Assembly: GCF_964204645.1 (NCBI RefSeq)
Contig: NC_134034.1
Span: 11,680,462 to 11,744,461, forward strand
Origin: Tubulanus polymorphus
Lineage: Eukaryota; Nemertea; Palaeonemertea; Tubulaniformes; Tubulanidae
Reading direction: 5' to 3'
DNA: 64,000 bases
The translations under genes were made by a program, and so were the position numbers. The notes under the pieces are model-generated. The model was not told where the DNA came from. It did no database searches and was given only the letters and a program-made list of their open reading frames with translations. This document shows, piece after piece, positions 1 to 64,000 of this stretch. Each line of letters starts with the position of its first letter. The first letter of the stretch is position 1.

Positions 1-241
1 ATTTGAAATTTCAAAAAATTCCACCCAAGCGTGCTGAATAACGGGAATACCTCTATAGTGCGTCTACACCGCGGCGCGGTATATCGTTAGTTACTAGTAT
101 TTCTCTATGTTTGACAGGTGCTGCCATCTTTTCAGGAGAGATAATTACTAATTACATCAATACACCGCAGTTTAGTATTTAGCAAAATAGCTAACTAACT
201 AGCAAAATCCATCACTGATTAATTCACACTGAAAGGGTTAA
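1..241. mobile_element. Partial inverted-repeat element with TTAA-flanked end (piggyBac-like MITE)
   Basis: Positions 227-237 read CACTGAAAGGG and are followed by TTAA. The body closely matches, in reverse complement, the outer parts of the element at 29734-30533 (shared CGTCTACACCGCGG, TTTGACAGGTGCTGCCATC and ATTAGTAATTA-type stretches). The other end lies left of the window. A CCCTTT-type terminus next to TTAA suggests a non-autonomous piggyBac relative; that family call is an inference. Confidence 0.65.
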
Positions 242-282
242 CCGGACTCCACCTAAATTAAAGAGATTTTCAAACTAAGAAC

Positions 283-1376
283 CTCTAGACTGTCGCTGCC
301 GTCTGCTTCGCGGTCAATAATATCGAACACCTCCTCGTGAAGTTTCCCGGCCTGACAGTAGCCGCTCGCCCAGTTATTACCGGCTCCACCGCCGTGTTTC
401 GACAGGTAGATATTCTCGGGGTTATACAGATTCGCGTACGGCGAAGACATGATCGAATTGATAACACGTGGCTCGAGATCGAGAAGGACGGCGCGCGGGA
501 TATAGTGTTCATCATCGGCCTGAAATATAAACATTTACTAATTATTACTGGTTTAATTAATTTGAGGTTTAGATTTAAAACCAGTCCAAGCTTATTTTGG
601 TTTTATAGCCAATATAACAACTTGAGACCAGTCTATGCTCATTTTAGTTATAGCCAATCTAATAACTTAAGACCAGTCTCTAAGCTCATTTTGGTTCTTT
701 AGCCAATCTAACAACTCAAGACCAGTCTAAACTCATTCTGGTTCTATAACCAATCTAACAACCTAAGACCAGTCTGAGCTCATTCTGGTTCTATTATAGC
801 CAATCTAACAACCTAAGACCAGTCTGAGCTCATTTTGGTTCTATCATAGCCAATCTAACAACCTAAGACCAGTCTGAGCTCATTTTGGTTTTATAGCCAA
901 TCTATAAACAACTTAAGCTCATTTCGGTGTATAACCACAACACAAGCCTGTTAGTTTATACCTGATAGAAGAAAACATCTTTACGATCAGTGCCTTCAGT
1001 AGCGTATGATTCTAATATTCCCTCTGAAATTCAATAACAAATATCATCGTTTTTCTCAGTAACAACAACAAACATTATATTCTCAAAACACAATAAGCGT
1101 CTATTTGTGGAATATCGGGTTTAAAAACGTTCCGAATTGTCTCTTACCTGGATTGATGCCGTGTTCAGCGCAAAGCTGCTTCCAAAATTCCATTCCAACT
1201 AAACAAAAAAAAAAATAATCACACAACATCATTAATTAACAAGTGGAAATAATTAATTGAATTGAATTGCGGAAGAAAATGACGGAGAAAGTTTAGAGTG
1301 AAGAAAGTTTTTTTTTTTTAAACTGACTTTGATTTCCACATTGTCCCAGTTGAAGGGTGATGATTTCACGCGGCAT
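283..1376 (-). CDS. TUBG: Gamma-tubulin, N-terminal exons (partial, continues past left edge)
   Basis: Gamma-tubulin nucleates microtubules at centrosomes as part of the gamma-tubulin ring complex. Four coding exons can be read on the minus strand: complement(283..519, 962..1023, 1148..1198, 1328..1376). The start [16 protein letters not shown] (1374-1376 is the ATG) is the classic gamma-tubulin N-terminus. It is followed by [62 protein letters not shown] and [15 protein letters not shown]. Exon phases are compatible (49, 51, 62 and 237 nt, giving 133 codons), and all introns are GT-AG. The expected next residue, G of the family LEGF motif, would come from an exon to the left of 283 and outside the window. 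Small substitutions such as GYCQAGK for the vertebrate GFSQGEK look like normal divergence. Identification is by recognised similarity and is very secure. Confidence 0.96.
577..950. repeat. 48-bp tandem array in gamma-tubulin intron
   Basis: About seven imperfect copies of a roughly 48-bp unit carrying ACCAGTCT, GCTCATTTTGGTT and AGCCAATCTAACAAC. They lie in the intron between coding exons 3 and 4 of gamma-tubulin. The same core occurs reverse-complemented at 12855-13010, and inside the CAGGGGCC-ended elements at 28335 and 31678. The array therefore probably grew from one copy of that transposon. Confidence 0.8.
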
Positions 1377-1959
1377 CTCGTTCAGAAAAGTCTCGCCGTT
1401 CGCGAGTTCCCTCTCAACTGTATCTTACTCCCGTTTCTAGATGAGTAAATTACGAATTGTCGCCTGAATTCTTCGCAAAACTTCGTTTGAACAGCAATAT
1501 GGCGGGCTGAGCGCTAATTACCGATTGGAACCGTCGATGTATTCGATCTATTCCGAATGTGTAGATTAAGAAAATGCCGTTTTATTTCCTAGTTTTACAA
1601 TCTGAAATCATAAATCTGTTGAAAGACGTCGAATTGATCTGAATAGAATTCGTAAGCTCGATAAATTTGGGTTTTGAAAAGTTTTAAATGTTATATCTGT
1701 GTGCGTTTGTACTTAGCATAACTAACCAGGAAGTGTTGGGTTGTTTCCCGATGCAATTCTTTATCGGTAGATTTTCGCTAGGTAGCGCTGCAAAAATCTT
1801 CGACGAAGCCTACGATGACGGAGCTCGAATCCTCCCGCCTAGACTACGATGGAGTACGAACATTTCGCGGGCTTGCGCGAAGTTCCACGTTAGTTAACTC
1901 TTCATCGATCTACAGTGCAAAAGGAGCGCACCACACCAGCTGTACACTACTGTTTAAAG
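1377..1959. promoter_or_regulatory. Short divergent intergenic region, gamma-tubulin / CDCA7
   Basis: The two start codons point away from each other and lie 583 bp apart, so the region must hold both 5' UTRs and both core promoters unless there are distal non-coding exons. I see no clear TATA box placed for either gene. Sequence nearest the CDCA7 start is relatively CG-rich. Both genes are cell-cycle genes in other animals, so a shared bidirectional promoter is plausible. That is inference from spacing and gene identity. Confidence 0.55.
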
Positions 1960-4900
1960 ATGGATCGTCTAAAATCGGTGAGTTCAACTTCGAACTCTTA
2001 AATCATAATTGAATTCTGACAGTTTTGTCTGAGGTAGGTCTTAAGCGTTGATGGAGGAGACAAACGAGAGTCGCTTCAACAGGTTTTCTGAACTTCGTTC
2101 CACCACAGGCACTTGAATATGGGCTTTGATAATGGATAAATATTTGATAATTTACCAGCGATACGTTAATCCTACTTTAATAGATCGCCATGTTTTATAA
2201 TAAATTTACCCATGATGCAACGCGCGCCAGTCGTTTAGCTATACTATACAGAAAGGCTGGAAACGATCCTATCTCCGTAATGCTTTAATCTACCCGCAGT
2301 TATCGGGACAGATGACGTCACAGCAATCCCGAAGAGGCATCGCGAATTTTCAAAAATCAATTTTGTTGCCATTTAAAATCTTTAATGGAGCTAAAACAGT
2401 GTCAATGTTTCCAAAAAAATCATCTACAATTGAAATTATGGGCGCTCCTATATTTCAGGATTAAAATTGACACTAAGGACGTACTTCGGCAATCATCGGC
2501 AGTGTTCGGCTGTCCCGATAACTGCGGGTAGATTTAAGCATTACGGAGATAGGATCGTTTCCAGCCTTTCTGTATAGTATAGCTAAACGACCGGCGCGCG
2601 TTGCATCATGGGTAAATTTATTATAAAACATGGCGATCTATTAAAGTAGGATTAACGTATCGCTGGTAAATTATCAAATATTTATCCATTATCAAAGCCC
2701 ATATTCAAGTGCCTGTGGTTCCACCTTGAATCATGAATGATAATAATCATAAGGGTTCACTTGTTAAATATTGATTGAAGAGAGATGTGTCTGCTGTGGC
2801 TTCCCTAATAAACTCCAGCCAAGTACTACTGCTAGTTAACTGCCCTGGGCCTGCTGTGGCACCTGGACCGTGGGCACTGACTGTGTTGTAATGTCTATTT
2901 ATTAATTGATGAGACCTGTTTTTCTTGGATATTTTGCTTACTTTTTGGGGTACATACCTCATTTATGTCTTAACAGAATGCCAAAAATCGCGGACAACAA
3001 CTGAATATCCGATATATTTCCAGATCTGTACAAATTAGATGGATTGGCAAAAAGACTCCTTAAGTCCAATTGAATGAGAGAGAAAATCCTCCATTTTGTC
3101 AAATTATTTAATTTTTTTCCATTGTCACCATGCCTACGAAATGAAGTTATTTTTCTTGTGGGGTCTCAACAACTAAATCAGGGTGGCGTAGGCATGGTAA
3201 CAATGTTCAAATCCAAGAAATTTGACAAAATGGAGGATTTTCTCTCTCATTCAACTGGACTTAAGGAGTCTTTTTGCCAATCCATCTAATTGGTACAGAA
3301 CTGGAAATATATCGGATATTCAGTTGTTGTCCGCGATTTTTGGCATTCTGTTAAGACATAAATGAGGTATGTACCCCAAAAAGTGAGCAAAATATCCAAG
3401 AAAAACAGGTCTCATCAATTAATAAATAGACATTAGTGTATCTCATTGCATGATGTGGTCATAGGTTTTTTAAATGTTTGACAAATGATGATTTTTTCCT
3501 CCTTTTTTCAGAAATTGAGCGAATATGAACTCGAACGTTTGGAAAATATTCGTGAAAATAAAGAATTGGTTCGTTGTCCATTATTCATATATTTATTGTG
3601 GTTCATAGTATTCACTTCTAGTCCTGATGTTGGTCTTTAATTGAATTGTGTATTTCGTTCTTATTTCTAGCTGTCGAGATTGATGGCTGATTTAGACACT
3701 TACGAGTTTAAACAAAGCGTAAGTTAATAGGAAAAAATTTTGAAACATTATTTCTTATTTTACTCTCACCACGTGCGGTTACAGCGTAGCTATAGGCGAT
3801 CGTCAAAATCTCCTACGGGTGATGGGTACATGTCTGGTCCTGCTAATCTTTAAAATCATGACTAGATATCTACTCATCGTCTGTGGGCTAGATAGTAGTT
3901 ACCACTGGACGAAATTCGAAACCATCATTCTAATGAGACCGTGGTGAAAATTGATGAATTTGGCCCCCACATTCTGATTTCTAGTTAAACGGGAGTAATT
4001 TCAAAGACTTCTTAAATGTGCCTTGAACTTTGATTTAAGCTAGAGACACCTTCATTTTTGAGATATGAAAAAATGCTTTATAGAAGATGTTTAGATTGGT
4101 ACAGTTGGGACCAGGATTTGTGTTTATCCCCGATCAGACAGTTACCAAATTAGAATTACAATTTAGTTGTGTAAGGATGAAAATTTGCTTACAAACCGTA
4201 CAGATTTTTTGGGAGCCTACGCCATTTGATTCATTGCAAAAAAAGTGATACCAACTCGCGGAAAATTTGAAGTTATCTCTTTGAAAACTTTTTATATCCA
4301 GAAATAACTGTAGGGAAACAGTTTTAAATCCCTTTGATTCTTCTACAGATGATGAAAGCGAAGCCGCAGAAAACTCAGAAACGTTCGAAGCGCGCGTCGT
4401 ACGAAGCAGACGGACGAACGGCGTCTGCTCGTGTCCGTCGTCTCGTCATGACCGACCGCAGTCCGCCGAGAACCCGGTCCCGTGCGAAGAATCCCGATTT
4501 AAACGGCGACCATAGCGACGATCAATCCGATGAGAAAACTGAAAACGTGCGTTTAGATCAAAATTTTGAAATTCGGATTACAGAAAACTTCGGTTGAATA
4601 ATTGGCGCACGTTGTATATTTTGAATTCTAGAGAATGGTGATTAAATTAGGATTTTTCGGTTCGACGAAGAGGAAATTCGATAGCGATGATGATAATTCG
4701 AATGATTCTTGGGACGGAGTGGTAAGTGGCCGTTATAAAGCTGTCGTCCTTAAAATTCCACACTTCACTCGACGCCAACATTTTTCAGCGAACAAAATTA
4801 CTCGATCAAATCAGAATTTATTTTGAATTCGTTAATTTATGGCTTAATAACAGGACTTTTTCTCTGGATTAAAGAACAAGTTTTGATGGTTTCCATAGAC

Positions 4901-6968
4901 AAGTGGCTGTCCAATATCAATAGTTGACAAAAACCCACGATAAAAAGAAAAACTATCTGATAGTTTGACGTTTCGACTCAAATCTATGAGCCATTTTCAA
5001 AAACTATTTTTTGAAAATGGCTCATAGATTTGAGTTGAAACGTCAAACTACCAGATAGTTTTTCTTTTTATTGTGGCTTTTTGTCAACTAACAAGTTTTC
5101 ACTTGAAACTGAGAAACTGTTGACTTGCTTCATCATATTCTTTCACAGTTTGATGCGATGATCTATTAATAAATGAACTCGTTTAATTGTAGAGTCCCCC
5201 GAAGCGAATTCGTGTCACGATCGAACGCGACTTTCGATCGGCAGACGACATCACTCAGGACGACCTCGACATGGTCGCAGACGTCGTATCGGTAAAAAAA
5301 TACGACCATATTCGCGTAAGTGTGCTAATTTAGAATTAGTTCATTTTCAATCAGTTAACTACGAGTCAAATCTTAACTCAAAACTGTGAAACTGAGTCCG
5401 TGGTATCCTCCTCAGGGAGTTGATCGTGTCCTTGGTATCCTCCTCAGGGAGTTGATCGTGTCCTTGGTATCCTCATCAGGGAGTTGATCGTGTCTTTGGT
5501 ATCCTCATCAGGGAGTTGATCATGTCCTTGGTATCCTCCTCAGGGAGTTGATCGTGTCCTTGGTAGCCTCCTCAGGGTGTTGATCATTTGAATTGATTTT
5601 GATTATTTCAGGGTACGACTTGTCATCAATGTCGACAGAAAACGTTCGATATGAAAACGATTTGCAGATCTCCGCAATGCGTCGGCGTCCGAGGCCAGGT
5701 ACGTGAGAGAGCGGAGAATTTTAAACTCGGTTATTGCGAGGAGAATTAAGCATTAGTAATGAATTTCAATGTGTTATTTTCAGTTTTGTGGAGTTTGTTT
5801 ACGCAATAGATACGGTGAAGATGCGAAGGAAGCGTTGAAGAATTCAGTGAGTATTTTCTGACAACTACTTGCATTCACTAAGACCTTTTTAGTGAAGTGC
5901 ATAGACTACTACATCTCAATCAATAGGGGCCAGGATTGCTGGCCAATTAGGCGGTTACCAAATTGAATAGAGGAATTTGCTTACAAAACCACCAAATTAA
6001 TGGTTTAGCGAGGTAAAACCTGAGGAGTCTACTCAAATTGAGGCATGCTAGTGATGTAGATGCTTTGTCAAAATTTGAAATTTTCTCCTTTAAATCTCAT
6101 TAAAAACTCCTTATATCCAGGAACGAGCGATCTGTAGAGACCCTGCGTTCATCTGAACTAACTTTTGAGTGGATTCTATTTTATTCGATAATGAACTCGC
6201 GAACTGTTGTGAAATCGACTAAATAGAATGAGTAATTATCGTGGTTTGTTTGTGTATTTATAAAAGGAATGGCATTGTCCGCCGTGTCGTGGTATTTGTA
6301 ACTGTTCGATCTGTCGTCGTCGAGCTGGTGTTTGTTGTACCGGTATCCTAGTGCCGTTGGCGCGTGAACGAGGATTCAAAGACGTCAACGCTTACTTACA
6401 AAGGTACCGATCTTCTATCGCATTGTCTCTCTCATTAGAATATTATTTGATCGGACTTAACTAAACTGGGTGGCCTCTGACCTTGGAAACTAAGGGAATC
6501 AGAAAATTCGAGAAGAATTCGGATAATGTTATTGACCACGCGTTTCTAATCTTTATCAATGAAAAATGAATGAATTATAACATTTTACGTCTAGAATATT
6601 CTCTGATTCACTGTAATCAAACCAGGGAAAACTTAAGGGATTCGTGAGCTGGGCGGAAAGTGGCGCCACCCTGCTCGAATCAAATTAAATCTAGGTGCCT
6701 AGATGTATCTTGCTTGGTATTGGCTGATAAGTATGCCAAGTATTCTATTGGTGCTGTTCTATGTATCAATTAGGTTTTCGTTAAAAAATGACCCTCGAAT
6801 TTGGTGATCATACCCTCAAAAGCCCCTCAAATTTCATATCGATGATTCTGTAGGAACCATGTATGTTGGAATTGATCAGATTTCTTCTCTTCTGACTGAT
6901 TGAATTGTGTATTTATTCAACAGACCCCAAATTAATAATTCTTTCATATTTTCAGTTTAAGAGGTTGA
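1960..6968 (+). CDS. CDCA7: CDCA7 homologue (4CXXC_R1 zinc-finger protein)
   Basis: CDCA7 recruits the HELLS remodeller to chromatin and supports DNA methylation maintenance. Nine exons: join(1960..1977, 3512..3568, 3671..3718, 4349..4546, 4632..4721, 5193..5315, 5612..5698, 5784..5846, 6267..6403+6956..6968 as the last two pieces), 834 nt, 277 aa. The order matches the family. A short N-terminal helix ([18 protein letters not shown], residues 16-35) resembles the vertebrate NIKQNKAMLAKLM motif. A basic, serine-rich middle follows (42-137), then the cysteine-rich zinc finger from residue 182 ([52 protein letters not shown]), ending AYLQSLRG. By my alignment the residues mutated in human ICF3 (R274, G294, R304) correspond to R186, G206 and R216, and all three are kept. 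At 277 aa it is shorter than human CDCA7 (371), mainly N-terminally. The first exon codes for only six residues and is the weakest part of the model. AATAAA signals lie at 7540 and 7779. Confidence 0.94.
2103..2718. mobile_element. Foldback transposon with about 210-bp inverted arms
   Basis: Arms 2103-2310 and 2512-2718 are near-perfect reverse complements (ends CCACAGGCACTTG and CAAGTGCCTGTGG) around a core of about 200 bp. TTCCA stands immediately outside both ends (2098-2102 and 2719-2723), consistent with a short target-site duplication. No coding capacity. It sits in CDCA7 intron 1, next to a second element at 2889. Confidence 0.85.
2889..3435. mobile_element. MITE, about 547 bp, TA-flanked (copy 1)
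   Basis: The ends TAATGTCTATTTATTAATTG and the matching reverse complement ATTAATAAATAGACATTA begin an inverted repeat of about 200 bp per arm. The arms include the reverse-complement pair around GAGAGAAAATCCTCCATTTT (3080 and 3235). A second copy, in the opposite central orientation, lies at 29973-30518. TA at both edges suggests a Tc1/mariner-type TA duplication (inference). Located in CDCA7 intron 1. Confidence 0.85.
4922..5089. mobile_element. Short foldback element in CDCA7 intron 5
   Basis: The ends AGTTGACAAAAACCCA and TGGCTTTTTGTCAACT are inverted repeats, and nearly the whole element folds on itself. It includes the stem GCTCATAGATTTGAGT followed by GAAACGTCAAACTA. The layout of hairpin next to GAAACGTC recurs at 26562. 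No coding capacity. Confidence 0.75.
5395..5586. repeat. 32-bp minisatellite, about 6 copies
   Basis: Unit of 32 bp containing CTTGGTATCCTCCTCAGG and GAGTTGATCGTGTC, with period positions 5402, 5434 and 5466 checked. It lies in CDCA7 intron 6, shortly before the zinc-finger exon at 5612. Confidence 0.9.
6465..6675. mobile_element. Dispersed MITE-like repeat (copy 1 of 3)
   Basis: Begins near CTGGGTGGCC and ends AGTGGCGCCACCCTG. The internal GGATAATGTTATTGACCAC, TTTATCAAT and CAGGGAAAA are shared with 9287-9545, and more loosely with 15797-16050. The inverted termini CAGGGTGGCGCC and GGCGCCACCCTG suggest a non-autonomous DNA transposon, perhaps hAT-like (inference). Confidence 0.6.
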
Positions 6969-7993
6969 AAAATCCGGAGACTTTAGCGGCTATTGGTGGA
7001 TGATTAGTTACGGTTATTGATATTTTTGTCGTTAAGAGAATTGATCAATTATTGTTAAACGTTATACTCTCAAAAATGCACAAGCACGCAATTTGTATAG
7101 TTAGAGGCTATTCATGAAATACATAGACCGATAGTTTGGAAATATCCGGTATGAAATTACCAAAATCATCTGGACTCGGTATTCTAGGTTTGTAATAAGC
7201 GATGAATCGTTATAATGAGGTTCCACTGTCGTATTCTTTTAAACACAAGTCTTAGAACGCTGCATACAGAATGTGAATTAAAATTCCACTGTCTAAATCG
7301 AATAACATCGCAAATCACTGGGCCAAATTGATACGAGTTGAATGTACTTTAATGAATAGCCGTTTATTGCTTTTATGGTGATTAGTTTGATGCAAGCATT
7401 TATACTTAATTAATTAAACCTACCAGAACAATGCATTTCTTTATAGGTACTAGATTATATTGTATAGTTATGATTATAAGGGCTGGGAAGATTTTTGATC
7501 ATAGGTAGTGTCGCGATATACTCCTTACTGATGAAATGAAATAAATATTTGGAGGAGTGTATAACTACAGCATAATGTTCGAGCTGGGCTTTGACTAAAT
7601 ATGATATATATAATGAGGTCTTGCACCGTTTAAATCAAGTGATTTTGTTTTTAAAAAAAAGATTTTAAATATGGAACAAATTTTGATAATTATTCCATTC
7701 GGACTTCGATGATTTATTTTACTCGTGTGATTATTATGCCACTATATTTTTGTACTTACGATTTTAAAAATCAGATGAAATAAATAATAAATTGTTAACG
7801 CTTATTAGAAAAGTCAGTTTTGTCATTCCTTTGGGATATTGTCGCCACCCATCCCTGATCTCTTGATGTGGCGATCTCTGTAGTCTGAATTCCTACAACC
7901 CGTTGTTTGGGGAGGGAACAACGGCTACGTACTAGACTAGCATCTATGGGGCTTAACTCGGGAACGTGCCGTCGCACCCATTACTTTAATCGG

Positions 7994-8196
7994 TAACCTA
8001 TCTGTCGTGGTTTAGTTTCACGATCGGATATTTTCACAAACCACATATTGGTATAAGCCCATCCAATTATAAAAAGCTTACCACCAAAGATTAGGTAAAT
8101 CGTTGGTGGTAAGCTTTTTATAATCGGATGGGCTTATACCAATATGTGGTTTGTGAAAATATCCGATCGTGAAACTAAACCACGACAAACAGGTTA
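7994..8196. mobile_element. Palindromic MITE of about 200 bp
   Basis: The left arm (TGTCGTGGTTTAGTTTCACG at 8003 onward) and right arm (CGTGAAACTAAACCACGACA ending 8187) are near-perfect inverted repeats of about 85 bp around a loop of about 13 bp. The edges TAACCT and AGGTTA are also inverted. No coding potential. Confidence 0.85.
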
Positions 8197-8618
8197 CTGA
8201 CTATGACTACCATTACTTACTTAAGCCAGATCATCAAGTGCTTGACACAACTTAACTTGGCCCCTAATTAGTTCAGGCCTAATGGTACTGTCTCAGAAGG
8301 TCACCCAGTTCAGACAGACATTAGAAACATTTTCCCCAGGACACTGGCTACGATTCTGAATGAGGGAGTTACCAGTGCTTTTAGGCTAATAAAGTTTAAT
8401 TTGAATTTTTTAGCAAGCCCTTGCACGCGAGGTTAATCATTTTCGGTTTCGAAGATTGAGTCACGCGATATTACCTATTCAGTGGGGGCATTATCATTGA
8501 CTTCCGGGTTCGAAAATTGCGTAAGTGAAATTAACCTATTTCAGTTAATTTAGGTAATTAGGAGGGAACTAATTAGTGATTATTTGTGGATTTATGGAAG
8601 GCTATAGACGGGGAAGCA

Positions 8619-8735
8619 AACAGTCTGTCAGATTGTCACTGACAGTGACAAGCTGTCACTCTTCTGTCACTGACAGACTGTCAGTAGTGACAGTGACAAG
8701 TTCAAGTTGTCACTCTATCTAGACAGTCTGTCAGT
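8619..8735. promoter_or_regulatory. Cluster of TGACAG/CTGTCA hexamers
   Basis: Eight TGACAG or CTGTCA hexamers on both strands within about 120 bp, with extra TGTCAC variants, so the stretch can also fold into several alternative hairpins. TGACAG is the core site of TALE homeodomain factors (MEIS, PREP, TGIF). The cluster lies about 350 bp upstream of the glycosyltransferase start codon. A regulatory role is inference; it could instead be a small degenerate repeat. Confidence 0.4.
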
Positions 8736-9071
8736 GTTTTCTTTGCTTGTCGTTGTTGAAAAAGTAAATTTCTGCCATTTGTTGATAGCTTCACACCTCA
8801 CAAAAATCATCTCACTTGTGGCTATGGTGACCGACAGACGCACCCTCGGCTCAACAACCAGTTAACTGATCATGTCACTTTCTCTTGAAGCCGATGTTTT
8901 GCTTGAAAAATGTGATGACTGGTTAAGTCTAATGTCTATTTCAACTTGACTTGAGAGGACATCAGGTGGCCTAGCTCGCTCAGTTTTGATTGATGTCTAT
9001 TTCATCTTTGAATTTCACTTTCAGGTTTTTCAACTCACGTACAGATACTTCGGATAAAAGTCAATAAAGAG

Positions 9072-9170
9072 ATGCGCGATGGCTTCCTACATCAGCAACA
9101 TGCTGAAACGCCCGAAAAACCGGGAAGCAATCGCCGTAGTAACGAGATACCCGTCGCCGGGCTCGTGTAA
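9072..9170 (+). promoter_or_regulatory. Overlapping upstream ORF on the glycosyltransferase mRNA
   Basis: An ATG at 9072 lies 7 nt before the main ATG (9079) in another frame. Read through, it gives a peptide of about 32 codons ending inside the first coding exon. The main start has G at -3 and G at +4, a stronger context than the upstream ATG (C at +4), so leaky scanning could serve both. The effect on translation is inference. Confidence 0.5.
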
Positions 9171-12100
9171 AACGAAATTGATTCCTGCGATCGGCGGTCG
9201 AGGAGCGGCGAGAGCTCAGTTATTGATGGTCAGTTTATTTTAACTGGATTTACTTCGATTTAAGCAATCCACCCTGACAGCGGGAACAGGGTGGTGCCGA
9301 TAATCTGGAGAACTCAAGGAATCAGAAAAATCCCGAATGAATCCAGGCTAACTCGGGGAATTCGACAAATTTAACCAAAAACTTGAAAAAACTCAGGGAA
9401 TTTGGATAATGTTATTGACCACATGTTTCTTTATCAATACATGATTCAAAGAAAAATTAATGAATGCATTTTCAACCTGGAAATCTCTCTGGTTCACTCA
9501 GGGAAAATCGGATTTGTAAATAGGCAGAAAGTGGCGCCACCTTGAGGAAGTATCCTCACTTGCCGCAGTAGCTTACGATGTTCCCAACTAATTTCTGTTC
9601 TCATTTCAGACGGAACATCTTCTGTCGGAAGTCCAGACGGTGAAATTATCGAAACCCGATCTCCAAGTGTTCGTGTATTATTGCGGAGCGACCATTGATG
9701 ACATGCGATATTGGTTCGATCGTAAATACCCGGGATTATCGCCGATCTTTAAACAACAAACCGGGCTAAACCTCGGTGAAATCATCGCGAATATCTTCAA
9801 ACAGACTTTCGCAGCCGGCAATGAACGCACTATAGTCGTAGGTAACAACACCAAAAAACATTCGCTTTTCTGCTCTTCGTGTTTAGATTAGTTTTCATAT
9901 TGATAGTTGTTTTATGTCTCGGAAAACGAGATGATTTTAACCCCTTTTCTGGTTTCCATTTTCCCATGGTTTCAATATAAATAAAATGTTTTCGTAAAAA
10001 TTCTGCCGTACATGAAGCAGCTGTGGTTGTTTCGAATGAAGACCCTAACGATGACTCCTAGTGGATCCTCACTTGCCACTTGTGGAAACCTCTATCGCTA
10101 TACAGTAGTTGATATCCTACTGCACACTAGCGACACCTGGTGGATCCTCACTTGCCACTTGTGGAAACCTCTATCGCTATACAGTAGTTGATATCCTACT
10201 GCACACTAGCGACACCTGGTGGATCCTCACTTGCCACTTGTGGAAACCTCTATCGCTATACAGTAGTTGATATCCTACTGCACACTAGCGACACCTGGTG
10301 AATCCCTGCTTGCCATGAGCAGAATCCTCTATTGTTGCAGTAGTTGGTGTCCTACTGCACACTAGCGACGCCTGGTGGATGGTCGCTGTAGCGTTCAAGT
10401 TTCCCCATTTCTAATCTGTTGTTGTTTTTGTTTTTTCTTGCAACGTAGGTAGTGACATTCCTGGAGTTAATTATAACATTCTCGAAGATGCGTTGAGTTT
10501 GTTGAAATGGGATGAAAACGACGTTACGATCGGTAAAGCGCTTGACGGAGGCTACTATCTGATTGGTTTAAACCGCAGAACCAGCGCGTTGATTGGTCAG
10601 TTTAAATTTTAACTAGTCATTTTTCGAAAAGTTTGAATTGTTTAGCTGTAAATGGTAGAATGGGGGGCAGATCCAGATGCCAATTTAAACTTGCTTGTTA
10701 CATCCCAAAAAGGCACTTCGGTGTCCCAAAAGGCATTCTTAGGTATAGGCGTAATCCCACACTGATGGGCTAATTGTAAAGAATTTGTCAAGTTCCAAAG
10801 GGCACTTTGAGGTCCAAAAGGTAGTATTAAGTGCAGGCATACCCCTGCACTGAAATGCATGAATTATTGTTGTTGACAAAATTATCAAAAGGGCGCTAAA
10901 AAATTTGATGAACTTTGTACACAAGCTCATAAGTCTCCCTGGATCGGGCCCTGTGAGTGATTGTTGAGTCTCCCTGGATCGAGCCCTGTGAGTGATTGTT
11001 GAGTCTCCCTGGATCGGGCTCTGTGAGTGATTGTTGAGTCTCCCTGGATCGAGCCCTGTGAGTGATTGTTGAGTCTCCCTGGATCGAGCCCTGTGAGTGA
11101 TTGTTGAGTCTCCCTGGATCGGGCCCTGTGAGTGATTGTTGAGTCTCCCTGGATCGGGCTCTGTGAGTGATTGTTGAGTCTCCCTGGATCGAGCCCTGTG
11201 AGTGATTGTTGAGTCTCCCTGGATCGGGCCCTGTGAGTGATTGTTGAGTCTCCCTGGATCGGGCCCTGTGAGTGATTGTTGAGTCTCCCTGGATCGGGCC
11301 CTGTGAGTGATTGTTGAGTCTCCCTGGATCGGGCCCAGTGAGTGATTGTTGAGTCTCCCTGGATCGGGCCCTGTGAGTGATTGTTAAGTCTCCCTGGATC
11401 GGGCCCTGTGAGTGATTGTTGAGTCTCCCTGGATCGAGCCCTGTGAGTGATTGTTGAGTCTTCCTGGATCGGGCCCAGTGAGTGATTGTTGAGTCTCCCT
11501 GGATCGAGCCCTGTGAGTGATTGTTGAGTCTCCCTGGATCGGGCCCTGTGAGTGATTGTTGAGTCTCCCTGGATCGGGCCCTGTGAGTGATTGTTGAGTC
11601 TCCCTGGATCGGGCCCTGTGAGTGATTGTTGAGTCTCCCTGGATCGGGCCCAGTGAGTGATTGTTGAGTCTCCCTGGATCGGGCCCTGTGAGTGATTGTT
11701 AAGTCTCCCTGGATCGAGCCCTGTGAGTGATTGTTGAGTCTCCCTGGATCGAGCCCTGTGAGTGATTGTTGAGTCTCCCTGGATCGGGCCCTGTGAGTGA
11801 TTGTTGAGTCCCCCTGGATCGGGCTCTGTGAGTGATTGTTGAGTCTCCCTGGATCGAGCCCTGTGAGTGATTGTTGAGTCCCCCTGGATCGGGCTCTGTG
11901 AGTGATTGTTGAGTCTCCCTGGATCGAGCCCTGTGAGTGATTGTTGAGTCATCCTGGATCGGGCCCTGTGAGTGATTGTTGAGTCTCCCTGGATCGGGCT
12001 TTGTGAGTGATTGTTGAGTCTCCCTGGATCGGGCCCTGTGAGTGATTGTTGAGTCTCCCTGGATCGGGCCCTGTGAGTGATTGTTGAGTCTCCCTGGATC

Positions 12101-15100
12101 GGGCCCTGTGAGTGATTGTTGAGTCTCCCTGGATCGAGCCCTGTGAGTGATTGTTGAGTCTTCCTGGATCGGGCCCTGTGAGTGATTGTTAAGTCTCCCT
12201 GGATCGGGCCCTATGAGTGATTGTTAAGTCTCCCTGGATCGGGCCCTGTGAGTGATTGTTGAGTCTCCCTGGATCGGGCCCTGTGAGTGATTGTTGAGTC
12301 TTCCTGGATCGGGCCCTGTGAGTGATTGTTGATTTTCTCTGCTGTAGAACCGTTGTTCATGAAGGGGATAGAGTGGGGAACGGAACGCGTTTACACTCAA
12401 CAGATCGAAGCCGCCGAATTCCTCTCGTTGAAAGTCGCCACTTTAGAACAGCAACTTTCAGACGTGGTAATTATTCACTAACGACTGAGAAATCATTACG
12501 AGATTCTGAGTTTGATATTGTTTCATACCTCAGGATCCAGTTCCAAAGTTCCGGGGCTGTGTTGCACAGACACGACCAGTCTAAAAGTACCCGCCAGTCT
12601 TAAATCTAGAGAACAGTGACTGCAATTAACTGATATCTATCTATCTCAGTGTAGAGTTAACAAATAAAAACCCACAGTTAGATCTATAAAAACAGTTTAT
12701 TTTCCTTACAGTTTCGAGGCTTTAATTAAACCTCATCAGAGGAACAAGTGTTTTTTGTTCCTCTGATGATGAGGCTTAGTTGAAGCCTCAAAACTGTAAG
12801 GAAAATAAACTCTTTTAACAGATCTAACTTAGGGTTTTTATTTGTTAGCTGAAGAATGGTCTTTAAGTTCTTAGATTGGTTATAGAACCAAAGTGAGCTT
12901 AGACTGGTCTTTAAGTTGTTAGATTGGTTATAGAACCAAAGTGAGCTTAGACTGGTCTTTAAGTTGTTAGATTGGTTATAGAACTAAGATTGTCTTTAGA
13001 CTGGTCTTTAGAATGTAAGCCATGACTGTGCAACAGACCCTGCGGATTATTACGACCTGATCTGTGAATCGTGTTCTAACTGTCGAACTGTGGTCCGTCG
13101 TGTCGTTTTGCAGGATGTCGCTGATGATTTGAGAGTTTTAGAGGATTGTTTATCGGTAACGACGGATGAATTAGTCAATCCTCAGTGGTCGATTATAATT
13201 CCTGTGTTCAACGAAGAAGACGTCATCGCCGAAACTCTGGATACGCTCTTTCAGGTATTTCGCAATACGTTCTTCTAAAACGATCGACCGACCCGTAAAT
13301 TATTGATGCTTTAAGTTGAGCGTATTCATTGAGATTTTCCTAACTGATACGCAGTTAACTCTCCATCTTGTGTGAAGATTATGAATTCGCTGATCAGAGC
13401 AAGTGGTCAGATTGATCAAAAGCGATGAAAATGTGTGTAAAAATTTGAGAAATTTCATATGAAGACATATGATCAGTAACCGCTTGCGTTATTGTGCCTT
13501 GCTCATCGAAAAAAATCGAAAAATCCTGGGGCTGATTTTACAGACTGGTATTACCTTTTACTCGGGGGCTTGCTCAACTCATTTTCAATTGAGTTAGCCC
13601 CTGGTTTAAGGGTAATACCGGTCTATAAAACCGGGCCCTCGTATTATGTTGTTAACAAATGTGAATAAAGCTGATGAGAAGATGTGAGATCATCAATCTG
13701 AGTCTCGCAGTCAATTATAAAAAGGTAGTTCATCTTCGTCTGAATTCATGGTCAGCGTTGGTATCTATTGTCAGCAACGCTGTCTTGATTTTGTTCCACC
13801 CTAGCCACCCCTCTCCCTCCCCGCCCTTCTCTCCCTCCCCCACCTCTCTCTATTTTCACCCCTCTCACTTCCTGCCCCTCTCTCTCCCTGCCCCTCTCCC
13901 TCCCTGCCCCTCTCCCTCCCTGCCCTTCTCACCCTCCCCACCTCTCTCACTCCCTGCCCCTCTCTTTCCCTGCCCCTCTCCCTCCCCGCCCTGCTCTCCT
14001 TCCCCGCCTCTCTCACTCCCTGCCCCTCTCTTTCCCTGCCCCTCTCTCCCTGCCCCTCTCACTCCCTGCCCCTCTCTCCCTGCCCCTCTTTTTCCCTGCC
14101 CCTCTCTCTCCCTGCTGCTCTCCCCCTGTTTTCAGTGTATGATTTTGTTGATTGTTAGAATATCGATGGCAGTAACAGTATAGAAGTGATAGTAGCAGAC
14201 GGAGGAAGCACGGACTCGACGATCGATAAAGTGAAACAAGTGATGAGTAATCATCCGGAAGCTAAATTCTCGCTCATGGAAACGAAAGCTTGTAAGTATT
14301 TTTCATACCGGTATCGTAGAGATGTGGAGACAGATAGCACGGCGGTCAATAATCGGTCTAACTCTCGTCTTGAAAATATGAACCGGTCTTATTACCTCAG
14401 AAAGATCATTTCATGTTTGTGCGAGTTAGTGAAAAGTCTGAGTTGGCTATGTCCGAGTAATTTTCATCGGAGTTGGCTATGTCTGAATAAGGCAAGACAT
14501 TAGCAGGATTAGCAATCTTCTTATGCGTCTCAGTAGTTTTTCTCGTGCTGAGAACTTTAAACGTTATGTGTGTGTGTTTGTAGGTCGAGGTCACCAGCAG
14601 AAGATCGGAGCAGATGGCGCTACCGGTGATATTCTACTGTTTTTGCACGCTGATACGCTGTTACCGCCGAACTATAACACGCTGGCCAGCGATTGTCTGT
14701 GGACGCCGGGCAACGTCGCCGGAGCATTTCAATTCAGTGTTTCGAAAACTGAGTGAGTTTTGAAAATATCCGGGAATCAAAAGGACTAGGGGTCCAGGGA
14801 CACCGTGCCCACTTGGGAAAAAATTTCTATATTCCATGCCCCCTGGTGAACATATACTAAACCAATGACCTGGAAACTCACCACAATCATAGAAAATATC
14901 ATGAGCTACAATATGCAATGGATTGTGGTAACAAAATATGTATAGGTATCAATATAAATAGACACATAGTATATGACTCCAATATTTAACTGCCCCTGGC
15001 GGCAAGAGCAATAAATTTGGTGATCCCAGATTCCTTGTGAGGAGATGTATCCTATCACTCTGCTAATTGATAATCAAATATAAAGTCTATAAGTTAAAAC

Positions 15101-16840
15101 ATGTTGATTTTCCACCTACGACTGAGGACTGATGACACTAAGATGGCCGGCAATTACGTGATATTTGACTGATCACAAAACCCATCTCACTTGCTGAAGA
15201 TCCCTTCTTGCCATTTTCTGATTTCAGATCATCTACCAAGTTCCAAGATTTTCAAATAAAAATGTTAGAATGGGGAACGAATTGCAGATCAAAGTATGTC
15301 GGTATGTGTTATCAGATTATCTTCTTCCTGAGACTTTCCGAGTCTGACTGACTTCTTCCTGAGACTTTCCGAGTCTGACTGACTTCTTCCTGAGACTTTC
15401 TGAGTCTGACTGATGTCTTCCTGAGACTTTCTGAGTCTGACTGACTTCTTCCTGAGACTTTCTGAGTCTGACTGACTTCTTCCTGAGACTTTCTGAGTCT
15501 GACTGACTTCTTCCTGAGACTTTCCCAGTCTGACTGACTTCTTCCTGAGACTTTTTGAGTCTGACTGACTTCTTCCTGAGACTTTCTGAGCCTGACTGAG
15601 ACTATTGGACTGATATTGTTTCCGTTCTATACATGTTACTGCTAATTTTTTTTAGAATTACCGTATGGAGATCAAGCTCTGTTCATCCGTAGATGTTATT
15701 ACGATAAAATCGGAGGAATCCCCGACCATCGGCTGTTCGAGGATTTTGTTATGGTGAGTTTATTGCAAACGTCGGAACAAACGAGCAAAAGAAATACGGG
15801 GTGGCGCCACTTACCTGGAGATCGGGGAACAGTCAGGGAATATTCTTTTCTTTTAAAAAGTCGGGGAATTTTGTAACAAAGGACTCGAAGTTAGGGAAAT
15901 TTGCTGAGAAAGTTAGATTGCATGTAAAATCATTGCGAGTAAAATCAAACGGTCTCTGTCTATGTCTTACATGATGTTGATTGATTGAATTCTTAGCAGA
16001 TCAAGTCAGGGAAAAGTCAGGGAATAGTCTGATCAAAAGTGGCTGACCTGAGAAAAGAATGATTTTAACATTTAACTGAATTCGTCCTGGCCTGCACCTC
16101 CCCTCTTCAGCAGCCTCAAAAACTCAGATTCAATGGATTTTGATTTTAGGTAGAAGCGGCAAAGAGAATCGGTCACATTGGAATAGTAGCTGCACCGTGT
16201 CAGACTTCCGCTCGTAGATATCAACGCAATGGCTTTTGGCGGGTGAGAATTTCTAATAAATGGCAATATGCTCGGTCTACTGTACAAAAAACCGCATTTC
16301 TTTGTGAATTTGGTCGTCAATGAGCAAAACTAACAGTCGATGAGGGATCATTTATTTATTCTGACATTTTTAAAGTTTTGATATTGGTAGAATTTTAATT
16401 TCATCGCGATTTATTTTCAGAACACATGTTTAAACAGCGCGATGATCGCGGCCTATAAATTCGGATATCACCCGAACGATATCGCTAACTGGTACTACGG
16501 GAAACCACCGACGGACACAGATCATCGCGAACTCGGCGAAGACAAATCCTCATCAGCAGACGATGACAGTCGTGGCGAGGAGGAGAGAGAGGAGACGACC
16601 GGTAGTCAGGTGACGGTAGACGCATCGACTCCAGATAGCCGGGTAGGGGAAGCAGACGTCAGCCGGGGTGGGCAAATTGATGTCAGCCGGGGAGGGGAAG
16701 CAGACGTTAGCCGGGTTGGGGAAACAGATGTCGTCCAGGGAGGGGAAGCAGACGTTAGCCGGGGTGGGGAAACAGATGTCGTCCAGGGAGGGGAAACAGA
16801 CGTCAGCCGTGTAGGGGAAGCAGACGTCACTTCCAATTAA
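9079..16840 (+). CDS. Fused TIGR04282 (DUF2064) + TIGR04283 glycosyltransferase
   Basis: Eleven exons: join(9079..9228, 9610..9841, 10449..10595, 12348..12466, 13114..13254, 14159..14291, 14584..14752, 15228..15301, 15656..15753, 16150..16242, 16421..16840), 1,776 nt, 591 aa, all phases consistent. Residues 17-226 match TIGR04282/DUF2064: VVTRYPSPG..KTKL (20-34), GSDIPG (128-133), DGGYYLIGL (160-168), EWGTERV (185-191). Residues 241-479 match the GT2-fold family TIGR04283: SIIIPVFNEE (242-251), VADGGSTD (275-282), GATGDILLFLHADT (319-332, HAD at 329-331 in the metal-binding DxD position), LPYGDQALF, LFEDFVM and terminal WYYGK. In bacteria both families are named for arsenosugar biosynthesis because of genomic association with the radical SAM protein ArsS. 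The acceptor and donor sugars here are unknown. Residues 480-591 are an acidic tail with SRGGEADV-type repeats. No signal peptide or membrane segment is evident, so a cytosolic enzyme is inferred. Confidence 0.9.
9287..9545. mobile_element. Dispersed MITE-like repeat (copy 2 of 3)
   Basis: CAGGGTGGTGCCGAT at the left is the inverted match of AGTGGCGCCACCTTG at the right. The internal GGATAATGTTATTGACCAC is shared with the copy at 6465. Located in intron 1 of the glycosyltransferase gene. Confidence 0.65.
10062..10381. repeat. 79-bp minisatellite, about 4 copies
   Basis: Unit starts at 10063, 10142 and 10221 are exactly 79 bp apart and nearly identical; the fourth copy is diverged. Each contains GGATCCTCACTTGCCACTTG and CACACTAGCGACACCTGG. 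In intron 2 of the glycosyltransferase gene. Confidence 0.92.
10931..12338. repeat. 35-bp minisatellite, about 40 copies, abutting a splice acceptor
   Basis: About 1.4 kb of a 35-bp unit with CTCCCTGGATCGGGCCCTGT and GAGTGATTGTTGAGT, in which only a few positions vary (GGGCCC, GAGCCC, GGGCTC). The last unit stops only about 10 bp before the acceptor at 12347 of glycosyltransferase exon 4. Every unit contains TGTGAGTG, that is a GTGAGT donor-like hexamer. Three units equal 105 nt, so a long open frame appears on the minus strand. It has no other sign of being coding. Confidence 0.95.
12531..13042. mobile_element. CAGGGGCC-type element with a nested insertion and tandem expansion (tentative)
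   Basis: GGGGCTGTGTTGCACAGACACGACCAGTCT on the left and AAGCCATGACTGTGCAAC plus AGACCCTG on the right look like degraded inverted ends of the family seen intact at 28335 and 31678. Between them lie the foldback element 12656-12848 and two to three tandem copies of a unit of about 48 bp (TTAGATTGGTTATAGAACC). Boundaries are uncertain. Confidence 0.4.
12656..12848. mobile_element. Foldback MITE of about 190 bp
   Basis: The ends GTTAACAAATAAAAACCC and GGGTTTTTATTTGTTAGC are inverted. The inner stems TTTTCCTTACAGTTTCGAGG and CCTCAAAACTGTAAGGAAAA pair, as do GTTCCTCTGATGA and TCATCAGAGGAAC. No coding capacity. In intron 4 of the glycosyltransferase gene. Confidence 0.8.
13525..13638. mobile_element. 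Small foldback MITE (family copy 1)
   Basis: ACAGACTGGTATTACCTTTT and the later GGGTAATACCGGTCTATAAA are inverted arms around an AACTCATTTTCAATTGAGTT palindrome. A second member is at 29109-29222. In intron 5 of the glycosyltransferase gene. Confidence 0.75.
13797..14130. repeat. C/T-rich minisatellite (CCCTCTCCCTCCCTGC type)
   Basis: About 330 bp of almost pure pyrimidine on the plus strand, built of CCTCTCTCCCTGCC-like units, just upstream of exon 6 of the glycosyltransferase gene. A long mirror-type pyrimidine tract can in principle form triplex DNA. It produces artefactual open frames on both strands. Confidence 0.9.
15321..15604. repeat. 31-bp minisatellite, about 9 copies
   Basis: Unit TTCTTCCTGAGACTTTC plus TGAGTCTGACTGAC, 31 bp, almost identical copies. 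In intron 8 of the glycosyltransferase gene, a short distance before exon 9. Confidence 0.92.
15797..16050. mobile_element. Dispersed MITE-like repeat (copy 3, diverged)
   Basis: Starts GGGGTGGCGCCACTTACC and carries several GTCAGGGAAT-type pieces, resembling the copies at 6465 and 9287. The right end (GTGGCTGACCTGAG) is diverged. Boundaries are approximate. Confidence 0.45.
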
Positions 16841-17039
16841 TCTATTATTGTACTTAAACTAGAATTTCAAAAGATTGATCAGATTTGTTACCTGGGTCCG
16901 CAGACCCCTCATTGATTACCGACAAAATATATTTCAACTCGTAAACGATCACATTTTCCAAGCAATTGATCAAATGAAAAGGATGATTAATCAAGAGTTC
17001 AATGTAAAATGATACGAAGTGTTCACATGAAGAATTGGC

Positions 17040-17267
17040 ATGGAATCAATTAACGGTACTAGTTTCAATTTCTCTTCTGCGATCAAATGTTGTGAAGATT
17101 GTTTGTTAGATGTAAATAGATGCATTCAGCAATATCTCGTCGATTTGAATACGGCCCCCCATCATGTTCAGCGGGAGTTTACGATATGCGCGTGGCATTT
17201 GCAATTCGCTGAACGTTTGATATCTAAAAATCTATTCCACAACAATTTCATGGCTTATCATTCGTAG
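17040..17267 (+). CDS. Small unrecognised ORF, 75 aa
   Basis: A single open frame of 75 codons from the ATG at 17040, about 200 bp past the glycosyltransferase stop. I do not recognise the product. It has early cysteines (KCCEDC at 17-22, C29), a helical-looking centre, and CAWHLQFAERLISKN near residues 51-65. Composition is balanced and not repetitive, unlike most other small frames here. It could be an independent single-exon gene, a second frame on the glycosyltransferase 3' UTR (AATAAA at 18050 and 18130 would serve either), or chance. No signal peptide is apparent. Confidence 0.35.
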   Translation: MESINGTSFNFSSAIKCCEDCLLDVNRCIQQYLVDLNTAPHHVQREFTICAWHLQFAERLISKNLFHNNFMAYHS

Positions 17268-17691
17268 TTCCCGACGTCCAATCTCGGTTGTGATTAACCT
17301 GCATTTTGTGGCCATCAAACCGCTCAAGATAATTACACCACTCAATAATTAGTTCAAAACTACAGCTTTTCTATACGTATGTTTGTATGTTTGTATGTGT
17401 GTTTTTTGTGCCATAAGGATTTTTGCTTGCAATTCGTCAAAGCTTTCCTTTTCACTCTACCGTGTATATCTGCCAACTATAGACTTATCGACCTACCATA
17501 GGCTTGTATGCCGACTTGTCTGCCTACTGGTACATTTCTGTTCGTACCTCGCTCAAAATTATGAAAAATACCCTTCGAATATTGAACTTGTTTCGACTAG
17601 TTTTACGTAAATGACAATAAACCCTGGCTCCTTGGGTTCCATGATGTAGCCTATTATGTATGTTCGCGTAGAAGGCAAGTCTCTGGAGCAA

Positions 17692-17864
17692 GGGGTCATT
17701 CATTTATTACGTACGCATTAGGGGGGGAGGGATCAGTGCTTTTGTGCACTGTAATGCTTAATGTAAACGAAAGAATGGTCGAATGGTATACGAAAGAATG
17801 CGTGCAGTGGGTGAGGGGGTGAAAAATTCAAATTTTATGCGTACGTAATAAATGAATGATCCCC
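17692..17864. mobile_element. MITE of about 173 bp
   Basis: GGGGTCATTCATTTATTACG, continuing TACGCAT, is the inverted match (one base insertion) of ATGCGTACGTAATAAATGAA, continuing TGATCCCC, at the right edge. No coding capacity. In the 3' flank of the glycosyltransferase gene. Confidence 0.85.
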
Positions 17865-18139
17865 GATCTGACAATTCTGCAAAAAATCATTCCTTAAAGA
17901 CAGGAAAAAACGGTTAAAATCATGTTATTCTGATAATTAGATTATAATTTGATATCATTGTAAATATATGTAGTATATTTAATAATAATACGTGCTTTTC
18001 ATTGATATTTTTATTAAGTTTATCGAAGAAATTTCGGGTCGTTTATTTAAATAAAGAAAAAATGACAAAATAATATAATTTTGTATATCGTATATTCGTG
18101 TAAATTGTTCACTCGTTAAAAATGGGAGAAATAAAGATT

Positions 18140-19252
18140 TAATTTAAATAGTTGAATGAATTTTTACGGATTATTTTCCTTCTTTCGAAGGGAGCCGGTT
18201 CAAATTTAACCGTTTAAACTTCAGATAGATTTTTGGACCACTGAATATTTGCAAGGAGGATTCGGACAATAGTTTATTAGATCTAGGGAAGCTGGGTGGA
18301 AGGGTGGAATAATGATGTCATATGGTGAATTACGATTCCTATCAACGTGGAAATAATAGATTGCAATGCATCGAGGTAAGTTTGAAAAATGGTTTCTGAA
18401 CCATTAATTGTAAAGTCTATGCAGGTTTAATTGTGATATGTATTTTAATTTCAGAATGATAACATCATGCTGTAATCAAAGAGAATATAAGCATAGGGGC
18501 TCGTATCAGAGTTGTAGGTAATGTAAAAACGATAATCTGTTAATCCAATGTATATATAAAATAATTATTTTATATATACTATATACATTGGATTAACAGA
18601 TTATCGTTTTTACATTACCAACAACTCTGATACGAGCCCCTGTGAATATAAGAATCAGCACTAGCTGTCATGAAATGAGATTCCAAATAACAGGCGGTGA
18701 AACTCCTTGATTCTGATAAACTCCGAGTACCAGGTAAATTATCAGCGGATTTATCTGATACTTACAGCAATTAATGTCTTGCCGTCCATTGTAAAGGGCA
18801 ATTTTGATATCGCTCGAAGCTATGCAGATTCGAAGAGACGCCATCTTAACAAGGAAGTAACTTACTACTTTACATGTTTGGCCTTACTTGACAATTCAAT
18901 TCAATATATCTTTATTATTCCGTAATGCTTTATATTATTGGTTTTGCACAATAAAGATGAGAAAAAAAGATGAAAAACAGTATAAAATATTAGAAATTCC
19001 TTAACAGTTTTTACTTTTTGTACATGATAGGAAATTATATACATATCTGGCATAGTTACTAGTAAGTGTGACCGGCCTTATTTCCTCTATCGAATGACAG
19101 CAACCGATCGATTTCGGGGTTCTGGAGATCCACTTCTACAGCTGTGTTTCGCCGACTCCTCACGGTCCGAGACCAACAATAGCCAAGACAACGATCGACA
19201 AACCTGCGGCAACAGGAATAAACAATATATAAGTTTATTAACACACATAGGT
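18140..19252. other. Gene-free spacer with one palindromic MITE
   Basis: Nothing coding is convincing here. The stretch holds the palindromic element at 18494-18645, then low-GC sequence up to the MULE transposon. Confidence 0.5.
18494..18645. mobile_element. Near-perfect palindromic MITE of about 150 bp
   Basis: AGGGGCTCGTATCAGAGTTG on the left pairs with CAACTCTGATACGAGCCCCT on the right. The arms continue inward through ACGATAATCTGTTAATCC to a TATATA-rich centre. One arm of the same family (GAGGCTCGTATCAGAGTTTT) appears in every unit of the 1,435-bp array at 42.8-47.5 kb. Confidence 0.88.
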
Positions 19253-19260
19253 GTTGTCGG

Positions 19261-21929
19261 GGCTCCTACTAAAAGCCGACCAGCGCCGACCAGCGCCGAC
19301 CAGCGCCGACCAGCGCCGACCAGCGCCGACCAGCTATCAAAAGCGCCGACCAGATACGCTTACCAAAACGGATAACAAATTCTTAAATTGAAATAATAAC
19401 TTTTATTTTTATCTTTTTACTTTTATCTATTTAACACGATTAACTCGATTGATCGTTTAAACTAGTGTGTCGGCATCAAAAGTCAAAAACAAGATACTTA
19501 GAGCTACAATACATTTGCAAAGAAATACTTATTTAACTTTTTTCATTGAATTAAATAACAGAAATATACCAATATACAAATTTACATGTTAACAATTTAC
19601 ATTCAGGCTTATATTCACTATATTTCTCAGATCTGAAATTTACAACGGTTGATAGTCTGATAGTTTGAACTTTGTCATCAAAAACATGTTGAGCTACAAT
19701 AGCAATACTTTAACTTTTTCAGTGAATTATTAATTACAAAAATATATACAAATTTACAAGTTTACAATTTACATTAGGACTATTTCACTATTATAGTGAA
19801 ATAGTCCTAAAATTATACACGTTAACACATATCACTGATATTTCTATTAACCTAACCTTAATTTTCGACTTTTTGAATTTTCCGATTCGCCGTTCTTTCA
19901 CTTTTTACGCGTTTCCTCTGACCTGGTTTTTTTGCAATATTTCCGGTTTTAGGAATAGTCAGCAGACCATCTGTTGATGTCATTGTATTAATTGGTTTTG
20001 TTGGCCTTATCGTGGCTTTCATGAATTTCTCAAATAGTTTTTTTTTTATCGTTTTCAGTTTTTTGAGTCCAAATGGCATGGCTGACAGTATAGCTTTTTA
20101 ATTTTGATACGATTTCGAAGTTTCCTTGGTTGTGAATAGCTCTGCGAATATCGATATATTGTAGTTTCACCATTTTATGTAATTCCTCGATTAAGTCCGG
20201 AATCTTTAATATCTTCCATTTGGTTGAAAGTTTTATGATACTGTTAATTGTCTCGCAATTGTTGTTGGTCCAACCGATTGAATGGACCTTTTTCACGACT
20301 GACGGAAAGAACACATACTGCTTTAGTCGCGGTTCCAGTTTGTTGAAATAGGCTATAAACTCTGGTGCTGATTCCATTATGTCTGCCTTTGTTTCAATCA
20401 TTTTTTGTTCGTATTTGAATTCGTCATCCTGATGCAGCGCTCTACTTTTACCGAATATCGCATCGACTATTCTATCTTTAACTTTATCGTTGACACCAGT
20501 TTTGTGCAACAAATGTCTTTTTACATTTTCGATAAGATGCCGGTAACACAATATTTGATTAGCGGAGGGGAATGCCTCTTTTACCGCCTTAAGCAACGCT
20601 TTTTCTTCATCAGAACCGAAAGTCAGAGATTCACTGTAGGCGATTTCAGTCGTTGTGACTTCCGAGTCAAGCTTCCCTTTGATGTGTGCGAAGAAATGCT
20701 GATAGGTTTCGGTTTCCCCGTCCCAATGTAAAAACAGAGGGCCGATGAATATCGGGTGTTCCTGAGTTTCCCGGCGAAGTAAATGTGTATTCTTAAAAAC
20801 GGTAATTGTCAAAAAACACGCACCAACGTTAAATGTCCTGTCAACACCAAGGATAGATCCAGACTGTACACAGAATGTACGAATGTCTTTAATTTGTTGG
20901 TCTGTATATAGAATAGCCATTGGTGGTTTTCCTTTCAATGCGAACACTTCTCGTACAAAATCGTTTTCATGAAGCATATTAAAGAGTTGTTGAATGTCAT
21001 CGGCGACATTTTTCCTAGTCAATTAGTCAATGGAATTGATATATTTATAAGTTTATTTTATGTCCATTAATCTTAAAGTCAATTGGTCAACGGGTCATTG
21101 TTTTAACAGATCAAAAGAATTACTCAATTGGTTTTTGATGACAAGCCCAGTAAAATTCAAACGGTTTAAGTAATTATATCTTAAAGTTGCGTGTGTCGAA
21201 TGATTGCACACATCTAATTAGTGGATGATCACAGTTATTTTATTCCTTTCATCAGTAATTCCTTTCTTTTATTTAATTGAGAAGTGCGTTCTTGACTTCA
21301 GTTCACATGCTACTTCCCCTGGACCAATGATCAAAGCTGTTATGAACGTCCTTATTAATTTTAGCGCGTGTACGTGACGAGAGTAGTCTTGCGTAAAAAT
21401 CTATTAGGCAAATATCATACGAGATGTATGATATACACATAAACATACATGAAAAAGAAAGAAAGATTTTAAGTTGTTTGCATTTTCTTTTATTTCAAAT
21501 AACGATAGTATATGAAATCCCAGTCATATTTAATGCAAGCTTAACATGAAAAAATAAACCTGATCAATATACCAATTTCAATTTAATTTTGCCATATGAA
21601 ATTATAAATCTAAAAGTACATCAGACAGCAGAATACATTTTAACGAATATTGTCTTGGACATGAAAACTCAGTAAAAAATTAACACGAACACAATGCAAT
21701 CCAAGTAAATATAACCATTTGAATCTAATTTTGCATGTAGTCATAGGTAAGACAGCAGCATACATTTTTAACGAATTGTCTAGGAAATCGGGGCTTGGAC
21801 GGCGCCGGTCGGCGCTTGGACGGCGCTGGTCGGCGCTTGGACGGCGCTGGTCGGCGCTAGTGGGCGCTGGTCGGCGCTGGTCGGCGCTAGTGGGCGCTGG
21901 TCGGCGCTGGTCGGCTTTTAGTAGGAGCG
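19261..21929. mobile_element. MULE-type DNA transposon, full element
   Basis: The inverted ends are GGCTCCTACTAAAAGCCGAC at 19261 and GTCGGCTTTTAGTAGGAGCG ending 21929. GTTGTCGG flanks both sides (19253-19260 and 21930-21937), matching the 8-9 bp target duplication of Mutator-like elements. Just inside both termini are tandem CGCCGACCAG / CTGGTCGGCG subrepeats (19274-19357 and 21796-21918), so the terminal repeats can lengthen by subrepeat expansion. A hairpin of two TAGGACTATTTCACTA-type arms sits at 19775-19809. The element carries one minus-strand transposase region. Confidence 0.85.
19858..21022 (-). pseudogene. MULE transposase, frameshifted
   Basis: A minus-strand frame of 330 aa (20030-21022) carries the MULE transposase core: GVDRTFNVG (first acidic residue of the DDE triad), LFLHWDGETETY, the C..H element in CYRHLIENVKRHL, and NNCETINSIIKL with the final acidic residue. 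The frame runs out at a homopolymer of T (plus strand, about 20038-20048). The overlapping frame 19858-20079 continues with a basic C-terminus rich in K and R. A single-base slip in that run would join the two parts, so the gene is either broken or decoded by slippage. Usual MULE proteins are longer, with an N-terminal zinc-binding domain; I do not find one upstream of 21022. The catalytic core looks little decayed, suggesting recent activity. Confidence 0.8.
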
Positions 21930-21937
21930 GTTGTCGG

Positions 21938-23196
21938 TAAGGACAACAAACAATGAATAATTGCCGCGAAAAACCAGAACGCCACCTACTTAGAAAAAGG
22001 ATGGCAGCACTGTACGGAACGGTTTCCCCTACAAGTTCACCCGGTTACATAAGTATTGTTTCTTTATTTACAGCGGGTTTGTTTTGCTAAGCCAAATATA
22101 TTTGCCAAGGTTATGAGGCATCAGGGGTGAAGACATAATGGTGATAAATTAGTTTTCAGGGGTTGTAAATTTCTGTTCGGAAAAATGGGTATCAAAACAT
22201 TTAATTAGTTCAACTCTGTAGCTATCAAATTTGGTACACTGCATAATAAAATGACATGCATGGAACAAGCCCGGAGTTGTCTGGTTTCCAAACATGTAGA
22301 CGTTGACCCTTGACTAATCCCTTAGGAATTTACTATTGTCTTGAAAACTAAATCCAAAATATTTCTAATTAATCCGAGACATACGTACACTGAACCTGTA
22401 CCAAAAGCAAATTATGAAACGTTAAATGATCGTTAAGCCAAAACTTGTCCGTTTGTGAATTCCTAGTGAACAATAGCAAATATAAATCATTAGTCGAAAC
22501 ATGCCCGTTTAGGAATTCCCAGTGAATAGACTTGTATGTCTTATGAACATACAACTGCTATCGATTTACGCACGTTTTATAAATATCAAAATTTGCCTAT
22601 CATAACAATACAGTCCTACTTTCATATTCGAGGGGATCACCGATTGATGTTATTACATATCGGGGAACTTTGGTTACTGATTGCCTTCAGCCAGTTTTGA
22701 TTGCATTGACATAATGAAATGAAAATGGCGACGCGGTGTATTTGAGTGCAGCGTATAACAACATCAGACGATGAAGTTTTGGCCTTTACCATTTTCTAAT
22801 ATTCTTGCTTATCTTTTTCATTTCTGATCAATACCATCCGATAAATTAACTATTCAAGTGTGAAAAAACCATTTTTTTTTCAATTAAAATGAGTGTATCT
22901 AATGACCTATCGAAACTGGGATAGTGTACTAAGGAACATTTGCTGTTATGAACCGTATAGCAGAGCGGGTTCATTTCTGTTCGATCTGTCATTACACATC
23001 CCGATTACTATTCATTGGTTTCTGCTCCTTCGTTTTTCTCTTCCCGAGTAACTATAGAATGTTGCCGGAATAATGATTAAGAGGCGATGTTCAATCTTTA
23101 TTCAACCCTGAAGCCGCTTAAACGTCAACACGCCAACGAATCCGATCTATCGTCGCCGGCACCAGTTGAGACAACGACACCAAGAGAATTTGCAAT
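21938..23196. other. Gene-free spacer
   Basis: No coding exon, RNA gene or clear transposon end is recognised. A loose direct repeat of CCGTTTAGGAATTCCCAGTG and CCGTTTGTGAATTCCTAGTG occurs at about 22446-22515. Confidence 0.4.
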
Positions 23197-23610
23197 ACGG
23201 AAGCGATAAGGGGCCTCGAGTTGTCGCGTTCCAACTCGACAAGTCGCCATATTTGTGTCGACATATCGCGATATATCGCATCAAGTCGACATGAATATGT
23301 CGACATATTGTGACGTTTACATGACAAATTTCGCTTTTTTGCCCATTTTCCTCGGGACAAGCCGTCATTTGAAGACATGTGTAAATGTAAGATGAGGACA
23401 CCAGTAATATGACGACTGAGTTTCAAGTCGTCATGAATATGTCGACTTGTCGCGAGGAAAGTCGTCGAAAAAACGAAATATGTCGTGAAAACGTCACGAT
23501 ATATCGACATACTCATATCGACTTGACGCGATATATCGCGGTATGTCGACATAAATATGACGACTTGTCGAGTTGGAACGCGACATCTCGAGGCCCCTTA
23601 TCGCTTCCGT
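23197..23610. mobile_element. Long-inverted-repeat element of about 414 bp (copy 1)
   Basis: The ends ACGGAAGCGATAAGGGGCCT and AGGCCCCTTATCGCTTCCGT are inverted. Almost the whole element is one long inverted repeat in which TCGACAT/ATGTCGA and CGATATATCGCG steps recur many times. A second copy lies at 23997-24410. The palindromic words create open frames in several frames, but none looks coding. Confidence 0.85.
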
Positions 23611-23996
23611 TCCGTAATACATAAACAGCGATACATCACAATAATTATAATATGCATTCAATTTTATTATCCTAGTTTCTCGTAACATTCGTAACATTTC
23701 TTTAATATCTGTGTACATAATTCAGAATATGAATTAGTAGCATGGAGTAATTGCGTATAAAATCATATCCAGTAACATTTCGACACATTTCCCATACCGC
23801 GATATATGTAATCTCAACAACATTTTTTTCGTGTGTTTAAGGCCTTGAAAGTACGTGTTACAATGTACCTCCAATGATGTCTGAAGCGCCGAGAGCACTT
23901 CTGGTTTCGTTTTCATTATCGTTACCACAACTTTAAATTTAGACAGAATTCACGACTTAAGATTTAGACAGAATTTACCCGAATATACAGCTTTTT
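23611..23996. other. Spacer between two long-inverted-repeat elements
   Basis: About 390 bp of AT-rich sequence with no recognisable gene. Confidence 0.4.
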
Positions 23997-24410
23997 ACGG
24001 AAGCGATAAGGGGCCTCGAGATGTCGCGTTCCAACTCGACAAGTCGCCATATTTATGTCGACATACCGCGATATATCGCGTCAAGTCGACATGAATATGT
24101 CGATATATCGTGACGTTTTGACGACATATTTCGTTTTCACGACCACTTTCCTCGCGACAAGTCGACATATTCATGACGACTTACAACTCAGTCGTCATAT
24201 CACTGGTGTCCTCATCTTGCATTTAGACATGTCTTCAAATGACGGCTTGTCCCGTGGAAAATGGGCGAAAAAGCGAAATTTGTCGTGAAAACGTCACGAT
24301 ATGTCGACATATTCATGTCGACTTGACGCGATATATCGCGATATGTCGACATAAATATGACGACTTGTCGAGCTGGAACGCGACATCTCGAGGCCCTTTA
24401 TCGCTTCCGT
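23997..24410. mobile_element. Long-inverted-repeat element of about 414 bp (copy 2)
   Basis: Same ends and inner TCGACAT/CGATATATCG architecture as the copy at 23197. AGCTTTTT precedes and AGCTTTTC follows, consistent with an 8-bp target duplication with one change, as in hAT or MULE elements (inference). It ends 53 bp past the SLC46 stop codon, so it may be part of that gene's 3' UTR. Confidence 0.85.
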
Positions 24411-24463
24411 AGCTTTTCATAAATGTAAACAGCAGCATAGCAGATTCTAAATGGTATTGAATT

Positions 24464-26020
24464 TTAGTTGGATTCCTTTTTGACACATGTTTCTTGTACA
24501 TGAATCTCATTTTCGATTTCCTGCAAACTCGATGGTGTACTATCGTTTTGACTAAAGGTACCGTATTCGTTTTTTAGAGATCCACCCGCTTTTTCGAATA
24601 ATTTAATACGTTCAGTATAAACGTTTCCGTCGCAAGCGATCCAAATAATCCCACCTAAACAAACGATATAGATTGCTGCTTCAATGACAAACGCCATTCC
24701 CGGGAATATCTGGAAAGTTACGGAGTATAGATTTGTGAAGATGATTGCCCCTAGTAGATTCGAGGCCGTCTCGCCACTCGAAAGCAAAGAGAATATTTTA
24801 CCAATTTCATCTTCATCAACCAACTTACTAATGATTGATTTTGAACCGGATACAATCATACCGCTGACTGAACCGACTATTACTCCAACAAAAATCATCC
24901 ATGTTTGGTCGCTGACTGATACGAAAACTAACCGGGAAGTTTTGAAAACTATACCGATGATAACTAAATTCACATCTTGAATCCTAAATATAACCGATAA
25001 TAGTGGTAAGAGCAAACACAAAGCTAACCCTAGACTTGCGTAATCGACGGCTAACAAGTAACCGTACAATGATTTGGACCAACTCAACGGGTAATATCTC
25101 ACAAAAAGTAAAGTTACATCGATTTCTCCAGCTTTACAAATCTGATTCGCGATAACTACGAAAAAAACGACAACAAGGTGAAATCGCGAATGCCCCTGTC
25201 TCGGTTTGATAAGTACTTCCACCGAATCGCGAATGTTAACCGGGTTGAATAAGAATGGTTTACCGTTCTTCTTCGTCGGTTCTATTTCGGGATAAATGTC
25301 GTTAGATTCGATTCCGGGCACACTTTCCTTCAAAAACATAAGCAGTACTATTACGCACGCGGCCAATATAGCCATAACGATGAGGAAAATGAAGTTAAAA
25401 CTGAGTCTATCCAGAAGTGAACCGGCCAACAATGACCCGAGAAAAAGTCCGAAAAAATTCATCGCCAAAAGTTTACTCAGTTTTTTGGTTCGGTTTTCCT
25501 TACTGCTCACATCCGAAACGTAGCTGTATACAGCCATACTAAGTACAGCGCTTTTTCCAAAACAGCCATTGATGGCCGCTCCGATTAAAACAAATGCAAG
25601 AGCGGACGATTGAGGTAGCATGCCAAACATATAAAACAAGCACGCAATGATGGCGCCTACGCAAGGAAGAATCATCAGCAACTTTCTTCCAACTATGTCG
25701 CTCCAAGCTCCGCAAAATAATCCAAGAACAATCGCTGGAAAATTTAGCAAAATCTTATAATACATTATGTAATATGCCGAGAGTATTTGGACGTGGGTCT
25801 CTTCAGTCGGGTGTTTGCGTAAACTATAACATAAGCCATGATCCTGATACTCGATTAAACATACTTCTTGATAAATGAGTAACTTGACAGTTGGTTCTAA
25901 CAGTGACTCAGCCGATTTGTACATTAAAAACACCATTTCGGCAACGATTGCACCACTTTTTATGCACTCCATCGACGAACAAGGAAAGCACGATTTAGGC
26001 CTACTGTCCTTGGCGCCCAT
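24464..26020 (-). CDS. SLC46: SLC46-type proton-coupled solute transporter (MFS)
   Basis: A single uninterrupted 518-aa frame. The SLC46 family of the major facilitator superfamily includes the proton-coupled folate transporter SLC46A1 and the lysosomal SLC46A3. Features seen: a short cytosolic N-terminus, about 12 hydrophobic segments, and a Cys54/Cys64 pair in the first extracellular loop. The MFS loop-2/3 signature GAWSDIVGRK is at 104-113. YSYVSD (165-170) followed by ENRTKKL (175-181) is typical of SLC46 (compare YAYISD..SRT). A polar C-terminal tail runs from about 470. Length is normal for the family (about 460-500 plus tail). The ATG at 26018-26020 is the first in frame before the N-terminal region. 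The gene has no introns, unlike its neighbours. Substrate and membrane (plasma or lysosome) cannot be told from sequence. Confidence 0.92.
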   Translation of the reverse strand: MGAKDSRPKSCFPCSSMECIKSGAIVAEMVFLMYKSAESLLEPTVKLLIYQEVCLIEYQDHGLCYSLRKHPTEETHVQILSAYYIMYYKILLNFPAIVLGLFCGAWSDIVGRKLLMILPCVGAIIACLFYMFGMLPQSSALAFVLIGAAINGCFGKSAVLSMAVYSYVSDVSSKENRTKKLSKLLAMNFFGLFLGSLLAGSLLDRLSFNFIFLIVMAILAACVIVLLMFLKESVPGIESNDIYPEIEPTKKNGKPFLFNPVNIRDSVEVLIKPRQGHSRFHLVVVFFVVIANQICKAGEIDVTLLFVRYYPLSWSKSLYGYLLAVDYASLGLALCLLLPLLSVIFRIQDVNLVIIGIVFKTSRLVFVSVSDQTWMIFVGVIVGSVSGMIVSGSKSIISKLVDEDEIGKIFSLLSSGETASNLLGAIIFTNLYSVTFQIFPGMAFVIEAAIYIVCLGGIIWIACDGNVYTERIKLFEKAGGSLKNEYGTFSQNDSTPSSLQEIENEIHVQETCVKKESN

Positions 26021-27940
26021 TTTCCCAAATTGGCGATAAGAGTTGAAATCCGCTTTTTATGAAGTATAAGCAACTTTGAGACGGATTCGGTAATATATCA
26101 CAAGTTATATAATTCGTACGGCACAATCGAAATTTTCAGAAGAGATTTTCCAGTTATCGCCCAAAATCGACTACAGTAACAGTACGTCTACTGATGAATG
26201 CACACACGTTGGACGGTACTGATTTCCGTGTCGTTGGAGATTACTTGTCCAACAGCAATCTAATCTGATTTCCAGTTTGAAAGCTCTCGCGACGTGTCTG
26301 GTAGACTGGTCGCCTAGTAGACTAGTCTGCCCTTAATTGCTGGTCACTCAGATATTAGTACCAATTTAAATAATGGCTTTTCTCCACATAATTCCCTTCT
26401 TTCTAAGTATATTACTTCATGCCTCGCCAAACACTAATTATTTACTCACTCACCAATCAATTAACCTGTCCTCCTCTGTATATATACCCCTGTTTTTAAT
26501 CTATATCCATAGAACTATAACGGAATATAGTTCGGTTATAGTTCTATGCTATATCTTACACCTGACGATGATCTCTAGGGTGAGATCGAAACGTCGTGTC
26601 TTTTATATATTTTTGATTGAATAAATGAATTCTGGTTTTTAAATTCGTTTAATCTGTAAATAGTGGGATTTTATCTTATTGGTCGCCGGTCTCTACCTTT
26701 CAGCTACTATTTTGACTGCGAATGCAGGTGGCGCAGAATTGGACAGGCGACCAGTCTAGTCTATGAAATACACTCGCTAGACTAGACTGGTTGCCTGTCC
26801 CATTTTGAAGCTAGATCAGTTGGGTGGCGGGCCGGGAATGGACTGAAAAATCCCAAAATTCTCACAATACTACGCACTGAAACTACGAAACTGCCATAAT
26901 TAGTTTAACCATCTTTGAAAAGATAAATTCAGCAGGCTTTTTATTTTATAAGTATACTATAAGTCGTGCAGGAGGTGTCGCCTCTACCGGTCATTTCGAG
27001 CACTAAATCGCCATTACCAGGAAGTAAACTGTGATGGGAGTTGTTTGATAAAAAATTCGATTTATTTCACCGAAATTCTCAGAAATTCAGCGACCGCGAA
27101 ACGAGATGAGAATCTCAGATTAATTAGCGAGATTCGATAGGGGATATCAGTAAAACAGGTGAGTGAGACAAGCCGTCACTAATCGGTGACTGAGACCTTA
27201 AACCCTGCCAAAAAGGCAAAAATCAACACAGTTGTGAACCAGGGTCGCAGCACCACAAGTCAGACATTGACGGCTCATCCCTATAGTTTCAATTACTGTT
27301 ACTCTCAGCATGTTAGTAATCAGAAGGGTGATATTATTATTGTTCTCATATTGGATTTGTTTGTACTAATATTAGGCTTTTTAAAGCAGGCTATTAGTCC
27401 CGGGCTATTAGTCCCGGCCCATTAGTCCTCTGCGGTGTCTGTCAAACAGAGAGGTCATAAGTCAATCATATGAATAATGAACTCGGTCGGGTCCTGTGAG
27501 AAAGAGAGAGAGTTGGGCTTGTTTTTCACAACGGCCCCCTCTTCACCCCCTCTGCTGCATGCATGTCTAACTTATGTATAAAGGGTATATATGATATTTA
27601 AATGACTTGTTTTATCAATAGGCCTAGGCTATAGGTCTATAGTGAGGATTATGGGGGCCAAATGTTGCCTTATGTTTTCTTACTTTCTACATTAAGGCAG
27701 GATGTCAACATCTTTTCTTCCTAGTTGTAAAAGTAGCAAATAACGAAGTTAATTAGCCTAATTAGAATTTTCACCAATGGAAAGCTCTCCGCTTAACATA
27801 AGTCTGTTAGACCTAATTATGATAATTTAGGTCTATTTACATTCCTATTTACATAATGTATGTGGACGGTTCCGTACTTAATAACCTTCACGTCGTCCAT
27901 TTCCATAGCAACAATTATTGAATTTCGTCTTATATTTTTT
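26021..27940. other. Divergent SLC46 / WIPF intergenic region
   Basis: Contains both promoters. It also holds an A/T palindrome (26509-26547, arms ATAGAACTATAAC), followed by CCTGACGATGATCTC and GAGATCGAAACGTCG (26560-26595), and a 62-bp palindrome at 26749-26810 (GACAGGCGACCAGTCTAGTC and its inverse). A likely WIPF non-coding exon ends with AGTAAAACAG before GTGAGTG near 27161, and the next acceptor (TTTTTTGTAG) is at about 27945. I see no further gene. Confidence 0.5.
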
Positions 27941-28019
27941 GTAGATTTCGATTTTGAGAAAAATTTGCCTGCGTTTTGCACCACGCCGGAGATCGGAATA
28001 GAGGAAGGACGACGACGAC

Positions 28020-29292
28020 ATGCCAGGGCCTCCTCCTCCGCCCCCGCCACCCCCGGGGCCACCACCGCCTCCAATGCCCGGTAAGGGCTCGTCCGGGCCG
28101 CCCTCGTCGAAGGATCGCAGCGCGTTGCTGTCGTCGATTCACGGAGGAATGAAATTGAAGAAAACCGTCACTAATGACCGCAGCTCTCCGCTCGTCGGAG
28201 GTAAGAATCTATCGCGAGTTTAAACATTTTTCCATTATTTATTCTTAATAGAAAATCAAGTCATCACCGATTTACAGCGGATTCGTTTATTCAGCTATCA
28301 CTGGATCATACGTAGTTTAAAACCTCACCAGGGGCCAGTTGTACAGTCGTGACTTAAGTCAAAAAGTGGTCTTAAATCTTAAGACTGGCCTTAAGTTGTT
28401 AGATTGGCTATAGAGCTACGTTGGTCTTAGACTTGTCTTAAGTCTAAGTCATGACTATGCAACCGGCCCCTGAAACCATTCCCTACTAAAACAATTCATT
28501 CAAGTAATAACCATTTTAAAACTAGTTTCTCCATTAGATTCATTCTTAATCGAACTAGAGCTTGGATTTACGACGCGGCTGAGTTTCATAGATGTGACGG
28601 TAAAATAATCCGAGCTAGGAACGTTTCAAAATTTGTCCGATGTTATCATGGTTTCTCGTTGTTACTTCGGTTGAGAATTTATTCCGTGGGGTAACTTTGA
28701 TTTGATACCCGATCGATGAAACTGGGCCCAGGTTCTGGATTTCCCCCCCCCGGGTTTAACTCTTAAATCGATTTAATTTCTTCATTAATTCAGTTTATCT
28801 TAAATCGATTTAGGCCTTTAATCCTTTTCGTGAAACTGGGCCCAGGCCCGGTTTGAGGATTTACCCGCGGTCTATGAAACCAGGCCGAGGTCTATTTCTT
28901 CAGCTTGTACCCTGCACCCTCTAAGACATCCATCCTTACATTTTCACATCGGTACTTCACCTGAGACTTCTTAAACTAAGCTACCAAGATAATGAACTAC
29001 AAACACCAGACATCAGACATTTTATCTGCAAACTTTCAAAAACTAATCGTCAAGAACTCATGCTATAATTGTGAATGTTTCAATGGGTGCAGGTATCAGG
29101 CTTAATAAACCAGGTCCGCTTTTATTAACCGGTATTACCTTTAACCTGCGGGTTAACTCAATTCATTTTCAATAAATCTAGCCCCTGGGTTAAAGGTAAT
29201 ACCGATGTATAAAACTGGCTCCAGAATATCTTATAGCGGTTCGATATATTTTTCATCCTCTGCTGTTTATATATAACACAAATATTATATAT

Positions 29293-29334
<42 letters not shown>

Positions 29335-32300
29335 CGAAGTCTATAGCGAATTTCTCTCTTATTCTTTATCATCGAACACGCGTACGTGCAGCTGCGGTGA
29401 TCATCTCGACGCGACGCAGCAGCACCAGCGGCACCGGGGGCTGGGGCGGTAAGAAAAAACGCCCGGCGCCCCGCGTGCCGCTGAATAATAACTACGAAAA
29501 ATACGACGATCATCATCATCACGACCTGCCTCGACCTATTAAATTCCTACCTCCCCGACATTCCTGGGCTGCAGGTATCAGCGCACTCTCTCTCGTCGTT
29601 CATCTCAATGTCTCTCTGTCTCAATGTCTCAATGCTTTATATGTCGTCCGCAGTTAGTAAATAGTAAACAGTAGTAGGCCTACAGTAGACCCCGCTTAAG
29701 TCAGATCCAATCAACTCAGAGATAACTGTTCAACCCTTTCAGTGCGTCTACACCGCAGTGCGATGTATGAATCCGTGATGGATGGTGTATTGATTTAATT
29801 AGTAATTAGTTTTTATCTCTATTGAAAGATGGCAGCACCTGTCAAACATAGTGAATTAACGATACACCGCGCCGCGGTGTATACGCACTATAGTGGTATT
29901 CCCGTTATTCAACACACTAGGGTGGAATTTTTCAAAATTTTCAAATTATCTCCAGCACTATAGGGTATTGACTAATGTCTATTTATTAATTGATGAGACT
30001 TGTTTTTCTGGGATATTTTGCTCACTTTTTGGGGTACATACCTCATTTATGTCTCAACAGAATGCCAAAAATCGCGGACAACAACTGAATATCCGATATA
30101 TTTCCAGTTCTGTACCAATTAGATGGATTGGCAAAAAGACTCCTTAAGTCCAGTTGAATGAGAGAGAAAATCCTCCATTTTGTCAAATTTCTTGGATTTG
30201 AACATTGTTACCATGCCTACGCCACCCTGATTTAGTTGTTGAGACCCCACAAGAAAAATAACTTCATTTCGTAGGCATGGTGACAATGTAAAAATTCAAG
30301 AAATTTCACAAAATGGAGGATTTTCTCTCTCATTCAATTGGACTTAAGGAGTCTTTTTGCCAATCCATCTAATTGGTACAGAACTGGAAATATATCGGAT
30401 ATTCAGTTGTTGTCCGCGATTTTTGGCATTCTGTTAAGACATAAATGAGGTATGTACCCCAAAAAGTAAGCAAAATATCCAAGAAAAACAGGTCTCATCC
30501 ATTAATAAATAGACATTAGTCAGCACTGAAAGGTTAATTAAATCATCAGAGATAACTGTTTAAGTTATCAGAGATAGCTGAGCAGAGATAACTTTAACTC
30601 AGATGATGTTAGTTGAAATATTTGTGTGACACCATAAATAGGCCTGGAATCTAACTTGAATATCACTATAGTCACGAGTTGAAGTCCTATTTGAGCGGAG
30701 TCTACTTTTCATCTACAGCGGAACTCGCTGCTTGCTCTGTGTAAAAAGTTTAACTGTTTCCTAGTAGCGGCCCATCTCTTCACCCATCGCGCCTCGTGGT
30801 GTGCCTGATGTGACTCAACAGAAAAAAAAAACGAATGAAAGATGAATGAAAAACTGTCACGAAATTGAGTCATGAGTGATGACAATTTAATAGGTTATAG
30901 TGATACGGATCAGAAGAGTTCGTTCAACTGATAACATATATTTCTCACTCCCCGGCTAGTTGTACAGTTGTGGGAAAGTCTAAAGCACAAGAACCAAAAT
31001 TTAATTTTTGCGCATCTTCTTGGCCCCACTGGGATTTGAACCCGGATCTCTTACTCGCCAGCGTTTTGTCCTAACCACTAGACCAACGGCGTGTACTGAT
31101 CGACTGAGTGTCCGGTCAATGTGGTGGTCGTTTTACTGTGCTGGCCAGTTATGCGCGTCTGGTTGGTTGTGTCACTATTTACTAACAGTTTCACTATCAT
31201 TATCTGAAGAGCTCGCACTTGGTTTTAGAACCAAAACGAACATTGTAAGATCTAACCCGTTGACTAACTGTGCAGCTGTCTCCTCGACTTCTGCTGATAA
31301 CCTAATGATGTTTTTTTTTTGTTGAAAGCATGATTGTGATGCATGTGATGTTGATACGTATAAGTGTTGAATATTCTCATAATTCAGGGGCTGATCCAGG
31401 AATTTTTAATAGTGCGGGGTGGGGTTAAAAAATCTGAGGCCTATGCGGTACTTAGTACATGAACGCGAGTGCCATAGACGCAGATTCTTTAAGCAGGTTT
31501 AAGGGGCCCCAAGGAAAATTTTGAAAATAACGGATCATTTGTAGGTTCTAGAAACAAAATGACCTGCAATTATTTGCCACTTGATGTGTAATTTTCTTAA
31601 GCCAAGTCGTGAAAATTGTGATGGGGGGAGTAGGGGACCACGGAAGAACCTCTTGGATCCTCCCCGTATGTTTCCCAGGGGCCGGTTGCGTAGTCGTGGC
31701 TTAGACCAATCTAAGACCAACTTAGTTCTATAGACAATCTAACAACTTAAGATCAGTCTTGAGATTTAAGACCACTTTTGGACTTAAGTCACGACTGTGC
31801 AACTGGGCCCCGATGAAAAAAGTGTCCTTGAATCAGAAATACATGGGTTGGAAACTGAGCGGCAGCAGCAGCGGCAGCAGCAGCAGCAGCAGCGGGGCTT
31901 GAGAATGAGATTGAATAATGCAGCATACATTCTCCTGCTCGGTTTGCTGCTCCTATTCTGTTACGAGATGCTTTCTTAACGTAAAAAACGTCGGTCTAAG
32001 GGGTACAGTTAGCAGCACCTACTCTAGTGTTAAGTGAGTCTATTCTGGGGATCTATTTACTCACGCGTGTACCACTGTGAAAGTCGAGTACCTTTAGTTT
32101 AATACATCTGCACTGTAATAATCATAATATTTGGGTTACGGTTTAATATGAATCTAGGTTTGAACAGTCTGAGAAAAAAGTGTGTTCTCTGAGTTCGGTC
32201 TTAGAAAATGTATGATTATCAAATTAGAGTCTACTGTATTTCACAAACTCTTACTCAGTATTTGACACCAACTCTGGGTAGAATTTTACCAGTTTCAACT

Positions 32301-35300
32301 TTACCGCAGTAAGAGACAGAGTCTACTGTATTTCACAAACTCTTACTCAGTATTTGACACCAACTCGGGGTAGAATTTTACCTGTCTCAACTTTACCGCA
32401 GTAAGAGACAGAGTCTACTGTATTTCACAAACTCTTACTCAGTATCTGACACCAACTCGGGGTAGAATTTTACCAGTTTCAACTTTACCGCAGTAAGAGA
32501 CATAGTCTACTGTATTTCACAAACTCTTACTCAGTATTTGACACCAACTCTGGGTAGAATTTTACCAGTTTCAACTTAACCGCAGTAAGAGACAGAGTCT
32601 ACTGTATTTCACAAACTCTTACTCAGTATTTGACACCAACTCGGGGTAGAATTTTACCAGTCTCAACTTTACCGCAGTAAGAGACTGAGTCTACTGTATT
32701 TCACAAACTCTTACTCAGTATCTGACACCAACTCGGGGTAGAATTTTACCAGTCTCAACTTTACCGCAGTAAGAGACAGAGTCTACTGTATTTCACAAAC
32801 TCTCACTCAGTATCTGACACCAACTCGGGGTAGAATTCTACCAGTCTCAGTATTTTTACGGCAGTTAGAGAGAAAGAGCCTATTCGTGCCGATATTAGTC
32901 CTTGATACAGTTTTTAAACCTTGCATGAAAGTCAAGTATTAGCACAATATGATAATGAATTCATGGAAGAAATATATTTCTATCGGTCTCGTACAGTAGC
33001 GTTATCTGTTACCTGTTTACATTTATGAAATAAACCAAACAAAAAACTGAATATTTTATGGAACTTTTTTTTTTTTAAAGAAGTCAAGAGTCCACGTAAC
33101 GTTAACCTCATGTATAGAATTTGCTTTTATTTTCTCTGCAGGGAAGTCATCGAGCAGCGCCTCCTCTGGCGGGGGAGGTGGTGGTGGCGGCGGTGGCGGT
33201 ATGGGCGGCGGTCCACCGGGCCTCGGCGGTCTGTTCGCCGGCGGCATGCCGAAATTACGTTCAACCGGAAACCGATCGGCTACGGGTAGGTGTTCGATAT
33301 TCGTGTAATTTTCGTCCCATTAACAATGCATGTAAATGAATTTACGTTCAGATTTTTTTACGATACTAATATCGTATTTCAATTTGTGTTACACAGTTCG
33401 CTAGGAGTCGTAACTAATTCAATGCAACTGGTTTTTGTCAAATGTTTATCGCGTTTTCTAACCGGCTTTTTACTAGTTTTTGCTTTCAAACCTGTCTCCT
33501 TGTTGCTTTGTATTGAAAACATTTTGATTTTTGTTGCTTTCATTTCGATCACTATTGAGTGAATTGTAGAAATTAATAGAAATGGATTCATATTCAAATT
33601 AAACCCACTCCACTGTGGAACTGGGTCCGGAGACAAATTAAACCCACACAACTGTGGAACTGGGTCCAGAGTCAAATTAAACCCACACAACTGTGGAACT
33701 GGGTCCAGAGTCAAATTAAACCCACACAACTGTGGAACTGGATTTAGAGACAAATTAAACCCACACAACTGCGCATACACAACTGTGGAACTGGGTTTAG
33801 AGACAAATTAAACCCACACAACTGCGGATACACAACTGTGGAACTGGATTTAGAGTCATATTGTATACTGACGAAACTGTGGAACTCGATTCCGAAAAAA
33901 TTGAACCCATACAACTGTGGAACTGGGTTCAGTCAAATTAAACCCACCCGGTTTGTAGTTAGGCCTAAGCGGTAACAGTTTTTAAAACTGGAGTGGTGAT
34001 TTTTCGGAACGGGAAGACAAACTTTTATGGAGAATCGAGAACTTGAATGGCGCAGAATAGAATGTGTAAGTATATGATGTATTATTGGAAGCATGTCACA
34101 TAGCAACACAACAACAGCAGCGGCAGTTACACGTATTATAGCATGAGAACCTGGATGCTTATTCCGTTTAAAACTAACTACCATTAATATCATCACATCG
34201 AATCAATCAAATAAATAAGAACGACAATCCCCTAATTCCACGATAAAAAACCCAAAGCAAAAAAATATAGCTGCAAAGCAGCGATTTTGGGTTTTCTGCC
34301 TAGCAGCATCATTGATATGCCAACCTTTGGAAATTTTTTAGATACAAAATATAGTTGCAAAGCAACGATAACTGGTTTTCTGCCTAGTAGCATCATTAAT
34401 ATGCAAACCTTTGGAAATCATAAACATAAAATGTAGCTGCAAAGCAGCGATATTGGGTTTTCTGCCTAGCACTGTCCTTCAAATTCAGAATGTAGGGAAT
34501 TATAGAAACAGAAAATATTTATATTATCCTTATATATGTTTTATGAGTCTTAAAATTACCCTCAAAATCTACAGGCTCCGATCTAGCGCTATACATATAT
34601 CTGTTAAGAATATCACAATAAAACAAATTCGTTACTTAAGATTTCAATTCATTTCAAATCGTTCATTTTCAACGTCTAAATGACTTATTATTTTTGATTT
34701 CAGGTAAGCTGAAACTGCAGAAAAAAACCTACTAGACTCGACTGACAGCGAAGGGCAGCGCTTTTAAATATAGTTCATGACATTTATGATTCGCTAAATA
34801 TTACAAATATATGATAATTTTTGTAAAATATTTCCGCTTCAGGTTCTTGTTGTTAAATGCTTTATTCGTGATTAAAACGTTACTAATTACCGCAGTTAAT
34901 AATTAAGAAATGTTGATTAACGATTAATTAATTGCGTGTTGAATTCTAATGAAGTTATATTTCATTGTTTACAATAAAAAAAGATTTGAGAAATTTAATT
35001 TATCTGTTTTTTATTTGGTTCAAGCGGCTTATCAATTTATGGCTGCCATCAAATGATCTATAAACATTTTCATCAAAGATGGCTGCCTTACTATCTCCCT
35101 ATGACACCATCAAATTGATAAGCTATCTAATTTGAATAAAGCCGAATGATCATTGATGTCAAAGGGGATTAGGGAAGGGGTGGGCATTATTCTTCAGTAG
35201 TTACGCGGTTTAGATATCCATAGAAACAGTTTCCCGGTTACCCGCGAGGGTAATACCACGGAAATAAAATACCAGTGAAATTAAAATCTGTCCGAGGGTT

Positions 35301-37471
35301 TGTTTTCTCTGTTATCGATGACTGGTGTTGGTCGCACAGCTGTTCTATGAGTATTGGATTCATTCAGGGATTCGTGATATCTCAGTATTCAATAGGGAGC
35401 TGTTTGTCTGCCACGCATCACTACAAAATCAAACTCGTAACTAAATCATCCTTCAGCGTAAGTTACAACATTTTTGCGGTATGTAGTTTAATTTCACTGA
35501 ACACTTGCTTAGACTATATCTTCCAGTTCCACACTTGTGTGGGTTTAATTTGACTCTGGACCCAGTTCCACAGTTGTGTGGGTTTAATTTGTCTCTGGAT
35601 CCAGTTCCACACTTGTGTGGGTTTAATTTGACTCTGGACCCAGTTCCACAGTTGTGTGGGTTTAATTTGTCTCTGGAACCAGTTCCACAGTTGTGTGGGT
35701 TTAATTTGTCTCTGGAACCAGTTCCACAGTTGTGTGGGTTTAATTTGACTCTGGACCCAGTTCCACAGTTGTGTGGGTTTAATTTGACTCTGGAACCAGT
35801 TCCACAGTTGTGTGGGTTTAATTTGTCTCTGGACCCAGTTCCCCAGTTGTGTGGGTTTAATTTGTCTCTGGAACCAGTTCCACAGTTGTGTGGGTTTAAT
35901 TTGTCTCTGGAACCAGTTCCACAGTTGTGTAGGTTTAATTTGTCTCTGGACCCAGTTCCACAGTTGTGTGGGTTTGATTTGACTCTTAATTTGATAATGG
36001 ATTTGTTTCCACTCTGGATCCGATTCCACAGTTTTGCAGGTTTCATTCTACATTCTGCGTGTATGACTCGAATCGAAAAAATTGGTATTTCTAAGTAATC
36101 TTTGTAATTTATATCGCTTTCAGGTAACAGTTCTACAGTTCCGCGTCCACTGAAACCACCTGTAACAAGTGATAAACCTTTCTCTACAGCCAATAATAGC
36201 GTGCCTAACAATAACAGGACTAATACGAGTAGTAGCGGTGGACAACCACCGCCGCCGCCACCTATGGGTGGTAGACCGAACTTTAATCGTATTAACAACA
36301 CAGGTGCTAATAATGTGAAAGACGTGAATCAGAACTCGAAACCCGAACTACCGAATAAAGTGATACCGGGAATGAACTCCAGTCGACCGGGGGCGCCACC
36401 ATCACCTACCGTAAACAACAGACCGGCTCCGACACGCGGTAAACCAGGACCACCTCCGGTACCTCCGCAGCAGCGTCGACCTCCAGCCCCTCCGGCGTGG
36501 AACAAACCCGATACATCTATACCGCCTCCCCCTCCTCCGAGCCGGCCTCCGACCGCTGCCATCACGCCGCCTCCACCCCCGATAGCTTCTATACCGCGCC
36601 AAACTAGCATGAAACGACCTACAAGTTCATCGGGCGGCCGACCTCTACCACCGCCGCCCCCGAATAGAAACGTACCGCCTCCACCCCTGCATAAAGCACC
36701 GCCTTCGAGTCATCGGCCGACAGCTGCCCCGCCCCCGAGACCGCCCTCGAGTCGGCCGCCGCCTCCTCCGCCGCATAGGGGCTCCAGTCAATCGACCGCG
36801 TTACCCCCTCCTCCCCCCTCACCGCGATTACCCCCTCCATCACCTACCACGCGAGCGGCGCCGAATGTACCCCCGCCGCCCCCGTCGAGGAACTCATGGG
36901 CTCCTGCGCCACCGCATCCTCACAACAACAACAACGCAATAAACGGTAATTCAGTTTTTATACTTTGAATTTTATGATGAAATTTTGTCGATCGTTTCGT
37001 GAATAATTTATTTTTCGTGTTTGTGCGTTTTGTAGATTTCGAATCACGGTTTTATTTCCATGACGTGAATGAATTTCCGGCTCCGGCCGATTATCGTAAT
37101 AATCCGAAACATTACCCGAGTAAAAGCAGCCGGAAATCGGGTAAGTATTTATAGAATCTGGGTTTTCCCTCTATTCTAACCGAGTTTCACTTTCCATTGA
37201 GCCAGTTCCACGACCCTGTTCCCGCTGACCCTGTTCCCGCTGACCCTGTTCCCGCTGACCCTGTTCCCGCTGACCCTGTTCCCGCTGACCCTGTTCCCGC
37301 TGACCCTGTTCCCGCTGACCCTGTTCCCGCTGACCCTGTTCCCGCTGACCCTGTTCCCGCTGACCCTGTTGCCACTAAATGACTAATTAGTGTTTCTATT
37401 TTTCAGGTACGAACCAGCAGCCGCGTCCTCCACCCGGAGTCAGAGCTCCTCCACCTCCTCCGATGAGGTGA
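28020..37471 (+). CDS. WIPF: WAS/WASL-interacting protein (WIP/verprolin) homologue
   Basis: WIP proteins bind G-actin through a WH2 motif and hold WASP/N-WASP through a C-terminal segment, controlling Arp2/3-driven actin assembly. Exons: join(28020..28200, 29392..29574, 33142..33285, 36124..36945, 37036..37140, 37407..37471), 1,500 nt, 499 aa, every intron in phase 1. In order: polyproline N-terminus (1-20); WH2 around [20 protein letters not shown] (34-53); an extra exon (61-121); a glycine run, then [17 protein letters not shown] as in vertebrate WIP; a long proline-rich region with many PPPPP profilin/SH3 sites (170-443); and the WASP-binding end [20 protein letters not shown] with YPSK (444-478), closing with PPPPPMR. 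AATAAA at 37519. The extra 61-aa exon has no vertebrate counterpart I know of and could be a cassette exon. Confidence 0.93.
28335..28472. mobile_element. CAGGGGCC-ended MITE (copy 1)
   Basis: The ends CAGGGGCCAGTTGTACAGTC and CATGACTATGCAACCGGCCC (then CTG) are inverted, about 138 bp in all. Internal TTGTTAGATTGGCTATAGA is shared with the arrays at 577 and 12855. In WIPF intron 1. Confidence 0.8.
29109..29222. mobile_element. Small foldback MITE (family copy 2)
   Basis: TTAACCGGTATTACCTTTAA on the left and TTAAAGGTAATACCGATGTA on the right are inverted, with the AACTCAATTCATTTTCAAT centre shared with 13525-13638. Confidence 0.75.
29285..29332. repeat. (TA)n microsatellite
   Basis: A run of alternating TA of about 45 bp, about 60 bp upstream of the extra WIPF exon. 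Confidence 0.95.
29392..29574 (+). other. Candidate lineage-specific cassette exon in WIPF
   Basis: 183 nt, acceptor TGCAG, donor GTATCA, phase 1 at both sides, so inclusion or skipping both keep the WIPF frame. It encodes 61 residues that are basic, then His/Asp rich ([19 protein letters not shown]). Vertebrate WIP goes straight from the WH2 region into the glycine run, so this exon is extra. The long open frame and good splice signals support it; expression is not shown. Confidence 0.65.
29734..30533. mobile_element. TTAA-type MITE carrying a nested TA-type MITE
   Basis: The outer ends CCCTTTCAGTG (29734) and CACTGAAAGG (ending 30533, then TTAA) belong to the family seen at 1-241. The inner 29973-30518 is a complete copy of the TA-flanked 547-bp MITE. 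Removing it leaves an outer element of about 250 bp. The nested order shows that the TA element moved after the TTAA element had landed. Confidence 0.8.
29973..30518. mobile_element. MITE, about 546 bp, TA-flanked (copy 2, nested)
   Basis: Same ends (TAATGTCTATTTATTAATTG and AATAAATAGACATTA) and arms as 2889-3435, with the asymmetric centre (CATGCCTACGCCACCCTGAT) reversed. High identity to copy 1 suggests recent movement. Confidence 0.88.
31008..31092 (-). mobile_element. tRNA-derived SINE head
   Basis: On the minus strand TTGGTCTAGTGGTTAGGA looks like a tRNA D-arm/A-box, and CCGGGTTCAAATCCCAG like a T-arm/B-box, spaced as in a tRNA. The anticodon arm is imperfect, so I call it a SINE or tRNA pseudogene, not a functional tRNA. 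In WIPF intron 2. Confidence 0.6.
31678..31812. mobile_element. CAGGGGCC-ended MITE (copy 2)
   Basis: CAGGGGCCGGTTGCGTAGTC on the left is inverted against GACTGTGCAACTGGGCCCC on the right. The interior carries CTATAGACAATCTAACAACT, the family core. Confidence 0.8.
31863..31895. repeat. CAG trinucleotide run
   Basis: CAGCAGCAG-type run interrupted by CGG, in WIPF intron 2. A frame through it yields glutamines followed by a hydrophobic stretch, but nothing supports expression. Confidence 0.85.
32227..32870. repeat. 92-bp minisatellite, 7 copies
   Basis: Unit of 92 bp with GTCTACTGTATTTCACAAAC, CTCGGGGTAGAATTTTACC and CTTTACCGCAGTAAGAGAC; period verified between 32229 and 32321. In WIPF intron 2, ahead of the glycine-rich exon. 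Confidence 0.93.
33595..33950. repeat. 39-bp minisatellite, reverse orientation, about 9 copies
   Basis: Units with AAATTAAACCCACACAACTG and GGAACTGGGTCCAGAGTC. The array is the reverse complement of the one at 35524-35990 in the same intron (33286-36123). Confidence 0.9.
34240..34490. repeat. Tandem repeat, three copies of about 90 bp
   Basis: Three copies of a segment containing ATAGCTGCAAAGCAGCGAT, GGGTTTTCTGCCTAGCAGC and CAACCTTTGGAAAT. GCTGCAAAGCAGC is itself a small hairpin. Confidence 0.8.
34704..34735 (+). other. Candidate alternative terminal exon of WIPF
   Basis: After acceptor TTTTTGATTTCAG at 34703, the phase-1 frame from exon 33142-33285 would read [10 protein letters not shown] then TAG at 34733-34735. 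AATAAA follows at 34973. Use of this exon would give a short WIPF of about 180 aa, with WH2 and glycine region but no proline-rich or WASP-binding part. It lies between two arrays of opposite orientation (33595-33950 and 35524-35990). Inferred only from signals. Confidence 0.4.
35524..35990. repeat. 39-bp minisatellite, forward orientation, 12 copies
   Basis: Unit CAGTTCCACAGTTGTGTGGG plus TTTAATTTGTCTCTGGAAC, 39 bp (13 codons), so both strands stay open in several frames. Inverted relative to 33595-33950. Confidence 0.93.
37201..37376. repeat. 15-bp minisatellite, 11 copies
   Basis: CCCGCTGACCCTGTT repeated almost without change in the last WIPF intron (37141-37406). Fifteen is a multiple of three, so frames stay open on both strands; it lies between good splice sites and is intronic. 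Confidence 0.93.
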
Positions 37472-37524
37472 AGTCGTACTAATTACCAAAACGAATTATT
37501 TATAGGAAATTATTATGCAATAAA

Positions 37525-38800
37525 ATTTCGAAAAAGCGTGTACCGCGCGCGCAGCACACGCCTGGCACACGCTCGGAGAAGGGGGCACACGCACCTGTTA
37601 GAAATTAAAAAGACACATTTATGAATTTTTAAAGATGATGATTGTAAGAGGCTCACGCCATTGTTAGAGAGCGTGTTGAACTATTATCGCACTTAGGGAA
37701 CGTTCTTAAAGTACATACGCAAAAAATAGAGCTACCGGTATTTTTGAAGGCGCTACTTGGTGGCGCTTCAAACGATATTGCTAATGACCTCAAACCTTAT
37801 GTATGCCAGTAGACGGATTACAAAAATTACGCACATGTCATGCGTGAATGTGGTCGCATGCAGAGCTGCCAACTGTTTACTGATTTTCAGAATTAATAAT
37901 ATTTTATGATAAGAAATACTGATTTGATTTATTTGAAATATGAAAGATGTTACCGAGGGTCTTACTGTTGATTACCGATTAATTTGAACAGAAATATGAA
38001 AGATGTTACCGAGGGTCTTACTGTTGATTACTGATTAATTTGAACAGAAATATGAAAGATGTTACCGAGGGTCTTACTGTTGATAACTGATTAATTTGAA
38101 AAGAAATATGAAAGATGTTCTTACTGTTGATTACCGATTAATTTGAAAAGAAATATGAAAGATGTTCTTACTGTTGATTACCGATTAATTTGAATATTTC
38201 TTTCATATTTCAATGAAATGTTACTGAAAAAATTAAATTCATTTCTGATGACACCACTTTTCAGATGTCGGCAGCCCTGCGCCATGACTTTTTTTGATGG
38301 CTACCTAGCTATGTACGCATATCGGGCGCTTTCGACGGCGAGGTCCTACCTACTGTTACTTGCATATGTACTTTACGGGCGGTTCCTTTCAAACGCGGTG
38401 ATTTTATCATCAAGAATTAATTTATTAAGAGTACATGTGAACCCGTACTGTATACAGATCTGGTTTTATAGATGCCGTTTTTAGACGCTTAGTAATGTGC
38501 TATCGAGGACTTCGGTCGCTGCAAATTTGTTAATACTTCGTTTCTGAAATCGATATCTAGAGATGATTTTAATGTATGCGGTTTGAATATTGAGCTCGTT
38601 TACTGCGCAACTGTTGCCCGGCTCAAAGAACTACGTAATTCGGTCAAAAACTGTAGAACCTGTTCCTGTTCTGTAAAACTGTGTCCTGTTCTGTGGAACT
38701 TGGTTTTGTTGTCTGTTTTTATTGTATGAATCTTCCATCAATAGAGTCTTTATTTCTTTGTAATATTATCAATATCCGAGTGTTTAACTGTTTGATTTAA
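37525..38800. other. WIPF 3' flank, with a 50-60 bp tandem repeat
   Basis: After the AATAAA at 37519 I see no gene. At 37925-38200 a unit with AATATGAAAGATGTTACCGA and CTTACTGTTGATTACCGATT is repeated five times, the last copies shortened by deletion of the GAGGG part. Confidence 0.6.
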
Positions 38801-38805
38801 GCCAA

Positions 38806-39480
38806 ACAGTTGAACTGTTTGAGTGAGGCCGCTCTGTGAGGCTGCTCTCATTCAAAACAGTTGAACTGTTTGAGTGAGGCCGCTCTGTGAGGCTGCTCAC
38901 TCAAACAGTTGAACTGTTTGAGTGAGGCCGCTCTGTGAGGCTGCTCACTCAAATAGTTGAACTGTTTGAGTGAGGCCGCTCTGTGAGGCTGCTCACTCAA
39001 ACAGTTGAACTGTTTGAGTGAAGCTGCTCTGTGAGGCTGCTCACTCAAAACGGTTAAACCGTTTGAGTGAGGCCGCTCTGTGAGGCTGCTCACTCAAACA
39101 GTTCAACTGTTTGAGTGAAGCTGCTCTGTGAGGCTGCTCACTCAAACAGTTGAACTGTTTGAGTGAGGCCGCTCTGTGAGGCTGCTCACTCAAATAGTTG
39201 AACTGTTTGAGTGAGGCCGCTCTGTGAGGCTGCTCACTCAAACAGTTGAACTGTTTGAGTGAAGCTGCTCTGTGAGGCTGCTCACTCAAAACGGTTAAAC
39301 CGTTTGAGTGAGGCCGCTCTGTGAGGCTGCTCACTCAAACAGTTCAACTGTTTGAGTGAAGCTGCTCTGTGAGGCTGCTCACTCAAAACGGTTAAACCGT
39401 TTGAGTGAGGCCGCTCTGTGAGGCTGCTCACTCAAACAGTTCAACTGTTTGAGTGAAGCTGCTCTGTGAGGCTGCTCAGT
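38806..39480. repeat. 48-bp palindromic satellite, about 13 copies
   Basis: Units of mostly 48 bp: GAGGCCGCTCTGTGAGGCTG followed by CTCACTCAAACAGTTGAACT and GTTTGAGT. The second half is a near-perfect palindrome. Variants (CAGTTGAAC, CAGTTCAAC, CGGTTAAACC) keep the palindrome, and 38848-39093 resembles 39041-39334, so a higher-order repeat of about 190 bp is visible. Confidence 0.92.
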
Positions 39481-40300
39481 GAGACTGCTCGCTCAATTCA
39501 ACTATACTGCACTGTACATTCTCATTATAGTAATCTAGTGAATCATGTTAGAAAAGTTGAATGATTTAGTTGTTTACTCGCGACTTCTCGAAGATATACA
39601 GTGCACAGGGGCCGTATTTAAAGTTTGGAGGTGAACTCAAGATCATCTAGTATCCCTGATACTATCAGGGATACTGGATGAGCTAAGATAAAGTTCAGCC
39701 CCAAACTTTAAATATGTGCTCCTGTGATACAAAACCACTAAATTGGTGATGAACCGGGGGTATTGAATTGTAATTATTTTGGTTGCTTTCGTTTCCGCAC
39801 TCGGTAATCTGAACACGTTCGGGGTTGGTTTATAAATCGCGCGTTGCGTCATCCGGAATAATGCGACGACAAGTTTTAAACATTTAAAAACGGCGCTTAC
39901 CTGCGTTATTTCAAATATTCAGGTTTTGTTAATTTTAATTAATATAGATACAATTATTATTATTATTATTATTATTATATTATTAATATTAGAGAGAAAA
40001 GCTATTGTAATATTGTATAGCAGTGGATTTGATTAGTTCGATTGTTAATTAATTAAAGTAGATGATTGTATCGTAGTGTATAAATGTAAAGATATAACGA
40101 ATGACTGATTTCTATTTGTTTAATTTGAAACGAATTATCGAAACGTAAAAATTGAAACGTATTATATTTAAACTGGAGAAGAATAAATTTTCATAAAGAC
40201 AACGCATAATTCAGTGATATTCTTATCATGTACCAACGTGAAGACATGTAGTACAATGGAACCTCGTTACAACGATAGCCTCAACTTATACGATGAAATT
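39480..40300. other. Spacer with a foldback element and an ATT microsatellite
   Basis: Foldback at 39607-39724: CAGGGGCCGTATTTAAAGTT inverted against AACTTTAAATATGTGCTCCT. An ATT repeat lies at about 39956-39984. No gene is recognised. Confidence 0.6.
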
Positions 40301-40339
40301 CCCGGACATCCTTGCGTTCCAGCATTCTCTTAACATCCA

Positions 40340-40540
40340 AACTCATCCTCCCCCGGCAGGGATTCGAACCTGATGGCATCGAGATTATACAACGAGCAAT
40401 CTGATTGATGCCGCCAGTTTTCGTTCGGAAAGCTGCGCATGTACCTGCGCACCCGGTCTACTGATGCAGGGGTTCGTGCCGTGGCTGAGTGTAGCGATGC
40501 CATCAGGTTCGAGTCCCTGCAGAGGGAGGATGATCAAAAC
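40340..40540. mobile_element. Inverted pair of tRNA-like (SINE) segments
   Basis: ATCCTCCCCCGGCAGGGATT, continuing CGAACCTGATGGCATCG, at 40348 is inverted against GATGCCATCAGGTTCGAGTC, continuing CCTGCAGAGGGAGGAT, ending 40532. The plus-strand part GCCGTGGCTGAGTG with GGTTCGAGTCC has A-box and B-box character like a class II tRNA. Not a complete tRNA gene. Confidence 0.5.
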
Positions 40541-40622
40541 TTGGAATATGCAACACTGTACTCGAAGTGCAGTGAAAATCCTCCAGAGGCGCTGAAATCC
40601 GAAATGGGCTTAACTGCACTAA

Positions 40623-41235
40623 AGTCACTTCATTTAAAATGTAGTGAAAATTCTATCAAAATCTTAACAAAGGATCGTTTATGATTTTAGTTCAGCAAAA
40701 ACCCGGCAGAGGGCGTAAAACGTTGATATACCCTTTAGACCTTAGAGAAAGTTATAAAAACCTCCCGAATTGAAACTATACAGTGTTTGAAATATATCTG
40801 AGATTTCAAAACCAGTTCAAATTACTCGTAAATTAACTAATTAGGCAACGTAATTATTTGTCTAACGTATTTGAGGTATTTTAGAAACGACCGTTAATAG
40901 TCGCTGGATCACAGATTTCCACCCGAAATCCGTCAGCTACTGGTATCTGAGAATGTAGTACAGTCGTTTCTAAATAAGTTCAAATACGTTAAACAAATAA
41001 TTACGTTGCCTAATTAACTAATTTACGAGTAATTTGAACTGGTTTTAAAATCATAGATATATTTCAAACACTTTATAGTTTCATTTCGGGAGGTTTTTGT
41101 TACTTTTTCTGGGGCCTAAAGGGTATTTCGATGTTTTGCGCCCTCTGTTAGATTTTCGCTGAACTAAAATCACAATAGATCCTTTGTTGAGATTTTGATA
41201 GAATTTTCAATACATTTTACATGAAGTGAATTAAA
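40623..41235. mobile_element. Long foldback element (copy 1)
   Basis: Arms of about 290 bp: left arm with ATCTTAACAAAGGATCGTTT, CAGAGGGCG and TTAGGCAACGTAATTATTTG; right arm with the reverse complements (AATAATTACGTTGCCTAA, CGCCCTCTG, GATCCTTTGTTGAGAT). A short unpaired centre lies near 40900-40960. Confidence 0.8.
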
Positions 41236-41389
41236 CACTGTTTTAAACACTATATAACGAATTCTTGCCCCGGGTTTAGATCCGGAATTACATCACCGCT
41301 GATCCAGAGCCTTGTAGTGATGGATAGATTGAGGTCCTAGGTTCGAACCCAACTGAAAACTGATTCAGAGCCACTAAGAGGCTGTTTCC

Positions 41390-41790
41390 GTGATCTGGAT
41401 GCTGAATAGATGATGTACAGGGGTGTCCCGGGTTCGAATCAAGTAATTACAGAAAGCGAATGTGAGTGATCCCGATGCTGAATGGACGATGTACAGGGGT
41501 GTCCCGGGTTCGAATCAAGTAATTACAGAAAGCGAATGTGAGTGATCCCGATGCTGAATGGACGATGTACAGGGGTGTCCCTGGTTCGAACCGGTAATCA
41601 CTGATACTGATTCAGAGTGACACGGATGCTGAATAGAGGATGTACAGGGGTGCCCCGGGTTCGAACCCAGTAATCACTGACACTGTTGCTGAATAGAGGA
41701 TGTACAGGGGTGTCCCGGGTTCGAACCTGGTAATCACTGATACTGATTCAGAGAAACACTGATGCTGACTAGAGGATGTGTTTAATTCAC
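41390..41790 (+). repeat. 75-bp tandem repeat with Pol III B-box-like core
   Basis: Five copies of a 75-76-bp unit with GATGCTGAATAGAGGATGTA and GTGTCCCGGGTTCGAACC. GGTTCGAAYCC matches the tRNA/SINE B-box. Related units occur at 42555-42680, and inverted at 47650-47960. Confidence 0.8.
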
Positions 41791-42412
41791 TTAAAATGTA
41801 TCGGAAATTCTACCAAAATCTTTACAAAGGATCGTTTGTGATTTTAGTTCAGCAAAAATCCAACAGAGGGCGCAAAACACCGAAATACCCTTCAGACCCC
41901 AGAGAAAGTTACAAAAACCTCCCGAAATGAAACATTATAGTGTTTGAAATATATCTATGATTGCGAAACCAGTTCAAATTACTCGTAAATTAGTTAATTA
42001 GGCAACGTAATTATTTGTCTAACGTATTTGAGCTTATTTAGAAACGACTGAAATTTTCATTGCAAGTAGTTCCCTGAAATTCCGTGTGATGGCACCACTT
42101 TCTTTGACGATCGTTTTTCCTTCCCCGAAAAATTCAGTCGTTTCTAAATAAGTTCAAATACGTTAGACGAATAATTACGTTGCCTAATTAATTAATTTAC
42201 GAGTAATTTGAACTTATTTTAAATTCATAGATATATTTCAAACACTGTACAGAAACATTTCGGGAGGTTTTTGTAACATTTTCTGAGGCCTAAAGGGTAT
42301 TTCGATGTTTTACGCCCCCTGCCGGGTTCTTGCTGAAACTAAAATCACAATAGATCCTTTGTAAAGATTTTGATAGAATTTTCAATACATTTTACACGAA
42401 GTGAATTAAGCA
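41786..42412. mobile_element. Long foldback element (copy 2)
   Basis: Same arms as 40623-41235 (ATCTTTACAAAGGATCGTTT, AGTTAATTAGGCAACGTAAT, and the inverse ATTACGTTGCCTAATTAA), with a different centre at about 42055-42130. Confidence 0.8.
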
Positions 42413-42679
42413 CTGTTTTAAACACTATATAACGAATTCTTGCCTCGGGTTTAGATCCGGGATTACATCACCACTCATCCAGACCCTTGTAGTGATGGAT
42501 AGATTGAGGTCCTAGGTTCGAAATCAAACTCAGTAAACTGATTCCGAGCCACATAGAGGCTGTGATCTGGATGCTGAATAGAGGATCTACAGGGGTGTCC
42601 CGGGTTTGAACCCAGTAATCACTGACACTGATGCTGAATAGAGGATGTACAGGGGTGTCGCACGTTCGAAACAAAATCT

Positions 42680-45600
42680 TTACAAAGGGTCTTTTTTTGT
42701 GATGTCAGTTCAGCAAAATATTACTGAAATGAAACTTTAGTGTTTGAATTATATCTATGATTTCAAAACCAGTTCAAATTACTCGTAAATTAGTTAATTA
42801 GGAAACGTAATTATTTTCTAACGTATTTGAACTTATTTAGAAACGACCCGATAACCGCGTCTAATGCCCAGAAACCTTAGTTCAACGTATCGTCGATAGA
42901 TGGCGCTTGTGAAATATGGTTCATTGTGCGAAAATCTGCGCTAATGTCAATCAGGAAATTTCGGTAGTTCAGTGAAATTCCAATAGATGGCGATCATGTC
43001 GTAATACGTAGACAATGTACCAGTGTATTCTACTAAGCAGTTTCCTCATTTGCTTTCCTTTTCAGCTTCTCTGAACTTATTCATTGCAACCAGTATCACA
43101 GAGGCTCGTATCAGAGTTTTGGGTACTGTAAAAACGATAATCTTCATCAGTAATCCAGTATCCAGTTGACGAGCATCCAGTTGAAAAAACCCAAACACTG
43201 AATTTTTTAAGATGACAGATGATTTATTTACTAATTTATCACTTCAGTTTCAACTAAAACACGGGAAAAACTAGAAAATGAAGAAACCAAGATTGCACAA
43301 TAAACTCTATCTTTATAATTAAACCAATGACAGCTAGAAAGAAAGACCACGAATTTTATGGGAACTAAATAAATAAGTTCAAATACGTTAGACAAATAAT
43401 AACGTTGCCTAATTAACTAATTTACGAGTAATTTCTGATTCTGAGTGGTCCTGATGCCGAGTAGAGGATAAATAGAGGTGGCCTAGGTTCAAACTCAGGT
43501 ATTTCTGACTGATTTTGTATGATCCTCGTGATGGATGAGAAATGAATCGGAGTGACCTAGTAACTTAAAGCTAAATAGATGATAAATTACAGATTTTAAG
43601 TCGTACCCCAGGTTCAAAACCGGTAAGGAATACATAAAAGGTTTTTATCAAGCAAATGAATTATCGAGAGTAACAATATAATGCTTTTAAGAGAAAAAAA
43701 AATAAAAGCAGACATCAGATCGCAGATTCGAACCCGGGTCTACTATTCGTGAGGCCACCATTCAACCAATGAGCCATGGCACTTCGCGACCAAAACCAAG
43801 CGCATAGTCAATGTCGTTTCTAGGTTTCTGGGTATAGTCAAACTGCTCAGAAATATCGATCATTCAAGCTATTGTATTTTAGATTTCAGAGATTTGTTTC
43901 GAACCTGGGACCTCAATCTATCCATTACTTCAGGGCTCTGGTTGAGTGGTGATGTAATTCCGGATCTAAACCCGGGGCAAAAATGCGTTATATAGTGTTT
44001 AAAACAGTGTTTAATTCACTTCATATAAAATGTATTGAAAATTGTATCAAAATCCTAACAAAGGATCTATTGTGATTTTAGTTCAGCAAAAATCCAATAG
44101 AGGGCGCAAAACATCGAAATACCCTTAAGGCCCCAGAAAATGTTACAAAAACCTCCCGAAATGTTTCTTTACAGTGTTTGAAATATATCTATGAATTTAA
44201 AATAAGTTCAAATTACTCGTAAATTAGTTAATTAGGCAACGTAATTATTTGTCTAACGTATTTGAACTTATTTAGAAACGACTCAATAACCGCGTCTAAT
44301 GCCTAGAAACCTTAGTTCAACATATCGTCGATAGATGGCGCTTGTGAAATATGGTTCATTGTGCGAAAATCTGCGCTAATGTCAATCAGGAAATTTCGGT
44401 AGTTCAGTGAAATTCCAATAGATGGCGATCATGTCGTAATACGAAGGCAATGTACCAGTGTATTCCACTAAGCAGTTTCCTCATTTGCTTTCCTTTTCAG
44501 CTTCTCTCAACTTATTCATTGTAACCAGTATCACAGAGGCTCGTATCAGAGTTTTGGGTACTGTAAAAACGATAATCTGCATCAGTAATCCAGTATCCAG
44601 TCGACGAGCATCCAGTTGAAAAAAAACCAAACACTGAATTTTTTAAGATTACAGATGATTTATTTACTAATTTATCACTTCAGTTTCAACTAAAACACGG
44701 GAAAAACTAGAAAATGAAGAAACCAAGATTGCACAATAAACTCTATCTTTATAATTAAACCAATGACAGCAAGAAAGAAAGACCACGAATTTTATGGGAA
44801 CTAAATAAATAAGTTCAAATACGTTAGACAAATAATTACGTTGCCTAATCAACTAATTCACGAGTAATTTCTGATTCTGAGTGGTCCTGATGCCGAGTAG
44901 AGGATAAATAGAGGTGGCCTAGGTTCAAACTCAGGTATTTCTGAACCTGATTTTGTATGATCCTCGTGATGGATGAGAAATGAACCGGAGTGACCTAGTA
45001 ACTTAAAGCTGAATAGATGATAAATTACATATTTTAAGCCGTACCCCAGGTTCGAAACCAGTAAGGAGTACCTCAAAGGTTTTTATCAAGCAAATGAATT
45101 ATCGAGAGTAACAAAATAACGTTTTTAAGAGAAAAAAAATAAAAGCAGACATCAGATCGCAGATTCGAACTCGGGTCTACTATTCGTGAGGCCACCATTC
45201 AAACAATGAGCCATGGCACTTCGCGACCAAACGAAGCGCATAGTCAATGTCGTTTCTAGGTTTCAGGGTATAGTCAAACTGCTCAGAAATATCGGTCATT
45301 CAAGCTATTGTATTTTAGTTGTCAGAGATTTGTTTCGAACCTGGGACCTCAATCTATCCATTACTAAAGGGCTCTGGTTGAGTGGTGGTGTAATTCCGGA
45401 TCTAAACCCGGGGCAAAAATGCGTTATATAGTGTTTAAAACAGTGTTTAATTCACTTCGTGTAAAATGTATTGAAAATTCTATCAAAATCTTAACAAAGG
45501 ATCTATTGTGATTTTAGTTCAGCAAAAATCCAATAGAGGGCGCAAAACATCGAAATACCCTTTAGGGCCCAGAAAATGTTACAAAAATCCCCGAAATGTT

Positions 45601-47500
45601 TCTTTACAGTGTTTGAAATATATCTATGAATTTAAAATAAGTTCAAATTACTCGTAAATTAGTTAATTAGGCAACGTAATTATTTGTGTAACGTATTTGA
45701 ACTTATTTAGAAACGACTCGATAACCGCGTCTAATGCCTAGAAACCTTAGTTTAACGTATCGTCGATAGATGGCGCTTGTGAAATATGGTTCATTGTGCG
45801 AAAATCTGCGCTAATGTCAATCAGGAAATTTCGATAGTTCAGTGAAATTCCAATAGATGGCGATCATGTCGTAATACGTAGGCAATGTACCAGTGTATTC
45901 CACAATAAGCAGTTTCCTCATTTGCTTTCCTTTTCAGCTTCTCTCAACTTATTCATTGTAACCAGTATCACAGAGGCTCGTATCAGAGTTTTGGGTACTG
46001 TAAAAACGATAATCTTCATCAGTAATCCAGTATCCAGTCGACGAGCATCCAGTTGAAAAAAACCGAACACTGAATTTCTTAAGATTACAGATGATTTATT
46101 TACTAATTTATCACTTCAGTTTCAACTAAAACACGGGAAAAACTAGAAAATGAAGAAACCAAGATTGCACAATAAACTCTATCTTTATAATTAAACCAAT
46201 GACAGCAAGAAAGAAAGACCACGAATTTTATGGGAACTAAATAAATAAGTTCAAATACGTTAGACAAATAATTACGTTGCCTAATCAACTAATTCACGAG
46301 TAATTTCTGATTCTGAGTGGTCCTGATGCCGAGTAGAGGATAAATAGAGGTGGCCTAGGTTCAAACTCAGGTATTTCTGACTGATTTTGTATGATCCTCG
46401 TGATGGATGAGAAATGAACCGGAGTGACCTAGGTAACTTAAAGCTGAATAGATGATAAATTACAGATTTTAAGCCGTACCCCAGGTTCGAAACCAGTAAG
46501 GAGTACCTCAAAGGTTTTTATCAAGCAAATGAATTATCGAGAGTAACAAAATAACGTTTTGAAGAGAAAAAAAAATAAAAGCAGACATCAGATCGCAGAT
46601 TCGAACCCGGGTCTACTATTCGTGAGGCCACCATTCAAACAATGAGCCATGGCACTCCGCGACCAAACCAAGCGCATAGTCAATTTGGTTTCTAGGTTTC
46701 AGGGTATAGTCAAACTGCTCAGAAATATCGGTCATTCAAGCTATTGCATTTTAGTTTTCAGAGATTTGTTTCGAACCTGGGACCTCAATCTATCCATTAC
46801 TTCAGGGCTCCGGTTGAGTGGTGATGTAATTCCGGATCTAAACCCGGGGCAAAAATGCGTTATATAGTGTTTTAAACAGTGTTTAATTCACTTCGTGTAA
46901 AATGTATTGAAAATTCTATCAAAATCTTAACAAAGGATCTATTGTGATTTTAATTCAGCAAAAATCCAATAGAGGGTGCAAAACATCGAAATACTCTTTA
47001 GGGCCCAGAAAATGTTACAACAATCCCCGAAATGTTTCTTTACAGTGTTTGAAATATATCTATGAATTTAAAATAAGTTCAAATTACTCGTAAATTAGTT
47101 AATTAGGCAACGTAATTATTTGTGTAACGTATTTGAACTTATTTAGAAACGACTCGATAACCGCGTCTAATGCCTAGAAACCTTAGTTCAACATATCGTC
47201 GATAGATGGCGCTGTGAAATATGGTTCATTGTGAGAAAATCTGCGCTAATGTCGATCAGGAAATTTCGATAGTTCAGTGAAATTCCAATAGATGGCGATC
47301 ATGTCGTTATACGTAGGCAATGTACCAGTGTATTCCACTAAGCAGTTTCCTCATTTGCTTTCCTTTTCAGCTTCTCTCAACTTATTCATTGTAACCAGTA
47401 TCACAGAGGCTCGTATCAGAGTTTTGGGTACTGTAAAAACGACAATCTTCATCAGTAATCCGGTATCCAGTTGACGAGCATTCAGTTAAAAAAAACCAAA
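42680..47500. repeat. 1,435-bp tandem repeat, about 3.3 copies
   Basis: ATAACCGCGTCTAATGCC occurs at 42851, 44286, 45721 and 47157, giving periods of 1435, 1435 and 1436. Each unit holds one half of the foldback element (GTTAGTTAATTAGGCAACG), a single arm of the palindromic MITE (GAGGCTCGTATCAGAGTTTT), a minus-strand tRNA-like SINE head and Pol III B-box pieces. Identity between units is very high, pointing to recent duplication or homogenisation. Small frames repeat at the same spacing and are not genes. Confidence 0.93.
43720..43792 (-). mobile_element. tRNA-derived SINE head (also at 45158-45232 and 46596-46668)
   Basis: On the minus strand, GTGCCATGGCTCATTGGTTG (A-box) and CCCGGGTTCGAATCTGCG (B-box) are spaced as in a tRNA. 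The copies sit once per 1,435-bp unit. The arms do not form a fully paired tRNA, so this is a SINE, not a working tRNA. Confidence 0.55.
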
Positions 47501-48546
47501 TAAGTTAATTAGGCGTCGTGATTATTCGTCTAACGTATTTAAACTTATGGAGAAACGACTGAATTGTTCTTCGTTAACAGTTCCCCGATATTCCGGGTGA
47601 GGGCGCAAACTCCTTTAATTTGATATAAGGATTTTTTTAATCATCTGCCTATCCTCTATTCAGCATCGGTATCAGTATCAACCTTAATCGGTATCAGTAA
47701 TTATCAGGTTCGAATCCAGACACTCCTGTTCATCCTCTATTCAGCATCGGTATCACTAAAGCCCTACTATAAGACCGGGCTCGAACCCGGGATGCCCCTG
47801 TTTCATCCTCTATTCGGCATCAGGACCACTCCGAATCAGTACCAGTGATTACCGAGATTGAACCCGGGACACCCCCTGTACATCCTCTATTCAGCATCCA
47901 GATCACTCTTAATCAGTGCCAGTGATTAACGGGTTCGAACCCGGGACATCCCAGTACATCTACTATCCGGCAACAACCCTAATCACTACTAGGAGACCGG
48001 GTAGGAGACCACTCAAAAAAGGAACTAACGACAAATATGTATCAATTATTGCATAAAGGTTTATTATGCCGTCACGTGACAGAATGAAACAAATAACATA
48101 AAGAGATTTAGCCCCAGAAACCAATATTTTCTCATCAAAATATCCGCCTTTCTTCTGCGACACTTCTAACAAGATATAATGTATATACTTCGCCCCCGAA
48201 CGTTTTCTTTACTTTAAACACACAACTAATTAACACATGTAACTAATTAACAATTAATCTTATAACAGCAGTTTTGCATATATCACAGTTAAACGTTATA
48301 TCTATCATTTCAAAAATATATACATTAAATCTTTCCTTTTCGACGCACTTTTGATTCAGACTATGTTTTATGTAGTAACTATTTTCTCCTAGTTTTATCG
48401 TTTTTATTGTCAATTTTTTTTTTAAAGTTTTTTTTTCTATTTTGCATAAGATAGAAGAGCGTGTCACGTGACAAAAATGTAGAATTCTCTTAGTCCGTTA
48501 TTTCGTTTTGCATTATTGTCGGTAGGTGTCTCTGATATGCCATAAT
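47500..48546. other. Inverted B-box repeats and mucin 3' flank
   Basis: 47650-47960 has four diverged copies of the 75-bp unit in opposite orientation (CATCCTCTATTCAGCATC and GGTTCGAACCCGGGAC). A minus-strand AATAAA at 48060-48065 lies about 480 bp past the mucin stop codon and may end that transcript. No other gene seen. Confidence 0.5.
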
Positions 48547-51500
48547 TTACATATTCAAATTTAAGGAGCCGAGAAATTTCTTTGCGAGATTTCGGCTGGC
48601 TGATCGCTTTCCACGTCCTCCTGGTCCATTCTGTGCTCCTGGTCCATTTTGCGCTCCTGGTCCATTCTGTGCTCCTGGTCCATTTTGCGCTCCTGGTCCA
48701 TTCTGCGCTCCTGGTCCATTCACCGCTCCTGGTCCATTCTGTGCTCCTTTAGGAGGTATTCCAGGGTTCGAGCAGCCCGTACAAGTACACGAGTCCGGGA
48801 CTTCGTATTGAATCGATTTCGTCGAGCCATCGGCTGGAAAACAGAATATGACAACATTTCACCAACTGCTTCCTTGCTATTGCTATGATTATGATTTAAG
48901 ATCGTTAGATATTACAAGAAAATAGCGCTGTGTAGGATGATAAAATTTACAATATATAAAGGGTTTTGAATTAGCAAGGTGGGAGAACACGTCCTTCCGA
49001 GGAAGGAAGACGTTCAGTATCATAAATAAAGCGAGTTATCTCAACTTAATCATTCGAGTTTATTACGATTTATTCAATCTAAAAACATCTAATAAGGTTT
49101 ATACGCATGAATCCAGGGATGGAAATCCGACACAGCAGTATTTACGTCAATACATTTTAGTCAGCGTTCTAGAATCATGTTTACTTACTACAAGTAAGTT
49201 GCAATGATTTCTTGGACGTTGTTAACGGTTGGCAACATTTGCAGTCTGCTACAAGTTTGAATACTCCTCCTGCCGGTCCAGCGGCGAAGTCTACGGCAGC
49301 ACCGCCCGCGCATGTACCCGCGCAGGATATTACATCTACAGGACCGCTTGATTTACATTTACCGACTTTGACTTCGATGCTCTGTGTTTTCGGTTGACAA
49401 GTTGGCACTACAACAACGATTAGTGGACCATTTATTCCCGTTATACTACATCAATGCCGTTTAATTGTGAATATTTGATATACTTTTACTTACCGCAGAC
49501 CGGGCAGCATTTACCGACTACATGTTCCAGACGACCCTGAATAGATGAATACAACTTTTCAATCAATGTTGTTCAATAAGAACGAATAATGAAACACCCG
49601 ATTATAATTTGATATGTTCAAAAGGCTATCTTCCCACACAATACCTAGATTAAGACCGTTCTTAGACTTTCAGGTTTCATTGCCACTGATTAAATTAACC
49701 AAACTAACATAACGCAAGCTTTAGGAATGTGTGGGTCATTCTAAGTATGACCGAGTGCACATAGCCCTGTTCATGTAATGGTAGTATAACGTACATTATC
49801 ACAAGTTGTGTTACAAGTATCTCGTTTGTCTGTACAGACGATATTTCTATCAGAGTTACAAGTGCAGTGGTCACACGTCGAGTTGCCTTCGTTCCAAGTT
49901 TCGTTGACCTGAAACATACGAGAAAAATTGCAATAGTGTAATAATCATTTACAATGAACTAATTGATGAACCACAATCGATGATATAACGCCAGGAGAAG
50001 ATGGACACCTTCGTACAATCCCCTAAGTGACATCACTGGTAGAGCGCTATTACATAAAATTGCGTATGATTAACCAGGGCATTGAAACTGCAGGGGTAAG
50101 TGGAAGTCAATGATTACGTCAATAAGCAATTTGATGCTGACAAAGGTTGTTTCTCATCCTTTTATGAAGTTTAGGTAAAACTCGTATTTCGAACCGTCCT
50201 CCGTTTAATCACATACCTTTCGAACTTTCTGGTTATTGTCAACGCAATATCCTGCAGTAGGCGTAACTGAAAAAGAAAATTGATTTCTATAAAATGCCCA
50301 CGACAAGATCAAAATGCAAAACGAATACTCTCAAACACGCCTACCTGGAGTTGAAGACGGTGACGTGGTTGTAACGCTAGGTGTTGTACCAGGCGTTGTG
50401 ACGGTAGATGGCGTGGCCGGTCTTGACGGGCCGGTTGTTGGTGGAGAGGCAGAAGATGGTGAAGGTGATGTCGCAACGGATGGCGTTGTCGGCTGAGACG
50501 AAGGCGCTGAATAGTAAATTAAATAAAGCAAATATAAATGTGGATGCAAGAGGTTATTGCCGTTTTACCAGAAGATAGGAAATGAACTCTATAGGAAACG
50601 AACTAACAACATCGTGGCAAAATTGATCAATGTTATCCAAGCACGAAACCTTTACATTTGAATATGGTTGATATACCAGAAGGTTTAGTCTAGAGATTAG
50701 AGTAAGGTCGTCGGATAGCATTTCGTCCTTGTATACATTTCATCAAACAGGAAAAGATTTATTCGGGTCACAAAACACATGAACATAGAATGCGAGGTTT
50801 ATTTTTATTGTGATGTGCTTCATGTTTGGTTCAACACATTTCGACAATGTGTTTTACAAAGTGCTTCTTCGTGTTGAAAGTTTTGTTTTTTTCTAATTGA
50901 AGTGTATATTCCTGAAATGAAATAAGCAATTCGAATGTGAAAAAACTGGACGATGTCAATGCAAATGAACTAGTGCAACACAATAATTGCGATTGCAATT
51001 TGAAATTATGTTTTAAATATTAGTGAATCATTTACTGCGTGATTATGAATATGATTACCTGGCTGTACGGTTGTTGTAGCTCCAGCTTTACCTACACAGG
51101 CGGCAAACACTTCCAAATGATTGATAGCATACATCGTTTCAGTCGGGTCATAGGTTAATTTGGGAACGAACAACAGTTCAGCGACATTTGTCAATGGTGG
51201 ACTGAATGAAATGCTGGCATTCATGTTATCAAAAGATTCATTTGTCGCAACTTTTGTAAACGATGTCTGTCCTGTTTTCTTGACGAATACATCGGCAGTA
51301 AATACGTTTCCATCTATTATGATTTCGTGAACCTCTGCAGCTCCATTAGAACTAGGAGGAAGGATAAACGTTAGATTTGCATTCGTTTTGGACTTCGGAA
51401 CTTCCCATCCATTTCCACTTCCAGATAATAGAGATTTCACATCAGTGTTCGGGTCCGTAATAATTCCAGATTCAGTGACAATTTTATTTGATATGACATC

Positions 51501-54500
51501 TTTTACCGGTTCCTTACAAACAGCTATAAAAAGGAAGAAAAGGTAAAATGTTCATAAATTTGTAGGAAAAAATTGAAAATTATTTTCCTTCAGATATAAT
51601 TCAATAAACCATGACTCACGTGGTATCGTAGTAGGCTTGACACTTGGTGTTGTAGATGGTGTGCCTGGTGGAGTCGTAGTTGTAACAGGGGGTACTATGG
51701 GTGTTGTAGCAGGAGTTCCCGGTGTGCCTGGTGGAGTCGTAGTTGTAACAGGGGGTACTATGGGTGTTGTACCAGGAGTTCCCGGTGTGCCTGGTGGAGT
51801 CGTAGTTGTAACAGGAGGTACTATGGGTGTTGTAGCAGGAGTTCCCGGTGTGCCTGGTGGAGTCGTAGTTGTAACAGGAGGTACTATGGGTGTTGTACCA
51901 GGAGTTCCCGGTGTGCCTGGTGGAGTCGTAGTTGTAACAGGAGGTACTATGGGTGTTGTAGCAGGAGTTCCCGGTGTGCCTGGTGGAGTCGTAGTTGTAA
52001 CAGGAGGTACTATGGGTGTTGTACCAGGAGTTCCCGGTGTGCCTGGTGGAGTCGTAGTTGTAACAGGAGGTACTATGGGTGTTGTAGCAGGAGTTCCCGG
52101 TGTGCCTGGTGGAGTCGTAGTTGTAACAGGAGGTACTATGGGTGTTGTACCAGGAGTTCCCGGTGTGCCTGGTGGAGTTGTAGTTGTTATAGGAGGTACT
52201 ATGGGTGTAGTAGTAGCACCAGCTTTGCCCACACATGCGGCAAACACTTCCAAATGATTGATAGCATACATCGTTTCAGTCGGGTCATAGGTTAATTTGG
52301 GAACGAACAACAGTTCAGCCACATTTGTCAATGGTGGACTGAATGAAATGCTGGCATTCATGTTATCAAAAGATTCATTTGTCGCAACCTTTGTAAACGA
52401 TGTCTGTCCTGTTTTCTTGACGAATACATCGGCAGTAAATACGTTTCCATCTATTATGATTTCGTGAACCTCTGCAGCTCCATTAGAACTAGGAGGAAGG
52501 ATAAACGTTAGATTTGCATTCGTTTTGGACTTCGGAACTTCCCATCCATTTCCACTTCCAGATAATAGAGATTTCACATCAGTGCTCGGGTCCGTTATGA
52601 TTCCAGATTCAGTGACAATTTTATTTGATATGACATCTTTTACGGGTTCCTTACAAACAGCTATAAAAAGGAAGAAAAGGTAAAATGTTCATAAATTTGT
52701 AGGAAAAAATTGAAAATTATTTTCCTTCAGATATAATTCAATAAACCATGACTCACGTGGTATCGTAGTAGGCTTGACACTTGGTGTTGTAGATGGTGTG
52801 CCTGGTGGAGTCGTAGTTGTAACAGGGGGTACTATGGGTGTTGTACCAGGAGTTCCCGGTGTGCCTGGTGGAGCCGTAGTTGTAACAGGAGGTACTATGG
52901 GTGTTGTACCAGGAGTTCCCGGTGTGCCTGGTGGAGTTGTAGTTGTAACAGGAGGTACTATGGGTGTTGTAGCAGGAGTTCCCGGTGTGCCTGGTGGAGT
53001 CGTAGTTGTAACAGGAGGTACTATGGGTGTTGTACCAGGAGTTCCCGGTGTGCCTGGTGGAGTCGTCGTTGTAACAGGAGGTACTATGGGTGTTGTACCA
53101 GGAGTTCCCGGTGTGCCTGGTGGAGTCGTAGTTGTAACAGGAGGTACTATGGGTGTTGTACCAGGAGTTCCCGGTGTGCCTGGTGGAGTTGTAGTTGTTA
53201 TAGGAGGTACTATGGGTGTAGTAGTAGCACCAGCTTTGCCCACACATGCGGCAAACACTTCCAAATGATTGATAGCATACACCGTTTCAGTCGGGTCATA
53301 GGTTAATTTGGGAACGAACAACAGTTCAGCCACATTTGTCAATGGTGGACTGAATGAAATGCTGGCATTCATGTTATCAAAAGATTCATTTGTCGCAACC
53401 TTTGTAAACGATGTCTGTCCTGTTTTCTTGACGAATACATCGGCAGTAAATACGTTTCCATCTATTATGATTTCGTGAACCTCTGCAGCTCCATTAGAAC
53501 TAGGAGGAAGGATAAACGTTAGATTTGCATTCGTTTTGGACTTCGGAACTTCCCATCCATTTCCACTTCCAGATAATAGAGATTTCACATCAGTGTTCGG
53601 GTCCGTAATAATTCCAGATTCAGTGACAATTTTATTTGATATGACATCTTTTACGGGTTCCTTACAAACAGCTATAAAGGAAAAAAGGTAAAATGTACAT
53701 TAATTTGTAGGAAAAAATTGAAAATTATTTTCCTTCAAACATAATTTAATAAACCATGACTCACGTGGTATCGTAGTAGGCTTGACACTTGGTGTTGTAG
53801 ATGGTGTGCCTGGTGGAGTCGTAGTTGTAACAGGGGGAACTATGGGTGTTGTACCAGGAGTTCCCGGTGTGCCTGGTGGAGTCGTAGTTGTAACAGGAGG
53901 TACTATGGGTGTTGTAGCAGGAGTTCCCGGTGTGCCTGGTGGAGTCGTAGTTGTAACAGGAGGTACTATGGGTGTTGTACCAGGAGTTCCCGGTGTGCCT
54001 GGTGGAGTCGTTGTTGTAACAGGAGGTACTATGGGTGTTGTACCAGGAGTTCCCGGTGTGCCTGGTGGAGTCGTAGTTGTAACAGGAGGTACTATGGGTG
54101 TTGTAGCAGGAGTTCCCGGTATGCCTGGTGGAGTCGTAGTTGTAACAGGAGGTACTATGGGTGTTGTACCAGGAGTTCCCGGTGTGCCTGGTGGAGTTGT
54201 AGTTGTTATAGGAGGTACTATGGGTGTAGTAGTAGCACCAGCTTTGCCCACACATGCGGCAAAAACTTCTAAATGATTGATAGCATACACCGTTTCAGTC
54301 GGGTCGAAAGTCAATTTGGGAACGAACAACAGTTCAGCCACATTTGTCAATGGTGGACTGAATGAAATGCTGGCATCTATGTTATCAAAAGATTCATTTG
54401 TCGCAACCTTTGTAAACGATGTCTGTCCTGTTTTCTTGACGAATACATCGGCAGTAAATACGTTTCCATCTATTATAATTTTGTGAACCTCTGCAGCTCC

Positions 54501-57500
54501 ATTAGAACTAGGAGGAAGGATAAACGTTAGATTTGCATTCGTTTTGGATTTCGGAATTTCCCATCCATTTCCACTTCCAGTTAGTAGAGATTTCACATCT
54601 GTGTTCGGGTCCGTAATGATTCCAGATTCAGTGACGATTTTATTTGATATGACATCTTTTACAGGTTCCTTACAAACAGCTTCAAAAGAAAACAGATAAA
54701 TCGTTCGTACATTTGTGAGGTAAGATAATTATCTACAAATGAAAATGATCTACAAATACGATTCAATAAACCATGACTCACGTGGTATCGTAGTAGGCTT
54801 GACACTTGGTGTTGTAGATGGTGTGCCTGGTGGAGTCGTAGTTGTAACAGGAGGTACTATGGGTGTTGTAGCAGGAGTTCCCGGTGTGCCTGATGGAGTC
54901 GTAGTTGTTATAGGAGGTACTATGGGTGTTGTAGCAGGAGTTCCCGGTGTGCCTGGTGGAGTCGTAGTTGTAACAGGAGGTACTATGGGTGTTGTAGCAG
55001 GAGTTCCCGGTGTGCCTGGTGGAGTCGTAGTTGTAACAGGAGGTACTATGGGTGTTGTAGCAGGAGTTCCCGGTGTGCCTGGTGGAGTCGTAGTTGTTAT
55101 AGGAGGTACTATGGGTGTTGTAGCAGGAGTTCCCGGTGTGCCTGGTGGAGTCGTAGTTGTAACAGGGGGTACTATGGGTGTTGTAGCAGGAGTTCCCGGT
55201 GTGCCTGGTGGAGTCGTAGTTGTAACAGGGGGTACTATGGGTGTTGTACCAGGAGTTCCCGGTGTGCCTGGTGGAGTCGTAGTTGTAACAGGAGGTACTA
55301 TGGGTGTTGTAGCAGGAGTTCCCGGTGTGCCTGGTGGAGTCGTAGTTGTAACAGGAGGTACTATGGGTGTAGTACCAGGAGTTCCCGGTGTGCCTGGTGG
55401 AGTCGTAGTTGTAACAGGAGGTACTATGGGTGTAGTACCAGGAGTTCCCGGTGTGCCTGGTGGAGTCGTAGTTGTAACAGGAGGTACTATGGGTGTTGTA
55501 CCAGGAGTTCCCGGTGTGCCTGGTGGAGTCGTAGTTGTAACAGGAGGTACTATGGGTGTTGTAGCAGGAGTTCCCGGTGTGCCTGGTGGAGTCGTAGTTG
55601 TAACAGGAGGTACTATGGGTGTTGTACCAGGAGTTCCCGGTGTAGTCACAGTTGATTGTACGGGTCCTGTAAAGTCAAGCAATTTCTTGTTACCTTAAAC
55701 GTTATTTACCTTCAATTGAATTTAAATTCCCGATGAAAATGCACTTCGAAATATCCTGTTTATTTATTCAGATTTTGATTCACTGTTTATGATTTATAGT
55801 GTAAGCATTAGTGCTCAGAGAGGTTTATCGTCAATATGTCAATATGTAGTACAAGTCATATATAGTTAAAGCGTTATATGAATATATGTCATCGGAGATT
55901 TGAACTTACCTTTGCATCAACGCATTCTTTATTAATTCTTGGTTTTTGTTTGTCGATCGACAGCGTACGGCAAGTTGCCAGTAAAAAAAGCACGCTTAAT
56001 AATTGTCCATTCTTAGAGCCGAATGACAGCCGAATTTATCGATATTTTCGATCCGAGTAAAGTGCAGTGTATTCGTGCTATATCGTTTTGTGTGCTAGTG
56101 TTAGTGTGCATTTTCGGCAGTGCATTTGATTATGCAAATCAATGACAAATATATGAAACATAAGAGTGAAAAATCTTACCGGTAGTTGTCGTTCCTGGAA
56201 AATAAAACATAAAACACAATATTAGAAAAGTAATTGACGATTGGGCGTGACCCAGGTCCAGTTACACAGTCAAGTGGCATTGGTCTAAAAATTGTCGTAA
56301 GCCATAGTTCATAGTGTGCAGGTGATATCTTAAAAGACCAGAAAGATAAACTGATTTCCGGTGTTTGATGCATGTCGTTTTGGTGCTTTGGTGCTTCCGT
56401 GTAACTCCGATATAGAAAACATAGATAAAAAACTAGATACGCATAATGACTTTAGAGTGGAAGCAATCAAGGAATGTCGTGTTGTGGCAAGCAACCTTCA
56501 TAGGTTCCCTTCATCTAATAAGGTCATGTCTTGGCAGTTCATATTCTAATATTCGTGTCCGTATAATCCATAAATCATTAGAAACGCTTAGTTCCCTTCA
56601 TCTTTGATATACACTTTTGAGGAATTTAATCTGTGTTTTTGTGGGGCATTGTTTGTTTCTAGGCATTCGAGATAGATTTAGCAAATAGTAGCAGAAACAA
56701 TAACCGTTCATGATACCTCGATAGAGGATGCTGCTACTCAAGATCTAATAGGTTAAAATCCTGTCATTAGATGTCGCTTATTGGCAAGTTACCAATTTTC
56801 AGTCGATTGACCTCTAAAGAAAATATTCTATACAGATGTATCGTGGTAGACAAAAAAGAGACAAACTTCGAATGATTCATATGTTAATCTCAAAAGACCG
56901 TGTCAACCTCTTCCAGTTTTTTTTTCAATTTCTGAGAGTTATTTAATGGTGCAATGTGCAATCAAGATTCAGTGCATAATAGCATTCTGCTCTTCCCTAA
57001 ATGAGCAAATTCATTTTCATCTAAAAACATATTAAATAATATGTACTTTTTATCGTTGCTCGATAATGAAATTGCTCTGGGCTGAGGACACCAAAAGATA
57101 TATATATATATATGTATATATATACTGTAAAACGACTAAAGGACATACGTTTATAACATGCTGATATTTGCACAGTGAAGTACAGTGTGTCCTCGCCAGG
57201 GTACCAAGGTTCCTTCGGCATCAGCTTAACCTCTTTTACATTGGATAACAGTGGAGTGAAAGTGATCGGGGCAACAAGAATTGTATTGGTTTTTACTGGT
57301 GTGAAGACATTGCTTCCATTGTATTTAACCAGAATATCCATAGACTTTACATTTCCATCAATCTTCGTAATGCGATAGATTGCTGGTGTGACTGTATAAG
57401 TCGAATTGGGTAGTAAGTCTATGATTAGATATGGTTTTGGCTGATTGGTCTTTGCTTTGTAAACCTCCCATCCCATGCCTGATGGGTAAATTTCAGATGG

Positions 57501-60500
57501 GGGTGTTAGTGGATTACTGGGGAAAGAGGTTAGCTGGGAGGGATGCACTATTTGCTTCGTCATAATGTCAGTCAATTCTCCTTCCTCACAAACTAATTGA
57601 AATAGAAATCAATTGCAATGAATTGATTTAGAATTGGAATATCTCAAGGCATTCGAATGTCAATCAATTTATCATTCAATGGTAGATAAGCTTTACCTGG
57701 TGCCGTTGTAGTAGATCCTGGTGCTGTTGAAGATACTCCTGGTGGCGCTGTTGTAGTAGTTCCCGGTAATGTTGTAGTTGATCCTGGTGGCGCTGGTGTA
57801 GTAGTTCCTGGTAATGTTGTAGTTGATCCTGGTGGCGCTGTTGTAGTAGTTCCCGGTAATGTTGTAGTTGATCCTGGTGGCGCTGGTGTAGTAGTTCCTG
57901 GTAATGTTGTAGTTGATCCTGGTGGCGCTGGTGTAGTAGTTCCTGGTAATGTTGTAGTTGATCCTGGTGGCGCTGGTGTAGTAGTTCCTGGTAATGTTGT
58001 AGTTAATCCTGGTGGCGCTGGTGTAGTAGTTCCTGGTAATGTTGTAGTTAATCCTGGTGGCGCTGGTGTAGTAGTTCCTGGTAATGTTGTAGTTAATCCT
58101 GGTGGCGCTGGTGTAGTAGTTCCCGGTAATGTTGTAGTTGATCCTGGTGGCGCTGGTGTAGTAGTTCCTGGTAATGTTGTAGTTGATCCTGGTGGCGCTG
58201 TTGTAGTAGTTCCCGGTAATGTTGTAGTTGATCCTGGTGGCGCTGGTGTAGTAGTTCCTGGTAATGTTGTAGTTGATCCTGGTGGCGCTGGTGTAGTAGT
58301 TCCTGGTAATGTTGTAGTTGATCCTGGTGGCGCTGGTGTAGTAGTTCCTGGTAATGTTGTAGTTAATCCTGGTGGCGCTGGTGTAGTAGTTCCTGGTAAT
58401 GTTGTAGTTAATCCTGGTGGCGCTGGTGTAGTAGTTCCTGGTAATGTTGTAGTTAATCCTGGTGGCGCTGGTGTAGTAGTTCCCGGTAATGTTGTAGTTG
58501 ATCCTGGTGGCGCTGGTGTAGTAGTTCCTGGTAATGTTGTAGTTGATCCTGGTGGCGCTGGTGTAGTAGTTCCCGGTAATGTTGTAGTTAATCCTGGTGG
58601 CGCTGGTGTAGTAGTTCCTGGTAATGTTGTAGTTGATCCTGGTGGCGCTGGTGTAGTAGTTCCCGGTAATGTTGTAGTTATTCCTGGTGTTGTTGCTGTA
58701 GTAGTTCCTGGTAATGTTGTAGTTATTCCTGGTGGTGCTGTAGTAGTAGTTTCTGTGTAGAATCAGGAAAGTACGAAGTTATCAGATATTTCTAGAAGAC
58801 AACATCTAAAAACTACTTTCATAGTGATCCGATTCCATAATGAAAATATAACTTGAAGCACAGGAAACAATCATCACTCAAACGAAACGATGCTTGAATA
58901 TAAACGTAATACGAATACCGATGAACAGAAAAGACTAGGATAGTTTGGAAAATTTGAAATTCCACGAAACGGTTAAACACTTGTCATCACCGGATATAAT
59001 TTCATGTTACATGTATACCATTGGTATAAGACAATACGAATATGCAGTAACGATGCATTTGGACCTCTTGAATAGTAGACAGATGCTAAATATTTGTACT
59101 GCTATTTCCTTTCTACTGAAAAAGCCAAAAGACGCGCATGTATCTGAACTATTATCTAAAGATATCTAATGGTAACTAAAGTCTACATGTCTAACTAAGA
59201 TGATATACCTTTTGATGTGGAATAGGTGAATGGTGGGAATGTTTCTGGTGCAATACTTATTGTTGTCGATCCTTGTGTACCAATTGTTGTGGTGCTACCT
59301 AATAGTCAAACGTAAAATATTTGAGGATTTGCTATTCAGATGAGGTGCTGATTGTCTCCGATATTCAATTGAACCGCAAAGTAAACTAGAAATGCTAATC
59401 TGGTTTTATTCGGTAAAATATACGCAAGTACTCATATATATATAGCTGTCAATGTAAGAACTCAGGCTATTATAGACTAGTGCTTACAATAAAGAATACA
59501 AAAATAAAATGTATACATTTAGTAATATATGGGATCCATACAGATACGGATGTTTAACTAAACGTAACTGTTCCTCTACGTATAACATGTGTAAATTATT
59601 TCATCAAACAGGAGAATGTATTATGCATTGTGAGTGTGAAATGATCACAATTCGTCATCGAGAAGCTGTTGTTACTAGCATACCTACAGTTGATGTCGAT
59701 CCTGGTGTACCTACAGTAGTTGTTTGTCCAGTTGTAGTTATCGGTCCAGATGATCCTACGGTTTGTTCTGTCCCTACAGTTGAATGGTGTCCAGGAGTTC
59801 CTACAGTAGTTGTTGGTTCTGGTGTTGCTACATTAGTTGTTGTAGTCGTGTATCCTGTGAATTCAGGTGGAGTTTGTGGTGCAATAATAGCCGTAGTAGT
59901 TGTACCTGGTGTTCCTACAGTAGTTGTACCTGGTGTTCCTACAGTAGTTGTACCTGGTGTTCCTACAGTAGTTGTGCCTGGTGTTCCAACAGTAGTTGTA
60001 CCTGGTGTTCCTACAGTAGTTGTACCTGGTGTTCCTACAGTAGTTGTACCTGGTGTTCCTACAGTAGTTATACCTGGTGTTCCTACAGTAGTTGTACCTG
60101 GCGTTCCTATAGTAGTTGTGCCTGGTGTTCCTATAGTAGTTGTACCTGGTGTTCCTATAGTAGTTGTACCCGGCGTTGCTACAGTAGTTGTACCTGGTGT
60201 TCCTACAGTAGTTATACCTGGTGTTCCTACAGTAGTTGTACCTGGTGTTGTTACAGTAGTTGTACCTGGTGTTGCGACAGTAGTTGTACCCGGCGTTGCT
60301 ACAGTAGTTGTACCCAGTGTTGCTACAGTAGTTGTGCCTGGTGTCCCTACAGTAGTTGTTAGTCCTGGTGTTCCTACAGTAGTTGTACCTGGTGTTCCCA
60401 CAGTTGTTGTTATTCCTGGTGTTCCTACGGTAGTTGTTGGTACCGGTGTTCCTACAGTAGTTGATGCTCCTGGTGTTCCTATAATAGTTGATGCTCCGGG

Positions 60501-63500
60501 TGTTTCTACAGTAGTTGTTGGTTCTGGTGTTTCTACAGTAGTTGAAGCTCCTGGTTTTCCTACAGTAGTTGAAGCTGCTGGTGTTCCGACACTAGTTGTC
60601 TGTCCTCGTGTTACTGGAGTAGCTGTTGGGCCTTGTGTTCCTAAAGTTGTTGATGGTCCTGGTGTTCCTACAGTAGTTGAAACTCCTGGTGTTCCTACAG
60701 TAGTTGAAACTCCTGGTGTTCCTACAGTAAATGTTTGTTCTGGTGTTCCTGCACTAGTTGTTGGTCCTGGTGTTCCTACAGTAGTTGTTGGTCTTGGTGT
60801 TCCTACAGTAGTTGAAGGACCAGGTGTTCCTAAACTAGTTGTTTGACCTGGTGTTCCTACAGTTGTTGATGGTCCTGGTGTTCCTACAGTAGTTGTTGGT
60901 CCTGGTGTTCCTACAGTAGTTGAAGGACCAGGTGTTCCTATGGTGGTTATTTGTGCTGGTGTTCCTACAATTGTTGATGGTCCTGTTGTTCCTGCAGTAG
61001 TTGCGCCTGATGTTGCTACAGTAGTTGATGCTCCTGGTGTTCCTACGGTAGTTGCGCCTGATGTTGCTACAGTAGTTGTTGGTGCTGGCGTACCTACGGA
61101 AGTTGTTAGTTCTGGTGTTGCTACAGTTGTTGTTGTAGTCGTGTATCCTGTAAATTCAGGTGGGGTTTCTGCTGCAATACTAGGTGTATTCGTTGTGCCT
61201 AGTGTTCCCACATTAGTTGCTGGACCTGATGTGCCTATAGTTGTGAAAGATTTAGGTGTTCCCACAGTAGTTGTTTGTCCTAGTGTTCCTACAGTAGTTG
61301 TTGCTCCGGCTGTTCCCACAGTAGTTGTTTGTTCTAGTGTTCCTACAGTTGTTGATGCTCCTGGTGTTCCTACAGTTGTTAGTGCTGGTATAACGACATT
61401 TGTTGTTGTTCCAACAGTACCTAGAGTAGTAGATGTGCCTACTGTTCCTATAGTAGTTGCTAGTCCTGGTGTGCCAACAGTAGTTGTTGGTGCTGGTGTT
61501 CCTAAAGTAGTTGTCAGTTCACGGGTAACTCCAGTAGTAACACTCGTTGTGGATACAGTGATTTCAGGAGGAGTCTCGGGTGCAATGATATTAGTGGTTG
61601 TTGTACCTGAAGTTTCCACAGTTGTAGAACCGGTAACTGTTACTTCTTTGGGGGTTGCAGGTCCGGTGTAAATTGTAGTAATTTCGGGAGTAGGTAGTGC
61701 TATAGTTGTGGTAGGCCCTTGCGGTCCTTAAGTAAGATTATAATGGTCACGATTACATTGTAGTCTAGGTCGATATTTTAAATGTTCTTTGATCTTTTCT
61801 GTCCAAAATGTCAATTGGTAATGACATTTTAAATGAACACACTAAATCACTAAAAATATTGTGAAAATTGACAGTTGGGTTTTTTCAATTAATCTTCCCA
61901 CCCCAAGTATGCTAATATGACCTACAAAATCAAGCTACCAATATCGCTTTTAAGGGTAAGGGTTTGTATGAATATCTTCATATGGACCTCAGAGCTGTTG
62001 AAAGTCCGAACAAGTTACATTTTAAATCAAAAACAAACCTGGTATAAGTGGTGATGTTGTTGTTGCTCCAGGTGTTGTTACTACGGTGGTTGTTGGTCCT
62101 TGTGTTCCAACAGTTGTTGTAATTCCTGGTGTTCCTACATTTGTTGTTGCTGCGGGTGTACCAGTTATGATTGGTGTTGTTATAATTACTATTGGAGATG
62201 TAGTGCTGATTGTTGTTGATGTTGTACCTATAATTTTTCAGCAGTGAATCTTGTAAAAAAATGCTATAAATCGACTCCATTTAGATTTTTAAAATGTGCT
62301 TTCGAGTTCGTCGTTGATCTTGTAGCTAGGTAATACGTTATAATTCACAGTAACCTATATACGCTATATCATAAACATTATTGAAATGTATTTAATTTTC
62401 GCAATGAGGATTGCGCACAACTATATCATGTTAATGGGCATCCTCATATTGCCTTGTTTAGAAGTTAGTGTACATGTAGGAATGTTGAAGAATAATGAAA
62501 CAAACCTGGTAGGGTAGTTGAAACTCCTGGTGTTCCTACAGTAGTTGAAACTGCTGGTGTTCCTACAGTAGTTGAAACTGCTGGTGTTCCTACAGGAGTT
62601 GAAACTCCTGGTGTTCCTACAGTAGTTGAAGCTGCTGGTTTTCCTACAGTAGTTGAAGCTGCTGGTGTTCCTACAGGAGTTGAAACTCCTGGTGTTCCTA
62701 TAGGAGTTGATACTCCTGGTGTTCCTACAGTAGTTGTTGGTCTTGGTGATCCTACAGTAGTAGAAACTGCTGGTGTTCCTGCAGTAGTTGAAGCTGCTGG
62801 TGTTCCTACAGTAGTTGAAACTCCTGGTGTTCCTACAGTAGTTGAAGCTGCTGGTTTTCCTACAGTAGTTGAAGCTGCTGGTGTTCCTACAGAAGTTGAA
62901 GCTGCTGGTGTCCCTACAGTAGTTGAAACTCCTGGTGTTCCTACAGTAGTTGTGCCTGGTGTTCCTACAGTAGTTGAAACTGCTGGTGTTCCTACAGGAG
63001 TTGAAACTCCTGGTGTTCCTACAGTAGTTGAAGCTGCTGGTTTTCCTACAGTAGTTGAAGCTGCTGGTGTTCCTACAGGAGTTGAAACTCCTGGTGTTCC
63101 TATAGGAGTTGATACTCCTGGTGTTCCTACAGTAGTTGTTGGTCTTGGTGATCCTACAGTAGTAGAAACTGCTGGTGTTCCTGCAGTAGTTGAAGCTGCT
63201 GGTGTTCCTACAGTAGTTGAAACTCCTGGTGTTCCTACAGTAGTTGAAGCTGCTGGTTTTCCTACAGTAGTTGAAGCTGCTGGTGTTCCTACAGAAGTTG
63301 AAGCTGCTGGTGTCCCTACAGTAGTTGAAACTCCTGGTGTTCCTACAGTAGTTGTGCCTGGTGTTCCTACAGTAGTTGAAACTGCTGGTGTTCCAACAGT
63401 AGTTGTTGCTGCCGGTGTTCCTACAGTAGTTGAAGCTGCTGGTGTTCCTACAGTAGTTGAAGCTGCTGGTTTTCCTACAGTAGTTGAAGCTGCTGGTGTT

Positions 63501-64000
63501 CCTACAGAAGTTGAAGCTGCTGGTGTCCCTACAGTAGTTGAAACTCCTGGTGTTCCTACAGTAGTTGTGCCTGGTGTTCCTATAGTAGTTGAAACTCCTG
63601 GTGTTCCTACAGTAGTTGTGCCTGGTGTTCCTACAGTAGTTGAAACTGCTGGTGTTCCAACAGTAGTTGTTGCTGCCGGTGTTCCTACAGTAGTTGAAGC
63701 TGCTGGTGTTCCTACAGTAGTTGAAGCTGCTGGTGTCCCTACAGTAGTTGAAACTCCTGGTGTTCCTACAGTAGTTGTGCCTGGTGTTCCTATAGTAGTT
63801 GAAACTCCTGGTGTTCCTACAGTAGTTGTGCCTGGTGTTCCTACAGTAGTTGAAACTGCTGGTGTTCCAACAGTAGTTGTTGCTGCCGGTGTTCCTACAG
63901 TAGTTGAAGCTGCTGGTGTTCCTACAGTAGTTGAAGCTGCTGGTGTTCCTACAGTAGTTGAAGCTGCTGGAGTTCCTACAGTAGTTGATGCTCCTGGTGT
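48547..64000 (-). CDS. Giant secreted mucin: PTS repeats, discoidin-like domains, VWC, CTCK (partial)
   Basis: Eighteen exons read on the minus strand: 48547..48833, 49189..49407, 49494..49536, 49795..49908, 50217..50266, 50345..50506, 51059..51523, 51620..52660, 52757..53671, 53765..54679, 54782..55666, 56180..56194, 57149..57592, 57697..58752, 59209..59298, 59684..61726, 62039..62227, 62506..>64000. All phases fit; exons from 50345 rightward are phase 1 at both ends. From N to C: Thr/Pro repeats (TPGTTTVG, TTTLPGTTTPAPPG, TTPIVPPVTTTTPPGTPG) that would be heavily O-glycosylated; five Cys-bracketed domains of about 150 aa (VCKEP or VCEEG to AACVG or SACYK), whose GWEV and EIIIDGNVFTADVFVKK stretches suggest a discoidin/F5-8C-like beta-sandwich (tentative); a VWC region (GYCVDNNQ, CDHCTC, KCCPVC); and a C-terminal cystine knot (CQPKTQSIEV, CKSSG, CKCC, CTCTGC). 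Such proteins form extracellular mucus or matrix gels, with CTCK giving disulphide dimers. The N-terminus and signal peptide lie beyond the window. Confidence 0.87.
48551..48775 (-). other. C-terminal tail of the mucin with NGPG repeats and RGKR site
   Basis: After the cystine knot the protein continues with seven hexapeptide-like NGPGAQ units, then GGRGKR, then 18 residues (SASRNLAKKFLGSLNLNM) to the stop. RGKR fits the furin pattern R-X-K/R-R. Most CTCK mucins end soon after the knot, so the tail is unusual. Cleavage is inferred. Confidence 0.7.
51620..54679 (-). repeat. Tandem duplication of a mucin domain exon (about 1.0-1.1 kb units)
   Basis: Exons 51620-52660, 52757-53671 and 53765-54679, plus the domain part of 51059-51523, are nearly identical copies. 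Their short introns match too (GAAAATTATTTTCCTTCA, ACCATGACTCACGTGG donor). Copies differ in the number of 14-residue PT units: nine or ten in the first, seven in the next two. A PT-only exon at 54782-55666 shares the same 3' end, and so looks like a copy that lost its domain. Confidence 0.92.
54782..55660 (-). repeat. 42-bp coding minisatellite (TTPIVPPVTTTTPPGTPGTP)
   Basis: About twenty 42-bp units coding for a Thr/Pro 14-mer, the same as in the three neighbouring exons. It is translated on the minus strand as part of the mucin. The open frame on the plus strand (GVVPGVPG type) is a consequence of the periodicity. Confidence 0.9.
55667..57148. other. Mucin intronic region around the microexon
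   Basis: Apart from the microexon at 56180-56194, I see no exon. A TATA-type microsatellite lies at 57100-57125. Confidence 0.5.
56180..56194 (-). other. 15-nt microexon of the mucin
   Basis: Acceptor TTATTTTCCAG, 15 nt coding R/TTT/G across phase-1 borders, donor GTAAGATT. It bridges the domain exon 57149-57592 and the PT exon 54782-55666 without changing frame. It could be skipped without harm to the frame; its use is not proven. Confidence 0.55.
57700..58750 (-). repeat. 45-bp coding minisatellite (TTTLPGTTTPAPPGS)
   Basis: About 23 copies of a 45-bp unit, a 15-residue PTS repeat of the mucin, in exon 57697-58752. Variant units (PAPPGL for PAPPGS) recur in the same order at 57950-58130 and 58330-58490. 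That shows multi-unit duplications. Confidence 0.93.
59690..61720 (-). repeat. Degenerate PTS repeats (TTTVGTPG) in mucin exon
   Basis: Exon 59684-61726 encodes about 680 residues, mostly 8-residue and shorter T/P/G/V units, interrupted by APETPPEFTGYTTTT-like spacers (about 59860, 61140 and 61570). Confidence 0.88.
62506..64000 (-). repeat. 27-bp-type PTS repeat array, continues past right edge
   Basis: Units encoding GTPAVSTTV or GTPGVSTTV continue to the end of the window. Blocks of about 440 bp recur (for example GATCCTACAGTAGTAGAAAC at 62748 and 63148), so the array has higher-order structure. The exon's 5' end lies outside. Confidence 0.9.

Follow-up and report, generated by a model that had tools for sequence, protein, structure and literature searches.

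Arsenosugars and arsenolipids occur in marine animals, where algae and the diet are usually seen as their source. Two protein families, the CofC-like TIGR04282 and the MftF-like TIGR04283, are named as glycosyltransferases of arsenosugar biosynthesis; these names derive from genome context, and no paper testing a protein of either family was found in the literature searched. The arsenosugars of molluscs are usually linked to dietary algae (PMC5387034), and in bacteria ArsS adenosylates arsenic in oxo-arsenosugar biosynthesis, as described in a review (PMC12159101, citing Cheng 2021). The bacterial TIGR04282/TIGR04283 pair adjoins genes for ArsS, an ArsM-like methyltransferase, MTAP, DUF547 and VTT/FAD proteins. 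An alignment-based scan of prokaryote genomes yielded 80 loci, half of which (40 of 80) encode both domains in one open reading frame, with TIGR04282 preceding TIGR04283 in 38 cases and the reverse order in 2. Fused loci occur in Cyanobacteria, Thermodesulfobacteriota, Planctomycetota, Kiritimatiellota, Verrucomicrobiota, Actinomycetota and others; in the remaining loci, mostly from Pseudomonadota and some from Cyanobacteria, the two genes are separate, either adjacent or at a distance. ArsS lies in the flanks of 21 of the 80 loci and within ~6 kb of 13 of the 40 fused ones, and a whole-genome search at E 1e-20 found it in 32 of 40 bacterial genomes that carry at least one gene of the pair; the 8 genomes with no ArsS at that threshold include many MAGs, and the cyanobacterial fused loci have none within ~6 kb. 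Four of the bacterial fusions (L039, L044, L061 and L073) bear a third, N-terminal GT2 domain.

A spliced gene joining the two families

The window, that is, the whole 64,000-nucleotide stretch of Tubulanus polymorphus DNA that was analysed, holds on its plus strand (9079-16840) a gene of 591 codons in 11 exons (1776 bases including the stop), with 10 introns, all GT-AG; rebuilding returned the same model as the sequence-only reading had given (591 amino acids, ten introns). Both families had been claimed there as complete, and a profile check bears this out, since hmmscan matched each model end to end and above its curated cut-off: TIGR04282 at residues 18-222 (138.8 bits, cut-off 134, model positions 1-189 of 189) and TIGR04283 at residues 242-477 (195.9 bits, cut-off 182, positions 2-221 of 221). 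The TIGR04282 score is barely over the cut-off, the bacterial fusions reaching 183-232 bits. In Pfam the protein matches DUF2064 and Glycos_transf_2.

Exon 1 (9079..9228) carries the start codon, the N-terminus of the TIGR04282/DUF2064 domain and the RYPSPGSCKTKLIP motif, and this domain continues through exon 2 (9610..9841), exon 3 (10449..10595, with GSDIPG and DGGYYLIGL) and exon 4 (12348..12466, with WGTERV). Exon 5 (13114..13254) is the junction exon, coding for the last part of the first domain (DVADDLRVLE), a linker and the first part of the second (WSIIIPVFNEE); because this single exon spans the junction, the two halves are not separate genes, and the fusion that had been claimed is a real one. 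The TIGR04283 domain then extends over exon 6 (14159..14291, DGGSTD), exon 7 (14584..14752, RGHQQ and FLHADT), exon 8 (15228..15301), exon 9 (15656..15753, PYGDQALF and FED) and exon 10 (16150..16242, TSARRY), and ends in exon 11 (16421..16840) with WYYGK, followed by an acidic repeat tail and the stop codon. When the whole 268-Mb genome was searched with both profiles, only exons of this gene matched (exon 3 for TIGR04282, exons 7 and 9 for TIGR04283), and the fusion gene looks single-copy. Among 74 highly conserved columns, defined as at least 90% conserved in 27 bacterial fusions, 66 are kept in the animal protein, most of the substitutions being conservative; KTKLIP, GSDIP, DGGYYLIG, DGGSTD, HADT, GDQ, ED and TSARR are also seen, on inspection by eye, to be retained. 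This retention fits a working enzyme.

Some further features of the window were recorded. The C-terminal tail, about the last 110 amino acids, is an imperfect acidic repeat (SRGGEADVSRVGETDVVQGG, 16600-16836) outside both domains. By eye, intron 3 is mostly a tandem array (10930-12340) with a unit of ~35 bp (GTTGAGTCTCCCTGGATCGGGCCCTGTGAGTGATT), and a second array with a unit of ~37 bp lies in intron 8 (15320-15610). Elsewhere the minus strand carries a tubulin-family exon that reads like gamma-tubulin (256-534), an open frame matching MULE and Mutator-type transposase (20033-21022) and an MFS transporter of 530 amino acids in a single frame (24467-26056).

The bacterial fusions closest in layout (for instance L027 from Leptolyngbyaceae, L036 from Desulfohalobiaceae and L048 from Planctomycetota) carry both domains in a single chain, ordered as in the animal protein, with both families above cut-off and ArsS in most of the genomes; they differ from the animal gene in having no introns, no acidic repeat tail and higher family scores. 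The clusters of Acinetobacter (L004), Burkholderia (L009) and Cupriavidus (L007) place members of the two families next to each other, accompanied by genes for ArsS and/or MTAP, but encode them as two proteins, usually in the order TIGR04283-TIGR04282. Thus, while the fusion is real, an origin of it in the animal, as the sequence-only reading had implied, is not supported, given that the same arrangement is common in bacteria; most likely a gene of bacterial type, fused beforehand, was acquired by the animal, by a route that may include another eukaryote. Its domains are divergent, with ~30-39% identity to bacterial relatives. In the careful tree, the sampled Pseudomonadota are split from all other sequences, the animal included, at 100/100, and the animal stands in an open fork on a long branch (1.78), which for the glycosyltransferase may mean a changed substrate. 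A quick glycosyltransferase tree placed the animal beside L036 with 88% SH-aLRT; this donor candidate was dropped, as a constrained tree joining the animal with Cyanobacteria had a higher likelihood and the careful tree gave the open fork. ArsS trees put the animal beside Pseudomonadota at 80%, or in an open fork, and on these trees no donor lineage is named. The ten introns, from which an old acquisition and not contamination had been argued, do speak against contamination and make an old acquisition plausible. A single-sequence search of viral contigs and a search of phage records returned no relative.

Regarding activity, a structure model of the Leptolyngbyaceae fusion, built with 27 sequences (mean pLDDT 94.1), stands in for the animal protein. 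The closest solved relative of the first domain is the DUF2064 protein 3cgx from Desulfovibrio (E 2.7e-20; Z 27.9 for the bacterial model), which differs in being a single domain and whose description goes no further than putative nucleotide-diphospho-sugar transferase. The fold is also alike to that of CofC/FbiD-type guanylyltransferases over 186-191 residues at Z 19-22, namely 7p97, a 3-phosphoglycerate guanylyltransferase (Z 22.0), 2i5e (Z 20.6) and Rv2983 (6bwh, Z 19.1); at the sequence level the F420_cofC profile TIGR03552 matches the Acinetobacter TIGR04282 protein with 44.6 bits, below its cut-off of 105. The second domain matches GT2 enzymes, among them WrtF (Z 23), PcManGT (Z 21.8) and AvpGT (Z 20.7). 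The description of both domains as glycosyltransferases is therefore doubtful, since in the model of the bacterial homologue the first resembles nucleotidyltransferases and is probably more like these than like glycosyltransferases.

Partner genes in the animal genome

The ArsS family TIGR04167 matches exon by exon on another contig, C1, of the same genome. The gene model (L020:2736-6269, within the locus L020, C1:6027500-6037400) comprises 8 exons and 455 codons with one in-frame TGA; exons 1-2, which the family does not cover, are less secure than the rest. When the TGA is read as Cys, the protein reaches 416 bits for TIGR04167 (cut-off 300), it also matches DUF3641 above cut-off, and the radical SAM motif CNQACNHC is intact. 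An N-terminal extension of 140 amino acids, noted by eye, may be a mitochondrial targeting region. The gene is flanked upstream by an Nramp metal transporter and downstream by an XRN exonuclease, so the locus is nuclear animal DNA. No report of ArsS, TIGR04282 or TIGR04283 in an animal was found in the part of the literature searched, and annotated animal relatives may exist.

The animal gene reads CFGCTAGMGSS-TGA-QGVLA-TAA, with a GSSU motif, and its TGA aligns with the Cys of most bacterial ArsS (CTAGxGSSC) or with a bacterial TGA (CTAGSGFT-TGA), several Thermodesulfobacteriota, Myxococcota and Actinomycetota sequences having TGA at the same column. TGA-containing ArsS genes were seen beside the fused TIGR04282-TIGR04283 gene or in the same genomes at L037, L038, L047, L052, L065, L132-L134 and L136. 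Among bacterial selenoprotein families, TIGR04167 is listed with the motif GxxU (PMC13188914). Just 3' of the animal stop codon, an element sought by eye and then by an Rfam scan matches SECIS_1 (RF00031; L020:6294-6361) with 21.5 bits, under the gathering score of 35, and gene and element together span L020:2736-6361 (C1:6030235-6033860). The AUGA, AAA and GA core is in place; the E-value is 0.52 over 4227 families, or ~1e-4 for one family over the 2.2 kb searched, and the fold agrees in outline, with a stability only 1.3 standard deviations better than shuffles. A core-motif rule, written after the element had been seen, gave 0 occurrences on the two strands of the window, which served as 128 kb of background, and one further occurrence within L020. 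A genome-wide SECIS_1 scan, in which 150 of 6569 candidates were scored against an E-value limit that is hardly reachable for a 64-position model over 268 Mb, returned no match, an outcome that does not count as absence. Because a TGA at the bacterial Sec column is followed downstream by a SECIS-like element, the animal ArsS is probably a selenoprotein, the element itself being called only probable because of its score under the Rfam threshold. When the main text of the metazoan (PMC3473315) and algal (PMC7539508) selenoproteome surveys was searched, neither a radical SAM protein nor an arsenic protein came up.

AS3MT lies on C2, with exons from C2:30111651 onwards, and its top PDB hits are without exception methyltransferases acting on arsenite or arsenic, the partial model scoring below the NCBIfam cut-off; probable further methyltransferase copies are found on C8 and C6. 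MTAP is present in one copy, on C3, and is closest to MTAP of the 1cb0/1cg6 type, the human enzyme. It looks like an ordinary animal MTAP and further supports the genome being that of an animal. The animal genes are not clustered (fusion on C10, ArsS on C1, AS3MT on C2, MTAP on C3), and clustering is not expected in an animal. Two DUF547 loci (C2:27757450-27757964 and C11:10448366-10448536) were also noted, with no tie to the pathway made; genes for DUF547 often lie next to ArsS clusters in bacteria. Because ArsS, probably a selenoprotein, and AS3MT occur in the same genome as the fusion, the link to arsenic is, in terms of gene content, stronger than the sequence-only reading had claimed and better supported than it could know. 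A further set of bacterial-type arsenic genes in animals would be in line with the view that animal AS3MT was itself transferred from bacteria (PMC5398495).

A proposed pathway and the alternatives

The reading that we favour, and consider somewhat probable, is that the product of this gene is bifunctional and carries out late steps of arsenosugar synthesis in an animal, having descended from a TIGR04282-TIGR04283 fusion of bacteria. Weighing against it are the spread of the animal genes over four contigs, the eight bacterial genomes with no ArsS match, the ordinary character of the animal MTAP, the long branch of the glycosyltransferase and the SECIS score under the Rfam threshold. The broader proposal, that the animal makes arsenosugars itself with nuclear genes for AS3MT, for ArsS as a selenoprotein and for the fused nucleotidyltransferase-glycosyltransferase, its arsenosugar being partly self-made and not only eaten, is given an even chance. 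In such a pathway, arsenite would be converted to dimethylarsenite by AS3MT, and ArsS would then put a 5'-deoxyadenosyl group on the arsenic by radical SAM chemistry; the AS3MT step and the corresponding step of bacterial ArsS are known from the literature. We infer the remaining steps, and the running of the pathway in this animal: an MTAP-type phosphorylase would remove adenine to give 5-deoxy-5-dimethylarsinoyl-ribose-1-phosphate, the N-terminal CofC/FbiD-like domain would activate this sugar phosphate with a nucleoside triphosphate, and the C-terminal GT2 domain would transfer the arsenic-bearing ribose to a glycerol-type acceptor. In a variant, the first domain would instead activate a glyceryl phosphate acceptor, its guanylyltransferase kin acting on small phospho-acids. 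The order of methylation, adenosylation, phosphorolysis, activation and transfer would be the simplest, because ArsS adenosylates arsenic and MTAP occurs in the bacterial clusters.

The most serious competitor is that the fused enzyme makes an arsenic-free glycoconjugate, both families serving general small-molecule activation and transfer and ArsS being a separate trait. The context-derived family names, the eight bacterial genomes without an ArsS match, the cyanobacterial fused loci with no ArsS nearby and the divergence of the animal domains are all compatible with this explanation. Nevertheless, ArsS accompanies the pair in 32 of the 40 genomes and lies near 13 of the 40 fused loci, and that ArsS and the fusion, both rare genes of bacterial type, should meet in one animal genome would be unlikely if they were unrelated; this explanation is accordingly held to be unlikely, though it retains appreciable weight. 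A role together with ArsS in the breakdown or remodelling of dietary arsenosugars or arsenolipids, instead of their synthesis, would draw on the reversibility in principle of nucleoside phosphorolysis. It would also suit algae-eating animals, which obtain arsenosugars by diet (PMC5387034), but the ArsS chemistry described in the review cited above (PMC12159101) builds, in that it forms an As-C bond, and the family motifs are retained in the animal ArsS, so that such a role appears improbable.

Contamination, symbiont DNA or a dead remnant could be suspected from the exclusively bacterial relatives found, but these are bacterial because the search covered no animal database. The fusion gene has ten GT-AG introns, sits inside a contig of more than 11.7 Mb and keeps its reading frame intact over 591 codons along with 66 of the 74 conserved columns, and ArsS is likewise split into 8 exons between the Nramp and XRN genes; an origin of this kind is thus very hard to credit.

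In summary, late arsenosugar synthesis by a fused enzyme of bacterial type is the preferred reading. For the two context-named families, the bacterial data offer a testable split between CofC-like activation and GT2 transfer, and the gene set, if the reading of its TGA is true, would add ArsS to the animal selenoproteins. In a genome that holds both ArsS and a putative downstream enzyme, arsenosugar synthesis by the animal itself becomes directly testable, and the capacity to make arsenic-containing sugars, commonly attributed to algae, may extend to this animal.
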